Below are positions 1 to 64,000 of a stretch of DNA of 64,000 bases, in pieces (the stretch's first letter is position 1; each line of letters opens with the position of its first letter). Below the pieces are notes generated by a model. That model saw only the letters and a list, made by a program, of their open reading frames with translations, was not told the origin of the DNA and ran no database searches. The translations under genes were made by a program, and so were the position numbers. Location: NCBI GenBank assembly GCA_002257025.1, contig NCHA01000001.1, positions 496,001-560,000 of the forward strand, given 5' to 3'. This stretch comes from Sphingobacteriales bacterium 16-39-50 (GTDB lineage: Bacteria; Bacteroidota; Bacteroidia; Sphingobacteriales; Sphingobacteriaceae).

Positions 1-65
1 AATTATATTTCTACAACCACACTATTTATTCTTAAAACCAATACTCCGTTGTCAACTGTCAAATG

Positions 66-566
66 TCAACTAATTAAGTTCAAAATCTCCCCAATCGGTT
101 GATCACTATCAATCAATATCCCTTTCACTCCTGCTGCTTCTCCGGCAATCACATCCCGTTCCCTGTCGCCGATAAAATAGGATGAGCCGGCATCTATACC
201 AAAACGGGCTATGGCCTTTTCAAGCATTATTGATCCTGGTTTACGGCACAAGCATTTCCCGTTATATTCGGGATGATGTCTGCAGTAATAAATGTCTGCT
301 AGATGAATCCCCTGATCAGCATAAGTCTTTCTGAGGTGATCATGCATCAAACCCAGTGTATCTTCCGAATACCAACCTTTGGCTAATCCACCCTGATTGG
401 TAATAACAATCAATAAATAACCCCGCGATTGCAATTCTATTAAAGCCGGAAAATTATGCTCCAGCACTTTAAAGTCCTCGAATTTGCATACATAATCCCC
501 TAGTTCTTTATTTAAAACCCCATCACGATCTAAAAAAACGGCTTTTTTCATTTTATTTCTTATCAT
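66..566 (-). CDS. gmhB: HAD-family histidinol/heptose-bisphosphate phosphatase, GmhB-like
   Basis: 166-residue HAD phosphatase of the D-glycero-D-manno-heptose 1,7-bisphosphate 7-phosphatase type, which in lipopolysaccharide heptose synthesis removes the C7 phosphate. HAD motif I is FLDRDGV (Asp13 and Asp15), motif II is ITNQGG (about 55-60), and the late Asp motif is GDRERD (about 133-138). The family's zinc loop is present: Cys95, His97/His98, Cys105 and Cys107, followed by RKP. The start could also be Met6 (MKKAVFLDRDG), which matches family N termini better. It is cytoplasmic with no signal peptide. It stands alone, divergent from the OPT transporter. The family call is firm; the substrate is not, because relatives act on other sugar bisphosphates or histidinol phosphate. 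Confidence 0.85.
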   Translation of the reverse strand: MIRNKMKKAVFLDRDGVLNKELGDYVCKFEDFKVLEHNFPALIELQSRGYLLIVITNQGGLAKGWYSEDTLGLMHDHLRKTYADQGIHLADIYYCRHHPEYNGKCLCRKPGSIMLEKAIARFGIDAGSSYFIGDRERDVIAGEAAGVKGILIDSDQPIGEILNLIS

Positions 567-685
567 TCAAAATTGGTCCTTAAACTTAAACTTTGCAGGA
601 GGATAATTTAAATTCAAATCGCTCTTACATATTTCAAATATCGCTAAAAGAAGTATCTTTAATTTACAAAACCAATTAAAATACT

Positions 686-2737
686 ATGTCGGACACTACA
701 GAAAAGAAAGAGTTTAAGCCCTATATCAGTTCAGATAGCAAGGTGGCTGAATTCACCGTAAAATCAGTGTTGCTTGGGGCTATATTCGGGATCATATTTG
801 GGGCAGCAACCGTTTATCTTGCATTAAAAGCCGGATTAACAGTCTCGGCATCAATCCCAATCGCCGTATTGGCTATTTCAATTGGCCGAAAATTCTTCAA
901 AACAACCATACTTGAAAATAACATTATACAGACGACAGGTTCTGCCGGAGAATCAATTGCCGCAGGTGTTGTGTTCACCCTGCCGGGATTTCTGTTTCTA
1001 TCTGCGGGGAGTAACAGCGAATCCTTTTTCTCTTACTGGCCAATTTTCTTTCTTGCTGCTTTGGGAGGAATACTTGGAACCCTGATGATGATTCCACTCA
1101 GGAGATCCCTGATAGTTGAAGAACACCAAAGTCTGCCTTATCCGGAAGGAACTGCATGTGCATCCGTATTGATTGCAGGTGAAAAAGGAGGCGACTTTGC
1201 TAAAACAGCTTATTACGGACTTGCTTTTGCATTTGCCTATGCTATTCTTCAGAAGATATTTCATTTGATTGCAGAGGCCCCTACCTGGGCAACAAGCCAG
1301 GCAAACAAGTTCTTTCCTTCGGCAACAGTAAATGGTGAAATCACTCCCGAATATATGGGTGTTGGTTATATTATCGGGCCAAAGATTGCCGGAGTTCTGG
1401 TAGCAGGTGGTGTACTTGCCTGGCTGGGACTTATCCCTTTACTGGCAACACTTGTACCGGCAGAAACCATTGCCTATCAATTAGTTAAGCTGGGTTACCT
1501 GAAAGATGTATATAGTCCCGGAGGACCGGGAGGATGGGATCCTTTAAACATGGTCTTTGCCAATACAGCTACAGCAATATATCAGGCTTATGTAAAACAG
1601 ATTGGGGCAGGTGCAGTTGCTGCAGGTGGATTTATCACCCTGCTTAAAACCATTCCTACAATTGTTTCTTCCTTCAAATCAAGCCTGGCTTCGATGAATA
1701 AGTCGAATTCAGAAAAGCAGACTATCAAACGCACAGACGATGACCTTTCATTTAAGATCGTCATTTTTGGAAGCCTTGGACTTATTTTACTGATGGCTTT
1801 ATTACCACAAATACCCGGCGATTCTGTATTAAACAAATTATTGATCGGTGTTTTAGTTATCATCTTCGGATTTTTCTTTGTTACTGTATCCAGCAGGATC
1901 GTAGGCTTGATCGGAACCTCCTCCAATCCTGTATCAGGAATGACCATCGCCACATTAATGGGAACCTGTCTGATTTTTATCAGTATTGGCTGGACCGGCC
2001 ATTTATACGAGCCGATGGCATTGGTTGTAGGTAGCATGATCTGTATTGCTGCTGCAAATGCTGGTGCTACATCGCAGGACCTTAAAACGGGATATATCGT
2101 AGGCGCTACTCCAAGATATCAGCAATTAGCGCTTTTTGTTGGGGCAATTGTTTCTGCAGTTGTAATCGGTCTGACACTTTCTGTACTTGACAGGCCGACA
2201 GTTGAAATGACTGCACAGGGAATAACACATGCAATCGGGACGGAAACCTATCCTGCACCTCAGGGAACGCTGATGGCCACTTTGATCAAAGGACTACTCT
2301 CATTTAACCTCGACTGGCAATTTGTACTCGTTGGAGTCTTTCTGGCGATCACAATCGAATTATGTGGAGTAAAATCACTCTCTTTTGCTGTTGGAGCTTA
2401 TTTACCCCTATCCACTACCCTGCCAATCTTTGCCGGAGGAGCCATTAAAGGTTTGGTTGAAATGAGATCAAAGAAAAATGGTATTAAATCAGAAGATGAA
2501 GAACTGGGTAAAGGAAATTTGTTTGCTACGGGACTCGTTGCCGGTGGTGCACTTATGGGTGTTATCTATGCCTTCCTGATGGCATTTGAATCAACCGGTG
2601 GACCAGTGGGAAGCTTGAATATGGAAGAGCACCTGAGCGGCATGCTTGGCTCCGGAGGATATCAAATCTTAGGATTTATGTTCTTCCTGTTCATGGGCTG
2701 GACCTTATACCGTATCGCGATCAGTAAAGACAAGTAA
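686..2737 (+). CDS. OPT family oligopeptide transporter
   Basis: 683-residue polytopic inner-membrane protein of the oligopeptide transporter (OPT) superfamily, which imports peptides or metal chelates with protons. After a short polar N terminus (residues 1-25) it has many hydrophobic segments. Family-typical stretches include LKAGLTVSASIPIAVLAIS near residue 50, the loop EEHQSLPYPEGTACA near residue 145, and an NAGATSQDLKTGYIVGATP segment near residue 460. Full length for the prokaryotic branch. A near-consensus -7 element (TATCTTTA, 654-661) lies about 24 bp upstream of the ATG. A hairpin and a cluster of palindromes follow the stop codon. No partner genes are adjacent, so the substrate is unknown. 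Confidence 0.9.
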   Translation: MSDTTEKKEFKPYISSDSKVAEFTVKSVLLGAIFGIIFGAATVYLALKAGLTVSASIPIAVLAISIGRKFFKTTILENNIIQTTGSAGESIAAGVVFTLPGFLFLSAGSNSESFFSYWPIFFLAALGGILGTLMMIPLRRSLIVEEHQSLPYPEGTACASVLIAGEKGGDFAKTAYYGLAFAFAYAILQKIFHLIAEAPTWATSQANKFFPSATVNGEITPEYMGVGYIIGPKIAGVLVAGGVLAWLGLIPLLATLVPAETIAYQLVKLGYLKDVYSPGGPGGWDPLNMVFANTATAIYQAYVKQIGAGAVAAGGFITLLKTIPTIVSSFKSSLASMNKSNSEKQTIKRTDDDLSFKIVIFGSLGLILLMALLPQIPGDSVLNKLLIGVLVIIFGFFFVTVSSRIVGLIGTSSNPVSGMTIATLMGTCLIFISIGWTGHLYEPMALVVGSMICIAAANAGATSQDLKTGYIVGATPRYQQLALFVGAIVSAVVIGLTLSVLDRPTVEMTAQGITHAIGTETYPAPQGTLMATLIKGLLSFNLDWQFVLVGVFLAITIELCGVKSLSFAVGAYLPLSTTLPIFAGGAIKGLVEMRSKKNGIKSEDEELGKGNLFATGLVAGGALMGVIYAFLMAFESTGGPVGSLNMEEHLSGMLGSGGYQILGFMFFLFMGWTLYRIAISKDK

Positions 2738-2762
2738 TTCATAAACAACAGATAGTGTAAAG

Positions 2763-2782
2763 TTCGGGTAGAAATACCCGAA
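2763..2782 (+). terminator. Perfect hairpin just after the OPT gene
   Basis: An 8-bp perfect stem (TTCGGGTA / TACCCGAA) closes a GAAA tetraloop 26 bp after the OPT stop codon. No T-run follows, so it may be a weak terminator or an mRNA 3'-end stabiliser, not a classic intrinsic terminator. It abuts the palindrome cluster that starts at 2786. Confidence 0.5.
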
Positions 2783-2785
2783 CGT

Positions 2786-2940
2786 TGACCCTGAAGGGGT
2801 CAAATGTTTATAGAAAATTAACACGAAAATCTCGACCCTGAAGGGGTCGCATGTGACAATTTAAAACACATACGACCCCTTCAGGGTCGTAAAACGGGAA
2901 TTTATGACGTTTCTATAAACATACGACCCCTATGGGGTCG
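2786..2940. repeat. Nested inverted-repeat element built from four GACCCC-type palindromes
   Basis: Four 17-bp near-palindromes of the form YGACCCTGAAGGGGTCR lie at 2786-2802, 2833-2849, 2873-2889 (inverted) and 2924-2940 (CGACCCCTATGGGGTCG). They are nested. Units 2 and 3 with flanks form a 23-bp inverted repeat (2833-2855 against 2867-2889, one mismatch, 11-nt loop). The 13-mer beside unit 1 (2804-2816, ATGTTTATAGAAA) is exactly inverted at 2910-2922 beside unit 4. The whole 155 bp can therefore fold as one long arm or as four small hairpins. No coding potential seen. It is probably a dispersed intergenic repeat of REP or MITE type; no second copy occurs in this window. Confidence 0.75.
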
Positions 2941-3185
2941 AAGAACAAAAAGTTTAACCGAAAAACTTAGTTAATCAATTAGCATAAATCATAACAGAAT
3001 ACATTCTTCTGCGATGACGGTATTCTAAGTGGTTGTGTTATCACCGACCAATGAAATGATCGTGCTTGATACGGATAACACCGACCAGAGGGAAATAGCG
3101 AACCTAAGAGTGGGACAGATCACAATTCTATTTCCCGCTTCTCACATTTGCTAATCTGCTCATTTGCTAATTCTCTCAATAACCT
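2941..3185. other. Intergenic remainder with a 41-codon open frame
   Basis: No recognised gene. A GTG-started plus-strand frame at 3029-3154 encodes 41 residues that look protein-like (it contains TNEMIVLDTDNTDQREIAN) but match no family I know. It could be a remnant or a small protein. The DNA also holds the repeated word CACCGACCA (twice near 3043-3088) and an exact 9-bp inverted repeat GGGAAATAG / CTATTTCCC at 3090-3098 and 3128-3136. Confidence 0.3.
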
Positions 3186-3779
3186 TTAGGGAATATTGCT
3201 TACCCCACCTGATACAATGAATTTCATCGCTTCACTGGCACTCATTTTAAGCGGTTTGACGCGATCAGCGTTGACAATGCATAATTGTCCGGCGAAGGAA
3301 TAAGATAAAGGAAAATATACCGCAACCTCACCCGGGTAACCGATCTTGGAAAGGTCTTTTTGGGTCAGGAAGCCAATTTTCTTAAATCCTGTTTCATTTA
3401 CTTCAACAACTACAGGTTCGTTGAATTTCTTATCATCACCTACAAAAGCCTCAGTAAGATCTTTAAAAGAGGTATAAATTACATTAAATACGGGCAACCT
3501 TTTGAACCAGGAGCCAAACCATTTTTTGATCGGATCAGTTACAAAGTTTGTTACGACGATTCCAACCACAATCAGAATCACCACAACACTAAGAATACCT
3601 AATCCGGGAATATAGATAGGTTTTCCGGTCTGGTCTACCCAAATTACATCACTTAAATTAAGTGCCGAATCCAGCTTGGAAACTGCCCAGTAAATAAAAA
3701 ATAAAGCCGCGGCAATTGGTAGAATTACCAGGGCGCCCCTTACGAGGTAATTAAATAAAGCTCTGACTATTCTATTCAT
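3186..3779 (-). CDS. DUF502 family membrane protein
   Basis: 197-residue protein of the DUF502 family, whose function is not established. Two hydrophobic segments (about 14-33 and 57-82) flank a short loop and are followed by the family signature near residues 83-115 (DPIKKWFGSWFKRLPVFN, then YTSFKDLTEAF) and a soluble C-terminal half with the typical GFLT and YFPLSYSFAGQL stretches. Its start codon overlaps the last 8 bp of murF-alr, so the two are co-transcribed and probably translationally coupled. The coupling suggests a role at the cell envelope, but that is inference. Confidence 0.88.
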   Translation of the reverse strand: MNRIVRALFNYLVRGALVILPIAAALFFIYWAVSKLDSALNLSDVIWVDQTGKPIYIPGLGILSVVVILIVVGIVVTNFVTDPIKKWFGSWFKRLPVFNVIYTSFKDLTEAFVGDDKKFNEPVVVEVNETGFKKIGFLTQKDLSKIGYPGEVAVYFPLSYSFAGQLCIVNADRVKPLKMSASEAMKFIVSGGVSNIP

Positions 3780-6231
3780 AATAATAAATTCGTTTCACAC
3801 GCTGTGAAATGCCTGTCAACACCTCATAAGGTATCGTATCCAGCTGTTTTGCAAGATCTTCCACCCTGATCTGATCATTAAACACGATCACCTCATCCCC
3901 TTCGGCAGCATCAATTCCGCTGATATCCAGCATGCACATATCCATACAAATCTTTCCGATCGTCGGGACTTCCTTACCTCTTACGATCATTTTACCTTTT
4001 CCATTGCCCAATCCCCTGCGGTAACCGTCTGCATAACCGATCTTCACGGTAGCAATCTTACCTCCTTCAGGCATCTTCCCTTCCCTGCTGTACCCTATTG
4101 TATCGCCAGCAGGAATATTCTTGATCTGTGATATACTCGTTTTCAGCGAAGTTACGGTTTGTAAGGGAGATTTTGAATCATAAGCCGAATCTATCCCATA
4201 AAGGCCAATACCAAGGCGAACCATATCAAAACGGGAATCCGGCCAGCGGCTGATCCCGGAAGTATTGGCTATATGCCGCATGAATGAATAATTCAGGTTT
4301 TTACTAATCCTTTCAGACAGCCTGAAAAAAAGATCGATCTGATATCTGGTGAATTCATCATGTTTGGGGTCTTCACTTGCCACCAGATGAGAAAACACAC
4401 TCTGAATGCGTACTCCTTTTGAATTGACAAGAATTTCAAGCAGTTCATCCAGTTCATCCTCCATAAAGCCAAGCCGGTGCATACCGGTATCCAGTTTGAG
4501 GTGAACTGGATAATTTTCCAGATTCTTCAGGTTCAAAACCTCTATTAACTGATTTAAAACCCTTGTACTGAAGATCTCCGGTTCGAGTTTATGCTGAATA
4601 ATCGTTTCAAATGCCATTGCATCCGGACTCATCACCATAATTGGTAAACTGCATCCGGCATTCCGTAATGCAACACCTTCATCAGCATAGGCAACAGCCA
4701 GATAATCTACCTTATTGAATTCCAGGAGATTGGCTATCTCAAAACTGCCGCTGCCATAAGAAAAAGCCTTCACCATGGCCATTATTTTTGTCCCTGCCCC
4801 TAATTCCAGCTTATAATGATTCAGATTGTGCTCCAGTGCATTCAGATTAATCTCCAGAACGGTTTCATGAACCTTCTGCGTTAAAAGCTGACTGACTCGC
4901 TCAAATTCGAAAGCCCTTGCACCTTTTAAAAGTATAGTCTCATTGTGAAACTTTATTGAGGCGAAATGTTCGAGGAAATCCGCTGTGCTGGCGAAGCATT
5001 CGGTCTCAAATGGATATTGAACAGCGTACTTGCTGATATGCTCCCCTACGGCAATTAAGCGGTCGACTGATTTATTCTCCAGCAGATTCCTGACCTGTTC
5101 ATAAAGAGCTTCGGAATCAGTCCCGGGTATATCAGAAAGAATCAATGTGCGTCGCTGATGCTGGTTTTGTTGTTTCAAAAAATCAAGGGCAATAGCCAGT
5201 GAAGAAAGGTCGAGACTGTAAGAGTCGTCGATTACAGAGCAGTTGTTAATACCATTTTTAAGTTCAAGCCGCATTCCTACCGGAATCAATTTTTCAAGCC
5301 GCTTATCTGCCTCTTCAGGTTCATAACCCAATGCTAATAAGCTTGCCCAGCAGATGATCGCATTTTCAATGGAGGCCTGATCAGTGAAAGGAATCATTGC
5401 CTGAACATCCTTCCCATTGAAACGCGCTCTCAGAAACTGGAATCTTTCCTCAAGCACCTCATCATCAAAAACCTCTAAATTTGACTGTCCGCGATAGTTC
5501 CAGGTGAATTTATTCTTTCCGGGTATTTCACCATCATACTGATCCAGGTATTTATCTGAATAAATAAACAGATCCACTCCTTCAAACAGCTTCAGTTTTT
5601 CCCTGATCTTATCATTAAGGCTTTCAAAACCGGCACTATGAGCTTCCCCGATATTAGTTAATATTCCAATCGTAGGACGAATTATCCTGGCCAGATTCTC
5701 CATCTCGCCCGTTTTGGATACTCCGGCTTCAAAGATCGCCAGATCATTCTCCTCATTCATTTCCCATACCGAGACCGGTACCCCGATCTGAGAATTATAA
5801 CTTTTAGGACTTCTGACAATATTACTTTCAGGAACCAGGAGCTGATAGAGCCATTCTTTAACAATAGTTTTACCATTGCTACCGGTGATACCGATGACCG
5901 GATAATTGAATTTTGAACGATGAGCAGCTGCCAGATCCTGCAAAGCCATTAGCGTATCATCAACCATGTAGAAGTTTGCATCAGGATAAGCTCCGGTATC
6001 AAATTCGGAATCAGAAATTACAAAACTCCTTACTCCAGCTTCATAAACGGCAGCAATAAAGCTATGTCCGTCCCTCCTCGCTTTCAGGGCAAAAAATAGC
6101 GCATGATTGATATCGCTAAGCTTCCGGCTGTCGCTAAGAATGGTTCTGATCAAAATATCCTTATTCTGAATAAAAGACTCCGCTTTGAGGATACCTGTGA
6201 GATCTTCTGTTGAATATAGGATATGGTTCAT
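3772..6231 (-). CDS. murF: Bifunctional MurF ligase / alanine racemase fusion
   Basis: 819-residue fusion typical of Bacteroidota. The N-terminal part (about 1-445) is UDP-N-acetylmuramoyl-tripeptide:D-alanyl-D-alanine ligase, with the ATP-binding loop GITGSNGKT at 114-122. The C-terminal part (about 450-819) is a PLP-dependent alanine racemase of fold type III, with the lysine in MAMVKAFSYGSG near residue 490, LDTGMHRLGF, and the catalytic-tyrosine region (TIGYSREGK, then IGYADGYRR). One polypeptide thus makes D-alanine and joins D-Ala-D-Ala to the peptidoglycan precursor. The racemase lysine loop reads AFSYGSG where stand-alone enzymes usually have ANAYGHG. Divergent from recX; DUF502 overlaps its 3' end. 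Confidence 0.95.
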   Translation of the reverse strand: MNHILYSTEDLTGILKAESFIQNKDILIRTILSDSRKLSDINHALFFALKARRDGHSFIAAVYEAGVRSFVISDSEFDTGAYPDANFYMVDDTLMALQDLAAAHRSKFNYPVIGITGSNGKTIVKEWLYQLLVPESNIVRSPKSYNSQIGVPVSVWEMNEENDLAIFEAGVSKTGEMENLARIIRPTIGILTNIGEAHSAGFESLNDKIREKLKLFEGVDLFIYSDKYLDQYDGEIPGKNKFTWNYRGQSNLEVFDDEVLEERFQFLRARFNGKDVQAMIPFTDQASIENAIICWASLLALGYEPEEADKRLEKLIPVGMRLELKNGINNCSVIDDSYSLDLSSLAIALDFLKQQNQHQRRTLILSDIPGTDSEALYEQVRNLLENKSVDRLIAVGEHISKYAVQYPFETECFASTADFLEHFASIKFHNETILLKGARAFEFERVSQLLTQKVHETVLEINLNALEHNLNHYKLELGAGTKIMAMVKAFSYGSGSFEIANLLEFNKVDYLAVAYADEGVALRNAGCSLPIMVMSPDAMAFETIIQHKLEPEIFSTRVLNQLIEVLNLKNLENYPVHLKLDTGMHRLGFMEDELDELLEILVNSKGVRIQSVFSHLVASEDPKHDEFTRYQIDLFFRLSERISKNLNYSFMRHIANTSGISRWPDSRFDMVRLGIGLYGIDSAYDSKSPLQTVTSLKTSISQIKNIPAGDTIGYSREGKMPEGGKIATVKIGYADGYRRGLGNGKGKMIVRGKEVPTIGKICMDMCMLDISGIDAAEGDEVIVFNDQIRVEDLAKQLDTIPYEVLTGISQRVKRIYYYE

Positions 6232-6290
6232 TCTGCTAATTTCAATAATTTTTAAAGATTCCTCTTAAATATTTGCGATATTTCAGTACT

Positions 6291-6770
6291 TTGAAAAACG
6301 AGAACAATAAGCCTAAAATATTCAGCAGAGAACAGGCCAAACTGAAAGCTGAAAGCTATTGCGCCTACCAGGAAAGGTCGCAATATGAGTTAAGGAACAA
6401 GCTTTATGAATGGGGTTTGCATCAGAAAGATGTGGAAGAGATCATTTCTGAACTTATTGATCAGAATTTCCTGAATGAGGAGCGTTTTTCGAGAGCCTAT
6501 ACCCTCGGGAAATTCAGGATCAAAGCCTGGGGCAAATTGAAGATAAAACAGGGTTTAAAATTGAAGGGCGTTCCGGATAAACTGATTGCTAAATCACTTA
6601 GTGCGATTGACATGGATGATTATCTTTCAAAGCTGAAACAGCTGCTGGAGAAAAAATCGAAAACAATCACGGAGAAAGATCCTTTTAAGCGACGCTATCT
6701 TTTAAGCCGCTATGCTGCAGGTAAAGGTTATGAGAGTGAGCTTATCTCTGAACTGCTGATTAGGGAATAG
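6291..6770 (+). CDS. recX: RecX family regulator of RecA
   Basis: RecX binds RecA filaments and limits their growth. The body shows the three-helix repeats of the family: AESYCAYQERSQYELRNKL, then the EEIISELIDQNFLNEERF segment with YTLGKFRIKAWGKLKI. There is no ATG in frame near the start. A TTG at 6273 is possible, but it sits inside a promoter-like ATATTTGCG element, so I prefer the TTG at 6291, which gives 159 residues beginning MKNENNKPKIFS. Length is normal for the family. Divergent from murF-alr with an intergenic space of about 60 bp. Confidence 0.85.
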   Translation: MKNENNKPKIFSREQAKLKAESYCAYQERSQYELRNKLYEWGLHQKDVEEIISELIDQNFLNEERFSRAYTLGKFRIKAWGKLKIKQGLKLKGVPDKLIAKSLSAIDMDDYLSKLKQLLEKKSKTITEKDPFKRRYLLSRYAAGKGYESELISELLIRE

Positions 6771-7728
6771 GTAATGATTTGAGTAGAACAGGAGATTTTG
6801 AAAGCAGGCCTTTAAAGACTTTACTTAGTGTAAAAAACACTCGTTTTTTATTTAAATATTTATGTAGCGCCCGGCTAGGATGGTTTTCCGAACATAAAGC
6901 TTTTAGGACTGAAAACCGGAAGAAATCCCGGAATTGTTCTTGCAGATTAAACAACGTTTTTATACTAAATCATGAAATAGTACAAAAAAGGGGATTTGAT
7001 GGGCTCATCTTCGCCTCTTGTTGGGCTAAAACTACATTTTTTGACCCATTCTGACCAAGAATAGCCCAAGAAAGACCCTTCAAGAACCCTTTCAGGCCCC
7101 GGGATGGCTCAACCGGAGCCAAAAAATGCATGTAGTCCAAATTTATGAATGAACAAGAGTATAATTTTCCAATATCAAACGAAATCAGCCCTTCTGATAG
7201 AACTTCTCCAGTATAGTGAGCCCATATACAGTGCGACTCATAAACCCCTTAAATTTAAGCTTATTGTTGTCCGGATTTTCAGTGCAGACTTATATGTAAA
7301 TTCTCCCGGTAGATTTTTATCAGGTTTAGCCTTAACAAATCAATAGAATAATGCTAGTTCCTATACTGCTTTATTGAGGTATTAAATTTGACTTAGTGTA
7401 ATTTTAGGTAATTGATAGGATTAACAGATGGATTTTAAAATAACAATACAGAGCTTTGACGCCCTGATCCGGTGAATCCTGAATTTTCTCTTGGTTTAGA
7501 AAGAAATGAGGCGGATCAATAAGTTCCAAATTAAATTACCCGGCTAGCTGAATCCCAAAACTGTACTTCTGGCACCAAATATAGAATTGATCTTACTGAC
7601 TGTACTCCCTGGACACATCCTGCGCCTGACGACCGCCTTCATTTTGAAGCATTTTCAACTTTCCAGTCCTGACAGAATACTGATTAACAATAGTTTAGGA
7701 ATATATGTTCAAAAAAATTAAAAAATAC
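6771..7728. other. Gene-poor kilobase with traces of decayed coding sequence
   Basis: No intact gene recognised. Short protein-like stretches appear in different plus-strand frames: a 23-codon ATG frame at 7145 (MNEQEYNFPISNEI...), a run ending near 7515 that reads PVNPEFSLGLERNEADQ before a stop, and a run up to about 7675 that contains KYRIDLTDCTPWTHPAPDDR. Each is bounded by stop codons, as in a decayed gene. An inverted repeat GGTTTTC / GAAAACC sits at 6882-6888 and 6911-6917. Longer open frames near 6760-7054 on both strands look accidental. Confidence 0.35.
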
Positions 7729-7758
7729 TTGCCAAAATTGCTTTTCTGCCTATATTTG
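7729..7758 (+). promoter_or_regulatory. Promoter of tRNA-Gly
   Basis: A Bacteroidota-type promoter: TTG at 7729-7731, a 19-bp spacer, then TATATTTG at 7751-7758, an exact match to TAnnTTTG. The tRNA begins 14 bp after the -7 element. Confidence 0.75.
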
Positions 7759-7771
7759 CACTCACCAAAAC

Positions 7772-7844
<73 letters not shown>

Positions 7845-7856
7845 CTAATATGAAAC

Positions 7857-7880
7857 TCCCTCCTAACAGAGGGAATTTTT
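7857..7880 (+). terminator. Intrinsic terminator after tRNA-Gly
   Basis: A 6-bp stem TCCCTC / GAGGGA with loop CTAACA is followed by ATTTTT, 12 bp after the tRNA 3' end. Confidence 0.8.
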
Positions 7881-7894
7881 GTTTGAAATAGTAA

Positions 7895-7947
7895 ATAACC
7901 ATCTGCTCGGATGGTGGATCCCGATAGCTATCGGGAGGTAGACACGC
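7895..7947 (+). pseudogene. Truncated tRNA-Leu 5' fragment interrupted by a palindrome
   Basis: The 24 bp at 7895-7918 are identical to 7971-7994, which comprise the 10 bp upstream of the intact tRNA-Leu plus its first 14 bases. The copy then carries an 18-bp palindrome (7919-7936) where the real tRNA has the three bases ACT, and resumes with GGTAGACACGC (7937-7947), identical to 7998-8008. After that the similarity stops: no anticodon arm, variable arm or T arm follows. It is a broken duplicate of the tRNA 5' half and cannot make a tRNA. Confidence 0.8.
7919..7936. repeat. 18-bp perfect palindrome TCCCGATAGCTATCGGGA
   Basis: Perfect dyad inside the tRNA-Leu fragment, replacing ACT of the D arm. 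Its half-site TCCCGA/TCGGGA recurs in the palindromes at 28474-28507, so it looks like a member of a dispersed palindromic family and not part of the tRNA. Confidence 0.7.
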
Positions 7948-7980
7948 CAATTGGATTGTCAGAGCAAATTATAACCATCT

Positions 7981-8066
7981 GCTCGGATGGTGGAACTGGT
8001 AGACACGCAGGACTTAAAATCCTGTTCGCCCTAAAGCGAGTGCGGGTTCGATTCCCGCTCCGAGTA
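7981..8066 (+). tRNA. tRNA-Leu (anticodon UAA)
   Basis: 86-nt class II tRNA. The acceptor stem is GCTCGGA / TCCGAGT (first pair G-U) with discriminator A8066. The anticodon stem CAGGA / TCCTG encloses loop CTTAAAA with TAA at 8015-8017. There is a long variable arm (TCGC / GCGA around 8025-8038), and the T arm GCGGGTTCGATTCCCGC spans 8042-8058. CCA is not encoded. Confidence 0.96.
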
Positions 8067-8071
8067 CAATT

Positions 8072-8110
8072 AACCGCTTTTAGATTATTCTAAAGCGGTT
8101 TTTTGTTTTT
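8072..8110 (+). terminator. Intrinsic terminator after tRNA-Leu
   Basis: A 9-bp perfect stem AACCGCTTT (8072-8080) / AAAGCGGTT (8092-8100) is followed by TTTTGTTTTT. Confidence 0.88.
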
Positions 8111-8297
8111 ACATCCCTTTTTTACAATAAAGTTTTAGTTTAAACAATAAAACCTTTTCATAAGCGGACGTAATAATTTAAACACTTAAACCCACTTTAC
8201 ATATGTAAATACGATTGGCATATCAATATGGTCTATACCTCCATTTTAATCTTAAAACCCTTAAAGGGGTAGTTGCCCTTCTAAAGTTTTAGTATTG

Positions 8298-8630
8298 TTA
8301 ATATGGTTTACTTAGACTATCTGATAAAGGGCCTGAAATATTGCCTGTTCCTAACCAAACCAAATAATACGTCCAGCTTTTCCCATCCGAAGAACAGGCA
8401 ACAAGATATTCGCTACTTCCGTCATTTCTTTGCTTAATGTGAAATTCTCCACATCCCGACACTCTATTTCTCCCCATAATTATTGCGATGGGCGCTAATT
8501 GCGCGCCGGGTGGCTGCCATGATGTCTCATACTTATCTTCAGGATTTGTCGACTCGGATGTTCCGAAAAAAATCTGTTTAGCCGCATAAATTACAACTAT
8601 AACGATTAATAATTTAATCCATTTATTCAT
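8298..8630 (-). CDS. Hypothetical protein with N-terminal membrane anchor
   Basis: 110 residues, no family recognised. Residues 4-22 form one hydrophobic segment (LIKLLIVIVVIYAAKQIFF-like), then a Pro-rich linker and a compact soluble region with two cysteines (about 60 and 79) and the aromatic run SWTYYLVWLG. Probably a small anchored periplasmic protein. The next gene upstream on the same strand is another orphan 142 bp away; both lie in the accessory patch behind the tRNAs. Confidence 0.55.
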   Translation of the reverse strand: MNKWIKLLIVIVVIYAAKQIFFGTSESTNPEDKYETSWQPPGAQLAPIAIIMGRNRVSGCGEFHIKQRNDGSSEYLVACSSDGKSWTYYLVWLGTGNISGPLSDSLSKPY

Positions 8631-8772
8631 AGTTTACCGATTGTGTGTTATTGCGTAATAGCTTTTAGACAATTTAAATACTGTTGAAAATCCTGTGACA
8701 TTTTTTTTGTCAACTTCACATCGAAAATGTAAATCCGGTAATCAGTGATTTGAGTTTGTATTAATTTATTAT

Positions 8773-9135
8773 TTAATTCATCATTGATAGTAATGGATGC
8801 AGTGTATTTATATGAATTGCACCTCGAGTTGTATTAACACTAACTTTTACTTCAGCGGGGATTTCAATTTTTTCACCATTCGACAATAATAAAATAATGC
8901 TTTTGCCGTCTATTGTAGGGGTGTTACCTCCCGCCTCAAAAATCGCAAATGTTGTAGGAGGGTTGCTTTTTGAGAACATCTTAATAATCCTAAACGGTCT
9001 AAAAAAAATAGGAGAAGAATATGTGGGGTAATTCAGATCTGCAAACTTGTCTTTGTCTTTAGTTATTCCCTTGCAATCATCTTGGGCAATGACAAGCATT
9101 GGCAGTAACAATGTGAATATTATTAATTTTTTCAT
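8773..9135 (-). CDS. Hypothetical secreted protein
   Basis: 120 residues from the chosen ATG (MKKLIIFTLLLPMLVIAQ), which opens a clear signal peptide with likely cleavage after VIAQ; the frame also extends eight codons upstream. The mature part contains a single cysteine in DDCKG and a beta-rich C-terminal half (IILLLSNGEKIEIPAEVKV). No family recognised. The end, with LLSMMN, looks abrupt and may be a truncation. Function unknown. Confidence 0.55.
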   Translation of the reverse strand: MKKLIIFTLLLPMLVIAQDDCKGITKDKDKFADLNYPTYSSPIFFRPFRIIKMFSKSNPPTTFAIFEAGGNTPTIDGKSIILLLSNGEKIEIPAEVKVSVNTTRGAIHINTLHPLLSMMN

Positions 9136-9376
9136 ATTCAAATGGTAATTGTACAGCATTTATCAATATTTCTTTTTTGACCTATAACATTCTAAGTTAA
9201 TAAATCAGTTTAGTAATCTGGAGTACAAAAGCCCATTGTTTCCAAAAGGCTTTTGTTGTTTATTTATGTCGATTCAATTCATCCCATTTTTCCCCCATCC
9301 CGTCACATTTATTTTCAGCAGATTCCCAATCGGTCTAATATTGATCCATCATTCAAACCTGATCTTTAAATTAAAT

Positions 9377-10261
9377 ATGAAGCCCTATTTAGTCCTTCTG
9401 CTCTGCTGCCTTACTTATCACTCCTTCGGTCAAACCAAAACTAATTACCCGCCTTTCCTCAGCATAAAGGATGTTACCTTCAAAAGTGCCGGCATAACAC
9501 TGGAAGGTACCGTATATAAGCCCCGTCATCCGAAGGCCGCGCTGGTTCTGGTACATGGCTCCGGACAGGAGACAAGGATGCTCAAAATGGCTTCAATTTT
9601 AGCGGAAAAGGGCATTGCTGTATTAACTTATGATAAACGTGGTGTGGGAAAATCAGGTGGAATCTACGCCGGACCGGAAGTCGGTACCAATAATATTGAT
9701 TCGGCTAATCTCAACCTATTGGCTTTAGATGCTAGCGCGGCATCTAACACATTGCTGAGACATCTGCCCCGCAGAGATATGCCTTTGGGCTTAATGGGTT
9801 TTAGTCAGGCCGGCTGGATAATTCCTATTGCTGCTAAAATAAATCACAAAGTGAATTTTATGGTCGTGTTTAGCGGACCGCTTGTTAATACTCTTGAACA
9901 ACTGCGATTTCAGTTTTATACGAATGGAAATCCCGGATTCTGGGATACACATACCGAAAATGAGGCAAGGGAACATGTACGCAATGATCCTGACCGCTAT
10001 CAATTTGTAGCTACTGACCCGCAGGATGCCCTCAGCAAACTCTCCATCCCCGGACTTTGGATTTTTGGAGGGAAAGACATCCAAATTCCGGTAGGCTTAT
10101 CAATAGAAAAGCTCAATCTCCTCAAAGCCATAGGCAAACCCTATGAATACTGCCTATTTCCTGAGCTAACACATAATACCGCCTCCTCTAAATCACCTGA
10201 AACGATTAATAATGCTATTCAGTGGATTCAAACCATTGCTGAACGTATGAAAAAGAAATAA
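9377..10261 (+). CDS. Secreted alpha/beta-hydrolase
   Basis: 294 residues from the ATG at 9377, chosen because it starts a standard signal peptide ending LTYHSFGQ; an upstream TTG extension of 47 codons is unlikely. The fold shows the oxyanion-loop region LVLVHGSGQETR, nucleophile elbow GFSQAG, the acid in IFGGKDIQIP and the catalytic histidine in LTHNT. This is the dienelactone hydrolase / serine peptidase-like type of periplasmic esterase. Substrate unknown. It has no operon partner. Confidence 0.85.
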   Translation: MKPYLVLLLCCLTYHSFGQTKTNYPPFLSIKDVTFKSAGITLEGTVYKPRHPKAALVLVHGSGQETRMLKMASILAEKGIAVLTYDKRGVGKSGGIYAGPEVGTNNIDSANLNLLALDASAASNTLLRHLPRRDMPLGLMGFSQAGWIIPIAAKINHKVNFMVVFSGPLVNTLEQLRFQFYTNGNPGFWDTHTENEAREHVRNDPDRYQFVATDPQDALSKLSIPGLWIFGGKDIQIPVGLSIEKLNLLKAIGKPYEYCLFPELTHNTASSKSPETINNAIQWIQTIAERMKKK

Positions 10262-10313
10262 TGAGCTTAAGCTTTTAAAAGGGAATGAGCCAATGATTTT
10301 GCTTTATTAAAGG

Positions 10314-10346
10314 TTTGAAAGTTTTAACCTGCATCCCTTATCTTTG
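10314..10346 (+). promoter_or_regulatory. Promoter that implies a leaderless mRNA
   Basis: TTTG at 10314-10317, a 21-bp spacer and TATCTTTG at 10339-10346 match the Bacteroidota consensus at normal spacing. The ATG at 10350 begins three bases after the -7 element, at or next to the expected transcription start, so the mRNA would have essentially no 5' leader. Confidence 0.65.
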
Positions 10347-10349
10347 TAT

Positions 10350-10577
10350 ATGGAAGAACCATTTGATATTTTTATAGGACTAACAACCTATTCCGTATTT
10401 CCGGAAGAGGATAATACGTTTACTATTTTCAAAGAAGGCAAAGAATATATCCACATTCAAAAGGATACAGAAGGCGTATGGTTAAAGCTAGATTATGAAA
10501 CTGACCTTCCTATTTTTGATGAGGATCCTGAGGTCAATGATATTGGTCGCGAGATAAATTTACACCTGGCCGGTTAG
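10350..10577 (+). CDS. Small acidic hypothetical protein
   Basis: 75 residues from ATG 10350 (MEEPFDIFIG). The TTG six bases earlier is part of the -7 promoter element and is not a start. The protein is acidic and soluble, with no signal or membrane segment, and is rich in Asp/Glu near its end (DEDPEVND). No family recognised. The strong promoter just ahead and a complete reading frame argue that it is expressed. Confidence 0.6.
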   Translation: MEEPFDIFIGLTTYSVFPEEDNTFTIFKEGKEYIHIQKDTEGVWLKLDYETDLPIFDEDPEVNDIGREINLHLAG

Positions 10578-10810
10578 TGTTGAGGAGTTTAAGGGAATAT
10601 CCCAAATAATTGTTGGCTTATTTACAATTGATACACTTTGGAAACTAGTTCAGGATTGAGAGAAATGAGAATATTGATAGTACAATTTAGCAGTCGGCAA
10701 GATTAGATATAAAAGGCTCCCTGATCCATGTCAGAATTCATTATAATGCAAATGATTGAATAAACGAACTAGATTTATCTCTTGCAATCATCCTTATCTA
10801 AACTCAGGGA

Positions 10811-11176
10811 TTAATTAATAGCACTCCTTAAAAACACCTCTGCGGGTATACCTAATTTTTGGTGCAATACACTCGCAATCCGGAGGGTAATTTCTCTTTT
10901 CCCATTTAATATTGCAGATACATAACTTTTAGAACCAATATATGGCTGTAAATCTTTGCTTTTAAGTCCTAATTCATCCATTTTTAATTTAACGGCCTCT
11001 AATGGATCAGGACTTGATATTGGAAAATGCACCTCCTCGTATTCATTAATTAGTAAACCCAAAAGTTCTGCCTCTTCGAAAAATGGGTCCCCAGGTGCGA
11101 CATCAAAAATTTCATCAAGCCGCTCAATAGCGCAGCTATAATCTTTTTCTGTCTTTAAAATATTCCATTGTTTCAT
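10811..11176 (-). CDS. higA: HigA-type antitoxin (XRE family)
   Basis: 121 residues. The N-terminal half is helical and acidic; the C-terminal half (about 60-118) is a helix-turn-helix of the HigA antitoxin group: MDELGLKSKDLQPYIG, then SYVSAILNGKREITLRIA and LGIPAEVFL. It should bind and neutralise the HigB toxin and repress the operon. It lies 10 bp after the toxin gene, in the toxin-first order typical of higBA. Confidence 0.88.
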   Translation of the reverse strand: MKQWNILKTEKDYSCAIERLDEIFDVAPGDPFFEEAELLGLLINEYEEVHFPISSPDPLEAVKLKMDELGLKSKDLQPYIGSKSYVSAILNGKREITLRIASVLHQKLGIPAEVFLRSAIN

Positions 11177-11186
11177 AATCCTGGTA

Positions 11187-11501
11187 TTAATTCTTGTAGC
11201 TTATTGTTGCAGGGTCAATTTTATCATACTCTCTGTGTGAACCAAACCAAATAATAAAGATTTGCTTGGTATGAAAGTTTATCTTAACAAGCAACCTGAA
11301 ATCATTACCTTTTATATTAAATATTATTCGATTATTAGCGATAATGCTCGCCGATTTATAAACTTCTTTGAGTTCATTAAGGCTCTTAAACTCATGCTGC
11401 TTTATTTCTGAATACCATAGTTCAATGGCTTTTTTAGCTTCAGGATGCCTCAAATAATAGGCTATCAGTGTTGAACGCTTTATTATTCTAAAATAACTCA
11501 T
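11187..11501 (-). CDS. higB: HigB-type toxin, ribosome-dependent mRNA interferase
   Basis: 104 residues from ATG 11501 (MSYFRIIKRSTL). A GTG at 11528 would extend the frame, but it lies upstream of the promoter element, so it is rejected. Family landmarks are present: HPEAKKAIELWYSEIK near the start, SASIIANNRIIFNIKGNDFRLL in the middle and the C-terminal FIIWFGSHREYDKID. HigB cleaves mRNA on the ribosome. The pair is complete and probably active. Confidence 0.9.
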   Translation of the reverse strand: MSYFRIIKRSTLIAYYLRHPEAKKAIELWYSEIKQHEFKSLNELKEVYKSASIIANNRIIFNIKGNDFRLLVKINFHTKQIFIIWFGSHREYDKIDPATISYKN

Positions 11502-11507
11502 GCTCTG

Positions 11508-11543
11508 CAAAGATAAACAATAGTTCACAAATTGTAAACAATA
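11508..11543 (-). promoter_or_regulatory. higBA promoter and candidate HigA operator
   Basis: On the minus strand TATCTTTG (11508-11515) lies six bases before the higB ATG. The 9-mer TAAACAATA occurs twice as a direct repeat (plus-strand 11514-11522 and 11535-11543), start to start 21 bp, two helical turns. One copy abuts the -7 element, as expected for an autorepressor site. The operator role is inferred. Confidence 0.5.
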
Positions 11544-11678
11544 AAATCATAGCATTAAAATAATAATCCGACTGATTACTCAGAATTTAAACAGTAATGT
11601 AGACACTGCACCATAGTCATACCATAGCCTTTTCAAAATTGAGTTTCAGGTATTTGCTGTATTTACACAAAGTATTTT

Positions 11679-12704
11679 TTATTTTAACCTAAGCGATGAT
11701 TCCCTGACAATCAACAAAGGTTCAAGAACAATCTTATCAGGTTCTCCATCATAAGGATTTGCCTTATTACTCATAGCAAAGAGTAATCGGGCAGCCACCT
11801 CTCCCATCTCGACTGTCTTTTGGTTTATTGTAGTTAAACTTGGGGAAATATGCTCGCTAAATCCTTCGTTCGAAAAGCCTACTACCCCCACATCCTCAGG
11901 AATCCGGTATTTTTGAGCTTTTAATGCTTTTATTGCTCCCAGAGCCGTAAAATCTTCAACGGCAACGACGGCATCCGGAACTATTTGAAGCTGCAATAGC
12001 TTTTCCATACATTCTGTTCCGGATTTTATGGTGTTTTTACCATAAATGATCAGTTCTTCTTCAATGGGGATATTATACTTTCTCAAAGCGTCCAAATATC
12101 CGCGCAAGCGCTCATTAAAAATTGGAATATGCTTTAAGCCTGAGATGTAGGCAATCCGTTTATATCCGTTTTGAATAAGATGCTCAGTCGCAATAAAACC
12201 GCCTTTGTAATTATCTATCGTTACTGTCGGCACAGGAATATTTTCGTTGACTGTATCAAATAAAACCAGCGGAATATTGCGTTTCTTAATTTCAAGGTAG
12301 TGCTGATAGTTTATGGTCTGCTTACCCATAGTAGCAATGATACCATCTACGCTCGACTGAATAAACGTATCAATACCTTTGATCTCATTTTCAGGCAGCT
12401 CATGCGACTGATATAATAAAATGCTATAGCCATTCTGATTAATGATATTTTCCATGCCGAACACAATGGAACCAAAAAAGCTCTTATCTGCACTTGGAAT
12501 GATGACACCTATAATTTTAGTCTGACCCGATTGCAGGGATGAAGCAATTTTATTCGGCCTGTAATTTAATCTTGCAACCGCTTCATTAACCCGTTGTTTA
12601 GTCGTGGCACTGATACCGGGATGCCCGCTCAGGGCTTTTGAAACACCCGAAATCGTCAGGTTCAATTCTTCTGCAATATCCCTAAGCGTCGTTCTTTTTG
12701 CCAT
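11679..12704 (-). CDS. LacI family transcriptional regulator
   Basis: 341 residues: N-terminal helix-turn-helix and hinge (TTLRDIAEELNLTISGVSKALSGHPGISA-type, about 5-55) and a periplasmic-binding-protein-like effector domain (IIGVIIPSADKSFFG through VGFSNEGFSEHISPSLTTI). It is divergent from the GH88 gene and is the obvious local regulator: a perfect palindrome lies between the two. It should repress the seven-gene sugar locus until a sugar or sugar-acid ligand binds. The ligand is unknown. Confidence 0.92.
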   Translation of the reverse strand: MAKRTTLRDIAEELNLTISGVSKALSGHPGISATTKQRVNEAVARLNYRPNKIASSLQSGQTKIIGVIIPSADKSFFGSIVFGMENIINQNGYSILLYQSHELPENEIKGIDTFIQSSVDGIIATMGKQTINYQHYLEIKKRNIPLVLFDTVNENIPVPTVTIDNYKGGFIATEHLIQNGYKRIAYISGLKHIPIFNERLRGYLDALRKYNIPIEEELIIYGKNTIKSGTECMEKLLQLQIVPDAVVAVEDFTALGAIKALKAQKYRIPEDVGVVGFSNEGFSEHISPSLTTINQKTVEMGEVAARLLFAMSNKANPYDGEPDKIVLEPLLIVRESSLRLK

Positions 12705-12758
12705 TCTTTTTAAAATGCATTAAATTGATTTGAATATTGAAAATTAAAAATATACATT

Positions 12759-12776
12759 TATTCAAACGTTTGAATA
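12759..12776. promoter_or_regulatory. LacI-type operator between the regulator and the GH88 operon
   Basis: The perfect 18-bp palindrome TATTCAAACGTTTGAATA has the central CG step characteristic of LacI-family operators. It lies 55 bp upstream of the regulator start and 64 bp upstream of the GH88 start, so one site could control both directions. Confidence 0.75.
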
Positions 12777-12839
12777 GCTAACAAATCAAATCATTAACCC
12801 TATTTAGCATAATCGCTTTACAGGCGATAAAGATACCTT

Positions 12840-14222
12840 ATGATACGAATAAATAAAACCCTGAAGCCTTCTGACCTTCAAACTAAGCTAAAACAATTCT
12901 GGAAGCTCTCGGGCCAAAAGATCATGGATCTGGATAAGAACTATGATGTTTCAAAAGGCTCCCCTGTTTTTACTGTGAAAGGTAAATATAGTACCCGCGG
13001 CTGGACCGAATGGACCCAGGGCTTTCAGTTTGGTTCTGCCATTTTACAGTTTGATGCAACAGGGGATAGAGAATTTCTGGAGATCGGCCGTAAAAACACT
13101 ATAGCTGTGATGGCCCCGCATATCAGCCATATCGGTGTTCATGATCATGGTTTTAATAATGTGAGTACCTATGGCAATCTTTTGCGCTTAATGAACGAGG
13201 GCAAAACAGAATATAATGAGTGGGAAAAAGAATTTTATCAATTAGCGCTTAAAATTTCTGGTGCGGTGCAGGCTAGTCGCTGGACAAACATCAAAAATGG
13301 CGGATTTATTCATTCCTTTAACGGACCGCATTCCTTATTCGTAGATACGATCCGCTCCTGCCGTGCCTTATTGGTGAGCCATCTTCTGGGTCATGTATTT
13401 CAGGCAGAAGGTGATGTGAAAGTTAATTTATTGGAACGGGCTATATTACATCTCAAAGCCACAGCAGATTATTCAGTTTTTTATGGTGAAGGCCGTGATA
13501 TGTATGATTTATGGGGCAGAGCGGCACATGAAAGTGTTTTCAATACCAAAGACGGGAATTTTCGCTGCCCGAACTCGCAGCAGGGTTATACAGGTTTCAG
13601 CACCTGGACACGAGGCTTAGCCTGGGCTATGTGTGGTTTTGCCGAAGAGCTTGAGTGCTTTGAAACGCTTTCGGATGCTGAGCTTGATCTGTTTGGCGGC
13701 CGAAAAGAAACAGAAGGCTTTATGCTCAAAGCAGCAAAAGCAACCTGCGATTTTTACATTGAACATACGCCATCTGATGGCATCCCCTATTGGGATACCG
13801 GTGCGCCTGATCTTCATAAATTGGGTGATTATCTAAATCGTCCGGCCGAACCATATAATGATTTTGAGCCTGTGGATAGTTCCGCAGCCGCGATTGGAGC
13901 TCAGGGATTACTTCGTTTAGGTAAATATCTGATCAGCAAAGGCGATAAAGAATCGGGCGAGCGTTATTGGCAAGCAGGTTTAACAGTGATGAATACTTTA
14001 TTTGATGAACCTTACCTGAGCACAGGTTCTGATCATCAGGGTTTGATCTTACATTCTATTTATCATCGTCCGAATGGATGGGATCATGTTCCGCAAGGCA
14101 GCAAAATACCTAATGGTGAATCCAGTATGTGGGGAGATTATCATGCCCGCGAAGCTGCATTATATCTTCAGCGGGTAATAAATAATGAATCCTATTTATC
14201 ATTTTTTGGAGGTTTAAAATGA
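12840..14222 (+). CDS. Glycoside hydrolase family 88, unsaturated uronyl hydrolase
   Basis: 460 residues. GH88 enzymes remove the 4,5-unsaturated uronic acid that polysaccharide lyases leave at the non-reducing end, by hydration of the double bond. Typical stretches are RGWTEWTQGFQFG, HDHGFNN, GFSTWTRGLAWAMCGFAEE, DGIPYWDTGAP and DSSAAAIGAQGLLRLG near residue 345, whose Asp is a likely catalytic or binding residue, and ESSMWGDYHAREA near the end. No signal peptide, so it acts in the cytoplasm on imported unsaturated oligosaccharides. First gene of the LacI-controlled run; its TGA overlaps the next ATG (ATGA). Confidence 0.9.
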   Translation: MIRINKTLKPSDLQTKLKQFWKLSGQKIMDLDKNYDVSKGSPVFTVKGKYSTRGWTEWTQGFQFGSAILQFDATGDREFLEIGRKNTIAVMAPHISHIGVHDHGFNNVSTYGNLLRLMNEGKTEYNEWEKEFYQLALKISGAVQASRWTNIKNGGFIHSFNGPHSLFVDTIRSCRALLVSHLLGHVFQAEGDVKVNLLERAILHLKATADYSVFYGEGRDMYDLWGRAAHESVFNTKDGNFRCPNSQQGYTGFSTWTRGLAWAMCGFAEELECFETLSDAELDLFGGRKETEGFMLKAAKATCDFYIEHTPSDGIPYWDTGAPDLHKLGDYLNRPAEPYNDFEPVDSSAAAIGAQGLLRLGKYLISKGDKESGERYWQAGLTVMNTLFDEPYLSTGSDHQGLILHSIYHRPNGWDHVPQGSKIPNGESSMWGDYHAREAALYLQRVINNESYLSFFGGLK

Positions 14223-15052
14223 AGCCGGAACAATTGATGGATCTTTCGCGATTATGTGTTCATACAATAACCACTAAACCCTGGACTATTGAACAGGCTG
14301 CAAAGAACTTTTCAGAGGCAGGAATTGGAGGAATTACGGTCTGGCGGGATGCCCTGAATGGAAGGGATATCAAACAAACTGGGCAAATGCTTCGGGATTA
14401 TAATCTGGATATCGTCTCACTTTGCCGGGGAGGCTTCTTTCCGCATAATTCAGTTGCAGGCCGGCAGGAAGCCATCGATGATAATCGTAAAGCAATTGAT
14501 GAAGCTGAGGCATTAGGAGCACCTTTGATCGTTTTAGTCTGCGGTGCGGTACCCGGACAGCCTTTAACTGAATCGCGTAAGCAAATAAGGGACGGAATTG
14601 CGGCTGTTTTACCCTATGCTGAAGCTGCAGGAGTAAAATTAGCCATTGAACCCCTCCACCCGATGTATGCAGATAGCCGCTCAGCGATTAATACCCTCGC
14701 ACAGGCTAATGATATGGCTGAAGAACTGAACTCTCCCTGGCTTGGAATTGCAGTGGATGTGTACCATTTATGGTGGGATCCAAATCTGGAACAGGAAATT
14801 AAACGCTGCGGTCAAAAGGGTAATCTTTCAGCTTTTCATATCTGCGACTGGAAAAGCCCCAGCCTGGATATGCTTAACGACCGGGGCTTAATGGGCGAAG
14901 GATGCATCAATATTAAAGAAATACGGGGATGGGTTGAAGAAAGCGGTTTCAATGGGTTTATTGAGGTAGAGATCTTCTCTAACTTATATTGGAATGAGGA
15001 TCAATCCGTATTCCTGAAAAAAATTACCGAAGCATATTTAAAAAATTCTTAA
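14219..15052 (+). CDS. Sugar phosphate isomerase/epimerase-like TIM-barrel protein
   Basis: 277 residues of the xylose-isomerase-like / AP-endonuclease-2 TIM-barrel superfamily. Probable metal ligands are Glu in KLAIEPLHPMY, Asp-His in GIAVDVYHLWWD, His in AFHICDW and Glu in FIEVEIFS near the C terminus. Such enzymes interconvert keto- and aldo-sugars or act as lyases on 3-keto sugars. It is translationally coupled to GH88 (4-bp overlap) and followed after 12 bp by an oxidoreductase, so it probably handles the released sugar acid. Exact reaction unknown. Confidence 0.85.
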   Translation: MKPEQLMDLSRLCVHTITTKPWTIEQAAKNFSEAGIGGITVWRDALNGRDIKQTGQMLRDYNLDIVSLCRGGFFPHNSVAGRQEAIDDNRKAIDEAEALGAPLIVLVCGAVPGQPLTESRKQIRDGIAAVLPYAEAAGVKLAIEPLHPMYADSRSAINTLAQANDMAEELNSPWLGIAVDVYHLWWDPNLEQEIKRCGQKGNLSAFHICDWKSPSLDMLNDRGLMGEGCINIKEIRGWVEESGFNGFIEVEIFSNLYWNEDQSVFLKKITEAYLKNS

Positions 15053-15064
15053 GAACACAACATA

Positions 15065-16210
15065 ATGAAAGTACATAACATAGGAATCATCATGAATGGC
15101 GTCACCGGACGCATGGGCACCAATCAGCACTTATTAAGGTCGATAGCAGAAATAATTAAGCAGGGTGGTATAAAGGTTAGTTCTGGCGAAATCATCATGC
15201 CTGATCCGATCCTGGTGGGCCGTGATATTCATAAATTAGAAAAGTTAAGTCAGCTTTCGGGGGTTAAAAAAATGACTACGAATGTGGATGAAGCCCTGGC
15301 CGACCCGCATAATATCATCTATTTTGACTCCCAAACCACTGGCAGAAGAGCAGAAGGTGTAAGAAAAGCAGTAAAGGCAGGCAAGCATGTTTATTGCGAA
15401 AAGCCGATAGCCATTGATACCAAAACTGCACTTGAATTATACGAACTCTGCAAGGCTGCAGGATTAAAAAACGGGGTTGTTCAGGATAAGCTATGGCTAC
15501 CAGGTATTATGAAGCTGAAAAGACTGATTCAAAACGGCTTTTTTGGCGAGATCCTATCTGTTCGTGGCGAATTTGGTTACTGGGTTTTTGAGGGTCATTC
15601 CATCCCTGCTCAAAGGCCTTCATGGAATTATCGCAAGGAAGACGATGGTGGAATCATTGTAGATATGTTATGTCACTGGCGCTACGTGCTCGATCATGTT
15701 TTTGGAAAGGTAAAAGCGGTATCCTGCCTGGGTGCTACCCATATCCCGGAGCGTATAGATGAACAAGGCAAAGCTTATAAATGTACTGCAGATGATGCTG
15801 CTTATGCCACTTTTGAATTAGAAGGAGGCGTTATTGCACATTTTAATTCATCCTGGGCGGTTCGTGTTCGCCGTGATGATTTATTAACCCTGCAGGTCGA
15901 CGGAACAAAAGGCTCGGCAGTTGCAGGTTTACGGGAATGCTATACACAGCATTACGGAAACACACCTAAACCGGTGTGGAATCCGGATATCGAACAGCCT
16001 ATTAAATTTTTTGAGGGCTGGTCTAAAGTCCCAGAGCAGGAAGTTTTCGAAAATGCATTCAAAGTACAATGGGAACTGTTCTTAAGGCATGTTGTAAAAG
16101 ATGAACCTTTTCCATGGGATTTACGGGAAGGTGCTAAAGGAGTGCAATTAGCAGAAAAAGGTATTGAAAGCTGGGAGAAGAGGTGTTGGTTGGATGTACC
16201 GGAGCTTTAA
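15065..16210 (+). CDS. Gfo/Idh/MocA family oxidoreductase
   Basis: 381 residues. The N-terminal Rossmann fold begins GIIMNGVTGRMG, a variant of the usual GxGxxG pattern. The family motif EKP is in VYCEKPIAID near residue 110, and the central DMLCHWRYVLDHVFG segment carries the Asp/His pair usual for the active site. It oxidises or reduces a sugar with NAD(P). It has no secretion signal, unlike many Bacteroidota members, fitting a cytoplasmic pathway with its neighbours. 12 bp after the TIM-barrel gene. Confidence 0.88.
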   Translation: MKVHNIGIIMNGVTGRMGTNQHLLRSIAEIIKQGGIKVSSGEIIMPDPILVGRDIHKLEKLSQLSGVKKMTTNVDEALADPHNIIYFDSQTTGRRAEGVRKAVKAGKHVYCEKPIAIDTKTALELYELCKAAGLKNGVVQDKLWLPGIMKLKRLIQNGFFGEILSVRGEFGYWVFEGHSIPAQRPSWNYRKEDDGGIIVDMLCHWRYVLDHVFGKVKAVSCLGATHIPERIDEQGKAYKCTADDAAYATFELEGGVIAHFNSSWAVRVRRDDLLTLQVDGTKGSAVAGLRECYTQHYGNTPKPVWNPDIEQPIKFFEGWSKVPEQEVFENAFKVQWELFLRHVVKDEPFPWDLREGAKGVQLAEKGIESWEKRCWLDVPEL

Positions 16211-16213
16211 GTG

Positions 16214-16255
16214 GAAAGCTAAAAGCTGAAAGTTAAAAGCAGAAAGCCAAAAGAA
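16214..16255 (+). repeat. Degenerate tandem AAAGCT-type repeat
   Basis: The spacer contains five imperfect 8-9 bp repeats of the form GAAAGCTAAAAGC. Low-complexity intergenic DNA with no evident function. Confidence 0.4.
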
Positions 16256-16286
16256 TACATAAATAGGATTTATTAGCCATAAAGGG

Positions 16287-17063
16287 ATGCAAAAAAAGAA
16301 AATAGCATTTATTACAGGGGGAACGCGTGGGATTGGTTTTGGGATTGCGCTGGAATTGGCGAAGGCTGGTTTTGACCTTGCCATCAATGGTGTCCGTGCT
16401 GAGGAGGTAGTACAAGAGGTGATTCGGGAACTTGAAACACATGGCGGACGAGTAATTTATTGTCGTGGTGATATCGCTTCGAAAGAAGACAGGAATGCAA
16501 TGATTGAAAAAATCAAGGCTCATTATGGATGTCTGAACGTTTTGGTCAATAATGCAGGCGTAGCACCAAAAGAACGCAAGGATATTCTGGAAGCATCAGA
16601 AGAAAGCTTTGAGTATCTGCTCTCAACCAATCTTCAGGGACCTTATTTTCTGACCCAGGCGGCAGCAAACTGGATGATCGCTCAACAAGGGGAAGATAAA
16701 AATTTCAAAGCCTGTATAATCAATGTTTCATCGATTTCAGCAACAGTAGCTTCGGTTAACCGTGGAGAATATTGCATTGCTAAAGCGGGTTTAAGTATGG
16801 CAACACAGCTTTTTGCTTCCCGGCTAGGTGAATTTAATATTCCGGTTTATGAAGTAAGGCCGGGTATAATCCATACCGACATGACAGCCGGTGTTACCGA
16901 AAAGTATGATAAATTAATTGCAGATGGCTTATGTGTTCAAAAGCGCTGGGGTGAAGCTTCTGATGTAGCTAAAGCAGTGCATGCATTGGCAACTGGTTAT
17001 TTCCCCTACTCCACCGGACAGGTAATTATGGTCGATGGTGGCTTAACCCTCTCCCGTTTATAA
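16287..17063 (+). CDS. Short-chain dehydrogenase/reductase
   Basis: 258 residues, classical SDR. Cofactor loop TGGTRGIGFG (about 9-18), NNAG at about 88-91, catalytic Ser in IINVSSISA and the Y-x3-K pair in EYCIAKAG, C-terminal PYSTGQVIMVDGG. Often labelled 3-oxoacyl-ACP reductase, but its place between a Gfo/Idh oxidoreductase and a sugar transporter argues for a sugar or sugar-acid substrate; KduD-like reduction of a keto-deoxy acid from the GH88 product is one possibility. Confidence 0.9.
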   Translation: MQKKKIAFITGGTRGIGFGIALELAKAGFDLAINGVRAEEVVQEVIRELETHGGRVIYCRGDIASKEDRNAMIEKIKAHYGCLNVLVNNAGVAPKERKDILEASEESFEYLLSTNLQGPYFLTQAAANWMIAQQGEDKNFKACIINVSSISATVASVNRGEYCIAKAGLSMATQLFASRLGEFNIPVYEVRPGIIHTDMTAGVTEKYDKLIADGLCVQKRWGEASDVAKAVHALATGYFPYSTGQVIMVDGGLTLSRL

Positions 17064-17088
17064 ATAGAAGATCAATAAAACATTGGAA

Positions 17089-18372
17089 ATGAAGCAAAAC
17101 CCTAATGATATTCAAGATACCGATCAGGCCTTAGCCGATCCTACTGATTTTAAATATATTATCAAACAACTGGTACAAATTCCGGTACTGGTGGCAGCCC
17201 TGGGTTATCTGGTGGATATGTATGATCTGTTTCTATTCAGTGTGGTGCGTGTGCCTAGTTTATTGTCTCTGGGCACCTCCCAGGAGGCCCTGTTAGACGA
17301 TGGCATCATTTTATTGAATTTACAAATGGCCGGACTCCTGATTGGAGGAATATTCTGGGGGATTTTGGGGGATAAAAAAGGCAGACTTTCTGTCCTTTTT
17401 GGCTCGATCCTAATCTACTCCCTGGCTAATATTGCCAATGGTTTTGTGACTTCTTTTGAGCAATATGCCGTTTTAAGATTTATTGCAGGTGTAGGTCTGG
17501 CAGGTGAGTTGGGTGCAGGCATTACGCTTGTAGCTGAAGTACTTCCACGCAAAATACGGGGTTACGGGACTACCCTTGTAGCAACTATGGGAGTCTTAGG
17601 GGCTGTTCTGGCTTATTTTATGGCAGATCTGTTTGATTGGCGGACTTCCTATTTCATCGGTGGTGGACTTGGCTTGTTATTATTAGTCCTGCGAATGAAG
17701 GTATTCGAATCTGGGATTTTTGTAAAAATTAAGGATAAAAATATAGAACGGGGTAATGTTTTAATGCTGTTCAACAATAAAAAAAGGTTTCTCAAGTATC
17801 TTAAATGTATCCTGATCGGCTTGCCTATCTGGTTTGTAGTAGGCATATTGATAACATTCTCTCCGGAATTTGGTAAAGCCCTTGGAATCACAGAACCGGT
17901 CAATGCAGGGAAGGCCGTTATGTTTGCCTTTTCTGGTCAGGTGCTAGGTGATCTGGCAAGCGGATTCTTAAGCCAGTATTTCCAGAGCAGAAAGAAAATC
18001 ATTTTAACCTTTATGCTGATTTCCTCTCTTATGGCAGCGGTTTACCTATTATTCCCGACAAAGGATATTGTAGTTTTCTATGCTATTTGCGCACTTTTAG
18101 GCTTTGCTAACGGCTACTGGACACTGTTTGTGACTGTTGCTGCTGAGATGTTTGGAACTAACCTCCGTGCAACGGTCGCTACTTCGGTCCCTAATTTTGT
18201 CAGGGGCTCTGTGATACCATTGACAGCACTATTTATTCAGTTTAAAGGAAGCTGGGGCATTATTTACGCAGCAGCCGCAGTTGGTTTATTGTCATTTGTA
18301 ATTGCTGTGATTGCGCTAAGGTATTTAGATGAGACGTTTCATAAGGATTTGAATTATGTGGAGGAGGATTAG
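17089..18372 (+). CDS. MFS transporter, probable sugar-acid importer
   Basis: 427 residues from ATG 17089 (a TTG two codons earlier is less likely). About 12 membrane segments with the family A-motif as GGIFWGILGDKKGRLSVLFG (about 84-103) and a central hydrophilic loop near residue 215. The PVLVAALGYLVDMYDLFLFS start resembles the metabolite:H+ symporters for acids. It lies in the middle of the sugar-acid operon, which has no SusC/SusD, so it is probably the inner-membrane entry step. Substrate not determined. Confidence 0.87.
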   Translation: MKQNPNDIQDTDQALADPTDFKYIIKQLVQIPVLVAALGYLVDMYDLFLFSVVRVPSLLSLGTSQEALLDDGIILLNLQMAGLLIGGIFWGILGDKKGRLSVLFGSILIYSLANIANGFVTSFEQYAVLRFIAGVGLAGELGAGITLVAEVLPRKIRGYGTTLVATMGVLGAVLAYFMADLFDWRTSYFIGGGLGLLLLVLRMKVFESGIFVKIKDKNIERGNVLMLFNNKKRFLKYLKCILIGLPIWFVVGILITFSPEFGKALGITEPVNAGKAVMFAFSGQVLGDLASGFLSQYFQSRKKIILTFMLISSLMAAVYLLFPTKDIVVFYAICALLGFANGYWTLFVTVAAEMFGTNLRATVATSVPNFVRGSVIPLTALFIQFKGSWGIIYAAAAVGLLSFVIAVIALRYLDETFHKDLNYVEED

Positions 18373-18428
18373 GGAATAGGAAATAGGGAATGGGGACGTA
18401 AACAGTTCTAAAGATTAAAATTCTGGAG

Positions 18429-19610
18429 ATGAGGTCAATATTAATTTTTTGTTTGATGCTGGCGGTATTATTAGATGCTTCTGCTCAAAGATCTGAGACT
18501 GTTCGGATTGTGAATGATCATATTGTAAGAAAAAACAGTATTGTCAAGTTCCAATTAAAGTCAGCTGTCGGCAAAGAGAACATATATCTTATCGATAATA
18601 ATAAAAAGAAGTATCCTGTACAATTTCTAAAAGATGGCTATGCCTGTGCGATAATGAGTCTTAATCCGGGGGAAGTTAAAAGCTTTAAAACGATCAGAGA
18701 GTCAGGTTCAGCCAGCAAAGCAGAAGTTTTATTAACAGAGGCTGAAGCTAAATTCACTGTAAATGGCAAGCAGGTGATCGGTCTGCAAACCGGTAAAAAA
18801 GATTTGCCGGCAGAAATTGAACCTGTATTCCGCCGAGGAGGATATATTTTCCCCGTGCTCTCCCCTTCCGGTCTTTCAGTTGCCGATGATTATCCATTAA
18901 ATCATAAACATCATCATGGAATTTGGGCAGCATGGACAAAAACGGAATTTGAGGGTCGGAAGCCCGATTTTTGGAATATGGCTGATAAAACCGGCACAGT
19001 TTTGTTTGAAGGAATAAAAAATACCGAATCAGGAGCTGTTTTTTCAACTTTGGAATCGAGAAATGCATACTTTGATGTATCAGTTAGTCCGAATAAAAAA
19101 GTTTTGGATGAAGATTGGCAAATCAAAGTTTACAATACAGAAGGTGATGAAAAGCCTTATTATGTCTTTGACCTGGAACTCAGGCAGCAGCTATCGAGTG
19201 CCTCTGTTTTGAAACTTCCGGAGTATTTATATGGTGGAGTAGGCTTTCGAGGAAATGGAGAGTGGAATGGAAAGGATAATGCCTATTTTTTGACTTCAGA
19301 AGGCAAAGACAGAAGCAATGGACATGCCACTACCTCAAAATGGGTTCATATCAGCGGTAATATTAGTGGAAAGCTTAGCGGTATCAGTATTTTATCTCAT
19401 CCGGATAATTTTCGTTCTCCACAACCCATGCGGATCCATCCTACAGAACCTTTCTTTTGTTATGCACCATCGCAAGCCGGCGACTTTGAAATAAGACCTA
19501 ACCAGGGATATATAGCCCGATATCGCTTTATTGTTTATGATGGTGCACCTGAAGCGGCTTTTATCAACAGGATGTGGAATGATTATGCTCATCCATTGGT
19601 AATTAAATAG
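18429..19610 (+). CDS. DUF6807 (PmoA-like) secreted protein
   Basis: 393 residues with a signal peptide (MRSILIFCLMLAVLLDASAQ). The family hallmark is the His-rich HKHHHGIWAAWT near residue 160, followed by beta-rich sequence ending FRFIVYDGAPEAAFINRMWNDY-like. The family is usually annotated as methane-oxygenase PmoA or DUF6807 in sugar-degradation loci, but an enzymatic role is not established and there is no link to methane here. Exported, so it would meet substrate before the cytoplasmic enzymes. 56 bp after the MFS gene. Confidence 0.82.
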   Translation: MRSILIFCLMLAVLLDASAQRSETVRIVNDHIVRKNSIVKFQLKSAVGKENIYLIDNNKKKYPVQFLKDGYACAIMSLNPGEVKSFKTIRESGSASKAEVLLTEAEAKFTVNGKQVIGLQTGKKDLPAEIEPVFRRGGYIFPVLSPSGLSVADDYPLNHKHHHGIWAAWTKTEFEGRKPDFWNMADKTGTVLFEGIKNTESGAVFSTLESRNAYFDVSVSPNKKVLDEDWQIKVYNTEGDEKPYYVFDLELRQQLSSASVLKLPEYLYGGVGFRGNGEWNGKDNAYFLTSEGKDRSNGHATTSKWVHISGNISGKLSGISILSHPDNFRSPQPMRIHPTEPFFCYAPSQAGDFEIRPNQGYIARYRFIVYDGAPEAAFINRMWNDYAHPLVIK

Positions 19611-19688
19611 AACTTCTTAGCATATAATTGATATTAATAGAGAAAAGATTAGGATAAATTCATTGCATTAAAATATTCAAAAATCTAT

Positions 19689-21401
19689 ATGACATATTTT
19701 AAAATATTCATTGTCTTCTGTTTTTCGCAGGTCATTATCCTCAATGCAGGAGCACAAACAATCAATGATTATCCGCAGGATAAAAAAACAATTGAAGATG
19801 GCAAAGCCTTGTTTACCCAGAACTGCAGTTCCTGCCATAGCTTTACACAGCGAGGGATTGGTCCGGATTTATCAGGGGTTACTACTGAGCTAACAAAGCC
19901 TGCGCTCCTTCGTTTTATTCGAAATTCACAAAGTGTTATTGAAGGTGGAAACCCACGCGGAATTAAATTGCTGCAGGAGTATAAAGTTCCAATGCCTTCA
20001 TTCGAAGCCCTGAGCAATGATCAAATGGGGGCAATATTAGCCTATGTGAACACTTATAGGACAAAAGATGAATCAGCAACTATAAATAAATTCGGACTGG
20101 CTATTAAAGATCCAATACCCCAAAGGATAAAAAAATCAGGTTTAACGCTTGAACTGGAGGAAATTACAACAGCCAATCCAAGTGCCGACAAAATACCTTT
20201 GGCCAGAATAAATCAAATGCGGGTTTTACCCGGCAAAAAGGAACGCAGCTTTATTGAAGATCTGAGAGGTAAATTATATGAATTAAAAGATAGGCAATTG
20301 ACTGAGGTAATGGATATTAGCAAACAAATGCCATCCTTTATTTCAGTACCCGGTTATGCTACCGGTTTTGGAAGTTTTGCATTTCATCCTAACTTCTATA
20401 AGAATGGTTTACTTTATACGATACATTCTGAAAAACCGCGTTCCGCTCCTTCAGATTTTGCTTATCCGGATTCGATACCTGTTCTCATCCAATGTGTACT
20501 CACTGAATGGAAAATAAATGACCCAAAATCAGGCAAGTTTGAAGGTAAAAGCAGAGAGCTTTTGCGGATTGACATGCCGACTGTAATACATAGTATGCAG
20601 GAAATTGTATTTAATCCACTCGCCCGCCCCAAAGATTCAGATTATGGATTATTATACCTTACATTGGGTGACGGTGGTTCGGCAGAAGCCGGGTTTTCTT
20701 TCCTTTGCAATACAAACACTCAGATCAGGGCTTCGGTTTTAAGAATAGACCCTAAGGGGAATAATAGTAAAAACGGGAAGTATGGTATCCCTGCAATTAA
20801 TCCATTTGCCAGCGACAATGATGATAAAACTCTTGGAGAGGTATTTGCGAGAGGTTTTCGCAACCCCAACAGAGTAGCATGGACTCCTGAAGGAAAGATG
20901 CTGATTTCTGATATTGGTTTAAACAGCATTGAAGAACTAAATCTGATTCAGGCAGGAGCTGATTATGGCTGGCCACAGCGGGAAGGGACATTTTTCCTAA
21001 ACAGTAAAGGCAAAATGAACAAGGTGTATGCTTTACAGCCCGATGAATCGAACTTTAAATTTGTTTATCCTCTTGCTCAGTTTGATCATGATGAGGGAAA
21101 TGCTATATCCGGAGGTTATGTTTATCAAGGAAATATCGAACAGCTTAAGAATAAGTACATTTTTGGTGATGTCACCACCGGAAGGGTATTTTATATTGAA
21201 AATGAGGCAATTACATCAGAAAAACCAGCAGAAATTTTAGAATTTGACTTATTATTCAAGGGAGTGCCTTCTACCTTCAGAGACATCACCGCAAGCCGCA
21301 GGGCTGATCTTCGTTTTGGATTAGGAGCGAATAAACAATTCTATCTTTTTACTAAAACTGACGGGAAAATCTGGAAAGTGACAGGATGTAAGTCATTATG
21401 A
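19689..21401 (+). CDS. Cytochrome c-PQQ-type sugar dehydrogenase fusion
   Basis: 570 residues. A signal peptide (to about 23) is followed by a haem c domain with CSSCH at 46-50 and the probable methionine ligand in YKVPMPSFEALS, then a six-bladed beta-propeller of the glucose/sorbosone dehydrogenase type (RINQMRVLPGKK onward; GFGSFAFHPNFYKNG, LTLGDGGSAEAG, ARGFRNPNRVAW, AGADYGWPQREG). It probably oxidises a sugar in the periplasm and passes electrons through its own haem. The domain order is haem first, opposite to the pair at 30180-33765. Last gene of the LacI-controlled run by position. Confidence 0.85.
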   Translation: MTYFKIFIVFCFSQVIILNAGAQTINDYPQDKKTIEDGKALFTQNCSSCHSFTQRGIGPDLSGVTTELTKPALLRFIRNSQSVIEGGNPRGIKLLQEYKVPMPSFEALSNDQMGAILAYVNTYRTKDESATINKFGLAIKDPIPQRIKKSGLTLELEEITTANPSADKIPLARINQMRVLPGKKERSFIEDLRGKLYELKDRQLTEVMDISKQMPSFISVPGYATGFGSFAFHPNFYKNGLLYTIHSEKPRSAPSDFAYPDSIPVLIQCVLTEWKINDPKSGKFEGKSRELLRIDMPTVIHSMQEIVFNPLARPKDSDYGLLYLTLGDGGSAEAGFSFLCNTNTQIRASVLRIDPKGNNSKNGKYGIPAINPFASDNDDKTLGEVFARGFRNPNRVAWTPEGKMLISDIGLNSIEELNLIQAGADYGWPQREGTFFLNSKGKMNKVYALQPDESNFKFVYPLAQFDHDEGNAISGGYVYQGNIEQLKNKYIFGDVTTGRVFYIENEAITSEKPAEILEFDLLFKGVPSTFRDITASRRADLRFGLGANKQFYLFTKTDGKIWKVTGCKSL

Positions 21402-21402
21402 T

Positions 21403-21491
21403 GTCTGAACTGTGATTTTTATGATTTATATGATTGGATTGATTCATACGATCACGGTAATCAAACAAATCACCTGAATCACGGTTCAGAC
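21403..21491. repeat. MITE-like inverted-repeat element
   Basis: 89 bp bounded by 15-bp terminal inverted repeats with one mismatch: GTCTGAACTGTGATT (21403-21417) and AATCACGGTTCAGAC (21477-21491). The interior is made of spaced TGATT words and pairs loosely across the element. A third GTCTGAAC lies at 21504-21511, giving an alternative 8-bp hairpin with 21484-21491. Noncoding. It starts two bases after the dehydrogenase stop codon, so it may also shape that mRNA's 3' end. Confidence 0.65.
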
Positions 21492-21569
21492 AAACAGAAT
21501 AAGGTCTGAACTATTACGCCCCTATTTTATAAAATATCAGCCCCATGTCATCTCTCATAATTAATTGAC

Positions 21570-21589
21570 ATATCGGGAATTTCCGATAT
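21570..21589. promoter_or_regulatory. Candidate ArsR-type operator
   Basis: Inverted repeat ATATCGG-N6-CCGATAT lies 11 bp before the GTG of the ArsR-like gene and next to a TATCTTAG promoter-like element. Position and symmetry fit autorepression by the ArsR-family product. Confidence 0.55.
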
Positions 21590-21600
21590 ATCTTAGTATC

Positions 21601-21903
21601 GTGGATCAGGTAGAAATTTTCAAAGCATTGTCGAACAAGACAAGATTGCAAATCCTTAATTGGCTTAAGGAACCGGAAATAAACTTCCCGGATCAAAAAC
21701 AGCATGCCGGTTTTGAACATGGGGTTTGCGTCGGACAAATCCAACTGAAGGCTGGACTTACCCAGTCGACCGTTTCTGAGTACTTATAGCTTCTGCAGCG
21801 AGCCGGGCTCATCAAATCTACCCGTATTGGTCAATGGACCTATTACCAGCGCAATGAAGCGGCTTTTGAGCTTTTAAGCCAAATTATTCAAACAGAAATT
21901 TAA
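21601..21903 (+). pseudogene. ArsR-family regulator with an in-frame TAG stop
   Basis: A winged-helix regulator of about 100 residues starting at GTG 21601 (VDQVEIFKALSNKTRLQIL). The recognition region LTQSTVSEYL is followed by a TAG at 21787-21789, after which the same frame continues with LLQRAGLIKSTRIGQWTYYQRNEAAF to a TAA at 21901. Relatives have a sense codon at this place, so a single base change (for example TCG or CAG to TAG) explains it. The truncated 62-residue product would lose the wing. It lies 17 bp upstream of the OYE gene and probably controlled it. A sequencing error or stop read-through cannot be excluded. Confidence 0.75.
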
Positions 21904-21920
21904 TAAAACACATAAACAGA

Positions 21921-23027
21921 ATGAATACAGACAACTTACTCAGGCCATTTAGCCTGAAATCACTCAATATAAAAAACCGGATCGTGATGGCGCCAATGAC
22001 GCGTTCATTTTCTCCAAATGGCATTCCAACAGATACTGTAGCCGAATATTATCAAAAGCGGGCAGAAGGCGAAGTGGGATTGATTCTCTCTGAAGGTACG
22101 GTCATTGATCGGGTATCTTCATCAAACGACCCCAATATCCCCCATTTCTATGGTGAACAATCCTTGGCCGGATGGAAAAAAGTAATCGACAAGGTTCATG
22201 AAGCAGGAGGCAGTATGGCTCCACAGATATGGCATATGGGCGTTATGGATAATCATCGTTCCGGCTGGTTGCCTTCACAACCCTTTGAGGGTCCGTCTGG
22301 CTTAAACCGTCCGGATTTCAAAAATGGTAACATCATGACAGAAGAAGATATTGCAGATACCATTTTAGCTTATGGAAAAGCTGCCGCTGATGCCAAACGT
22401 TTGGGCTTTGACAGTGTTGAGTTACACGGGGCACACGGCTATTTAATTGACCAGTTTTTTTGGGATGGCACTAATAAACGTACGGATGAATATGGCGGAA
22501 AAACACTCGCAGAGCGTAGCCGTTTTGGTGTGGAAGTAGTTAAAGAAGTGCGCAAACAAGTGGGTGAAGACTTTGCAGTAATCCTTCGATTATCACAATG
22601 GAAACCTTCTGCATACACCAATCAAATGGCTAAAACTCCTCAGGAAATGGAATATTGGCTAAATCCGCTTTCGGATGCCGGAGTAGATATCTTCCATTGT
22701 TCTCAGCGTCGTTTCTGGGAACCTGAATTTGAAGGATCAGATCTTAATTTTGCAGGCTGGGCAAAGAAAATTACCGGTAAAGCCACGATAACTGTTGGTT
22801 CTGTGGGTTTAACCGGCGAATTTTTAGCAGCATTTGCTGGCGAAAGTTCTGAACCAAGTTCTCTGGATGAACTGATGAGGCGCATGGATCGTGGTGACTT
22901 TGATCTGGTTGCTGTTGGCCGTCCCCTGCTTGCTGACCCTAACTGGGTTAAAAAAATCAAAAATGGTCAAAGTGATGATTTAAAAGGATTTACAAAAGCT
23001 GCGCTTGGAGAATTGGTTTTGGAATAA
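21921..23027 (+). CDS. Old Yellow Enzyme family NADH:flavin oxidoreductase
   Basis: 368 residues, FMN-dependent TIM barrel of the OYE / NemA group. Landmarks: NRIVMAPMTRSF near the start, GGSMAPQIWHMG (about 95-106), the active-site pair in SVELHGAHGYLIDQFFWDGTNKR-type sequence (about 168-190), and FDLVAVGRPLLADPNW near the end. It reduces activated C=C bonds, nitro compounds or quinones with NAD(P)H. Directly downstream of the broken ArsR gene, an arrangement known for electrophile-responsive regulators; loss of the repressor would leave it constitutive. Confidence 0.9.
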   Translation: MNTDNLLRPFSLKSLNIKNRIVMAPMTRSFSPNGIPTDTVAEYYQKRAEGEVGLILSEGTVIDRVSSSNDPNIPHFYGEQSLAGWKKVIDKVHEAGGSMAPQIWHMGVMDNHRSGWLPSQPFEGPSGLNRPDFKNGNIMTEEDIADTILAYGKAAADAKRLGFDSVELHGAHGYLIDQFFWDGTNKRTDEYGGKTLAERSRFGVEVVKEVRKQVGEDFAVILRLSQWKPSAYTNQMAKTPQEMEYWLNPLSDAGVDIFHCSQRRFWEPEFEGSDLNFAGWAKKITGKATITVGSVGLTGEFLAAFAGESSEPSSLDELMRRMDRGDFDLVAVGRPLLADPNWVKKIKNGQSDDLKGFTKAALGELVLE

Positions 23028-23077
23028 AATCGTGATTTCTCAGTAAAGGAACTTCTAGATTTTTAAATTAAGAGTAC

Positions 23078-23116
23078 AAAGTCTGATGTGAAAATATCGG
23101 GCTTTTATGTTTTTTC
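23078..23116 (+). terminator. Probable terminator after the OYE gene
   Basis: A 9-bp stem with G-U pairs (AAAGTCTGA 23078-23086 / TCGGGCTTT 23097-23105) is followed within 5 bases by a T-run (23110-23115). Confidence 0.5.
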
Positions 23117-23247
23117 CTGTTCCTTCATTGATAGATTTTGATTTTAACTTATCTATCTGAGCATAGAGATCAGATTAAAAGCCAGTATCCTTTACTTATA
23201 ATCATTCACCAAATTTTATTTTAATTTTATGCCCAATCGGGATTAAA

Positions 23248-24285
23248 ATGAAAGTACACCAGACTACGATATATGACATTGCCAGGGAACTAAATATATC
23301 CAAGTCTACAGTTTCACGCGCTTTAACCAACCATCCTGAAGTAAAATCTGAAACCCGAAAAGCCGTTCTTGAACTCGCCGAAAAACTGGACTATCAGCGT
23401 AATATGCTGTCGATCAATCTGATTTCAAGAAAAAGTAACCTGATTGGGATCATTGTTCCTGAGTTCAATACCTCCTTCTTCCCACAGGTGGTGATCGGTG
23501 CACAAGAAATGGCGAGCAAGCATGGTTATAATATCATTGTAAGCCAGTCGAACGAGAAATTTGAAACCGAAGTAGAAAATGCAAGGGTCATGCTAGCCAG
23601 CCAGGTTGATGGAATATTAGTCTCCATTACAAAAGAAACCCGAAGCTATGAACACCTGAAAATCTTTGAGCGTAAAGGTATTCCAATTGTTTTATTCAAC
23701 AGGGTTTGCGATGAGATGATAGTGCCTAAAGTGGTAATCAATGATTATGAAGCTGCATTTGGAGCTGTTGAACATCTTATCCTGACAGGTAAAAAAAGAA
23801 TAGCCCATCTGGCAGGCCCCGATTCATTAATCACCAGCAGAAAGCGCTTAAAAGGATATCTGGATGCCCTTAAAAAGCATAAAATATCGGTAGATGAATC
23901 CCTGATCATCCCATATGACCTAACTATTGGTAAGGTAAAGATCTATGTCAAACATTTAATGGATCTTAAAAATCCGCCGGATGGATTGTTCGTTGTTAAT
24001 GATCCTGCAGCAATCGAAGCGATCCAAACGATTAAAAAAATGGGAATCCGTATTCCTGAGGAAATAGGAATCGTTGGGTTCAGTAACGACTATGGCTCCG
24101 ACCTTATCGAACCCAGTCTGACCACCGTTGCTCAGCCACAAAGGCTGATGGGCAGTACTGCGATGCAATTATTGCTCGACCTCATGGACAAGGAGGTCTC
24201 ACAATGGAAAGCCGTTACTAAAACCCTCGATTCAAAGCTGATAGTCAGAAACTCCAGCATGTTACAGGAATCAGAACCTACCTGA
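23248..24285 (+). CDS. LacI family transcriptional regulator
   Basis: 345 residues: helix-turn-helix at about 6-50 (TIYDIARELNISKSTVSRAL) and an effector domain (LIGIIVPEFNTSFFPQ to GIVGFSNDYGSDLIEPSLTTV). It resembles the regulator at 11679 in architecture, but lies convergent with the FAD oxidoreductase gene, 20 bp from its 3' end. No clear CG-centred palindrome was found upstream of it. Its target is probably the neighbouring symporter/oxidoreductase pair, by inference from position only. Confidence 0.9.
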   Translation: MKVHQTTIYDIARELNISKSTVSRALTNHPEVKSETRKAVLELAEKLDYQRNMLSINLISRKSNLIGIIVPEFNTSFFPQVVIGAQEMASKHGYNIIVSQSNEKFETEVENARVMLASQVDGILVSITKETRSYEHLKIFERKGIPIVLFNRVCDEMIVPKVVINDYEAAFGAVEHLILTGKKRIAHLAGPDSLITSRKRLKGYLDALKKHKISVDESLIIPYDLTIGKVKIYVKHLMDLKNPPDGLFVVNDPAAIEAIQTIKKMGIRIPEEIGIVGFSNDYGSDLIEPSLTTVAQPQRLMGSTAMQLLLDLMDKEVSQWKAVTKTLDSKLIVRNSSMLQESEPT

Positions 24286-24305
24286 TTCCTAATATTTTAA
24301 TTCAT

Positions 24306-26582
24306 TTAAAAAACCTGCACCTCAAATATTGCTGCCGGAACATTAATTAGAGGATGTTCGGGGAAAATCCTGATGGAAGAGGTACTAATCGCCTTATCTA
24401 ATATCACTTCATTAACTGTTTGATAATTACCAGACTTTTCAAAAATCACATTGTTGTCAGCATCCATAATCCTGTAATTTCTAACCGTATGGGGTACAAC
24501 ACGCTCAGGATGAACCCTGAGGGTAGACTCCAGTGGATGGTCAAAATCTGAGTCGAAGAACAATACTATCCGCTTAATCAGTACATGTTCATCCCATGTT
24601 AAGGTAACATAAGGCTTTGCATCATTAAGATCGGCTACCCAGGCATTAGCTGCATTTGTTGGACGGCAGAATCCATTAATAAGGTTTGAAACTTTAAAAG
24701 GTTTGAGCGCAGCAGATAATTTAAATGCCAGATTTTGTTCTGCCGGTCGCCTTGAAGGAAGCCAGAACTCAAAGGAGTCAATTCCTATCCCATCCGGGGG
24801 CAACTGTACCCCGCTTGTGGCTACAGCTTTATTGTAGCGGTTCATTAACATCATGGTTCCGGTAAGGAACATTTTGCTTGTTTGAACTGAAACAAGTTCA
24901 TTTTTCAGGATACAGACAAAAACATATTGCTCCTCCCCCATTACATGATCAAATTCAACGTTTAATGTACTCTTACCCGCGGCTACAGGAATTTCACGGC
25001 TCTCAAGGATAATCTCAGGCGTGTAATTGATTTGTTTAGCACTGACACGTAATTGAAGACTTAAAATTGTCGCATCTTCTGCATCAACCTCAAAACTGAT
25101 ATTTATCTGATCACCAGGGGCAGCCGGTAATAGTTGTGCAGTAGAATATTCAAGTTTCTGCCAGCTGCCATCAGCCTTTAATTCTTTAAGTTTAAATTCA
25201 GAACTGGCACTGATATCTGCTTTATGCGCTAAATTTGTTCTTTCCGGCACCAATCCTGGAATAAAATGTCCCCTTTGCATCAGTTCCTGCCTTAACTCCT
25301 GAACTTTTGGAGAATTAGCCAGTTTTGAAGGCGTAATCTTGTTCTTCAGGCAATATTGAGTGGCCAAACCCAAAACCTGAGCAGAATAAGATACTGTCGC
25401 CATTACTCTTGAAGAACCGAATGCCACGTGACTTGCACTTATAATTCTACCTGCTAACCAGAGATTTTTAATGTTTTTGCTGTACATGCATCGAAGCGGG
25501 ATCTGATATATCCCCTTTGAATGCCATTGATTACAGCCCGGCCTGTCACTAAAAACCCCGTCGGCGGGATGGAGGTCCAATGACCATCCTCCATAAGACA
25601 CTGCATCCGGATGTTCCCGCTGTTCCACTACATCCTTTTGGGAAAGCATATAATCTCCTTCAAAACGCCGGCTCTCCCGCTTACCAGGAATATGTCCAAC
25701 CCATTCCAGTGTCAGATTTTCGGCTTCAGGGTATTTCCCTGAGTTTTTAACATGATCCCAAATACCATAGATTACTTTCCATAATTCCCATTTAATCTCT
25801 TCGGTCTGATGTATGGTATCCAGTCTGCCCCCGTATTCAAGCCACCAGAGTTTGCAACCATGATCACTGATATCATACGAACGGTATTTAACAATAGAAG
25901 AAACATCTTTTAATGCATAAGAAGGAGCAGTAAATGTTATCGGACGACCGGCATTCTTTGTGAAAAAATAAATAGAATGTCCTAAAAGTTCTCCGTATTC
26001 CTTATCAGGTGCAAAACCTTCGTCAAATTCATCCTTTGACTCCGCTCCCATCCTGAATGCCGCACCGGCCTGAAAAGCAACTATCCCATCACCTGATGCA
26101 TCGCAAAAATAAGGTGCTGATAAAATGTAACGGGTTGAGTTCTGGCTGCAAAAGCCAATTACTTCACTGATCACATCCGGAGCCGATTTTACTACTTCAT
26201 AAACTGCAGTATTTAAAAGAAGTGTTAGATTCTGCTCATTCTTTACCTTTTCCAGCAAAATGGTATCCAGAATAATTGCATTACCATCCGGGTTCCGGTA
26301 CATATTCTCAATCAGAATTTCACTTAATACCCCACCTTCCCTCGACCAGCGATTATTATTCCCCATGCTGGAAGTCGCTCCTAAAATCCACAATCTCACT
26401 TCGCTAGAGGCATTTCCACCAAGTACAGGCCTGTCTTGTACAAGAATAACTTTTAAACCCTCCCTTGCCGCAGCAATGGCTCCGCATGTACCTGCGATGC
26501 CACCTCCGATGATAACCAGATCAGCATTCATTGGACGCTCATAAACCGAACGACCGGCAGAGGAAAACTCACTTTTAATCAT
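24306..26582 (-). CDS. FAD-dependent oxidoreductase with C-terminal beta-sandwich
   Basis: 758 residues. The N-terminal FAD-binding domain of the PF12831 type shows VIIGGGIAGTCGAIAAAREG (about 23-42) and the hallmark GGNASSEVRLW. The catalytic part runs to about 430 (IPLRCMYSKNIKNLWLAGR, then SHVAFGSSRVM). The last 140 residues (from about NAWVADLNDAKPYVTLTWD) resemble a discoidin-like carbohydrate-binding sandwich. No signal peptide. It lies 28 bp downstream of a sodium:solute symporter on the same strand, so it probably oxidises the solute that enters. Substrate unknown. Confidence 0.82.
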   Translation of the reverse strand: MIKSEFSSAGRSVYERPMNADLVIIGGGIAGTCGAIAAAREGLKVILVQDRPVLGGNASSEVRLWILGATSSMGNNNRWSREGGVLSEILIENMYRNPDGNAIILDTILLEKVKNEQNLTLLLNTAVYEVVKSAPDVISEVIGFCSQNSTRYILSAPYFCDASGDGIVAFQAGAAFRMGAESKDEFDEGFAPDKEYGELLGHSIYFFTKNAGRPITFTAPSYALKDVSSIVKYRSYDISDHGCKLWWLEYGGRLDTIHQTEEIKWELWKVIYGIWDHVKNSGKYPEAENLTLEWVGHIPGKRESRRFEGDYMLSQKDVVEQREHPDAVSYGGWSLDLHPADGVFSDRPGCNQWHSKGIYQIPLRCMYSKNIKNLWLAGRIISASHVAFGSSRVMATVSYSAQVLGLATQYCLKNKITPSKLANSPKVQELRQELMQRGHFIPGLVPERTNLAHKADISASSEFKLKELKADGSWQKLEYSTAQLLPAAPGDQINISFEVDAEDATILSLQLRVSAKQINYTPEIILESREIPVAAGKSTLNVEFDHVMGEEQYVFVCILKNELVSVQTSKMFLTGTMMLMNRYNKAVATSGVQLPPDGIGIDSFEFWLPSRRPAEQNLAFKLSAALKPFKVSNLINGFCRPTNAANAWVADLNDAKPYVTLTWDEHVLIKRIVLFFDSDFDHPLESTLRVHPERVVPHTVRNYRIMDADNNVIFEKSGNYQTVNEVILDKAISTSSIRIFPEHPLINVPAAIFEVQVF

Positions 26583-26610
26583 AAGTTATATATTAACATT
26601 AATAAACAGA

Positions 26611-28305
26611 CTAGTCTTTGGAATAGAATATAATTCTTCTTGACGCCCTCCATGGGATGATTGCGAGTACAAAAATCAATGCCGCTATCGAACCCAAAAG
26701 ACCAAAATTATCTTCCGTAATTAAACCCAGAACCAATAAGAGAAATGCAGTAAATGCTAATGCAAATGCAGTTATTTTCAAACCAAATTTGTTCTGTTGT
26801 AATGATTCACTGATCTCTTCTTCTGATAAATTAGCCTTTTGAGCCTTTCTGGAGATTTTCTGGGCTTTAAATTCCAGGTATTGCGGACTGAGATAATTAG
26901 CAAAATAGGCCCTGATCTCATTGGCAATCAGCAGTACCAGGGGTACACCTACCCCAACCAGCATTTCCTCTGCCCTGCTTAGCTTGAAATTGATAAGGAA
27001 GGGTAAGATTATTTTAAATATCAGATTAATTCCTAAACTGACGTAAGTGATAATCAGCGTAGCTTTTCCGCTCAGCCTTTTGGAGAATAATGCCCAGATC
27101 GGAGGAGCTAAAATCGGACCGCCAGTAATGGCACCAACACTTATGGTTACATTCACCAAACCACCAATATAAGGAACCATGAGTGCAATTGCAATCATTC
27201 CCAAGCCAATTAGCCAGGATGAAAGACGGGCAACCCGCATTAGCTTACGGTCGCTTGCCGCCGGATTGATCCTGCCTTTATATATATCATTGGTAAAAAC
27301 AGCTGAAACAACATTTAGGGTTGTATTTGCAGATGCTGAGGTTGAAAAATACATCCCGGTTAGCATTAAACCCAACAATCCGGGAGGAAGAACCAATTGA
27401 CAGATCATTAGATAAGCATTTTCTGTATCCAGTCCGGTTAAGGCAGGATTAATGGTCTTGTAAATCATTGGTGGAAGCATCCATAGCACCGGACTGATCA
27501 GATACAAACCCGCAAAAAGGTAAGCTACCTTTGTCGCTGATTTACTATCCTTAACACTGGTATAACGTTGTACAAAGGTCCAGTTCCCTCCGATGTAAAA
27601 AATATGATAAAGTGTAAATGCAATGATAAATCCCAGGGTAAATTCACCATTAATGAGTTCAAAAAAACCTTCCTGTGCATTCGCCTGAAAATTAGTCAGT
27701 CCTCCTGCAGCATCAAATGACAAAGGAAGTATAATCAATACGGCTGCAGTTAATATCACAAATTGCAGAATATCAGTCACCATCACCGCCCAAAGTCCGC
27801 CAACAGCGGTATATGCGATCATAAATAAACCCAGCACGATAGTAGATGGCATCAATGGATAGCCTAATGAAGCACTGACAAGCTTTGCAACAGGATACAA
27901 TACTGTTCCTTTAATGAATAAAGAAACCAGCATAAAAATATAGATATAGGTCTTTTGTACCTGTGGACCAAGGCGCTCTTTGATAAACTCTGCTGCAGTA
28001 AGATTACCTGTAGATTTCCATAAGGGTGCAAGATACATACCGCTGATCAGGGCACCAATACACATAGTCCACTGAATGGTAATGGCAACCCATCCGTACT
28101 TATATGCTATTGAACCCCATGCGACAAATGTTCCGGCAGAGAAAAAACTCATGAAGAGCGATAATCCGCCGATAAACCATGGAACTGACTCTCCGCCAGC
28201 AAAAAATGACTTTAAATTAATTCCTGTTCTTGCGAAAACAAGTCCTATGCATAATACGAATGCCGAAAAGACAAAGATGACTATGGTATCTATATTGGGA
28301 CTCAT
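26611..28305 (-). CDS. Sodium:solute symporter (SSS family)
   Basis: 564 residues with about 13 membrane segments. Typical SSS features: SLFMSFFSAGTFVAWGSIAYKYG near residue 50, GGLWAVMVTDILQF near residue 170, and the FSTSASANTTLNVVSAVFTNDIYK stretch (about 321-344), the conserved cytoplasmic region. A 60-residue charged tail loop (about 470-500) precedes the last two segments. First gene of a two-gene operon with the FAD oxidoreductase. Likely imports a sugar or organic acid with Na+. Confidence 0.9.
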   Translation of the reverse strand: MSPNIDTIVIFVFSAFVLCIGLVFARTGINLKSFFAGGESVPWFIGGLSLFMSFFSAGTFVAWGSIAYKYGWVAITIQWTMCIGALISGMYLAPLWKSTGNLTAAEFIKERLGPQVQKTYIYIFMLVSLFIKGTVLYPVAKLVSASLGYPLMPSTIVLGLFMIAYTAVGGLWAVMVTDILQFVILTAAVLIILPLSFDAAGGLTNFQANAQEGFFELINGEFTLGFIIAFTLYHIFYIGGNWTFVQRYTSVKDSKSATKVAYLFAGLYLISPVLWMLPPMIYKTINPALTGLDTENAYLMICQLVLPPGLLGLMLTGMYFSTSASANTTLNVVSAVFTNDIYKGRINPAASDRKLMRVARLSSWLIGLGMIAIALMVPYIGGLVNVTISVGAITGGPILAPPIWALFSKRLSGKATLIITYVSLGINLIFKIILPFLINFKLSRAEEMLVGVGVPLVLLIANEIRAYFANYLSPQYLEFKAQKISRKAQKANLSEEEISESLQQNKFGLKITAFALAFTAFLLLVLGLITEDNFGLLGSIAALIFVLAIIPWRASRRIIFYSKD

Positions 28306-28649
28306 AATTAATTAAAATCTATATTAAATGCCTCTCACTAATTTAAGACACTTAAACCCTATCCTATTGATCACTTATTAATAAGCCATTCCATTCATTG
28401 CTCTGAATGAAACACTTATATAAATGTATTGTTAAGATTAAAAATAAATCTTAAGCCATCGATAAAAATATTTTCGGGAACAGTCCCGATTTTCGGGAGC
28501 GATCCCGGTGAAGTACATCTTTCTCAAAAAATCTGATTTATTAAGTCTTTAATTTCAAATATTTAAAGAAGATGCATGACTTAAGGAATGTTATGCAATA
28601 AAGCCTAACAGCTTAGAAAATATTTATAGATTTATTAAAAATTATAACG
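28306..28649. other. Intergenic region between symporter and serine hydrolase
   Basis: Divergent control region of 344 bp with no gene. It contains an AT-rich inverted repeat TTAAGATT / AATCTTAA (28432-28439 and 28447-28454) that could be a regulatory site, and the paired palindromes at 28474-28507. No convincing promoter was identified. Confidence 0.4.
28474..28507. repeat. Two adjacent CGGGA-N4-TCCCG palindromes
   Basis: TCGGGAACAGTCCCGA (28474-28489) and CGGGAGCGATCCCG (28494-28507) are each preceded by TTTT, forming an imperfect 20-bp tandem. The half-sites match the palindrome inside the tRNA-Leu fragment at 7919-7936. Confidence 0.6.
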
Positions 28650-29795
28650 ATGATCAAAGCACTTTCCGTAAAAATTTTATCCCTTGCATTACTTTTCTCC
28701 TGCACATCATCTGTTTTCGCTCAAAATGAAAAAGCTGAAGCAGATTTGCGTGAAATAATGAAAAAACTGGATGTAGTGGGGCTTTCTGTTGCAGTAGTAA
28801 AAGAAGGCGATATCATTTACAGCAATTCTTTTGGCTTAAAGAATATTGAGACAAAAGCACCTCTTACAGATACAGATATCTTCCGCATTGCATCCATATC
28901 CAAATCATTCTCAGCAACTTCTATCATGCAGTTAATGGAAGCCGGAAAGCTTTCACTGGATGATGATTTTAGCGATCTGGTTGGCTTTAAAATCAGGAAT
29001 CCGAAATTTCCGGAAACAGTGATCACGTTGAGGATGATCTTATCCCACACTTCCAGTATTAACGACAGTCAGGGATATTTCACACTCGATGCAATTAATC
29101 CTTCCAAAAACCCGGATTGGGCTAAATGTTATAGCGACTATGCTCCGGGTAAAGGGTACAGGTATTGTAATTTGAATTACAATATGGTAGGTACTGTTAT
29201 CGAAAAACTAAGTGGTGAACGCTTTGACAACTATGTTAAAAATCATATTTTGAATCCTCTCGGACTTTATGGCGGTTACAATGTAGACTCACTGGATGCA
29301 AGCCGTTTTGCAACCTTACATGAATATGATGCCACAACAAAGACATTTAAACCATCTCCTGCGGCTTACAATCCAAGACGTGAGGAAATAAGAAATTATG
29401 TAATGGGCTATACAACTCCTATTTTCTCACCTACCGGAGGAATGAAGATCTCTGCTACAGACCTTGCAAAATACATGAGCATGCACATGAATATGGGTAA
29501 ATATAAAGGCAAGAGAATTATGTCTAAGAAAAGTGCAAAACTAATGCAGACTAAAGTTGCAGAAGAAGAAGGCTATGCTTTGGCACTCACAAACCTAAAT
29601 GATCTCATACCTGGCAAAATGATGGTTGGGCACACCGGTTCGGCTTATGGATTATACAGCGCGATGTTTTTCCATCCCAAAGAGAAATTCGGCATTGTGG
29701 TTATTACCAATGGATGTAATCCTACTTATACAAAAGGGATTAATGATGTTCTGAGGGCTGGGGTGAATAGTTTGTACGAGAATTTTATAAAGTAG
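28650..29795 (+). CDS. Serine hydrolase of the beta-lactamase (class C-like) family
   Basis: 381 residues with a signal peptide (about 25 residues, ending SSVFAQ; a cysteine at position 18 leaves a lipoprotein possible). Catalytic motifs of penicillin-recognising enzymes: S-x-x-K at 82-85 (SISK), Y-x-N as YCN in GYRYCNLNYN, and HTGS in MVGHTGSAYGLY near residue 330. Such proteins are usually esterases or D-amino-acid peptidases, not true beta-lactamases. It stands alone and divergent from the symporter. Confidence 0.87.
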   Translation: MIKALSVKILSLALLFSCTSSVFAQNEKAEADLREIMKKLDVVGLSVAVVKEGDIIYSNSFGLKNIETKAPLTDTDIFRIASISKSFSATSIMQLMEAGKLSLDDDFSDLVGFKIRNPKFPETVITLRMILSHTSSINDSQGYFTLDAINPSKNPDWAKCYSDYAPGKGYRYCNLNYNMVGTVIEKLSGERFDNYVKNHILNPLGLYGGYNVDSLDASRFATLHEYDATTKTFKPSPAAYNPRREEIRNYVMGYTTPIFSPTGGMKISATDLAKYMSMHMNMGKYKGKRIMSKKSAKLMQTKVAEEEGYALALTNLNDLIPGKMMVGHTGSAYGLYSAMFFHPKEKFGIVVITNGCNPTYTKGINDVLRAGVNSLYENFIK

Positions 29796-30179
29796 TATCA
29801 AGAGCCAAGAACCAAGAATCAAGACTGAATCCGGGTTCATTTGAAATTTTAAATTCAAGAATATTGACTATTTCTAAACATTTCACAGATGAAAATCAGT
29901 TTTTATAGGCATGAGATCCCTCCTGCGTCGGGATGACAGTCCAGGGTTGAGAATTAGGAAACAAGACTAAATTCAGGTTCAATTCAATTTTTTTTCAAGG
30001 ATATCAACTAAAACCAAACATGTTGTAATTAGGATAATTTACTAACAACCAACAACAAACCAACTAACCAACCAAATTTTGTAAAAAATAAGATAGAAAC
30101 CTCCTTTACAATTTCTTTTCAATAGACTTGTATTTCAGGATTTTAAGCACTTTCCTTTTAAACGATAAAACCATTTCAG
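29796..30179. repeat. Intergenic region with a long imperfect direct repeat
   Basis: No gene in 384 bp. Two imperfect copies of a segment of about 62 bp lie at 29818-29881 and 29960-30021; shared words are CAAGACT, GGTTCA, TTCAAG and AAACAT in order. Between them is GAGATCCCTCCTGCGTCGGG (29914-29933) followed by ATGACAG; it contains the dyad ATCCC/GGGAT and resembles dispersed Bacteroidota intergenic repeats. An AC-rich stretch of CCAACAAC words follows (30045-30075). Confidence 0.45.
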
Positions 30180-31970
30180 ATGAATAAAATATTACAATCT
30201 GTTCGCCGACAAAAAATGTCAAAACTTTATGTCATTGCATTATTAGCTGTGTTTTGCATAGTGTATGGATTTACACTTTACCAAACTCCCAAATTGCCTC
30301 CGGGTGATCCGAATAATGCCGGACTGGTTCTTCCCGATGGATTTGAAGCCCTGGCTGTGGTCGATAGCCTGAAGGGTGATGCAAGGCATCTCGCAGTAAA
30401 CAGCAATGGAGATATTTATGTAAAAACCCGTTTGCATGCACTTACTGAGGGTTATGGCAATGTGGCTTTAAGGGACACTGATGGTGATGGTAAAGCTGAT
30501 ATCATTACTCATTTCAACAAATATGAAAGCGGGCAGTATGGTACTGCTATGAAAATCCATAATGGATATCTCTATTACAGTTCCAACCTAATTGTATACC
30601 GTCAGAAACTAAAACCAGGTCAGTTAGTACCTGACAGTAAGGTAGATACGATAGTAATCGACAATCCGCCAAGCCATTCCCATCAAACAAAACCTCTGGC
30701 ATTTGACGGAAAGGGATACATGTATGTGGGTTGGGGTGCCGGTTCTGATGTCTGTACCAACGGTCGTCCGGGATCTATGGGCGCCGGAAAACCGGATGCT
30801 GTTATTCCAGGTGAAGGCTGTCCTCAGCTAATCGATCATAGTGGAATCTGGAAATTTGACGAGAATAAACTGAATCAAAAACAGGAACAAGGTTTAAGAT
30901 ATGCGACAGGCATGCGCAGCATTGTTGGAATGGACTGGGATAAGGCCAGTAACTCTCTTTATGCAGTAGTTCACGGAAGGGATAATTTCAGAATGCTTTG
31001 GCCGGGAATGTATTCACCATGGGAAAGTGCAGTTCTTCCATCTGAAGAATTGTTTAAAGTGCATCAGGGAATTGACGGTGGATGGCCATACTATTATTAT
31101 GATCATATCCGGGGCAAAAAATATTTAAACCCTGAATATGGCGGCGATAAGATCAAGGAAGGTAATGGCGCTAAATTAACAAAGCCTGTAATGGGCTTCC
31201 CTGGCCATTTTGCTCCAAACGATATTCTTTTTTACAAGGGTAACCAACTTCCGGCCAGATATAAGAAAGGTGCATTTGTAGTCCTGCATGGCTCAACAAT
31301 CCGCCAGCCTTACCCTCAGGGGGGATATTTTGTCGCATTCGTTCCGATGGTAAATGGTGTCGTTACAGGCCCATGGGAGGTATTTGCAGATGGATTTATC
31401 CAAACTGATCCGGTATTAACTGCAAATTCAGCAGGTTATCGTCCGATGGGAATTACCGAAGGACCGGATGGCTCATTGTATATCAGCGAGACAGAAAAAG
31501 GAAAGATCTGGAGGGTGATGTTTAAAGGAGATAAAACGAAATTCGGAGCTGCTCAATTGGCAAAAATGGTGATCCGGAAGAAAACTGCGAGCAATATCAA
31601 GGATCCTGACCCAATAAAAGATGATCTTGACCGCGGTAAACCTGTGGTTGCATCAGCCGTTTATACAATGTATTGTGGCGCCTGTCATCAGCGTGATGGA
31701 AAAGGTGATGGCGGAAGATTCCCACCATTAAGTGAATCTGAATGGGTGAATGGAGATAAGACGAGACTGATCAATGTAGTTTTAAAGGGTCTATCCGGTC
31801 CGATCACAGTTAAGGGATTACCATACAGTGAAACCATGCCAGCACATGGCAGCTTCCTGAATGATGATCAGGTAGCCGAAGTATTGACCTATATCCGCAA
31901 AAGCTGGGGGAATAATTCGGATGCGATAAGCCGTGAGGAAGTTGCATCAGTCAGACGATCAGGGAATTAA
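30180..31970 (+). CDS. Membrane-anchored propeller dehydrogenase with C-terminal cytochrome c
   Basis: 596 residues. One N-terminal membrane anchor (about 15-33), a beta-propeller of the sorbosone/glucose dehydrogenase type (LPDGFEALAVVDSLKG, RDTDGDGKADIITHF, YVGWGAGSDVC, IDGGWPYYYYD, GYRPMGITEGPDGSLYISE), then a haem c domain with CGACH near residue 498 and a methionine ligand in SETMPAHGSFLNDDQVAEVL. It probably oxidises a sugar or alcohol outside the inner membrane and passes electrons to its haem. Calcium-type DxDxDG loops are visible. The start could be the internal Met13. It forms a tandem pair with the next gene. Confidence 0.82.
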   Translation: MNKILQSVRRQKMSKLYVIALLAVFCIVYGFTLYQTPKLPPGDPNNAGLVLPDGFEALAVVDSLKGDARHLAVNSNGDIYVKTRLHALTEGYGNVALRDTDGDGKADIITHFNKYESGQYGTAMKIHNGYLYYSSNLIVYRQKLKPGQLVPDSKVDTIVIDNPPSHSHQTKPLAFDGKGYMYVGWGAGSDVCTNGRPGSMGAGKPDAVIPGEGCPQLIDHSGIWKFDENKLNQKQEQGLRYATGMRSIVGMDWDKASNSLYAVVHGRDNFRMLWPGMYSPWESAVLPSEELFKVHQGIDGGWPYYYYDHIRGKKYLNPEYGGDKIKEGNGAKLTKPVMGFPGHFAPNDILFYKGNQLPARYKKGAFVVLHGSTIRQPYPQGGYFVAFVPMVNGVVTGPWEVFADGFIQTDPVLTANSAGYRPMGITEGPDGSLYISETEKGKIWRVMFKGDKTKFGAAQLAKMVIRKKTASNIKDPDPIKDDLDRGKPVVASAVYTMYCGACHQRDGKGDGGRFPPLSESEWVNGDKTRLINVVLKGLSGPITVKGLPYSETMPAHGSFLNDDQVAEVLTYIRKSWGNNSDAISREEVASVRRSGN

Positions 31971-31995
31971 TGGTTTTAGATAGATTTTAAATACT

Positions 31996-33765
31996 GTGCT
32001 GAAAATTTCATTCAATCGAAAGAACGCCTTGTTGTATAGTGCTGTAGTATTTACCGGCATTTTAACAATCTATGGCTTTACACATTACACCAAGCCATCT
32101 TTACCTTCGGGTGATCCCAATAATGCAGGACTCTATTTGCCTGATGGCTTTGAAGCTCTGGCAGTGGTTGATAGTCTGAAAGGTAGCGCAAGGCAGCTTT
32201 CAGTAAACAGCAATGGCGATATTTATGTCAAAACACGCTTTCATGCCCGTACTGAAGGATATGGAAATGTGGCTTTGCGGGATACCGATAATGATGGAAA
32301 AGCAGATATCATTACCCATTTCTCAAAATATGAAAGCGGTCCATTCGGAACTGCAATGAAAATTCACAATGGATATCTGTATTTCAGCTCAAACCTGATG
32401 GTTTTCAGGCAGAAACTGAAAGCGGGACAGCTCCTCCCCGAGAAAAAAATCGACACAATCGTGATTGATAATCCCCCAGCTCATATCCATCAGGGAAAAT
32501 CCATTGCTTTTGACGGCAAAGGATACATGTTTGTTGGCTGGGGAGCCGGATCTGATGTCTGTGCTGACGGAACTCCAGGCTCCAAGGGTCAGGGTAAACC
32601 TGATGCTACAATTCCAGGTGAAGGTTGCCCCCATCTGATCGACCATGGGGGTATCTGGAAATTTGATGAAAACAAATTGAATCAGGTTCAATCCCAGGGA
32701 TTGAGATATGCCAATGGGATGCGGAGTGTGATTGGTATGGACTGGGATAAAAGCACGAATTCACTCTTTGCAGTAGTCCATGGCAGGGATTATCTGCATA
32801 TGCTCTGGCCAAAACTATTTTCTCCCTGGGAAAGTGCTGTACTGCCTGCCGATGAGTTATTCAAAGTAGATCAGGGAATTGATGGCGGATGGCCCTATTA
32901 TTATTATGATCAGATAAAAGGAAAGAAACTCTTAAATCCTGAATATGGAGGGGATAAGATCAAAGAAGGGAATGGAGCGAAATTAGCGAAGCCTCTGGTA
33001 GGATTCCCCGGACATTTTGCCCCAAATGATCTCTTATTCTATAAAGGAAATCAGCTTCCGGCGCGATACAAAAATGGCGCTTTTGTTGTGCTTCATGGGT
33101 CTACGATCCGCCAGCCATACCCCCAGGGCGGTTATTTTGTGGCATTTGTTCCAATGCTTAAAGGTGTAGTTACTGGTCCATGGGAAGTTTTTGCTGATGG
33201 TTTTATTCAGACAGACCCGGTAGTAACAGCTAATTCAGCCGGGTACCGTCCAATGGGTATTGCCGAAGGACCGGATGGCTCTTTGTATATCAGTGAAACA
33301 GAAAAAGGAAAGATCTGGAGGGTGATGTTCAAGGGCGATAAATCTAAATTCGGGACTACTCAATTAGCTAAAATGGCTATAAGGAAGAAAACTGCAAGTA
33401 ATATCAAAGATCCTGATCCTGTAAAAGACAATCTTGAATTAGGTAAACCTGTGGTTGCATCGGCTGTTTATACGATGTACTGCGGCACCTGTCATCAGAA
33501 AGATGGTAAAGGAGACGGAGCCCGCTTTCCCCCTCTTGAAGGTTCAGAATGGGTAAATGGCGATAAAAGCAGGCTGATTAAAATTGTGTTGAGTGGTTTA
33601 TCAGGACCAATAACAGTCAAAGGCGTTCCATACAGCGAAACCATGCCTGCGCATGGCAGTTTTCTGAATGATGAACAGGTAGCTGAGGTATTGACCTATA
33701 TCCGCAAAAGCTGGGGGAATAATTCGGATGCTGTGACTAAGGCTGAGGTTGGGGCATTAAGATAG
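31996..33765 (+). CDS. Paralogue of the propeller dehydrogenase-cytochrome c protein
   Basis: 589 residues from a GTG start, 25 bp after its sister gene and with the same layout: membrane anchor, LPDGFEALAVVDSLKG propeller, and C-terminal haem c with CGTCH and SETMPAHGSFLNDEQ. The two proteins are closely similar along their length. At DNA level some tracts are identical (31491-31522 with 33298-33329; 31881-31924 with 33688-33731), while the first half differs at many silent sites, which suggests partial gene conversion. Why the cell keeps both is unknown; different substrates are likely. The GTG start is unusual next to the ATG of its twin. Confidence 0.8.
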   Translation: MLKISFNRKNALLYSAVVFTGILTIYGFTHYTKPSLPSGDPNNAGLYLPDGFEALAVVDSLKGSARQLSVNSNGDIYVKTRFHARTEGYGNVALRDTDNDGKADIITHFSKYESGPFGTAMKIHNGYLYFSSNLMVFRQKLKAGQLLPEKKIDTIVIDNPPAHIHQGKSIAFDGKGYMFVGWGAGSDVCADGTPGSKGQGKPDATIPGEGCPHLIDHGGIWKFDENKLNQVQSQGLRYANGMRSVIGMDWDKSTNSLFAVVHGRDYLHMLWPKLFSPWESAVLPADELFKVDQGIDGGWPYYYYDQIKGKKLLNPEYGGDKIKEGNGAKLAKPLVGFPGHFAPNDLLFYKGNQLPARYKNGAFVVLHGSTIRQPYPQGGYFVAFVPMLKGVVTGPWEVFADGFIQTDPVVTANSAGYRPMGIAEGPDGSLYISETEKGKIWRVMFKGDKSKFGTTQLAKMAIRKKTASNIKDPDPVKDNLELGKPVVASAVYTMYCGTCHQKDGKGDGARFPPLEGSEWVNGDKSRLIKIVLSGLSGPITVKGVPYSETMPAHGSFLNDEQVAEVLTYIRKSWGNNSDAVTKAEVGALR

Positions 33766-33973
33766 CGGGAAAGAAAAATTGATCCCAATAAAATGAATAT
33801 CAATGAATTATGTATAAATACGCAATCATACGAATTTAAAGCTAATTCTTTATTCTGTTAAAAGATTGATTGGGTATACCAAGACCAGGAAAGATCCTGT
33901 ATCAAATCCTATACTGTTTCTACGAAACTGATTTAATCATTGTCCATTGATAATGTTAGTCAGAAAATTCATC

Positions 33974-34492
33974 TTACCAACCAGTATAATTTGGCGGATT
34001 CAACATATTTAAACGTAAGTAAACAATCAATTGGGCTCTATGATGTGTTTGATGATCCTGAATTAAATTCAAAAATTGAACCTTATTTAACTTTCTGCCT
34101 GAAAACGGAAATTCTTTAGACAATGATTCTAACCTAACATTCATAATTGCTTGACCGGCGAATTCATAGGCCCCTGAAACAAAATCAATTGCCTGAACCT
34201 TAGTCATATCTTTGGCAATAACTAATTGATTAGCATTTAAGTACGGAGCTTCAGTTATAAATGTAGATGATAACCAGTAAAGGTTTTTTCCGATGTGAAT
34301 AATCTGCTCCTTAAAGCTCATTTCATCAGCTACAGGCTTGAAATCATACATCGATTCAGGCATTAATTCAGCAACCTTCAAAGTATATTCTTTCGCATTT
34401 TTCAATTTTACAGCATGACTCTGAATAAGTAATTTCTGATCCTGGGCCATAGATTGAACAGACACGAGCAATAAAAAAACTAATAATTTCAT
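33974..34492 (-). CDS. Secreted DinB-like protein
   Basis: 172 residues from ATG 34492, chosen because it opens a signal peptide (MKLLVFLLLVSVQSMAQ); an 11-codon upstream extension is less likely. The rest is a DinB/YfiT-type four-helix bundle: HIGKNLYWLS in the first half and DHQTHHRAQLIVYLR near the end supply the three histidines of the usual metal site. Members catalyse thiol transfer or isomerisation in other bacteria; this exported version has no known role. Isolated gene. Confidence 0.8.
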   Translation of the reverse strand: MKLLVFLLLVSVQSMAQDQKLLIQSHAVKLKNAKEYTLKVAELMPESMYDFKPVADEMSFKEQIIHIGKNLYWLSSTFITEAPYLNANQLVIAKDMTKVQAIDFVSGAYEFAGQAIMNVRLESLSKEFPFSGRKLNKVQFLNLIQDHQTHHRAQLIVYLRLNMLNPPNYTGW

Positions 34493-34627
34493 AATTTTAA
34501 ATTGGATTCGAGCAAAAATACTCACTAAATCAAAACTTGAATTTTATTTTTTTAGATCTTAAGTACAATCGATTTAATTTTACCCAATTTCTTTTGGAAA
34601 AATAATATTAGACTTTAAACACTTGAT

Positions 34628-35548
34628 TTATTGATTTATGAAAGTCCAGCCCAGCATTCTGCTTGCTTTCTGACCCTGTTTCATCTCAATTGTTCTGACC
34701 TCTTTTACACCCAATCTTTCCAGGGCCTTATAACATGCTGCCAGTGTTTCTTTTTTTGAAACAAGTGAGGTAAACCACTGAACCGATTGCGCAAAACGGA
34801 CACTTTCTTCAATCATCCGCAAAACAAAACGCTCCTCCCCTCCCTCGCACCACAATTCCGCATTTTTACCGCCAAAATTAAGGTCGATCCCGGCTTGTTT
34901 ATCTTTACCCAGATTTTTCCATTTTCGCGCTGTCCCTTCTGCGGCTTCTTTCATTGAAGAATGAAAAGGAGGATTACAGATACTTAAACTGAATTTTTCT
35001 CCCGGGTGAATGATATCTGTAAAAATCTGATCTGCAGAACGCTGTCTTCGGATACTGATGAATTTTGACAATCCATTGGCTTCAATAATATTTGTTGCAG
35101 ATCGACTGGCAAGCTGATCGATCTCAGAACCCACAAAAGTCCATCCATATTCATAATGGCCAATTAATGGGTATATACAATTTGCTCCAACTCCAATATC
35201 AAGGACTTTGATATGTTTGCCTTTAGGAAGCTTTCCATCAGCTCCAATCAACAAATCTGCCGCGTAATGAATATAATCTGCTCTTCCGGGTATTGGCGGG
35301 CATAGGAAGCCCTCAGGAATATCCCACAAGCTAATATTGTAAAACTGCTTTAACAGGGCTTTATTCAATGCTTTAACTGCATTTGGATCTGTAAAATCAA
35401 TAGAAAGATCCTGAAATTGGTTTGTCGAAATATATTCAGCCAGTTCAGGGCAGGCTATGATCAGTGCAGGGAAATTATATCGATGTCTGTGCCTGTTGCG
35501 GGGATGAAAATTATCTTTTTCTACAGGTATTGCTTTCTTTTTGAGCAT
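34628..35548 (-). CDS. rlmF: 23S rRNA (adenine-1618 N6)-methyltransferase RlmF
   Basis: 306 residues. SAM-dependent methyltransferase that makes m6A1618 in 23S rRNA. The N terminus has the family run FHPRNRHRHRYNFPALI; the SAM loop is VLDIGVGANCIYPLIG (about 112-127); the catalytic NPPF is in SICNPPFHSSMKEA, and GTARKWKNLG follows, as in E. coli RlmF. Full length. Monocistronic, cytoplasmic. Confidence 0.93.
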   Translation of the reverse strand: MLKKKAIPVEKDNFHPRNRHRHRYNFPALIIACPELAEYISTNQFQDLSIDFTDPNAVKALNKALLKQFYNISLWDIPEGFLCPPIPGRADYIHYAADLLIGADGKLPKGKHIKVLDIGVGANCIYPLIGHYEYGWTFVGSEIDQLASRSATNIIEANGLSKFISIRRQRSADQIFTDIIHPGEKFSLSICNPPFHSSMKEAAEGTARKWKNLGKDKQAGIDLNFGGKNAELWCEGGEERFVLRMIEESVRFAQSVQWFTSLVSKKETLAACYKALERLGVKEVRTIEMKQGQKASRMLGWTFINQ

Positions 35549-35607
35549 TCAGCTAAATTATCTAAATAACGTGAGTTCGATATTAAACTATCTAAAGATT
35601 AAGATTT

Positions 35608-35743
35608 AACCACATAGATTGGCTTCTATTATGCTTTAAAAGAAAAATAGATTGTAAATCACATAGATTGAAGCGAAGCTTCAAGGCTATCTGTGTCTAA
35701 AATGTAGCTTAGAAACTATAAAAAGCTATGTTTCTATGTGGTT
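35608..35743. repeat. Inverted-repeat element flanked by AACCACATAG
   Basis: AACCACATAG (35608-35617) is inverted as CTATGTGGTT (35734-35743). Inside are further CACATAGATT and CTATGTTTCTATG words and a perfect hairpin TTGAAGC-GAA-GCTTCAA (35668-35684). The layout resembles dispersed AACCACATAG elements of Bacteroidota. Noncoding, between rlmF and the glycosyltransferase gene. Confidence 0.55.
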
Positions 35744-35805
35744 TATTTAAATATTAGTCTGGTTCACGTTAAATATAGTTAGCTTAGAATGAGTACCCAA
35801 CCTTT

Positions 35806-36411
35806 CTAAATGGAAATTCCGTTTTCCTCAAGGTCTGTGACATCATCAATATCACTTAGTTCATCGAGTAAGGCATATGAAATACCATGATTAATGAAAT
35901 CATCAATTGTCTTTGCAAAAACCTTGTCTGTACTCCAGGGCTTGTTGGTAAACAAATCAGGGTAAAATTTAGTTAATCCAAGAAGATAATACCCGCCGTC
36001 ATTTGCAGGGCCTATAACAGCATTATTTGATTCGAGCAAAGCTACCGCTTCCTCAAGATTTTCAGTTTTTAACTGCAAACAATCACTCCCAATAATGATA
36101 ATCCGGGTAAAACCCTGATCAAAAAGCTCTTTGAACGAATTTAACATGCGTTCACCAAGATTATTTCCGTTTTGTTTTCTTTTAGTATAGCCGGGAACGC
36201 TCCAAAGGTCATAATCGCACACTTCATCCGCATAATAAATAAACTTTCTGAAACTTAAGCCTCTGGTAATTTCAAGGGTATGCTGAAGTAATTGAAGATA
36301 AATTGCAAGAGCCCGTTCATCGCCAATATCCTTTGCCAGACGTGTTTTTACCTGCCCCGAAATAGGGTTTCTAACAAAAATCACTAAAGCGGTGGTGCTG
36401 AGCATGGTCAT
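35806..36411 (-). CDS. TIGR04282-type glycosyltransferase of arsenosugar loci
   Basis: 201 residues; start at ATG 36411 or two codons later. It has a nucleotide-sugar transferase fold: VIFVRNPISGQVKTRLAKDIG (about 10-30), IIIIGSDCLQL near residue 100 and NAVIGPANDGGYYLLGL near residue 130. The family is named for its presence beside ArsS. Here it follows the arsS stop codon with no spacer, so the pair is one operon. It may add a sugar moiety, but activity on arsenic compounds is inferred from context. Confidence 0.83.
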   Translation of the reverse strand: MTMLSTTALVIFVRNPISGQVKTRLAKDIGDERALAIYLQLLQHTLEITRGLSFRKFIYYADEVCDYDLWSVPGYTKRKQNGNNLGERMLNSFKELFDQGFTRIIIIGSDCLQLKTENLEEAVALLESNNAVIGPANDGGYYLLGLTKFYPDLFTNKPWSTDKVFAKTIDDFINHGISYALLDELSDIDDVTDLEENGISI

Positions 36412-37461
36412 TTAAATTGTAAGGCTTCCTCCACAACTGGATCCATCGCCTGCGGTACATCCAAAACAATGCTGCTTTACAACAATATTCCTGTTCTTCA
36501 GATTCTCAAAATCAAAATCTGAGATATGCTGGCTATTTAGAGTACTTACTTTAAGGTCAAGCATCTGATTAAAATCACAATCATACAAATATCCATCCCA
36601 ACCTACTGAAAGGGTATTACGGCACATGAGATTTTGAACGGATGCAGGATTAAAAGCTGCTATCAGTTTATCCATATACCTGCTGTAATTCCCGGAGCTC
36701 AATAAATAATCGAGATACCGGCTGATGGGCATATTTGTAATCGCGAAAAGCTGGTTAAAAACGATGCCATATCTTGAAGCGAGTTCCTTTTTATATTCCT
36801 TTTCAAGTGCTGCCTGTGATGGAGGAAGAAAAGCTCCGGCCGGATTGTAAACCAGGTTCAGAACCAATCCGCTTCCCTCCTGTCCGTAACCCACCAGATT
36901 AAGCATTTGGAGGGCCTTGATAGAGTCTTCAAAAACACCATCACCACGTTGTCTGTCGGTACGATCCTGTGTAAAACCGGGCAGAGAGGAAACTACTTCC
37001 ACCTGATGCTGCTTAAAGAATTCCGGTAGATCATGGAAGCGTTTATTAGCGAGTATGATAGTCAGATTGCATCTCACCATGACATGCTTTCCAAGTTTTT
37101 TTATCTGCTCTACCAACCAGCGAAAATCAGGATTAAGTTCAGGAGCACCTCCTGTAAGGTCAACTACATCAATATCCGAGTTTTTAAGCACATCCAGACA
37201 TAATTGCATCATACTGCGGCTCATCATTTCCTTTCGGTCAGGGCCCGCGTCCACATGACAATGCTTGCAGGTTTGGTTGCACATTTTGCCCAGATTCAGC
37301 TGCAGGATGTCAATACCAAAGGCGTGCAGTGGATACATTCCGCTCAGCTCTAGTTTCTCATTAAAGGTCGGATGAATACTTCCTAAGGAGTTTTCAAGTA
37401 CCTCAAGCTGATTTTCAGAATCTGCTAAAGGATGGTGCAAAACTTTTAATGACTTAATCAT
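36412..37461 (-). CDS. arsS: ArsS-like radical SAM protein of arsenosugar biosynthesis
   Basis: 349 residues. Radical SAM cluster motif CNQTCKHC with Cys61, Cys65 and Cys68, followed by HVDAGPDR and VVDLTGGAPELN. The C-terminal half carries MCRNTLSVGWDGYLYDCDFNQML and a final Cys-rich CFGCTAGDGSSCGG, the auxiliary region of the ArsS family. ArsS-type enzymes are proposed to attach a deoxyadenosyl group to methylated arsenic. Flanked by a peroxidase-like gene 5 bp upstream and the glycosyltransferase downstream. No arsM methyltransferase is present nearby, which is odd. Confidence 0.88.
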   Translation of the reverse strand: MIKSLKVLHHPLADSENQLEVLENSLGSIHPTFNEKLELSGMYPLHAFGIDILQLNLGKMCNQTCKHCHVDAGPDRKEMMSRSMMQLCLDVLKNSDIDVVDLTGGAPELNPDFRWLVEQIKKLGKHVMVRCNLTIILANKRFHDLPEFFKQHQVEVVSSLPGFTQDRTDRQRGDGVFEDSIKALQMLNLVGYGQEGSGLVLNLVYNPAGAFLPPSQAALEKEYKKELASRYGIVFNQLFAITNMPISRYLDYLLSSGNYSRYMDKLIAAFNPASVQNLMCRNTLSVGWDGYLYDCDFNQMLDLKVSTLNSQHISDFDFENLKNRNIVVKQHCFGCTAGDGSSCGGSLTI

Positions 37462-37466
37462 ACAAA

Positions 37467-37802
37467 TTACATTCCAATTTCTTTGACCTTGTTCATCATC
37501 TGTACACCATGAACAAGAACCGCACCACCTTTTATTGCAGAAGCCACATGGACAGCTTCCATCATTTGTGCCTCACTATAACCCTTTTCAAAGGCATCGC
37601 TACTATAAGCATCAATGCAATATGGGCATTGCACAGCGTGAGCAACTGCTAATGCAATCAGTGATTTTTCTTTTGCTGTTAAATGGCTGTCCTTAAAGAC
37701 CTCACCATAGTAAGAAAAGAATTTATCGGCCAGTTCTTTCTGGTATTCAGCGATATTGCCAAATTTTCCAAGATCACTGGCCTTGTAATAATGATTTTCC
37801 AT
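37467..37802 (-). CDS. Carboxymuconolactone decarboxylase-family peroxidase-like protein
   Basis: 111 residues, AhpD-like all-helical fold. The redox CxxC is CPYC at 59-62 inside ALAVAHAVQCPYCIDAY, followed by GYSEAQMMEAVHVASAIKGGAVLVHG. This subgroup is regularly found as the first gene of arsenosugar operons. It may supply reducing power or act on peroxides; the specific role is unproven. First gene of the three-gene operon (CMD, arsS, glycosyltransferase). Confidence 0.86.
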   Translation of the reverse strand: MENHYYKASDLGKFGNIAEYQKELADKFFSYYGEVFKDSHLTAKEKSLIALAVAHAVQCPYCIDAYSSDAFEKGYSEAQMMEAVHVASAIKGGAVLVHGVQMMNKVKEIGM

Positions 37803-37926
37803 CTTCTAAAATTTTTAATATCGATTTACTTTATTTACGTGAAAAACTGGTTTTTGGCTTTAAATAAAAGGAATTAAGCTACTTAATAACCAAATCTCAA
37901 TTTTGACAAGTAATATGAATTCGCTC

Positions 37927-38604
37927 TCAAATCAGATCAAATGAACGTGCATACTGACTCAATTCAAAATAGGATTTTGTTTCCAGTTTCTTTCTGATAT
38001 TCTTGCGATGGGTATCTACTGTTCCTAATGAAATAAAAAGCTCAATTGCTGTTTCAGATGATGATTTTCCCAAAGCCATATATTTTAAAACTTCCCGTTC
38101 TCTTTTACTTAACCGGCAATAACGGTGATGGTTTTGCCTCAGAAAGTTGTTTTCATCAAGAAGTTTACCTGCTTTATTGACCATATGATGCATCGCATCT
38201 ATTGGAAATGAAATCGTTATAGTATACAAAGGCCTGTTTTGCTCATCACGATAGAATATCCTCGTACTGCTCATATGCCAGGTCCAATCCAAATACTCAC
38301 GGTATCTTACCTGCTGAAAATAGGTAATAATCTCATCATCGTTATTTCTTTCAAGTAAACCTAAGATTTTCGGAACGTAATCTTTAGCATCTGCTTCATT
38401 AAAATACCGGGAATAGTAGTCTTCTGCAGAGCTGTTCTGAAGTTCTTCCAAACTAATGTCCAACTGTTCTAATCCCATCTTCGACATCCACATCACCCTA
38501 CCCTTGAGGTCATGAATGATCATAACTCCAGGCATCAGGTGCTCTACTAAAGCAATTTGTTCTATTTGCTGCTTAAAATATGAGAAATTTTCGACCACTT
38601 TCAT
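37927..38604 (-). CDS. PAS-LuxR transcriptional regulator
   Basis: 225 residues. The N-terminal half looks like a PAS sensor (MPGVMIIHDLKGRVMWMSKMG, about 24-44; aromatic-rich YREYLDWTWHMSS near 103-115). The C-terminal 65 residues are a LuxR-type helix-turn-helix (LSKREREVLKYMALGKSSSETA, then GTVDTHRKNIRKKL). This layout is common in Bacteroidota response-like regulators without a receiver domain. The signal and target are not visible; it is not in an operon. Confidence 0.85.
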   Translation of the reverse strand: MKVVENFSYFKQQIEQIALVEHLMPGVMIIHDLKGRVMWMSKMGLEQLDISLEELQNSSAEDYYSRYFNEADAKDYVPKILGLLERNNDDEIITYFQQVRYREYLDWTWHMSSTRIFYRDEQNRPLYTITISFPIDAMHHMVNKAGKLLDENNFLRQNHHRYCRLSKREREVLKYMALGKSSSETAIELFISLGTVDTHRKNIRKKLETKSYFELSQYARSFDLI

Positions 38605-38778
38605 GTTTAAATTAATGCGCTGTGTTTTTTACCAGACCCCTCAAGATAATTAGATAAATGGATATAAAATCAGTATTGAACAACTGAAATCAGGAATATG
38701 CTCTAGTTCAATCAATTAGTTTTTTATTATCCATCCAATTGAAAGTGATTCTTAGAGAAGAAGTGATTTTATTTTTAT

Positions 38779-38810
38779 ATAAAAAAAGGACGGGATTTCT
38801 CCCGTCCTTT
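38779..38810 (-). terminator. Intrinsic terminator of the OmpA gene
   Basis: A perfect 11-bp stem (AAAGGACGGGA 38785-38795 / TCCCGTCCTTT 38800-38810) with a 4-nt loop; on the minus strand it is followed by a T-run. It lies 25 bp after the OmpA stop codon. Confidence 0.9.
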
Positions 38811-38834
38811 AAAAACAAAAAAGACTTTTTTACT

Positions 38835-40772
38835 TTAGTTAGGAACAATATCGATAATTACTGTTCTGTTATAGAAACGTTCTTCAGGAGTGTTATTATC
38901 AAAGGGTGATTGATTGATGTCCTCTCCATAACCTATGGTTTCGTAACGTACATTTCTCTTGCCTGCGGCGTTCAAAGCACGCTCAATTATTTTTTGAGTT
39001 TGCATAGCTCTGCTTTCAGACAATGTATTGTTGTATTCATCAGATCCAATGATGTCGGTATGACCATGAATAATTACTCTTGAACCATCTAAAACCAATG
39101 GAACAACTGTTTCCACAATGAATTTTTCATAAGAATCAATGGTTTTTGTTTTATCGAAATCGAATAAAATACTAAAGCGATAAGCTTTTTCTAATGTCTC
39201 GGTTTGACGCTCCAAACGGACCATGCTTTCTTTCCTGACAGTTAAACCATTTTTGGTCTCACCGGTCATCACAACTTTATAATTGCCTTCAGCACGATCA
39301 CCCAGAATATTCTTGCCCGGCACACTCACTAAATCTCTGGTAAAAGGGCCCAGATGTTGTGTATTACCCTGATCATTTGTAATATCCATTGACCAGGTTT
39401 TTAGAATTTCTTTAGCTCCTCCTACCTGAAATACAACATGGCTATCCATTGGATCAACCTGAATTGCATCTATAGTTACTGGCTTCATCATACCACCCCC
39501 AACTTCAAGCATCAATTCTGGTGAAGAACTAACAATATCTACACGACGATCTCCTTCACGAAGAAGTGTAAGCTCTTTTTTACCACCAGGTTGTTCTGAA
39601 GGAATTAAGGGCTTGGTACGACCATCTGTTGTAATGCGGTTTGCATCAATACCAAATCTGTCAACAAGATAGTATTTGATAGCTTCAGCAAATTCTTTAC
39701 CCTCTCTCGCTCCTTTTAGTGAAGCTCCACTCAATGAAATGCTGCTTCCTGGATTTGATCGCATACGATCGCCGGTGATATTCAAAATGTTATGATAAAC
39801 GTTCATCTGACGTGCAGAACGACCGGTCATACTTTCAGTTTGAACACTTTGTAATTGCACCTCCCTGAATGAACTAGCCTGATCTTTACTTAGCATAACA
39901 TAACGATTAGGTATTTGAGATGATCCTTCATCAAAAAATACATAATTACGCAATGGAAGAGTTTCACTGACCTGACGCTTCAAAGGAACATACTTAGGAG
40001 CACGAACCGTAAAAGTAACATCACGTACAGGTACTGCAACCTGAGCTACCTGCTCTATAATTGCAGCAGCTTTTCCTTTTCCGAATTTAAGGGCTGCACC
40101 GATTCTAAGTGTTGAAACCGACCAACTTTCAATTGTACGGGTATCCTGACCGAAATATGGATGATAGGAAACAAAAGGAGCTAAAACAGCCTTATTTACA
40201 CTACTGGCAGGAGATAGCTGAAATTCATATCCAACTCCAACCTGACCTGATAAAAGCGTTTTACGGATTGCACTAAATTCCCCTTCAGTATCAGGTTGTT
40301 TCTCCTGAGTATACCAGAAATCTTTTGCAAGATTAAATGCTACGCGCGGACCTGCAAAAAAGTATAAATTTGATTTAGGCGAGCCTAAACGTAAACTAGG
40401 CTCAACAGTTATATAACTCAGATTAGTTTCAAGTGTAGCCGGACAGTCACAGGGTGCGATCACACCATCAAACTTTCCACCACGGCCATCATAGCCTATA
40501 TTCAGCATTCCTCCCCAATAGGGTCCGGGGCGAAATTCCATCAAAAATGAACCAAAAGGTTTAACACCTTCACCTTTGTGAAAGGCTGAAGGAACAAATA
40601 ATCCATTATTCATTCTTTGGGTCGTTCCATCGTAAAAGTTAAGGTTGGCTGCTCCTGAGAGTCCAAACCACCAGGTTGGCTGCGAGGTCTGTGCCCCAGC
40701 ATTGTTTTGAGCAAAGATGATCATCAGTATTAAGATGGTCCATCGCTGCAGTATTTTGTTTATTGTTAACAT
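38835..40772 (-). CDS. OmpA-family outer-membrane protein
   Basis: 645 residues. Signal peptide (about 28, ending NNAGAQ), then an outer-membrane barrel-like region (PTWWFGLSGAANLNFYDG, alternating beta sequence to about 230), a middle region, and a C-terminal peptidoglycan-binding OmpA domain (about 535-645: FDFDKTKTIDSYEKFI, VIIHGHTDIIGSDEYN, LSESRAM). A second OmpA-like fragment may be present near 340-415 (GDRRVDIV). It anchors the envelope to peptidoglycan. Separate from the upstream ice-binding gene, because a terminator lies between them. Confidence 0.86.
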   Translation of the reverse strand: MLTINKILQRWTILILMIIFAQNNAGAQTSQPTWWFGLSGAANLNFYDGTTQRMNNGLFVPSAFHKGEGVKPFGSFLMEFRPGPYWGGMLNIGYDGRGGKFDGVIAPCDCPATLETNLSYITVEPSLRLGSPKSNLYFFAGPRVAFNLAKDFWYTQEKQPDTEGEFSAIRKTLLSGQVGVGYEFQLSPASSVNKAVLAPFVSYHPYFGQDTRTIESWSVSTLRIGAALKFGKGKAAAIIEQVAQVAVPVRDVTFTVRAPKYVPLKRQVSETLPLRNYVFFDEGSSQIPNRYVMLSKDQASSFREVQLQSVQTESMTGRSARQMNVYHNILNITGDRMRSNPGSSISLSGASLKGAREGKEFAEAIKYYLVDRFGIDANRITTDGRTKPLIPSEQPGGKKELTLLREGDRRVDIVSSSPELMLEVGGGMMKPVTIDAIQVDPMDSHVVFQVGGAKEILKTWSMDITNDQGNTQHLGPFTRDLVSVPGKNILGDRAEGNYKVVMTGETKNGLTVRKESMVRLERQTETLEKAYRFSILFDFDKTKTIDSYEKFIVETVVPLVLDGSRVIIHGHTDIIGSDEYNNTLSESRAMQTQKIIERALNAAGKRNVRYETIGYGEDINQSPFDNNTPEERFYNRTVIIDIVPN

Positions 40773-40816
40773 GAGGTTTCTCTTTAATATTTTGTGTGAT
40801 AAATATTTGTTTAAAA

Positions 40817-40838
40817 TCCCCCCGAACGAGTCGGGGGA
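40817..40838 (-). terminator. Terminator after the ice-binding protein gene
   Basis: A 7-bp GC-rich stem (CCCCCGA 40819-40825 / TCGGGGG 40831-40837) is followed on the minus strand by ATTTT. It lies 15 bp after the stop codon and separates this gene from ompA. Confidence 0.7.
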
Positions 40839-40852
40839 ATTTATTGAAATTG

Positions 40853-43120
40853 TTATGGCTTAATTACTGTACTTGCATTCAAAGTCACAGCTGTCTGTGC
40901 CAATAGCCGACCGGTAAGTCTTGAACCAGTATTCATTGAAACAAGAGTTTTACTCAGAATATTTCCACTTACATTTGCGTTTGAGCCGATGGTTGCCTGT
41001 CCTGATACCACCCAGAAGATGTTTTTAGCTTGAGCTCCACCTAATAATGTAATTTTCGCATTATTATTAATGGTCAGGTTCTGTGCAATCTGGAATACCC
41101 ATGTATCATTTGGACCACCCGTAAGTGTTACACCTGCACTGGTAACTAAAACACCAGTACTCCATTTGTAAAGTCCCGGAGGAAGAATCCTTCCGCTGAT
41201 GTCACCGGCATACAGACCTACTATGGGAGCAGGTGTAATCAGACCATTTGCAGTTGTAAATGCAGTTTCCATATCACTTACCGCCTGCGTCATTTTAGCA
41301 GGAGTTGGAGCTGCATAATCAGATGCGTAGGCTTTGCCAGTAACAATTGGCGTATGTGAAGACTGCCCATTGGTATCCATAATCAAACCAAAGCCTGTCA
41401 GAGCAGTTGCTGCAGCAGGACTAACACCAATATCACCTGTAATTGAAGTTACACCGGTTGTTGAGATTCCTGATTTAGTCAGGATCGCAAAATCTCCGGC
41501 TGTTCCAAGATTAACAGCTGTAGGGCCAACTGCCGCGAGTGGTGTGAAGTTAGCTGTGATATTTTTATTGGCGTTCATGGTTACAGTTAAAGGATTTACC
41601 GAACCTGTAGCATCTCCACTCCATGATGAGAAGGTATAACCTGCAGCTGGGGTAGCTGTAAGAACTACCGTACTTCCACTGGGGTAAGTTGGCTGATTCG
41701 CAACTTTTGCAACCGAACCATTCACTGCATTAACTGTAAGAGTATACTGATTAGCAGGTATCGCAGTGAAATTAGCTGTGATATTTTTATTACTGGTCAT
41801 GTTTACAGTAAGTGGATTTGTTGTACCCGTAGCATCACCACTCCAGGAGGAGAATACATAGCCTGCAGCAGGTGTTGCTGTTAGAACTACATTACTTCCG
41901 TGATTGTAAGTCGCCTGATCAGGTGCTTTTGAAACTGTACCATTTACTGCAGTAACAGTCAGCGTGTAGGTATTCAATAAGAAATTTGCAACCAAAGTTC
42001 TGTTAGCAGTCAAAGCAAACGTATAGCTCGGACTTGCAGAAACTACCGCTCCGCTTGCCTGATCCGTCCAGTTTGTAAAGGTATAACCTGTATTTGCTAC
42101 TGAAGTTATGGTAACTGATGTTCCGGATGCATATGCGCCTTCACCATCTGTTGTTCCACCTGCGGTAGGACTTGATGTTAAAAGAACTGCAAACTGTGAG
42201 GCCGGTATTGCCCTGAAATTGGCAACAAAATTTCTATTTGCATTTAATGTGAACTGAATGTTAGAACTTGTAGAAACCCTCACACCATTTTCTGTCCAGT
42301 CAACAAAGGTATAACCTGCGTTTACTCTTGCTGATACAGTTACACTTGAACCTGCATCAAAAGAACCGGCTCCAATAGTTGTTCCGCCAGCAGTTGGATT
42401 GGCCGACAATACCACAGCAAATTGACCAATTGGAATAGGTTCAAAATTCGCGATAAGCGTTCGGTTTCCATTCATAGTGAACTGGTAACTCGCACTGTTA
42501 GAAACTGCCGGACCATTATCAGACTCAGTCCAGTTAAGGAATGTATATCCGGCTGCTGGCACCGCACTTACCGTTACTACTGAACTTTGAGCAAATGCTC
42601 CACCGCCCGTAACTGTTCCACCAGCAATTGGATCTGCTGATACGGAAACAACCGGAATTGTAGTAAATGTCCATACATAATCAGCAACCATCGCGGTACG
42701 TAAAGTATCTGTAACAGATTTGCTTATTGTTCCGGTATAAGTTGTAAATGGCAAAAGATCCACATCAGGATCAAATGTAAAAACAGCAGCATCAGCTGTT
42801 GGTGCTATTTTCCCTGCAATTTGGGTTGTTCCCTGCCTGATAACAAATGTTGAATTGTTAACGGTAGAAGCCTTCATTACGGTATTAAATGTTGCTGTTA
42901 TTACCTTATTAAGCGGCACATTAACAGCCTTGTCCATCGGATCGGTAGTAACCGTCGGACAAAGTCCGACAACTTCTCCTGTAAAGTCATCCTTCTTACA
43001 TCCTGCAAGAAAGGCCACAAAGAGTAAAGCCATAAAAGCTATGGATTTGCTGATTGTATAATAGCCTTTGCTTTTAAGCGTTTGAGGGCTATTATTAAAA
43101 ACAGTAATTTTTTTGTTCAT
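40853..43120 (-). CDS. Ice-binding-type (DUF3494) lipoprotein with Ig-like and B-repeat domains
   Basis: 755 residues, modular surface lipoprotein. Lipobox LAGC with Cys41. Residues about 52-155: an SbsA/Big_5 Ig-like domain (VTTDPMDKAVNVPLNKVIT to YVWTFTT). Residues about 158-520: five tandem InlB-type B repeats, each ending in W-x-(D/E)...(I/F/L)xANF; three are of one subtype (GGT.. opening) and two of another (NGTVSK / NGSVAK). Residues about 525-755: a DUF3494 ice-binding beta-helix (AGDFAILTKSGISTTG, ITGDIGVSP, LPPGLYKWSTGV, NDTWVFQI, KNIFWVVSGQATIG). DUF3494 proteins bind ice or act as adhesins. Its own terminator follows. Confidence 0.88.
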   Translation of the reverse strand: MNKKITVFNNSPQTLKSKGYYTISKSIAFMALLFVAFLAGCKKDDFTGEVVGLCPTVTTDPMDKAVNVPLNKVITATFNTVMKASTVNNSTFVIRQGTTQIAGKIAPTADAAVFTFDPDVDLLPFTTYTGTISKSVTDTLRTAMVADYVWTFTTIPVVSVSADPIAGGTVTGGGAFAQSSVVTVSAVPAAGYTFLNWTESDNGPAVSNSASYQFTMNGNRTLIANFEPIPIGQFAVVLSANPTAGGTTIGAGSFDAGSSVTVSARVNAGYTFVDWTENGVRVSTSSNIQFTLNANRNFVANFRAIPASQFAVLLTSSPTAGGTTDGEGAYASGTSVTITSVANTGYTFTNWTDQASGAVVSASPSYTFALTANRTLVANFLLNTYTLTVTAVNGTVSKAPDQATYNHGSNVVLTATPAAGYVFSSWSGDATGTTNPLTVNMTSNKNITANFTAIPANQYTLTVNAVNGSVAKVANQPTYPSGSTVVLTATPAAGYTFSSWSGDATGSVNPLTVTMNANKNITANFTPLAAVGPTAVNLGTAGDFAILTKSGISTTGVTSITGDIGVSPAAATALTGFGLIMDTNGQSSHTPIVTGKAYASDYAAPTPAKMTQAVSDMETAFTTANGLITPAPIVGLYAGDISGRILPPGLYKWSTGVLVTSAGVTLTGGPNDTWVFQIAQNLTINNNAKITLLGGAQAKNIFWVVSGQATIGSNANVSGNILSKTLVSMNTGSRLTGRLLAQTAVTLNASTVIKP

Positions 43121-43243
43121 AATATATTTTATATAGGTTTTTTATAGCCCCATAGTATGAATTCAACAGACCACAGGACTAGACAAACCTACCTAAGAAA
43201 GCAAATGAGGATGTTATATTATTCTGGAAATAGATTACATAAT

Positions 43244-43804
43244 TCACACATTCTGATGGAGCATAGGGCTGCATACAGTAATATTTTTGTATTGTGAGGG
43301 AGTCATTCCTGTTACTTTTTTGAACTGCGACGAGAGATGAGCCACACTGCTGAAGTGCAGTTTCCAGGAAATTTGAGTTAGGGTTAACTCATTGTACAAA
43401 ATCATTTCCTTAACGCGGTCGATTCTGATTCCAATAATAAATTGTTCAATGGTGGAACCGGTGGTTTCAGAAAATATATTTGCGAGATATGTATAATCAA
43501 AATCCAGCCTTTTGCTCAAATAATCCGAAAAATTCGTTTTAAGAGGCGCATCAAAATTATAGACCAATTCAGTAATGGTATGCTTGATTTTTTCTACGAG
43601 TATAATCTTTTTGTTATCGATTAATTCAAGTCCGGCACTTTCTAATGTAAACCTGAAATCACGGAGTTGCTCAATGTTTGGAGTCTTAATTGTTTTAACC
43701 CTTCCCAGCTCAATTTCATGACAATAAATTCCAAGTTTTTCAAGCTCGATTTTTACCAGCATTTTGCAACGGGTGCAAACCATATTTTTTATAAAGATCT
43801 CCAT
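43244..43804 (-). CDS. AraC-family regulator with N-terminal CxxC domain
   Basis: 186 residues. Residues about 1-75 look like a small ferredoxin-fold domain with a CTRC motif (Cys10, Cys13), as in heavy-metal-associated domains. Residues about 85-180 are an AraC double helix-turn-helix (YLANIFSETTGSTIEQFI, LTLTQISWKLHFSSVAHLSSQFKKVTGMTPSQY). The N-terminal half suggests metal or redox sensing, but the sugar-binding cupin of normal AraC proteins is absent. Located 123 bp upstream of the ice-binding lipoprotein gene on the same strand; a link is possible, not shown. Confidence 0.83.
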   Translation of the reverse strand: MEIFIKNMVCTRCKMLVKIELEKLGIYCHEIELGRVKTIKTPNIEQLRDFRFTLESAGLELIDNKKIILVEKIKHTITELVYNFDAPLKTNFSDYLSKRLDFDYTYLANIFSETTGSTIEQFIIGIRIDRVKEMILYNELTLTQISWKLHFSSVAHLSSQFKKVTGMTPSQYKNITVCSPMLHQNV

Positions 43805-44103
43805 CGACCTTATAATAGCAAAGGGAGTGCCTCATTAAATATGGATCCATGAAACTGAAAACAGGTTCATCCTGGATACTTTTCTTATGTTAGTTATTTA
43901 GATAAACTGTCCTAAAATTATCTTTTAGTATAATTTATTATTTAATAAGATTACAAATTATACTTTTAGTTAACATATCTCCATAAGACAATGAACAATA
44001 TTCCAATTGCCCGAATTCTAAACAACGCTCATTATAGTGGAAATTGTGTATTGATAGGACTAAATATAATCTGGAATCTACCAACAAAATCAGAAATCCC
44101 AAG
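43805..44103. other. Intergenic spacer between DUF1501 and AraC genes
   Basis: About 300 bp of AT-rich DNA with no gene, repeat or terminator that I can support. It probably contains the promoter of the AraC gene (read leftwards). Confidence 0.4.
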
Positions 44104-45366
44104 CTATTTCATTACTCCAATCCCCTGCCCTTCATATCCTGGAAATAGTAGTCCCTTGTCTGTGATCTGAAGATGTCGTACTGCTAGCTCCGAGAAAATA
44201 CTCCTAAAATCAGTTGTAACGGCCAGATCCCTTCCATCTTCCAGATTTTCGGGTGCAAGGGTGTCCACTTTCCCATGTACAATTCCCCCATTCACATCAT
44301 TGCCCAGTATGAAATTACAGGATGCGCGCCCATGGTCAGTGCCACCAGTACCGTTTTGCTTTACCGTTCTCCCAAATTCGGTCATAGTCATTACAGTCAG
44401 ATCATCCTGATAAACTTCCATATCCTTCCAGAAAGCCATGATACTCTGACTCAGATCTGTCACATTCCTCGCAAATATCCCATTTGCTGCACCCTGATTA
44501 AAATGGGTATCCCACCCCCCTGACTCAGCAAATGCAACTTCAAGTCCAACATCCATTTTTATTAACTGAGCAATCTGTTTCAAAGAATTACCAAGCGGAC
44601 TGGCTGGATAAACAACATCATTAGCAGGTTTATAATTTCTTACATCAGTTTTCTGAAGCATTTTAACCGCATCAAAACTGTCTTTACCGGTGGTTTTTAA
44701 TAATCCTGAAGCAGTTTGGTCATAAAGCTCTTCAAAGCTTTTAGAAATCCGGTTGGCACTCATTGGATTACCCCGCATCTGGATTGAAAAATCCTGAAGA
44801 TTGCTGATTGCCAGAGCAGGCATTTCACCATAAAATGATCGGGGCATTGATGATGTCAGACTTACAGCCTGAAAGGGTGTTGCTTCGTGTCCAAGCAAGC
44901 CAACAGCTCTGTTCAGCCAGCCACTGGAAGTACCTTTATTAAAAGGTGTTCCCGATTCCATATAATCCTGGGCATCAAAATGTGAACGAGTATTATTGGG
45001 TGAACCCATTCCATGTACGATTGCCAGACGTTTTTCACGAAACACAGATTCAAATGCCTGCATTGCGGGATGTAAGCCAAATCGTCCGTCAAGATCTATT
45101 AATGAAGGAATATTCCCACTCTTAACTGCCTGCATAAATAAACCGGGTCTCGCGGCTTTCAGGAATTGATCATTAAAGGGGCTAACAGCCATCAGGCCAT
45201 CCATTGCCCCACGCTGAAATATGCTCACCAGAATTTTCCTTCTTTTGAAAAGTGCTGGTTGCTGCACAAGATTGGCTGCCTGAGCCATAAAAGTGGGTAT
45301 CCCGCCAATCCCAATCCCAAAAAGTGTGAGACCTCCTGCTTTTAAAAATGCTTTTCTTGATATCAT
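44104..45366 (-). CDS. DUF1501 family protein
   Basis: 420 residues. N-terminal export signal MISRKAFLKAGGLTLFGIGI with the Tat-like pattern SRKxFLK but only one of the two arginines. The body has family sequence: ILVSIFQRGAMDGL, LAIVHGMGSPNNTRSHFDAQDYMESG (about 105-130), then ESGGWDTHFNQG, LTVMTMTEFGRTVKQNG and TDHGRASCNFILG. DUF1501 is related to sulfatase-like alkaline-phosphatase-fold proteins; activity is unknown. 17 bp after DUF1800, its constant partner. Confidence 0.87.
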   Translation of the reverse strand: MISRKAFLKAGGLTLFGIGIGGIPTFMAQAANLVQQPALFKRRKILVSIFQRGAMDGLMAVSPFNDQFLKAARPGLFMQAVKSGNIPSLIDLDGRFGLHPAMQAFESVFREKRLAIVHGMGSPNNTRSHFDAQDYMESGTPFNKGTSSGWLNRAVGLLGHEATPFQAVSLTSSMPRSFYGEMPALAISNLQDFSIQMRGNPMSANRISKSFEELYDQTASGLLKTTGKDSFDAVKMLQKTDVRNYKPANDVVYPASPLGNSLKQIAQLIKMDVGLEVAFAESGGWDTHFNQGAANGIFARNVTDLSQSIMAFWKDMEVYQDDLTVMTMTEFGRTVKQNGTGGTDHGRASCNFILGNDVNGGIVHGKVDTLAPENLEDGRDLAVTTDFRSIFSELAVRHLQITDKGLLFPGYEGQGIGVMK

Positions 45367-45383
45367 GATCTGGTAATTTTATA

Positions 45384-47354
45384 TCATTTCCTTTGAAACT
45401 CCGGAGATCCCAAAATCACCCCAACTACTTGTGCAAGCATCAAATTGCCAGCATTCTGTGTTTGTCCCTGACTGGTCCCTGAAATCACTCTGCTTCCTTT
45501 TGATTCTGTAAGATCACTCATCTGCTGAGCATCTTCATTTACTATTATTGCCTTTGGCTGTTGCACTAAATTGAGTGATGCAGCCCTTTCAACCTTATTA
45601 ATAAGTTCAGGATCATTTAACAGAGGAATTAAACGTGCAATCGTTTTTTCGAGATCCCGTTCCGGGAGAATTAATTCGCTATACTGATGCAATGCAGATT
45701 CAGAACTTTCAGGTTCCCTGTTTTTATTCAAAGCAAGCAGATTTAGCCTCACTCCGGGAATCCGCTGAGCAGCTAGTGCCAGACCGAAATTCATCCTGTT
45801 CAGCAAGGAACCTGTATTGATCCAGTATTGTCCCTTATCCGGAAAACCAGTGGGAGCCTGATAAAAATACATTTTCTGACCCATTCGGCTGATCCAGTTG
45901 TTTAGCTGGAATGGTTGACTAACATCAGCATTCAAACCTCGTACAGCACTGATAGCCAGTTCAAAAGGAGATTTTGTCTTCTCACGTATAGCCTCAGCGG
46001 ACCAGAATTCAGGGGAAGATACCATACGAATCAGGATCGCTGAAATATCACCATCCTTCTGCTTAAACGTTTCTGCCATCTTTTCAATCAAAGTTTCAGA
46101 TGGGTTGTCATTAACAAATCGAACCGCTAGTTTACGGGAGATGAATTTCGCGGTTGAAGTATGATTAGCGAGCATTTTTAGAAGTTCAAGACCCTCTTCA
46201 TAAGCACCATTTGCAGCAAAAACTTTACCCAGAACCACTTTTTCGCCTCTGTCATGCCGATTTGCAGCAAAAAGAAAGTCTCCCTCTATTACAAAACCTC
46301 TTTTCTTCAAGTTCTCTATACCTGCTTTTTCAATCATATTTCTCAAAGGATTTCCATAAGCATTGTCCATTGGGTAAACCGACCAGCCTGTCAGAACCCG
46401 GGCTGCCTGAGTTACATCCGATTGGGTATAACCTCCATCCACTCCCATGGTGTGCAACTCCATCAATTCACGTGCATAATTTTCATTTAGCCCTTGATTT
46501 TTTCTGTTCTGCTGAACTTTTTTCAAGGACTGAACCCTTGCAGAATCAGTGTTGGCCATTTGCATTCTTGCCTTATTAACAATCTGACTCCTGACCCTAT
46601 CATTTACAGGCATTAAAGTACTCTCACTTGTCCCCGAACTGCTAAAATTATCCAGGAAGAAAAGCATAGCGGGAGATTTTGCCGTTGCAATAAGCAAATC
46701 TTCAAACCTGCCATTCACATTAGGCCTGATCACATCCCTTTCATAAGCTGGGATATATTCAGCACAAATATTTTTGGTGATCGAAACGTTAAAATGGTTG
46801 AACCAGAAATCTGTTAAAACTTCCTGAAGCTGATTATTACTGTATACGGCTCTTAAGATCTTTTGATTAACAAGCTGTCTGAACAGTTCTGCCTGCGGTC
46901 TATAACCCTTATCTCGCATATACGTTGCCAAACTTGCACGGTACTTCTTCATATCAGACAGATTAACTGAATCCTTGTTAATCAGTCCGTCTTTTATCGC
47001 CAATCGCAAGATCTGTGCATTCTTGGGAAAGAGTTTAACGACTTCTGCATTGCTAAGATTGATGGCATCATATGAACTCAGCCTTTTATTCAGCTCATCA
47101 TCCTTCTGCCCGGCGGCCAATTGCTGGGAAAACCATTTCTCCAGTCCAATGTCGACAAGCGCATCAATATCCCCGGGACGGGCTCCGAATGTAAAACGAT
47201 TCAATAAGTGTGCGGCAGCCTGACGTTCGGTCAAACCGGCCTTTTTGTAAGGAAATTTAATCTTGTCAGATTCAGAAATTTTGAATGATGAACCGACTAT
47301 CAGGTAAAAAGCCAGAAAAAGGGGCAGATAAAAGAATTTCAGAATATTTTTCAT
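45384..47354 (-). CDS. DUF1800 family protein
   Basis: 656 residues with an N-terminal signal or anchor (about 1-23). Family features: AAAHLLNRFTFGARPGDIDAL (about 46-66), VLTDFWFNHFNVSI, ENYARELMELHTMGVDGGYTQSDV (about 294-317) and GFPDKGQYWINTG. DUF1800/DUF1501 pairs are widespread in Bacteroidota and Planctomycetes, with no established function. Same operon as the DUF1501 gene. The C-terminal half is Gln/Ser-rich near 620-645, which is low complexity. Confidence 0.88.
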   Translation of the reverse strand: MKNILKFFYLPLFLAFYLIVGSSFKISESDKIKFPYKKAGLTERQAAAHLLNRFTFGARPGDIDALVDIGLEKWFSQQLAAGQKDDELNKRLSSYDAINLSNAEVVKLFPKNAQILRLAIKDGLINKDSVNLSDMKKYRASLATYMRDKGYRPQAELFRQLVNQKILRAVYSNNQLQEVLTDFWFNHFNVSITKNICAEYIPAYERDVIRPNVNGRFEDLLIATAKSPAMLFFLDNFSSSGTSESTLMPVNDRVRSQIVNKARMQMANTDSARVQSLKKVQQNRKNQGLNENYARELMELHTMGVDGGYTQSDVTQAARVLTGWSVYPMDNAYGNPLRNMIEKAGIENLKKRGFVIEGDFLFAANRHDRGEKVVLGKVFAANGAYEEGLELLKMLANHTSTAKFISRKLAVRFVNDNPSETLIEKMAETFKQKDGDISAILIRMVSSPEFWSAEAIREKTKSPFELAISAVRGLNADVSQPFQLNNWISRMGQKMYFYQAPTGFPDKGQYWINTGSLLNRMNFGLALAAQRIPGVRLNLLALNKNREPESSESALHQYSELILPERDLEKTIARLIPLLNDPELINKVERAASLNLVQQPKAIIVNEDAQQMSDLTESKGSRVISGTSQGQTQNAGNLMLAQVVGVILGSPEFQRK

Positions 47355-47651
47355 AGTGTTTATCCGGATTTCTTCCTTATGACTATCTAAATCGTCGAGG
47401 GATTAATTCTTTCTGAAATAATTGCTTTGTTCCAATCAAAGAAACATTGCTTCGAGGAAATTATTTAAAAATATAGAGAAAAGATCATCAAAATATAAAT
47501 AACCAGCCAGCTAAATAAGATCATACTTTATAATTTTACCATATTCCATAATTTATCGGGCAAATGGATTAAATTCATATTTTAAAATCGTATAGAATAT
47601 TAATATCGGACTACAGATTAATTGTATTGAAACCAAAATCAATAATTAAAG
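47355..47651. other. Divergent intergenic region
   Basis: 297 bp between the DUF1800 gene and the GH5-like gene, AT-rich, without recognised repeats. It should hold promoters in both directions; none is clear enough to place. Confidence 0.35.
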
Positions 47652-48710
47652 ATGAAGATCAAATACATCCTTTTAGCTGCACTATTTATAACTGTAACTT
47701 TTCATGCCAGTGCACAAATTGCAGGTAAATGGAGTATAGAAAAAGCTAATAGTTGGCAAAAAGAGCATCCATGGATCAATGGGGCCAATTTTATTCCAAG
47801 CAGCGCAATCAACCAGCTGGAGATGTGGCAGGCTTCCAGTTTTGATCCCCAAACAATCGATCGTGAATTGGGTTGGGCTGAAGGAATCGGCTTTAATACC
47901 ATGCGCGTTTATTTACACAGTCTTGCATATAAACAAGATCCTGCAGGCTTTAAAGGCAGAATCGATCAATACCTCAGTATTGCCGATAAACATAAAATCA
48001 AAACCATTTTTGTATTTTTTGATGATTGCTGGAATAAGATTGGTGTAATCGGTAAGCAACCTGCTCCTAAACCGGGAATACATAATTCAGGTTGGGTTCA
48101 GGATCCGGGTGATCCGAATTACAGGGAGACTGAGAACTTTCCTGCTCTTGAAACTTACGTGAAGGATGTAATGCGTCATTTTGCTAGGGATAAGCGTATT
48201 CTTTTATGGGATTTATATAATGAGCCGGGTAATTCGGGCAAACTGGATACTTCCCTGCCTTTGTTAACAAAAGTTTTTGAATGGGCAAGACAAGTTAATC
48301 CTGATCAGCCATTATCTGTCGGACTCTGGAGGTGGGATTTTGAAAAACTGAATGCATTTCAAGTTCTGAATTCCGACATCATAACCTATCATGACTATGA
48401 AGCATCAGAATGGCATAAACGAGTCCTGCAGGTATTGAAGACCCATGGCAGGCCCATGATCTGTACTGAATATATGGCAAGAACCAATAACAGTACTTTC
48501 GCCAATACGATGCCGATGTTGCAAAAAGAAAATATTGGTGCAATTAATTGGGGGCTGGTTTCCGGGAAAACGAATACAATTTATGCCTGGGATAAGCCCG
48601 TTAAGGATGGTGCTCAGCCCGAATTATGGTTTCACGACATTTTCTGGCCTGATGGCAGACCTTATCGTATTGAAGAAACTGATCTTATCAAAAAACTGAA
48701 CAACAAATAA
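47652..48710 (+). CDS. Secreted GH5-like (cellulase-fold) glycosidase
   Basis: 352 residues with a signal peptide (about 22, ending HASAQ). TIM-barrel glycoside hydrolase of clan A type: FNTMRVYLHSLAY, then IFVFFDDCW. The acid/base is Glu191 in LLWDLYNEPGNSG and the nucleophile Glu273 in MICTEYMAR, with HDY between. These spacings are those of GH5-like enzymes often named beta-xylanase or mannanase. Substrate unproved. 61 bp upstream of an aldehyde dehydrogenase. Confidence 0.83.
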   Translation: MKIKYILLAALFITVTFHASAQIAGKWSIEKANSWQKEHPWINGANFIPSSAINQLEMWQASSFDPQTIDRELGWAEGIGFNTMRVYLHSLAYKQDPAGFKGRIDQYLSIADKHKIKTIFVFFDDCWNKIGVIGKQPAPKPGIHNSGWVQDPGDPNYRETENFPALETYVKDVMRHFARDKRILLWDLYNEPGNSGKLDTSLPLLTKVFEWARQVNPDQPLSVGLWRWDFEKLNAFQVLNSDIITYHDYEASEWHKRVLQVLKTHGRPMICTEYMARTNNSTFANTMPMLQKENIGAINWGLVSGKTNTIYAWDKPVKDGAQPELWFHDIFWPDGRPYRIEETDLIKKLNNK

Positions 48711-48771
48711 ACACCTGAATCTGATTAAAGGATTAATTTTGTGAGTATAAAAGCATCCCTGATAATTAGAT

Positions 48772-50139
48772 ATGAGAATAAATTCAATTAATCCTGCAAA
48801 CGGACAAGTAATTCAATCATATCAGGCACATACTCCAAAGGAGGTCAGTAAAATCATTACCAATAGCCATCTAGTCTGTAGAAATTGGAAAGAAACCCCC
48901 TTTTCATTACGAAGCAAGCTTTTGCATATTGTGGCTAAAATCCTGCGCAGCAGAAAGGAAGAGCTTGCTGTTCTTATGGCCCTTGAAATGGGTAAACCCT
49001 TGCCCGGAGGTCGCGCAGAAATCGAAAAATGCGCAGAGGTTTGTGAATACTATGCTAAAAATGCAGAACAATTCTTAAAGGATGAACCTGTTGACACCGA
49101 TGCATCAAAAAGCTATGTAAGTTTCCAGCCTTTGGGAATTGTGCTGGCGATCATGCCCTGGAATTTCCCTTTCTGGCAGGTCTTTCGCTTTCTTGCCCCT
49201 GCCCTGATGGCCGGCAATGCGGCATTATTGAAGCATGCTTCCAATGTTTTCGGCTGCGCCATTGAGATTGAAAAGATAATTATTGAAGCAGGTTTTCCTG
49301 AAAACCTGTTCCGAACACTGCTGATTCCCGGTAATGAAGTAGATCAGGTGATTGAAAATCCACTGGTTCAGGCTATTAGCCTTACCGGAAGTACTGAAGC
49401 GGGTAAAAAAGTTGCGGCAAAGGCAGCCTCATTACTCAAGAAATCAGTTCTGGAGCTTGGTGGAAGTGACGCTTATCTGATTCTGGAAGATGCTGACCTT
49501 GAGCTTGCAGCAGAAAGCTGCGTAAACAGCAGATTGATCAACAGCGGTCAAAGCTGCATTGCTGCCAAACGTTTTATAGTTGTAAAATCCATTGAAAAGG
49601 AATATACTGAACTTTTCAGACAGAAAATGGCTGTAAAAATAATGGGCGATCCGATGGATAAAAATACCGATATCGGTCCGCAGGCCAGGCCTGATCTGAG
49701 AGATGAACTTCATCAGCAGGTAATGAAGAGCATCAAACTCGGTGCTAAATGCATTTTAGGGGGAGAAATACCGGCCGGAGCACATTCCTTCTACCCTCCA
49801 ACTATTTTAACTGAAGTAAAAAAAGGAATGCCTGCTTATGAGGAAGAACTTTTCGGTCCGGTAGCAGCTATTATTTCTGCTAGCGATGAAGAAGATGCTA
49901 TTCGGATTGCCAATGACACATCGTTTGGATTGGGTGCTGCGGTATTCACAAAAGATTTAAAACGTGGGGAAATAATAGCATCCCAGCGTTTGGAAGCAGG
50001 TTCTTGCTTTGTCAACGCTCTGGTCAGATCAGATCCGCGTTTACCTTTTGGAGGGATCAAACAATCAGGTTATGGCCGGGAGCTTTCGCTTTATGGGATC
50101 AGAGAGTTTGTAAATATTAAAACGGCTTATATTAAATAA
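48772..50139 (+). CDS. NAD(P)-dependent aldehyde dehydrogenase, succinate-semialdehyde type
   Basis: 455 residues. Aldehyde dehydrogenase superfamily: LALMALEMGKPL-like start, cofactor-binding IMPWNFPFWQVFR (about 128-140), Glu228 in VLELGGSDAYLI and catalytic Cys262 in NSGQSCIAAKRF. The closest common annotation is succinate-semialdehyde dehydrogenase (GabD/Sad). It oxidises an aldehyde to the acid. It is downstream of a GH5-like gene; no GABA aminotransferase is nearby. Confidence 0.88.
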   Translation: MRINSINPANGQVIQSYQAHTPKEVSKIITNSHLVCRNWKETPFSLRSKLLHIVAKILRSRKEELAVLMALEMGKPLPGGRAEIEKCAEVCEYYAKNAEQFLKDEPVDTDASKSYVSFQPLGIVLAIMPWNFPFWQVFRFLAPALMAGNAALLKHASNVFGCAIEIEKIIIEAGFPENLFRTLLIPGNEVDQVIENPLVQAISLTGSTEAGKKVAAKAASLLKKSVLELGGSDAYLILEDADLELAAESCVNSRLINSGQSCIAAKRFIVVKSIEKEYTELFRQKMAVKIMGDPMDKNTDIGPQARPDLRDELHQQVMKSIKLGAKCILGGEIPAGAHSFYPPTILTEVKKGMPAYEEELFGPVAAIISASDEEDAIRIANDTSFGLGAAVFTKDLKRGEIIASQRLEAGSCFVNALVRSDPRLPFGGIKQSGYGRELSLYGIREFVNIKTAYIK

Positions 50140-50329
50140 TTATGGAGAACACTATGACCGACGTAAAGTTTCAGCTTTCCCACTATTGTAGCCTCTCCCG
50201 TTCTTTTTATCCAGGTCAATATACTTTTTCAATAGCTAATATACCTTCTTATCCGGTTGATCCGGAATAAAAATGTGTATTAATAAATGCATATGTTCAC
50301 ATAGAATACCGCGGACTATAAAATTCAAT

Positions 50330-50373
50330 AAACAGGTCTGCTTCCACAGTAAGAGGGAATTGCAGACCTGTTT
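50330..50373. terminator. Bidirectional hairpin between convergent genes
   Basis: A perfect 12-bp stem AAACAGGTCTGC (50330-50341) / GCAGACCTGTTT (50362-50373) with a 20-nt loop, located between the convergent aldehyde dehydrogenase and PHP genes. T-runs are short on both sides, so it may be a weak terminator for either. Confidence 0.6.
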
Positions 50374-50378
50374 AATGA

Positions 50379-51575
50379 TCATTTTTTTATTTCTGCAGCA
50401 GACAGGTTAAATACTGTCTGGTACACTTCATCAGGTGAAGTAATCAGGTTTAAAACTTTCATCCTAAGTGGCGTACTTTCAGGATATTTCCAAATTGCTT
50501 TCAGGGTAATTGTTGTAGTATCATGTGCCGGCAGTGTGACTTGCCCAAAGGGGTATCGTTCAATGTCAAAATCGGCTGAAGCCTGTATTTTAAAGGGTAT
50601 ATCGCTATTATTGAACAGTTTTATATTAAGTATAGGTTCACCGTTTCTTAACTGACGTTCTGTACTAACTTGTATAGCCGCTTTGAAAAATGCATCCGCC
50701 TCCAGCTGTCTGGCAACCAGGTAATCATCAAAATAGAGGGCTGTCCTTCCAGCCAGCATAGCCTCTTTCAAACTTTCTGCAGTTTTTTCTTTAGCAAAAA
50801 CAAGAGTCATTGGGCGATGTGTTTTCGCATACCTCGGTGAATTGTCATAGTGTTCATCGGTATTACAAACCATAGTGAGATTGTATTTCATGGCAAGTCG
50901 ATGAGCCAGAATATTATACACGCCTGAATTAACAACTTCAACACCTTTAAGTATTTTCCTTTCCAATAATTCTTTATGAAAAGTAGTGAAGATAGCTGTA
51001 TCTTTTTTATCCCACCATGAATAACCTGGATGGTTGTAAAAGACAAAAGCATCCTGCTTTTTGGCCTCCAAAAAAGGTGCAAGAAGCTGTTCATGAGTTA
51101 TTGTATCCTTCATGATGAATTTTTTCTTCCAGTTCTTCATGTAATCACTGGGCAAAATATTCGCATCTTTGATAAACAGGGCATTGTTATGATAAGGGGG
51201 TACCCTCGGAGAGATTTCCAGCCCTTTAATAATCATAAGATTTTTGTTTTTAGCAGCTTCAACAGCAATGTCATAAGATTGGTTATAATTCCTGGCAATT
51301 ACCTCTGGAAATCCTTCATAATCAATATGTTCTGTTAAAGAAATCACATCTAGTCCATCGCGTATTGCTTCATTAACACGGAAACTTGGCCACACATGCC
51401 CATCTGAAAAGACTGTATGCATATGGAAATCACATTTTAACGTTTTATATCCCGGAATATCAGGAAGGTTAATTACCCGGTTTGTTCTTTCAGTAATTTG
51501 AGACTTTGCAATCAGACTTAAATTTGAAAGAATAAAGATCAATAGAAACCGAGTTAGGTATTTTATATTTTTCAT
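50379..51575 (-). CDS. Secreted PHP-domain phosphodiesterase (Sb-PDE-like)
   Basis: 398 residues with a signal peptide (about 25, ending LIAKSQ). PHP metal site: DFHMHTVFSDGHVWP (about 49-63), SLTEHIDYEGFP near 85, KGLEISP, FVFYNHPGYSWW near 175 and NTDEHYD near 240. A beta-rich C-terminal region follows (about 300-398). The closest annotation I know is the Sb-PDE-type phosphodiesterase; the physiological phosphoester is unknown. It is on the same strand as, and downstream of, susD, but that gene has a terminator. Confidence 0.82.
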   Translation of the reverse strand: MKNIKYLTRFLLIFILSNLSLIAKSQITERTNRVINLPDIPGYKTLKCDFHMHTVFSDGHVWPSFRVNEAIRDGLDVISLTEHIDYEGFPEVIARNYNQSYDIAVEAAKNKNLMIIKGLEISPRVPPYHNNALFIKDANILPSDYMKNWKKKFIMKDTITHEQLLAPFLEAKKQDAFVFYNHPGYSWWDKKDTAIFTTFHKELLERKILKGVEVVNSGVYNILAHRLAMKYNLTMVCNTDEHYDNSPRYAKTHRPMTLVFAKEKTAESLKEAMLAGRTALYFDDYLVARQLEADAFFKAAIQVSTERQLRNGEPILNIKLFNNSDIPFKIQASADFDIERYPFGQVTLPAHDTTTITLKAIWKYPESTPLRMKVLNLITSPDEVYQTVFNLSAAEIKK

Positions 51576-51604
51576 TTCTTGATTGGTAATGGATGAATGA
51601 AAAT

Positions 51605-51633
51605 AAATAAAAAGGCTGGCCGATGGCCAGCCT
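51605..51633 (-). terminator. Intrinsic terminator of susD
   Basis: A 9-bp perfect stem AGGCTGGCC (51613-51621) / GGCCAGCCT (51625-51633) with a 3-nt loop, followed on the minus strand by a T-rich run. 12 bp after the susD stop codon. Confidence 0.88.
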
Positions 51634-51644
51634 AAAATTCAAGT

Positions 51645-53393
51645 TTACCAGCCTTTGTTCTGGGTAAGCTTTGGGTTTAATAATATCTCATTTGCAGGAA
51701 TAGGATAATAATAATTTTTGTCAGCATAACTTTTTGGAGTATTGCTGAGCCATACCAGATTCCCTTTAGTTCCTTGCGATAATTTCGAAGAGCTACCATC
51801 TACAACAAAATAGGTAACACCCGGAACTTTGCTTGTCGGAACTTTATCTACAAAGCTTACATCAGCTTTACCATCTTCATTTAAATCCAATAGTTGACCT
51901 TTGGCAGGAACGTAAATACCTTCGTAAACTTTTTCAAGTAGTTTACCGGCTCTCCACCTTCGTAAATCATCATACCGAGATCCTTCTGCAGCAAGTTCTA
52001 TCCCACGTTCGCGGCGAATTTCGAGAATAAGCGGGTTACTAATATTTGGAAAGAACTGATTTTTCATGTAAGGATCAGCCACCACCGGCATTACTGATGA
52101 ATTGCCTATACCGGCTCTGTTTCTTAAAGCTCCAACTGTTAGATTCCAGTCAGCAGCACTCAAGGTTCCCAACTCAGCTTTAGCTTCAGCAAAGTTTAAT
52201 AATACCTCTGCATATCTTATAATCGGAATCGAATTATAGCTTTCAGTACGGGTGTCAAAATATTTATCATCCAAAGAGAACTTTTGTATTTGATAACCTG
52301 AGTAAGTAACGGTAAAATCGGGTGGTGCAGGAGAGCCGTCCGAACGCTTGTAGGCTCCCATACGAATTGTTTGTTGTAATCTTTTATCCCGGTTTTTAAC
52401 CTCATCTTGAAACTCCATAACTTCATATCCAGGAAGATCGGTAAACCTGCTTCCATCAGACTTTAGATAGGTGTTGATGAACTTTTTGTCCAGGCCTAAG
52501 CGTGCTCCCAATGTGGCGCTGTTAAACCACCATGCCGCATTATGCCATTTTTTTAATGAATTATTATAAACAGATGCAAGTAATACCTCATTTGAAACCG
52601 GATTCTCACTGATAAATAGAGAGCGGTAATCCGAAGCCGGGTTACCTGTATTTTGAAGACGATACTGACCACCTTTGATAAGAAGATCAGAGGCATTTGC
52701 AGCTTCCTGTAGCCATTTATCAGCAGTGGAGTTCAGTCCTGCTTCTGGATGATACTTTCGGAAAGTACCTTCAAACAGACAGATCCTCGATTTCAGTGCC
52801 AGGGCTACCCATTTAGTTACCTGGGTGCTGGAATTATCTTTTGTACTATAAATATTTGCAGAAGCAAAGTCAATATCTGCCAATACTGAATCCATTACCA
52901 TATTCCTTGGATCGCGTGCCTTATATATATCAGGATCATCTACCTTAAGCGTTTTTCCATACCAAGGCACATCTCCGAATTGTTTAACCATGTTATAATA
53001 GAACATTGCCCTAAAAAATTTTGCGATTCCTGCATAATGGTTTCTTGCTTTCAAAGAAATATTGGGATTATTATAATGCTCCAAAAAATAATTGATGTTC
53101 CTCAGGTTGCTCCAGTTCCATCCTGTTGCATCTTGGGCACTCAACCTGCCTCCAATATATCCGGGAACAGCATTCGGTACTGTTATATCAGCCATCACAT
53201 CACCCTGATAAATCTGAGGTCCTGTGGGTAACATTTGTGTATAAAAAGAATTGATGTAGAGCTGTAGGTTATTTTCATTCGCAAATGCCTGCTCTGTGGT
53301 AAGCTTATCTATTGGTGCCTGATCCAGGTACTTCTCACAGGATGTCATTGTCACCACAAGGGTCAACAATAAGAGGATATTATTTTTTAACAT
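51645..53393 (-). CDS. SusD/RagB family nutrient-binding lipoprotein
   Basis: 582 residues. Lipoprotein signal MLKNNILLLLTLVVTMTSC (Cys19), then the SusD start EKYLDQAPIDKLT. TPR-like helical sequence (ARNHYAGIAKFFRAMFYYNMVKQFGDVPWYG, a SusD hallmark) and the C-terminal RRERGIELAAEGSRYDDLRRWRAG. SusD caps the SusC barrel at the cell surface and binds glycan or peptide. It lies 19 bp after the susC-like gene, which is frameshifted, so this SusD may lack its partner. No glycosidase is in the same operon. Confidence 0.93.
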   Translation of the reverse strand: MLKNNILLLLTLVVTMTSCEKYLDQAPIDKLTTEQAFANENNLQLYINSFYTQMLPTGPQIYQGDVMADITVPNAVPGYIGGRLSAQDATGWNWSNLRNINYFLEHYNNPNISLKARNHYAGIAKFFRAMFYYNMVKQFGDVPWYGKTLKVDDPDIYKARDPRNMVMDSVLADIDFASANIYSTKDNSSTQVTKWVALALKSRICLFEGTFRKYHPEAGLNSTADKWLQEAANASDLLIKGGQYRLQNTGNPASDYRSLFISENPVSNEVLLASVYNNSLKKWHNAAWWFNSATLGARLGLDKKFINTYLKSDGSRFTDLPGYEVMEFQDEVKNRDKRLQQTIRMGAYKRSDGSPAPPDFTVTYSGYQIQKFSLDDKYFDTRTESYNSIPIIRYAEVLLNFAEAKAELGTLSAADWNLTVGALRNRAGIGNSSVMPVVADPYMKNQFFPNISNPLILEIRRERGIELAAEGSRYDDLRRWRAGKLLEKVYEGIYVPAKGQLLDLNEDGKADVSFVDKVPTSKVPGVTYFVVDGSSSKLSQGTKGNLVWLSNTPKSYADKNYYYPIPANEILLNPKLTQNKGW

Positions 53394-53412
53394 GTCTTTT
53401 TAAATTATGATT

Positions 53413-56400
53413 TTAAAGTCCTAGGTTAATTCCAAAGGTGAACGATTTCTGCATCGGATATGAGAATCCATCACCCCCATTTGCATTTATCTCAGGATCT
53501 GATCCTTCAATAACCTCCGGGTCAAAATTTTTGGTAATCTTATACATAGGTGAGTATGTCCAAAGATTCTGGCCTGTAATATATGCTCTGATGGAAGATA
53601 CTTTCATTTTGTTAGTGATACGAGCAGGTAAAGAATAACCCAGAGTTAAGTTTTTAAGTCTGATATAACTTGCATTCTGAAGATAACGGGTTTGAGGAAC
53701 TGCCAGCTCACGAGTACCAGAAAGCGCGGTATAACCTCTGTAGCGTGGGAAATACGCATTTTGATCAGGATTTTGTTCTGTCCATCTATCCAAGTTGAAT
53801 GTTGGAAGGAAGCTATAAGGACGGTTCGATTGTCCCCAGAAAAATGCTGCTTCCCTTGATGGGAACCAATCTCTCTTGCCAACACCTTGAAAGAAGAAGG
53901 ATAGTGAGAAATTTTTCAAGCCAAGATCGCCGGTTATACCATAAGGTAATCGTATGGAAGAATTGCCAATTATCTTCTGGTCTCCCGGATCGTTCAATGT
54001 ATTTTTACCATTATTCACTTTCCCGTCATTGTTCAGGTCTTTAAACTTGATATCACCCGGAAGTAGTTTATTTGCATTGGATACTACAAAATAGCTCTGG
54101 TTTGCGTGACTTGCAATATCCGCAGCTGATTCAAAAAATCCTTCAGTCTCAAAACCCCAAATATCGCCAAGCTTTTGTCCCTCGTAATAGCTTGATAATA
54201 AGTTATTCGGATTATAGAACTTGGTGATTGCTGAAACATTGTCCGCCAAGGTTAGACGAAGTCCATAACTCAGGTTTTTATTTGGCCCGATTTTGTCTCT
54301 CCAGCTTAATGAAACCTCCCAACCCTGAGTATTTAAATCGGCAAAATTACCTTTAGGTACAGCTGAGCCGAAAACCGAAGGCAACGGCTGCCCGGAAGTA
54401 ATCATGTTGGTTGTCTTACGCTGATACCAATCAAAGGTGGTAGTCAGGCGATAGTTTAGGAAACTAATATCTGTTCCCAAATCAAGAGTGGTAGATTTCT
54501 CCCAGGTAAGTTCGTCAGGAAGTACAGCTGGCTTTTGAATGTAATTGGGAAAATTACCATTTACGATTACTCCGGATGTTAAAGGTGTAATAGTTTCAAG
54601 AAAAGTGTATGGTGCAATATTTCCATTGCCCAAAGAGCCATATGAGCCCCGGATTTTGAAATTATCCAGCCAGTTTTTAGTTCGCTCCATGAATTTTTCT
54701 TCAGATACTACCCAACCGGCTGATGCTGAAGGAAAAAATCCAAATGCTTGAGCTTGTGGAAATTTAGATGAACCATCATAGCGTCCATTCAGCTCAAAAA
54801 GGTATTTATCTTTAAAGCTATAATTTGCTCGATAAAATATTCCGGCAGTTGACCATTCGTAGCCACCACCGGTTAATCTATAGTTTAATCCGGTAGCCAG
54901 GTTAAAATCTGCCAGGTCATTAACAAGTAAGCCGTCCCTTTGGATGTAGCGGCTGTTAAATTTATCATATTCAAGATTACCTCCAGCAAGCACTTTAATA
55001 CGATGGTTGCCTAGAGGCAGACTATACTCCCCAAAAAGATTTGAACCATAATAATTTTCTTCTGAAGAATTCTCTCCCAAATAATTTAATCCTGAATTAA
55101 TTGTTTCTCCAGGTTTAATGCTGTACGGTACTGGAAAAAATTTACGAAGATCATTACTTGTTGACTTTAAATAAGAAAAGTCCCCCTTAATCGTAAGTCT
55201 GTCTTTAATCGGACGGGCTTCAAACGAGACTGAATTACGGTTAAAGCTTTCTCTGGTATTAGAGTTACTCTTGCCATAATAGAAATCACCGATGGAGTAT
55301 GCACCTACTATCGACATACTCCCATCCGGATTTAATAAGGGAGAAACTGGGAATGCTGTTACCGCCATTAAACGCCATACGGCATTTACTCCACCCACCG
55401 CCGTTAATGGATACTTATAAGAATCACTTGAGAAGTCTGTGTTTGTACTCAGATCCAACCATTTATTAATCTTGATATTACCCTTCGCCCTGAAATTGTA
55501 TTTATTGAAGTTATCCGAGTTATACCTGAAAATACCTTCCTGATTAAAATACCTTCCTGAAACAAGGAAATTTACTTTATCCGTTCCCCCACCCACACTT
55601 AACGAATGCTCCATCATACCTGTATTGTCTTTATAAAGTTCTTTAAACCAATCTGTACTACCATAATATTTGTAGCGACCGGTAACAGGATCAATAGAAA
55701 CTTTTGGCAGACTGGGATTTTCCGAGCGGGCCTTTAATGAATCCAGATCAGAAAGGGAAAAGGGTAACTGAGAATTGATACTCTGTGGATGAGAAAGATA
55801 ATCGTTCCATGAGTTAAAAGATTCATCGAAATTTTTTGCCCAGATATATCCGTCAGAAACCAGATCAGGAGTTACTGTGCGTTGATTGTTTGAATAATTC
55901 GCACTATAATTCACTTGAATCCTATCTGTTTTTGGAGTTTTTGTAGTTATAAGTACTACACCAAAGGCTCCTCTTGCACCATATATGGCTGCTGAAGAAG
56001 CATCTTTTAGTACAGAAACACTTTCTATATCATTCGGGTTTAGTGTACTCGGCACCCGGAACACCATCAACCAGAACAAGTGCACTTCCTCCAGAACCTA
56101 TAGATGTTATTCCCCTAATGTTATATGTGGCGCCTCTGGTTGGCTTTCCATCAGTCATTTTGATATTCAGATTTGGAATAACCCCCTGAAGACCTCTGGT
56201 AATATTGTTTAAAGGGCGATCTTCAAAGTATTCACTTCCAACCTGATCCACAGCTCCAGTAAGGTTTGCTTTCTTTTGAGTACCATATCCCACAACAATT
56301 ACTTCGTCAAGTGCTTTGGAATCGGCGACCATTTGCACATTTAAACTAGTCTGACGATCCAGGGTAATTTCCTGAGTATTATACCCAATAAATTTAAATT

Positions 56401-56626
56401 CAATAATTTCACCTCTTGTTGCCTTGATACTGAAATTACCATTACTATCGGTAGACGTTCCCTGTGTACTGCCCTTAATTCGTACAATGACTCCCGGAAG
56501 TGGGATTTGCCCGTCATCAATCACCTTGCCAGTGATAAGACTCTGTGCATTAAGGCTCTCTGAACAAATCAATACCATTAGCACAACCGCCAATGTTGAC
56601 TTGAATAAATTGAAAAGAAAATTCAT
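53413..56626 (-). pseudogene. SusC-type TonB-dependent receptor broken by a frameshift
   Basis: Outer-membrane receptor normally about 1,070 residues. The first part (56030-56626, 198 residues) has a signal peptide, a carboxypeptidase-like beta domain (SLITGKVIDDGQIPLPGVIV) and the plug start DEVIVVGYGTQKK, and breaks after LVLVDGVPG. The rest (53413-56085, other frame) resumes at LNPNDIESVSVLKDASSAAIYGARG and runs through the barrel to FTFGINLGL. The break is near 56040-56060. Plugs I know have five residues between DGVxG and NPxD, so a lost pair of bases fits best; a one-base gain is also possible. Sequencing error cannot be excluded. Confidence 0.82.
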
Positions 56627-57060
56627 GTTTTTTTTTCTAGTGTGTGTTAAAATGATAGATTATTTTTTGACACAAGAGTAGCCTGGAATTGTTATGAATA
56701 AGTACGCTTAGTATTATTGTTTCAATATGTATAGGATAAGTCAGTGTTAAGTGTGAATGATTTTTTAACACTAAATAATGCTCTGCTTAAAACTGCGAAA
56801 TCCTGAAATCGTACTTACTTGGTTTTAACCACCAAATTTACAGTTGGATCAATATCCAGGTAAATGGGCCAGTTATACTGAATAGACATTGTGCATCAAT
56901 ACATTATATCCAAAATAATGATCGATCACTTGAAGAAATAACAAAGTGAAATTAAAACCAGTACGGAGCAGAGAAATCACCATGCAAAATTGTGATTATC
57001 AGTATCTCATAATTTACCTCACACTGACCATCCATATATTAGACTATTCACTTAAAGCCC
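56627..57060. other. Intergenic region upstream of susC and mnmA
   Basis: No gene. An inverted repeat AGTGTTAA / TTAACACT (56743-56750 and 56765-56772) with a T-rich loop could be a terminator-like or regulatory hairpin. TGGTTTTAACCA lies at 56819-56830. The susC promoter must lie in the first 150 bp but was not identified. Confidence 0.35.
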
Positions 57061-57068
57061 TATATTTG
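57061..57068 (+). promoter_or_regulatory. mnmA promoter -7 element
   Basis: TATATTTG is an exact TAnnTTTG match, 39 bp before the ATG of mnmA; the same octamer precedes tRNA-Gly. The -33 region (TTAG at 57039-57042) is weak. Confidence 0.55.
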
Positions 57069-57107
57069 CAACAATTCAAGAGGCACTAGCCTGAGTATAA
57101 GTTTTCA

Positions 57108-58196
57108 ATGAGCAAAAAAGGAAGAGTACTGGTTGCAATGAGTGGTGGAGTGGATAGTTCTGTTGCAGCAGTTATGCTGCATGAACAGGGTTATGAAGTA
57201 ATCGGCCTGACTATGAAAACATGGGATTATGCTTCTTCAGGGGGCTCTTCAAAAGAAACGGGCTGCTGTAGTCTTGATAGCATTAATGATGCTCGTGCCC
57301 TTGCAGTTGCCTATGGTTTTCCGCATTACATTCTGGATATCCGTTCTGAGTTTGGGGATTTTGTGATCGACAATTTTGTTGATGAATATATTGCAGGCAG
57401 AACCCCTAACCCATGTGTTTTATGTAATACCCATATCAAATGGGAAGCACTTTTAAAGCGTGCTGATAAGCTGGATTGTGAGTTTATTGCAACCGGGCAT
57501 TACGCCAATATCCGTTTACAGGATAATGGCAGGTATGTGATCTCTAAAGGAAAAGATGAGCATAAAGATCAATCTTATGTACTTTGGGGTGTATCTCAGG
57601 AAAACTTAGCCCGTACACAATTTCCTTTGGGAAGCTTTGCAAAATCAGAGATCAGACAGATGGCAAAGGATATGGGACAACTGGAACTGGCAAATAAATC
57701 TGAAAGTTATGAGATTTGTTTTGTTCCGGATAATGACTACCGTGCTTTTCTAAGAAATAAGGTTCAGGATCTCGATGAACGTATCGGTCCGGGGAACTTT
57801 ATGCTCAGCGATGGTAGCATCGTGGGTAAACACCTCGGTTATCCTTATTATACTATCGGACAGCGTAAAGGATTGGGTGTAGCCTTTGGCCACCCTATGT
57901 TTGTAACACGCATACTTCCCGAAAGCAACACAGTCATGCTGGGCACGATCGATGAACTAGAGAAATCTGAAGCTCTGGTAAGAAATATCAATCTGGTAAA
58001 ATATGACAGCATACCTGAACCGATCGAAGCCATAAGTAAGATCAGATATAAAGACTCGGGTGCCATGAGTACCCTGACGCAGGAAGGCGAAATGATCCGG
58101 ATTAATTTCCATCATTCAGTTTCAGGAATTGCACCTGGACAGTCGGCAGTGTTCTATGAAGGGAATGATCTGATTGGCGGTGGATTTCTGGTCTGA
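57108..58196 (+). CDS. mnmA: tRNA 2-thiouridine(34) synthase MnmA
   Basis: 362 residues. Adds sulfur to U34 of tRNA-Lys, Glu and Gln. PP-loop ATP motif SGGVDSS (12-18), catalytic Cys106 in NPCVLCNTHIKWE, second catalytic Cys204 in YEICFVPDNDYRAF, plus TGHYAN. The GCCSLD sequence at about 52-57 is typical of the bacterial family. Full length, starts with ATG at 57108. It is followed by topA after 139 bp, with its own promoter. Confidence 0.95.
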   Translation: MSKKGRVLVAMSGGVDSSVAAVMLHEQGYEVIGLTMKTWDYASSGGSSKETGCCSLDSINDARALAVAYGFPHYILDIRSEFGDFVIDNFVDEYIAGRTPNPCVLCNTHIKWEALLKRADKLDCEFIATGHYANIRLQDNGRYVISKGKDEHKDQSYVLWGVSQENLARTQFPLGSFAKSEIRQMAKDMGQLELANKSESYEICFVPDNDYRAFLRNKVQDLDERIGPGNFMLSDGSIVGKHLGYPYYTIGQRKGLGVAFGHPMFVTRILPESNTVMLGTIDELEKSEALVRNINLVKYDSIPEPIEAISKIRYKDSGAMSTLTQEGEMIRINFHHSVSGIAPGQSAVFYEGNDLIGGGFLV

Positions 58197-58284
58197 TCTG
58201 ATTCTTAACCAGATCAAATCTTTTTAAAATTTTCAATAATTCTTCCCTTTTTTAGTCCGGAAATACAATTCTGCGGGACGCTAA

Positions 58285-58316
58285 TTTGTCTTTCCCTTTT
58301 ATAATCCCTTTATTTG
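58285..58316 (+). promoter_or_regulatory. topA promoter
   Basis: TTTG at 58285-58288, a 20-bp spacer, and TTTATTTG at 58309-58316 (one mismatch to TAnnTTTG), 20 bp before the topA ATG. Confidence 0.55.
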
Positions 58317-58335
58317 CAGAATATCAAAGAATTTA

Positions 58336-60918
58336 ATGGCCAAAAATTTACTTATTGTTGAGTCACCGGCAAAAGCCAAAACCATCGAAGGATATCTTGG
58401 AAAAGATTTTCTTGTCAAATCAAGCTATGGTCATATTCGCGACCTGATCAAGACCGATGACGCGATTAATGTGAACAATAATTTTGAACAGCGCTATGAA
58501 GTTCCTTCAGATAAAAAAGCCGTAGTCAATGAATTAAAGAAATTGGCTAAGGATGCAGAAATGGTATGGCTTGCATCGGATGAGGACCGTGAGGGAGAGG
58601 CAATTTCATGGCATCTGTTTGAGACTTTGGGCCTGAAAGAAGATAAAACCAAACGCATAGTCTTCCATGAAATAACGAAAACAGCCATTCTCAAAGCAAT
58701 TGAGACACCCCGAAAGATTGATTATAATTTAGTTTATGCTCAGCAGGCACGCCGGGTATTAGACCGCCTGGTTGGTTTTGAATTATCCCCGGTATTGTGG
58801 AAAAAGGTAAAACCTTCCCTTTCTGCAGGACGCGTACAATCAGTTGCGGTACGATTAATCGTAGACCGTGAGCGTGAAGTGAACAAATTTACCGCTACTG
58901 CCGCATTTCGTGTCGTAGCTGTATTTTCTACCGATAATCAAAAAGAAATTTTCAGGGCTGAATTGCCCGAACGCTTTGAAAAAGCACCTGAAGCTGAGAA
59001 TTTTCTGAAGAATTGTATCAATGCAATCTACACGGTCAATAGTCTGGAAACCAGACCAACAAAAAGAAGTCCGGCTCCACCTTTTACCACCTCAACTCTT
59101 CAACAGGAAGCCAGCAGAAAACTAGGTTTTTCAGTTGCCAGAACCATGTCGGTAGCTCAAAAACTATACGAAAGCGGTAAAATCACCTATATGCGTACCG
59201 ACTCGGTTAACCTATCGGATACTGCATTGAATGCCGCTGCAGATGAGATCAGATCTGCGTACGGTGAAAAATACCACCAGTTAAGAAAGTTTAAAACCAA
59301 ATCTGCAGGTGCACAGGAAGCTCACGAAGCGATACGTCCTACCTACTTCGAGCAGCATAGAATCAGCGGTGATTCATCAGAACAACGTTTGTACGAACTG
59401 ATCTGGAAGCGTTCCATTGCTTCCCAAATGGCAGAAGCTAATTTTGAAAAAACCACTGCAAAAATTAATATTTCAACCCGTCCTGAAGAATTTGTGGCTA
59501 ATGGTGAGGTAATGAAATTTGATGGGTTCCTTAAGGTTTATTTTGAATCTAAAGATGAGGAAGAAGTTGAAATCAATCTAGACGACGAAAACGAAAACTC
59601 AATTTTACCACCTTTAAGCAAGGGTCAGCGTCTGAATTTGCGTGAAATGAATGCTACTGAGCGCTATTCCCGACCACCGGCACGCTATACCGAAGCCAGC
59701 CTTGTTAAGAAGCTCGAAGAATTGGGTATTGGTCGTCCATCTACTTATGCTCCTACCATATCCACAATACAGAACCGTGGATATGTTGTTAAAGAAGAAC
59801 GTGAAGGTAAAAAGCGTGATTTTCAGGTAATAAGCCTTAAAGATGGGAAGATCAGTTCTGCAACAAAATCAGAAAATACCGGAGCAGAAAAAAATAAACT
59901 ATTCCCCACAGATATTGGCGCTGTAGTAAATGATTTTCTGGTAGAACATTTCAAGGGTATTGTAGATTTCAACTTTACTGCCAAAGTTGAAAAAGAGTTC
60001 GATGAAATTGCGCAAGGATTAAAAAACTGGACAGAAATGCTCCGCTCCTTTTACAATCCTTTCCACACTGAAGTAGAAAACACTCTTCAAACTGCAAACA
60101 GGGCCAGTGGCGAAAGGGAACTGGGTAACGATCCTGAAAGCGGGAAGAAAATATCTGTGCGTATTGGCAGATATGGACCTTTTGTTCAGATTGGTGAATC
60201 CCAGGAAAATGAGGAGGATGAAAAACCAAGATATGCAAGCCTTCGTGCCGGACAAATGATCGAAACCATCACTTTAGCCGAGGCGCTTGATCTTTTCAAA
60301 CTTCCTTTCCAGCTGGAAGATTATCAGGGCAAGGAACTTAGCGTGGGTGTGGGTCGTTTTGGGCCTTATATCAAATGGGGTGAAAGTTTCATTTCATTAC
60401 CTAAAGGTGAAGATCCGCTTTCAGTTAATCTGGACCGCGCTATTGAACTTATTGATCAAAAAAATATTGCTGAAGCTCCTATAGCCCAATATGAAAACCT
60501 GCCTGTAACCAAAGGTAAAGGAAGGTTCGGTCCATTCATAAAGTGGAATAACCTCTATATCAATGTCCCTGTACGCTATAATTTTGATCAGTTAGGTCAG
60601 GCAGAGATTAACGAATTAATTAGTAATAAAGTCGAAAAAGAGTCCAACCGATTTATACAAACCTGGCCATCTGAAAAAATAGCACTTGAAAATGGAAGAT
60701 GGGGACCTTTCATCCGTTTTGGCAAGCAAATGCTTAAACTTGGAAAGAACAAAAGCACCAACGACAAATACAGTCCTGAGGAACTGGCTTCACTTTCTCT
60801 GGAAGCCGTTAAAAAGCTGATCGAAGAACAGGTTCCCGATGCATTTGCAGCGAAAACTAAAAAGGTTGTAAAGAAAGTTGCAGTTAAGAAAAGCACCAAA
60901 AAGCTAGTTAAAAAATAG
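58336..60918 (+). CDS. topA: DNA topoisomerase I
   Basis: 860 residues. Type IA topoisomerase that relaxes negative supercoils. Toprim domain MAKNLLIVESPAKAKTIEGY with acidic DEDREGE at 82-88, and catalytic Tyr285 in KITYMRTDSVNLS. The C terminus lacks four-cysteine zinc fingers. Instead it has four GR(Y/F/W)GP(F/Y)(V/I) repeats (about 615-810) and a lysine-rich tail (KKVVKKVAVKKSTKKLVKK), the usual Bacteroidota layout. Housekeeping. Confidence 0.96.
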   Translation: MAKNLLIVESPAKAKTIEGYLGKDFLVKSSYGHIRDLIKTDDAINVNNNFEQRYEVPSDKKAVVNELKKLAKDAEMVWLASDEDREGEAISWHLFETLGLKEDKTKRIVFHEITKTAILKAIETPRKIDYNLVYAQQARRVLDRLVGFELSPVLWKKVKPSLSAGRVQSVAVRLIVDREREVNKFTATAAFRVVAVFSTDNQKEIFRAELPERFEKAPEAENFLKNCINAIYTVNSLETRPTKRSPAPPFTTSTLQQEASRKLGFSVARTMSVAQKLYESGKITYMRTDSVNLSDTALNAAADEIRSAYGEKYHQLRKFKTKSAGAQEAHEAIRPTYFEQHRISGDSSEQRLYELIWKRSIASQMAEANFEKTTAKINISTRPEEFVANGEVMKFDGFLKVYFESKDEEEVEINLDDENENSILPPLSKGQRLNLREMNATERYSRPPARYTEASLVKKLEELGIGRPSTYAPTISTIQNRGYVVKEEREGKKRDFQVISLKDGKISSATKSENTGAEKNKLFPTDIGAVVNDFLVEHFKGIVDFNFTAKVEKEFDEIAQGLKNWTEMLRSFYNPFHTEVENTLQTANRASGERELGNDPESGKKISVRIGRYGPFVQIGESQENEEDEKPRYASLRAGQMIETITLAEALDLFKLPFQLEDYQGKELSVGVGRFGPYIKWGESFISLPKGEDPLSVNLDRAIELIDQKNIAEAPIAQYENLPVTKGKGRFGPFIKWNNLYINVPVRYNFDQLGQAEINELISNKVEKESNRFIQTWPSEKIALENGRWGPFIRFGKQMLKLGKNKSTNDKYSPEELASLSLEAVKKLIEEQVPDAFAAKTKKVVKKVAVKKSTKKLVKK

Positions 60919-60950
60919 GCGAAGAAATAGGAAATAAGGTTGTTTACCTC

Positions 60951-61355
60951 ATGAAAAAAGATTTGCCTGAAAATATAGTTGAAAACGTTGCAATAGCTGT
61001 CGTTCTGGAGTCCTCAACTCCAGAAGTTAAAAACTGGAAGGTTTATCTGCTAAACCTGAAAGATGAGCCTATTGAAACTGTCCTTGTAAGTTCTAAAGGA
61101 TATGGTGAAAAAGATGGAAAACAGGTAAAAACATCCATTTTACGTCATTCTATAGGCACAGTAGCAACTCAGGACTATGCAGCCATTGAGCTGATTGATG
61201 AACAGGTTCTCGGCCTGACTAATGAATATTGGTTAAGTTATTATATCAATGGTCAGATTTTTGACAAGAAATTCATCTTTGTACCTGAAAGTATCATTGA
61301 TACCAATCTAAGCAGAATCCCGCTGCTGAACATGCCTGGGGTCATGATTGGTTAA
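60951..61355 (+). CDS. Conserved hypothetical protein downstream of topA
   Basis: 134 residues, soluble, no signal peptide or membrane segment. It begins MKKDLPENIVENVAIAVVLES and is beta-rich, with KVYLLNLKDEPIETVLVSSKGYG and a closing IPLLNMPGVMIG. It resembles a conserved Bacteroidota protein often mislabelled as a phenylalanyl-tRNA synthetase subunit, but nothing in it supports that. Its 32-bp spacing from topA suggests co-transcription. Confidence 0.75.
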   Translation: MKKDLPENIVENVAIAVVLESSTPEVKNWKVYLLNLKDEPIETVLVSSKGYGEKDGKQVKTSILRHSIGTVATQDYAAIELIDEQVLGLTNEYWLSYYINGQIFDKKFIFVPESIIDTNLSRIPLLNMPGVMIG

Positions 61356-61404
61356 TCAATTTGCATAAATCAAAACCTCATATCCTGCAAATAAAATAGA
61401 AGCC

Positions 61405-61412
61405 TATCTTTG
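61405..61412 (+). promoter_or_regulatory. -7 element immediately before a DUF480 start codon
   Basis: TATCTTTG ends three bases before the ATG at 61416, the same geometry as at 10339-10350. Transcription would start at or beside the ATG, giving a leaderless mRNA. No well-spaced -33 TTTG was found. Confidence 0.45.
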
Positions 61413-61415
61413 GGC

Positions 61416-62057
61416 ATGGATTCGAATCAAACCTTAGCCCAGCTCAGCGCAGAAGAACAACGTGTTCTAGGTTCTCTCATCGAAAAAAGCAGAACCACTC
61501 CCGATTATTACCCTATGTCAATTAACGGTCTCCAGTCGGCTTGCAATCAAAAAACTTCAAGGTATCCGATTGTACAGTATGATGAAGAAACCATTATTGA
61601 GACCTTAAATTCATTAAAGAAAAAAAGTTTAATATCCACTGCAACAGGAGGTTCAAGCCGTGTAGTTAAATACAAACATAACCTTGGAATTGTCTACCCG
61701 CTGGTTCCGGCAGAGCTTGCTTTAATCAGCTTACTCCTACTAAGAGGACCTCAAACACCCGGAGAACTGAATACAAACTCCGGAAGGTTATATGAATTTG
61801 AAAGCATTGAAGAAGTTCAGGGCACCTTACAGGATCTTTCTAAAAGATGTTTTGTAAAAGCAATTGAACGTCGCCACGGACAGAAAGAAGTACGTTATGT
61901 TCACCTATTTGGTGACAGCGTGGAAGATCCTGTTGATTATCACTCAGGCATAAATCCTGCATCTACCGATCAGCTTAATGCCCGGGTTGAAATCCTTGAG
62001 AAAGAACTTTCAGAATTAAAAGAGGCATTCAATAAACTCCTGTCTGAATTAACTTAG
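61416..62057 (+). CDS. DUF480 (YceH-like) protein
   Basis: 213 residues from ATG 61416; the TTG at 61410 is part of the promoter-like element. The family signature is EEQRVLGSLIEKSRTTPDYYP and MSINGLQSACNQKTSR (about 13-50), followed by two winged-helix-like regions and a C-terminal coiled coil (EILEKELSELKEAFNKLL). YceH-like proteins have a DNA-binding-like fold; their role is not established. Cytoplasmic. Confidence 0.88.
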   Translation: MDSNQTLAQLSAEEQRVLGSLIEKSRTTPDYYPMSINGLQSACNQKTSRYPIVQYDEETIIETLNSLKKKSLISTATGGSSRVVKYKHNLGIVYPLVPAELALISLLLLRGPQTPGELNTNSGRLYEFESIEEVQGTLQDLSKRCFVKAIERRHGQKEVRYVHLFGDSVEDPVDYHSGINPASTDQLNARVEILEKELSELKEAFNKLLSELT

Positions 62058-62127
62058 CCGTTTTCTAAGCTTATTTTTATAAAAGCTTTATAATGTGTAA
62101 TTTACTAATACTGATAAAGATTCATAT

Positions 62128-62844
62128 ATGTTAGAAAACATTGATCTTCAACAGGTTTTAGTGCTCGATATTGAAACCGTTCCCCAATACCCTGCTTTTA
62201 AGGAATTACCCGCAGAATATCAGCAATTATGGGATCAAAAGACCCGCTTTCAACGCCGTGATGGTGAAACAGCAGCAGAATTTTATTCCAGGGCTGGAAT
62301 ACTGGCAGAATTTGGAAAAATCATTTGCATTTCAGTTGGAATCTTCTCAAAAAAGACAGAAACACTTTCCCTGCGTGTAAAATCCTTCTATGGCGATGAT
62401 GAGAAGGAAGTGATTCAGTCATTTATTGATCTATTAAACAAACAGTCCGATTCCCTTATTTTATGTGCCCACAATGGCAAGGAATTCGATTTTCCCTATT
62501 TATGTCGCAGGATGCTGATCAATGGACTGCAAATACCCGTTCAATTGAATATCCATGGAAAAAAGCCCTGGGAGATCATGCATCTGGATACGATGGATCT
62601 CTGGAAATTCGGAGATTATAAAAACTATACCTCGCTGAACCTGCTTGCTGCGGTATTCAATATTCCAAGTCCGAAAGATGATATTGATGGAAGTATGGTA
62701 CACAAAGTTTACTGGGAAGACAATGATCTTGAACGGATAAGGATTTATTGTGAGAAGGACGTGATTACTACTGCACAAATCCTGCTGAAATTTAAATCTT
62801 TAGCTGCCCTATCCACAGATCAGATTACTATTGTGGAGCGCTGA
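62128..62844 (+). CDS. Predicted 3'-5' exonuclease related to the PolB exonuclease domain
   Basis: 238 residues, DnaQ-like DEDD nuclease fold. Exonuclease I motif LDIETVPQYP (Asp and Glu near 14-16), Exo II LCAHNGKEFDFPYLCRRM near 112-129 and a late YCEKDVITTAQILL with the final Asp (about 211-224). Between them lies DLWKFGDYKNYTSL. Probable role in repair or nucleic-acid processing. It follows DUF480 by 70 bp, in an order that may be one operon. Confidence 0.86.
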   Translation: MLENIDLQQVLVLDIETVPQYPAFKELPAEYQQLWDQKTRFQRRDGETAAEFYSRAGILAEFGKIICISVGIFSKKTETLSLRVKSFYGDDEKEVIQSFIDLLNKQSDSLILCAHNGKEFDFPYLCRRMLINGLQIPVQLNIHGKKPWEIMHLDTMDLWKFGDYKNYTSLNLLAAVFNIPSPKDDIDGSMVHKVYWEDNDLERIRIYCEKDVITTAQILLKFKSLAALSTDQITIVER

Positions 62845-62936
62845 ATGGCATTTCAATGATCATTTGAATGTTATCAAATGGTAAAGAAGCTTATTATTAG
62901 CTGCTTAAGCCTTATCTTAGGGGAAATTAGTAAAAA

Positions 62937-64000
62937 ATGTCAAAAAAGAAATCAAACAACTTTAACCTGGTACTTACCAAACTCATTACTGATGTGTTTG
63001 AAAAATCAGGTAATAAGCCATTAAATTATAAACAGGTTGCATCAAAACTTAACCTCCATGATGATGAAACCAGAGTCTTAATACTGGAGGTTTTAAAGGA
63101 AGAAACCAGAAAAGGAATTCTTCAGGAGCCTGAAAAGGGTAAATTCATATTAAAACAGCTTAAAACATTCGTAACCGGCAAGGTAGATATGACCAGCGAT
63201 GGTTCAGCCTACATTGTCAGTGATGATGAATTTGAAGAAGATATTTATGTAGCACCGCGTAAACTGCGCAATGCCCTTCACGGTGATATTGTCAAGGTAT
63301 ATGTCTATGCCAAGAACAAGGGCCGCAAAAAGGACGGAGAAGTTGTGGAGATTCTACAAAGGGCCAAAATGGACTTTACAGGAATTATTAAGCTTTCTGA
63401 CCGCTTTGCCTTTTTTGTACCGGATGACCGGAAGATGCTGCATGATATTTTTATTCCTTTAGACGGACTCAATGGCGCTAAAGATGGTTATAAAGCTATA
63501 GCTAAAATTGTTGACTGGCCTGAAGATGCCAAAAACCCGATTGGTGAGATCACCCATGTGCTAGGTAAACAGGGTGAGAATAATGCTGAAATGAATGCCA
63601 TTTTAGCGGATTATGGTTTTCCTCTTGCTTTCCCTGATGAAGTGGAGAAACAAGCAGAATCTATCAGTGAGGACATTACTAAAGAAGAAATAGCCCGGCG
63701 CAGGGATTTCAGGGAAATCCTGACCTTTACAATTGATCCGGCAGATGCCAAAGATTTTGATGATGCCATTTCATTCCAGAAATTAAAAAATGGAAATATT
63801 GAAGTAGGCGTTCATATTGCTGATGTTTCCCATTATGTTAAACCTGGATCTGCACTTGATAAAGAAGCTTTTGAGAGGGGGACATCTGTTTACCTGGTCG
63901 ACAGAGTGATTCCTATGCTTCCTGAGCGATTATCTAATGGCTTATGCTCACTTAGGCCTAATGAAGATAAACTATGCTTCTCGGCCGTGTTTGAGCTCGA
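62937..64000 (+). CDS. rnr: Ribonuclease R, 5' part (cut by the window end)
   Basis: At least 354 codons from ATG 62937, with no stop before the window ends; a full protein is about 700-800 residues. The N terminus is Lys-rich (MSKKKSNNFNLVLTKLI), followed by a winged helix and cold-shock domains (FVTGKVDMTSDGSAYIVSDD-like, about 79-115; DFTGIIKLSDRFAFFVPDD, about 145-165). The RNB catalytic domain starts at LTFTIDPADAKDFDDAIS near residue 263 with VGVHIADVSHYVKPGS and YLVDRVIPMLPERLSNGLCSL. RNase R is a processive 3'-5' exonuclease active on structured RNA. Confidence 0.93.
   Translation, partial: MSKKKSNNFNLVLTKLITDVFEKSGNKPLNYKQVASKLNLHDDETRVLILEVLKEETRKGILQEPEKGKFILKQLKTFVTGKVDMTSDGSAYIVSDDEFEEDIYVAPRKLRNALHGDIVKVYVYAKNKGRKKDGEVVEILQRAKMDFTGIIKLSDRFAFFVPDDRKMLHDIFIPLDGLNGAKDGYKAIAKIVDWPEDAKNPIGEITHVLGKQGENNAEMNAILADYGFPLAFPDEVEKQAESISEDITKEEIARRRDFREILTFTIDPADAKDFDDAISFQKLKNGNIEVGVHIADVSHYVKPGSALDKEAFERGTSVYLVDRVIPMLPERLSNGLCSLRPNEDKLCFSAVFEL

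Follow-up and report, generated by a model that had tools for sequence, protein, structure and literature searches.

How did a broken copy of a tRNA gene, interrupted by a palindrome, come to lie beside the intact gene that it resembles? In the window (the whole 64-kb stretch of DNA analysed), ARAGORN places tRNA-Gly(gcc) at 7772–7845 and tRNA-Leu(taa) at 7981–8067, and a broken tRNA-Leu copy lies between them. The outer part of this dead 5′ copy (7895–7918, + strand, as are all of the following features) consists of 10 bp of upstream flank and tRNA-Leu nucleotides 1–14 (7905–7918). It is an exact 24-bp repeat of 7971–7994, in register with the tRNA at 7981. The 18-bp palindrome TCCCGATAGCTATCGGGA (7919–7936), read from the sequence as the D-loop hairpin of a "cap", then stands in place of nucleotides 15–17 (ACT). 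Beyond it, 11 bp of tRNA sequence follow as GGTAGACACGC (7937–7947), equivalent to nucleotides 18–28. The preliminary description had given these parts exactly so. A 23-bp spacer (7948–7970), which holds no GIY-YIG ORF and varies among relatives, precedes the second 10-bp copy of the upstream flank (7971–7980, by repeat comparison) and the functional, intact tRNA-Leu(taa) (Rfam RF00005, 59.3 bits). By eye, this spacer could allow pairing of GCTCGGA with TCAGAGC at 6 of 7 positions. The tRNA is followed by an inverted repeat (8066–8106; 15 nt, 87% complementary) and a T run, a probable terminator.

The palindrome is single-copy in the window, even with three mismatches allowed (mean expected by chance, 0.01). 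Rfam scans at the gathering threshold of the window and of loci L046, L086, L113, and L290 matched tRNA as the sole family. A group I intron in the tRNA was ruled out, since Rfam matches only tRNA and the window tRNA is intact. A mini-tRNA with both acceptor strands was also considered and dropped, because most other caps do not have such a 3′ strand.

We searched for the window locus in 20 genomes of the genus and could read the start of tRNA-Leu(taa) in 18 of them (all except G016 and G017). A capped 5′ copy is present in 8 of the 18 readable loci (the window itself, G002, G003, G007, G008, G009, G010, and G019) and absent from 10. Comparison of the window with its relatives indicates that the 24-bp repeat and the palindrome form a single 76-bp unit. 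G004 and G011, with flanks nearly identical to those of the window, lack exactly these 76 bp, bearing out the expectation that the feature occurs as a whole or not at all. Because an exact deletion between the 24-bp repeats gives an identical empty site, these two loci alone are compatible with either gain or loss. At this locus the palindrome has a constant 7-bp stem and variable central bases. The preliminary description had also envisaged a free 18-bp unit jumping into an already duplicated, older tRNA half. This idea of a simple insertion into an older duplication finds no support: hairpin and partial copy co-occur at many tRNAs, and none of the 18 readable loci has a duplicated 5′ half without a hairpin.

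The states of the locus range from empty to complete among relatives, with the unit absent, present without an ORF, or present with one. G003 carries three tandem capped 5′ copies as well as a decayed ORF; behind this ORF lies a second tRNA copy, a long one, whose D and T loops both contain hairpins. Caps lie on both sides of the tRNA in G002 and G008, with no ORF in either, and the start of a similar ORF is found at a contig edge in G011. In G007, the tRNA is preceded by a 5′ cap and followed by a GIY-YIG ORF and then by a 3′ cap whose T arm holds CCCCGATTAGTTCGGGG. The 45 nt past this 3′ cap show 87% identity to the functional-tRNA tail of G010 and 84% to that of G009, two loci in which we saw no 3′ element; the functional-tRNA tail of G007 itself resembles the tails of genomes that do have a 3′ element, with 91% identity to the G011 tail and 87% to the G008 tail. 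These identities indicate that the G007 3′ cap keeps the original flank and that the working tRNA has an element-borne end. In G018 (L167), a TCCCGATATTTCGGGA hairpin lies directly upstream of tRNA-Leu with no partial tRNA copy.

A scan of a collection of 84,980 species for tRNA-like D arms that contain the window's palindrome between nucleotides 14 and 18 returned at least 118 stretches with at least 129 D-loop palindrome sites. Among the matches listed, every record title inspected (including L119–L156) is that of a Bacteroidota member, and the tRNA 5′ end is repeated within 800 nt downstream at 108 of 129 sites. The tRNAs that follow, as assigned by ARAGORN, are Phe, Asn, Ala, Val, Trp, Pro, His, Gly, Leu, Met-type, Lys, Arg, and Thr. 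A GIY-YIG ORF of ∼95 aa lies on the same strand within 700 nt downstream at 36 of the 129 sites among these matches, and only four other GIY-YIG matches occur in the 911 kb summed over the listed sites. This ORF lies between cap and tRNA at tRNA-Asn loci of Flavobacteriaceae and tRNA-Phe loci of Bacteroidales, and beyond the tRNA in other loci; in L086 the cap is on the 3′ side, beyond the tRNA terminator and the ORF. Small GIY-YIG proteins are encoded at L046 with tRNA-Asn, at L086 with tRNA-Leu-caa, and at L290 with tRNA-Leu-taa. At ORF-less sites among the matches listed, 19–199 nt (mostly 33–66) separate the palindrome from the tRNA repeat. Neither a tRNA repeat nor a GIY-YIG ORF accompanies 18 of the 129 listed sites, several of which are tandem-repeat contexts and not tRNAs (L044, L076, and L085). 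Nearly full-length tRNA-like copies with a palindrome in the D loop are seen in L124, L106, and L142, the last of which also has a hairpin in place of the anticodon arm, twice in tandem.

We also searched from the protein side, with the L046 protein as query and blind to both tRNA and palindrome. Matches were obtained in 164 of 295 genomes of the class. A tRNA is present at 25 of the 30 loci returned, and 21 of these 25 have a partial tRNA copy. A stricter scan finds a hairpin-interrupted copy beside 19 of the 24 tRNAs close to a GIY-YIG gene, and beside none of the 24 when the tRNA is read backwards. The corresponding count is 0 of 17 for tRNAs without a GIY-YIG gene and without a palindrome within 800 nt, controls that, being drawn from palindrome-chosen loci, were not sampled at random. 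In the palindrome-rich set, reading the tRNA backwards gave 2 of 59. Another GIY-YIG-linked set gave hairpin-interrupted copies at 26 of 27 tRNAs, and a looser scan found at least one at 54 of 63 GIY-linked tRNAs, many of the loci being palindrome-chosen. Among tRNAs of the window's own genome, 4 of 30 have such a copy, a count reduced to three after the match at L305 (tRNA-Thr) was attributed to the arms of a neighboring real tRNA; a different scan gave 3 of 29. The earlier suspicion that the feature belongs to a mobile-looking process fares well. Hairpin caps recur at many tRNAs and, seen from the protein side, usually stand beside a GIY-YIG ORF.

Hairpin borders were counted in 83 interrupted copies, after exclusion of 8 of 91 rows, which had AT-rich cores or weaker matches in the flanks. 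The D arm holds 36 of these hairpins, the anticodon arm 19, and the T arm 17, the other 11 being in the variable region or elsewhere. Nucleotides 15–17 are replaced exactly in 29 of the 36 D-arm copies, so the borders noted in the window are both exact and recurrent. The core CCGA...TCGG is found in 71 of the 83 copies and in 29 of 30 from the protein-first set; cores that depart from it include TCCCCAAC...GTTGGGGA (tRNA-Asp) and CCTGCCTGCCGGCAGGCAGG (tRNA-Leu). Hairpin and partial tRNA copy are thus found together beside many different tRNA genes, on either side and with varied hairpin sequences, and the hairpin, whose core is usually CCGA...TCGG, stands exactly where the D loop, anticodon arm, variable region, or T loop would be. 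A full element comprises a GIY-YIG ORF on the strand of the tRNA, one intact tRNA, and hairpin-bearing partial dead copies.

PF01541 was matched by 10 of 10 tested ORFs, a set that includes two proteins of the genus unlinked to tRNAs, and the catalytic Y, Y, G, R, H, and E residues are invariant among 12 proteins. The GIY-YIG match covers residues 1–77 of proteins of 94–97 aa, and the remainder is a short C-terminal helix in the AlphaFold2 model (pLDDT 92.8). The nearest solved folds are UPF0213, Slx1, and I-TevI, with only UPF0213 below an E value of 0.001. Judged by sequence, the gene carries the catalytic domain of a homing nuclease, and it adjoins a tRNA locus that is presumably its target. 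A median dN/dS of 0.26 (25 unsaturated of 78 pairs) is consistent with purifying selection. A tRNA on the same strand lies within 800 nt of 68 of 90 distinct GIY-YIG ORFs, and none has a tRNA on the opposite strand only. In a tree of 66 of the 68 tRNA-linked proteins, with 29 of 63 inner branches open, the proteins cluster by tRNA isotype, requiring 21 changes against a mean of 40.0 upon shuffling (as low in 0 of 200 shuffles). Because 21 changes exceed the minimum possible of 9, switches of target seem to have occurred.

Tandem arrays of three or four GIY-YIG genes with regular spacing occur at G142:C9:624689-626068 (four genes), G306:C12:505437-506897, G247:C1:2899220-2900416, and G160:C6:299010-300077, and they resemble segmental amplification. 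Another small GIY-YIG type in the genus lies away from tRNAs and is flanked on both sides by repeats (L285, L286, L292, and L293; L284 and L296), either GATTCCAGCGAAGGCTGGAATC-like palindromes or GTCATTGCGAGCG...GAAGCAATC repeats. In L299 (G019:C7:89346-91555), a GIY-YIG ORF follows a stretch that, by eye, resembles the 3′ terminus of a tmRNA gene or of a tRNA-like gene.

We consider that the window fragment is probably a relic, namely a 5′ cap with no ORF. The element behind it would be small and tRNA-targeting, with one gene, encoding a stand-alone GIY-YIG nuclease (∼95 aa). This reading draws on the ORFs near palindrome sites, the association recovered by the blind search, co-orientation, clustering by isotype, the series of locus states, the exchanged tail in G007, and the precedent of phage SegB. 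From the observed association, exact borders, co-orientation, single element-borne end, and tandem caps and nuclease genes, we infer that the element is mobile and that its protein acts as a nuclease. A possible mechanism would begin with a break made by the nuclease within one arm of a tRNA gene. Repair against an element-bearing or neighboring copy would then place the element beside a restored, working tRNA, and the displaced tRNA end would be retained as a cap with the hairpin occupying the cut site. The hairpins may accordingly represent occupied cut sites or element ends. Repeated breaks could give caps and nuclease genes in tandem, a process with a laboratory precedent in phage SegB, and frequent later loss of the ORF could leave bare caps like that in the window.

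Several observations count against the relic reading. There is no GIY-YIG match anywhere in the 64-kb window, and the L046 protein has no match in the window's own genome, where other small GIY-YIG ORFs are present, one of them beside a tRNA-Asp with capped copies. No ORF lies within 700 nt at 93 of the 129 D-loop sites among the matches listed. The intact tRNA should, under this reading, remain a target of the nuclease. The palindrome itself also has a wider distribution. Its 16-bp core has 32 copies in the 4.1-Mb genome (backwards control, 0) and is found in 22 of the 60 relatives, the copy number per relative ranging from 0 to 48. Of the 32 copies, 31 lie outside tRNA copies, which again speaks against a relic, and no GIY-YIG ORF was found at the own-genome palindrome loci L001–L038. 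G002, which is 100% complete and has the highest count (48) and caps at the window locus, likewise counts against it in having no small GIY-YIG gene. The palindrome may be common to several processes.

The palindrome copies of this genome have mainly A and T in their flanks, with no GTAG tag seen. Many copies of CCCGATAGCTATCGGG in this genome lie within or at the edge of 6–7 bp tandem repeats (L012, L025, L035, L036, L038, and others), with units of the TTGACAG, TTGAGAG, and GGGAAAT types, away from tRNAs and GIY-YIG genes. The 18-mer was also found in 37 stretches of viral contigs. Viral spread of the element was rejected, as there is no GIY-YIG match in these 37 stretches and a tblastn search of 50,697 phage records with the L046 protein (E value of 1e-5) gave no match.

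A broader interpretation, to which we give some but distinctly less credence than to the relic reading, would make these sequences a new class of Bacteroidota mobile DNA. Here the GIY-YIG protein would serve as the transposase or homing enzyme, the CCGA...TCGG hairpins as the ends, and extruded tRNA loops (D, anticodon, and T) as the targets, with orphan palindromes as detached ends.

The strongest of the rival explanations, which we nevertheless regard as unlikely, holds that the palindrome is REP-like and mobile, is moved by some other enzyme, and lands in the loops of DNA stem-loops; dead tRNA copies would then be safe sites and the GIY-YIG neighbors independent. It gains from the location of most of the 32 own-genome copies away from tRNAs and from the 48 copies of G002 with no small GIY-YIG gene. 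It also gains from nesting, since the palindrome is found within a second copy of itself in L095 and L017 (817–832) and within a G+C-rich stem in L024 (1271–1286), as if hairpin loops were targets. However, the hairpins in tRNA copies differ widely in sequence yet have identical exact borders, and in the two sets of tRNAs lying near a GIY-YIG ORF, hairpin copies accompany 26 of 27 and 19 of 24. The usual REP mover, the RAYT transposase (Y1_Tnp), was rejected for this role, as it has no match in G002 despite the 48 palindrome copies of that 100% complete genome.

Alternatively, the capped copy could act within the tRNA transcript as a leader or decoy RNA, with a function in processing or attenuation. 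Caps often begin directly after a Bacteroidota-type promoter and keep the 5′ acceptor strand and D stem, and at the window locus the hairpin combines a constant stem with variable loop bases. The preliminary description had named the occurrence of the fragment in distant relatives, together with conserved transcription, as a sign of such a functional RNA. The arrangement does occur in distant relatives; the inference of function drawn from it fares less well, because the orthologous locus is patchy (8 with, 10 without) and the cap can lie past the terminator, as in L086, making a conserved leader RNA a poor fit. Caps are also found on the 3′ side past terminator and ORF and in tandem copies, the anticodon arm or T loop can be replaced as well, and Rfam matches nothing but tRNA. 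We thus view a leader RNA as improbable.

Two further explanations are very improbable. Tandem tRNA duplication and template switching (quasi-palindrome correction) are ordinary processes that could together yield decayed copies with hairpins by chance, but CCGA...TCGG recurs with exact borders across tRNAs and positions, being present in 71 of 83 copies and in 29 of 30 from the blind set, with strict co-orientation with the nuclease ORF and 0 of 17 control tRNAs affected. Phages and islands do integrate in tRNA genes and restore them, but a remnant of one brought in by a tyrosine or serine recombinase is at odds with ORF-less gaps of 19–199 nt, mostly 33–66, among the matches listed, with the involvement of both 5′ and 3′ tRNA halves, and with the gene beside the tRNA, which is GIY-YIG in the full elements read, no recombinase gene being seen in the short intervals inspected.

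If the relic reading is correct, hairpin-capped dead tRNA fragments would preserve, in readable form, a record of repeated attacks on the tRNA genes of many Bacteroidota, and a selfish gene of ∼0.3 kb could live in an essential gene without killing its host. The GIY-YIG protein would also become a candidate enzyme for short palindromic repeats that lack a known transposase and, should the new-class interpretation apply, the second enzyme family behind REP-like repeats besides RAYTs. The natural series of empty, capped, nuclease-bearing, and amplified loci lets movement be tested.

We tentatively file the element, on its sequence features, among the free-standing GIY-YIG homing-type elements. 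In openly licensed full texts, we found no description of hairpin-capped tRNA copies with GIY-YIG genes and no occurrence of the letters of the palindrome. UPF0213/YhbQ-type proteins, Slx1, and the catalytic domain of I-TevI have their fold and catalytic residues in common with the small proteins; I-TevI has a separate DNA-binding module, and to our knowledge none of these relatives is known as a tRNA-linked mobile element. Elements that integrate in tRNA genes by a recombinase are alike in that they displace the original end of the working tRNA and supply it with one of their own, whereas the Bacteroidota element has a GIY-YIG gene, with no integrase seen in the short intervals inspected, occurs in 5′ and 3′ versions, has a hairpin at the junction, and is well under 1 kb. 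REP/RAYT sequences and CGTC-tagged palindromes without a known transposase are short multicopy palindromes, some of them in genes, as described in parts of a palindrome survey (PMC3733652). They share short palindromes in many copies with our sequences but differ in that the own-genome copies have no GTAG tag and that the hairpins are placed in tRNA loops with partial tRNA copies. The link between capped tRNA copies and GIY-YIG genes is absent from the corresponding parts of that survey and of a GIY-YIG superfamily survey (PMC1564403).

The nearest known relative in kind would appear, by analogy, to be phage SegB, a GIY-YIG homing endonuclease of phages T4 and T6 that, according to the sections devoted to it, cuts inside tRNA genes and is required for tandem amplification of tRNAs together with its own gene (PMC13096335). 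The segB gene is located in the tRNA region of T4, as stated in part of another report (PMC2988022), and SegB homologues are described as clustering with tRNAs in phages (PMC13096335). Unlike SegB, the Bacteroidota element is chromosomal, its protein of ∼95 aa extends little beyond the catalytic domain, and its structure includes hairpin-capped dead tRNA copies, caps that go unmentioned in the SegB sections of that paper. Both systems have a free-standing GIY-YIG gene beside tRNAs, and both have tandem copies. SegB-driven amplification lets a phage escape a tRNA-cutting defense, and the tandem caps and nuclease genes of Bacteroidota would, if the relic reading is correct, parallel this amplification.
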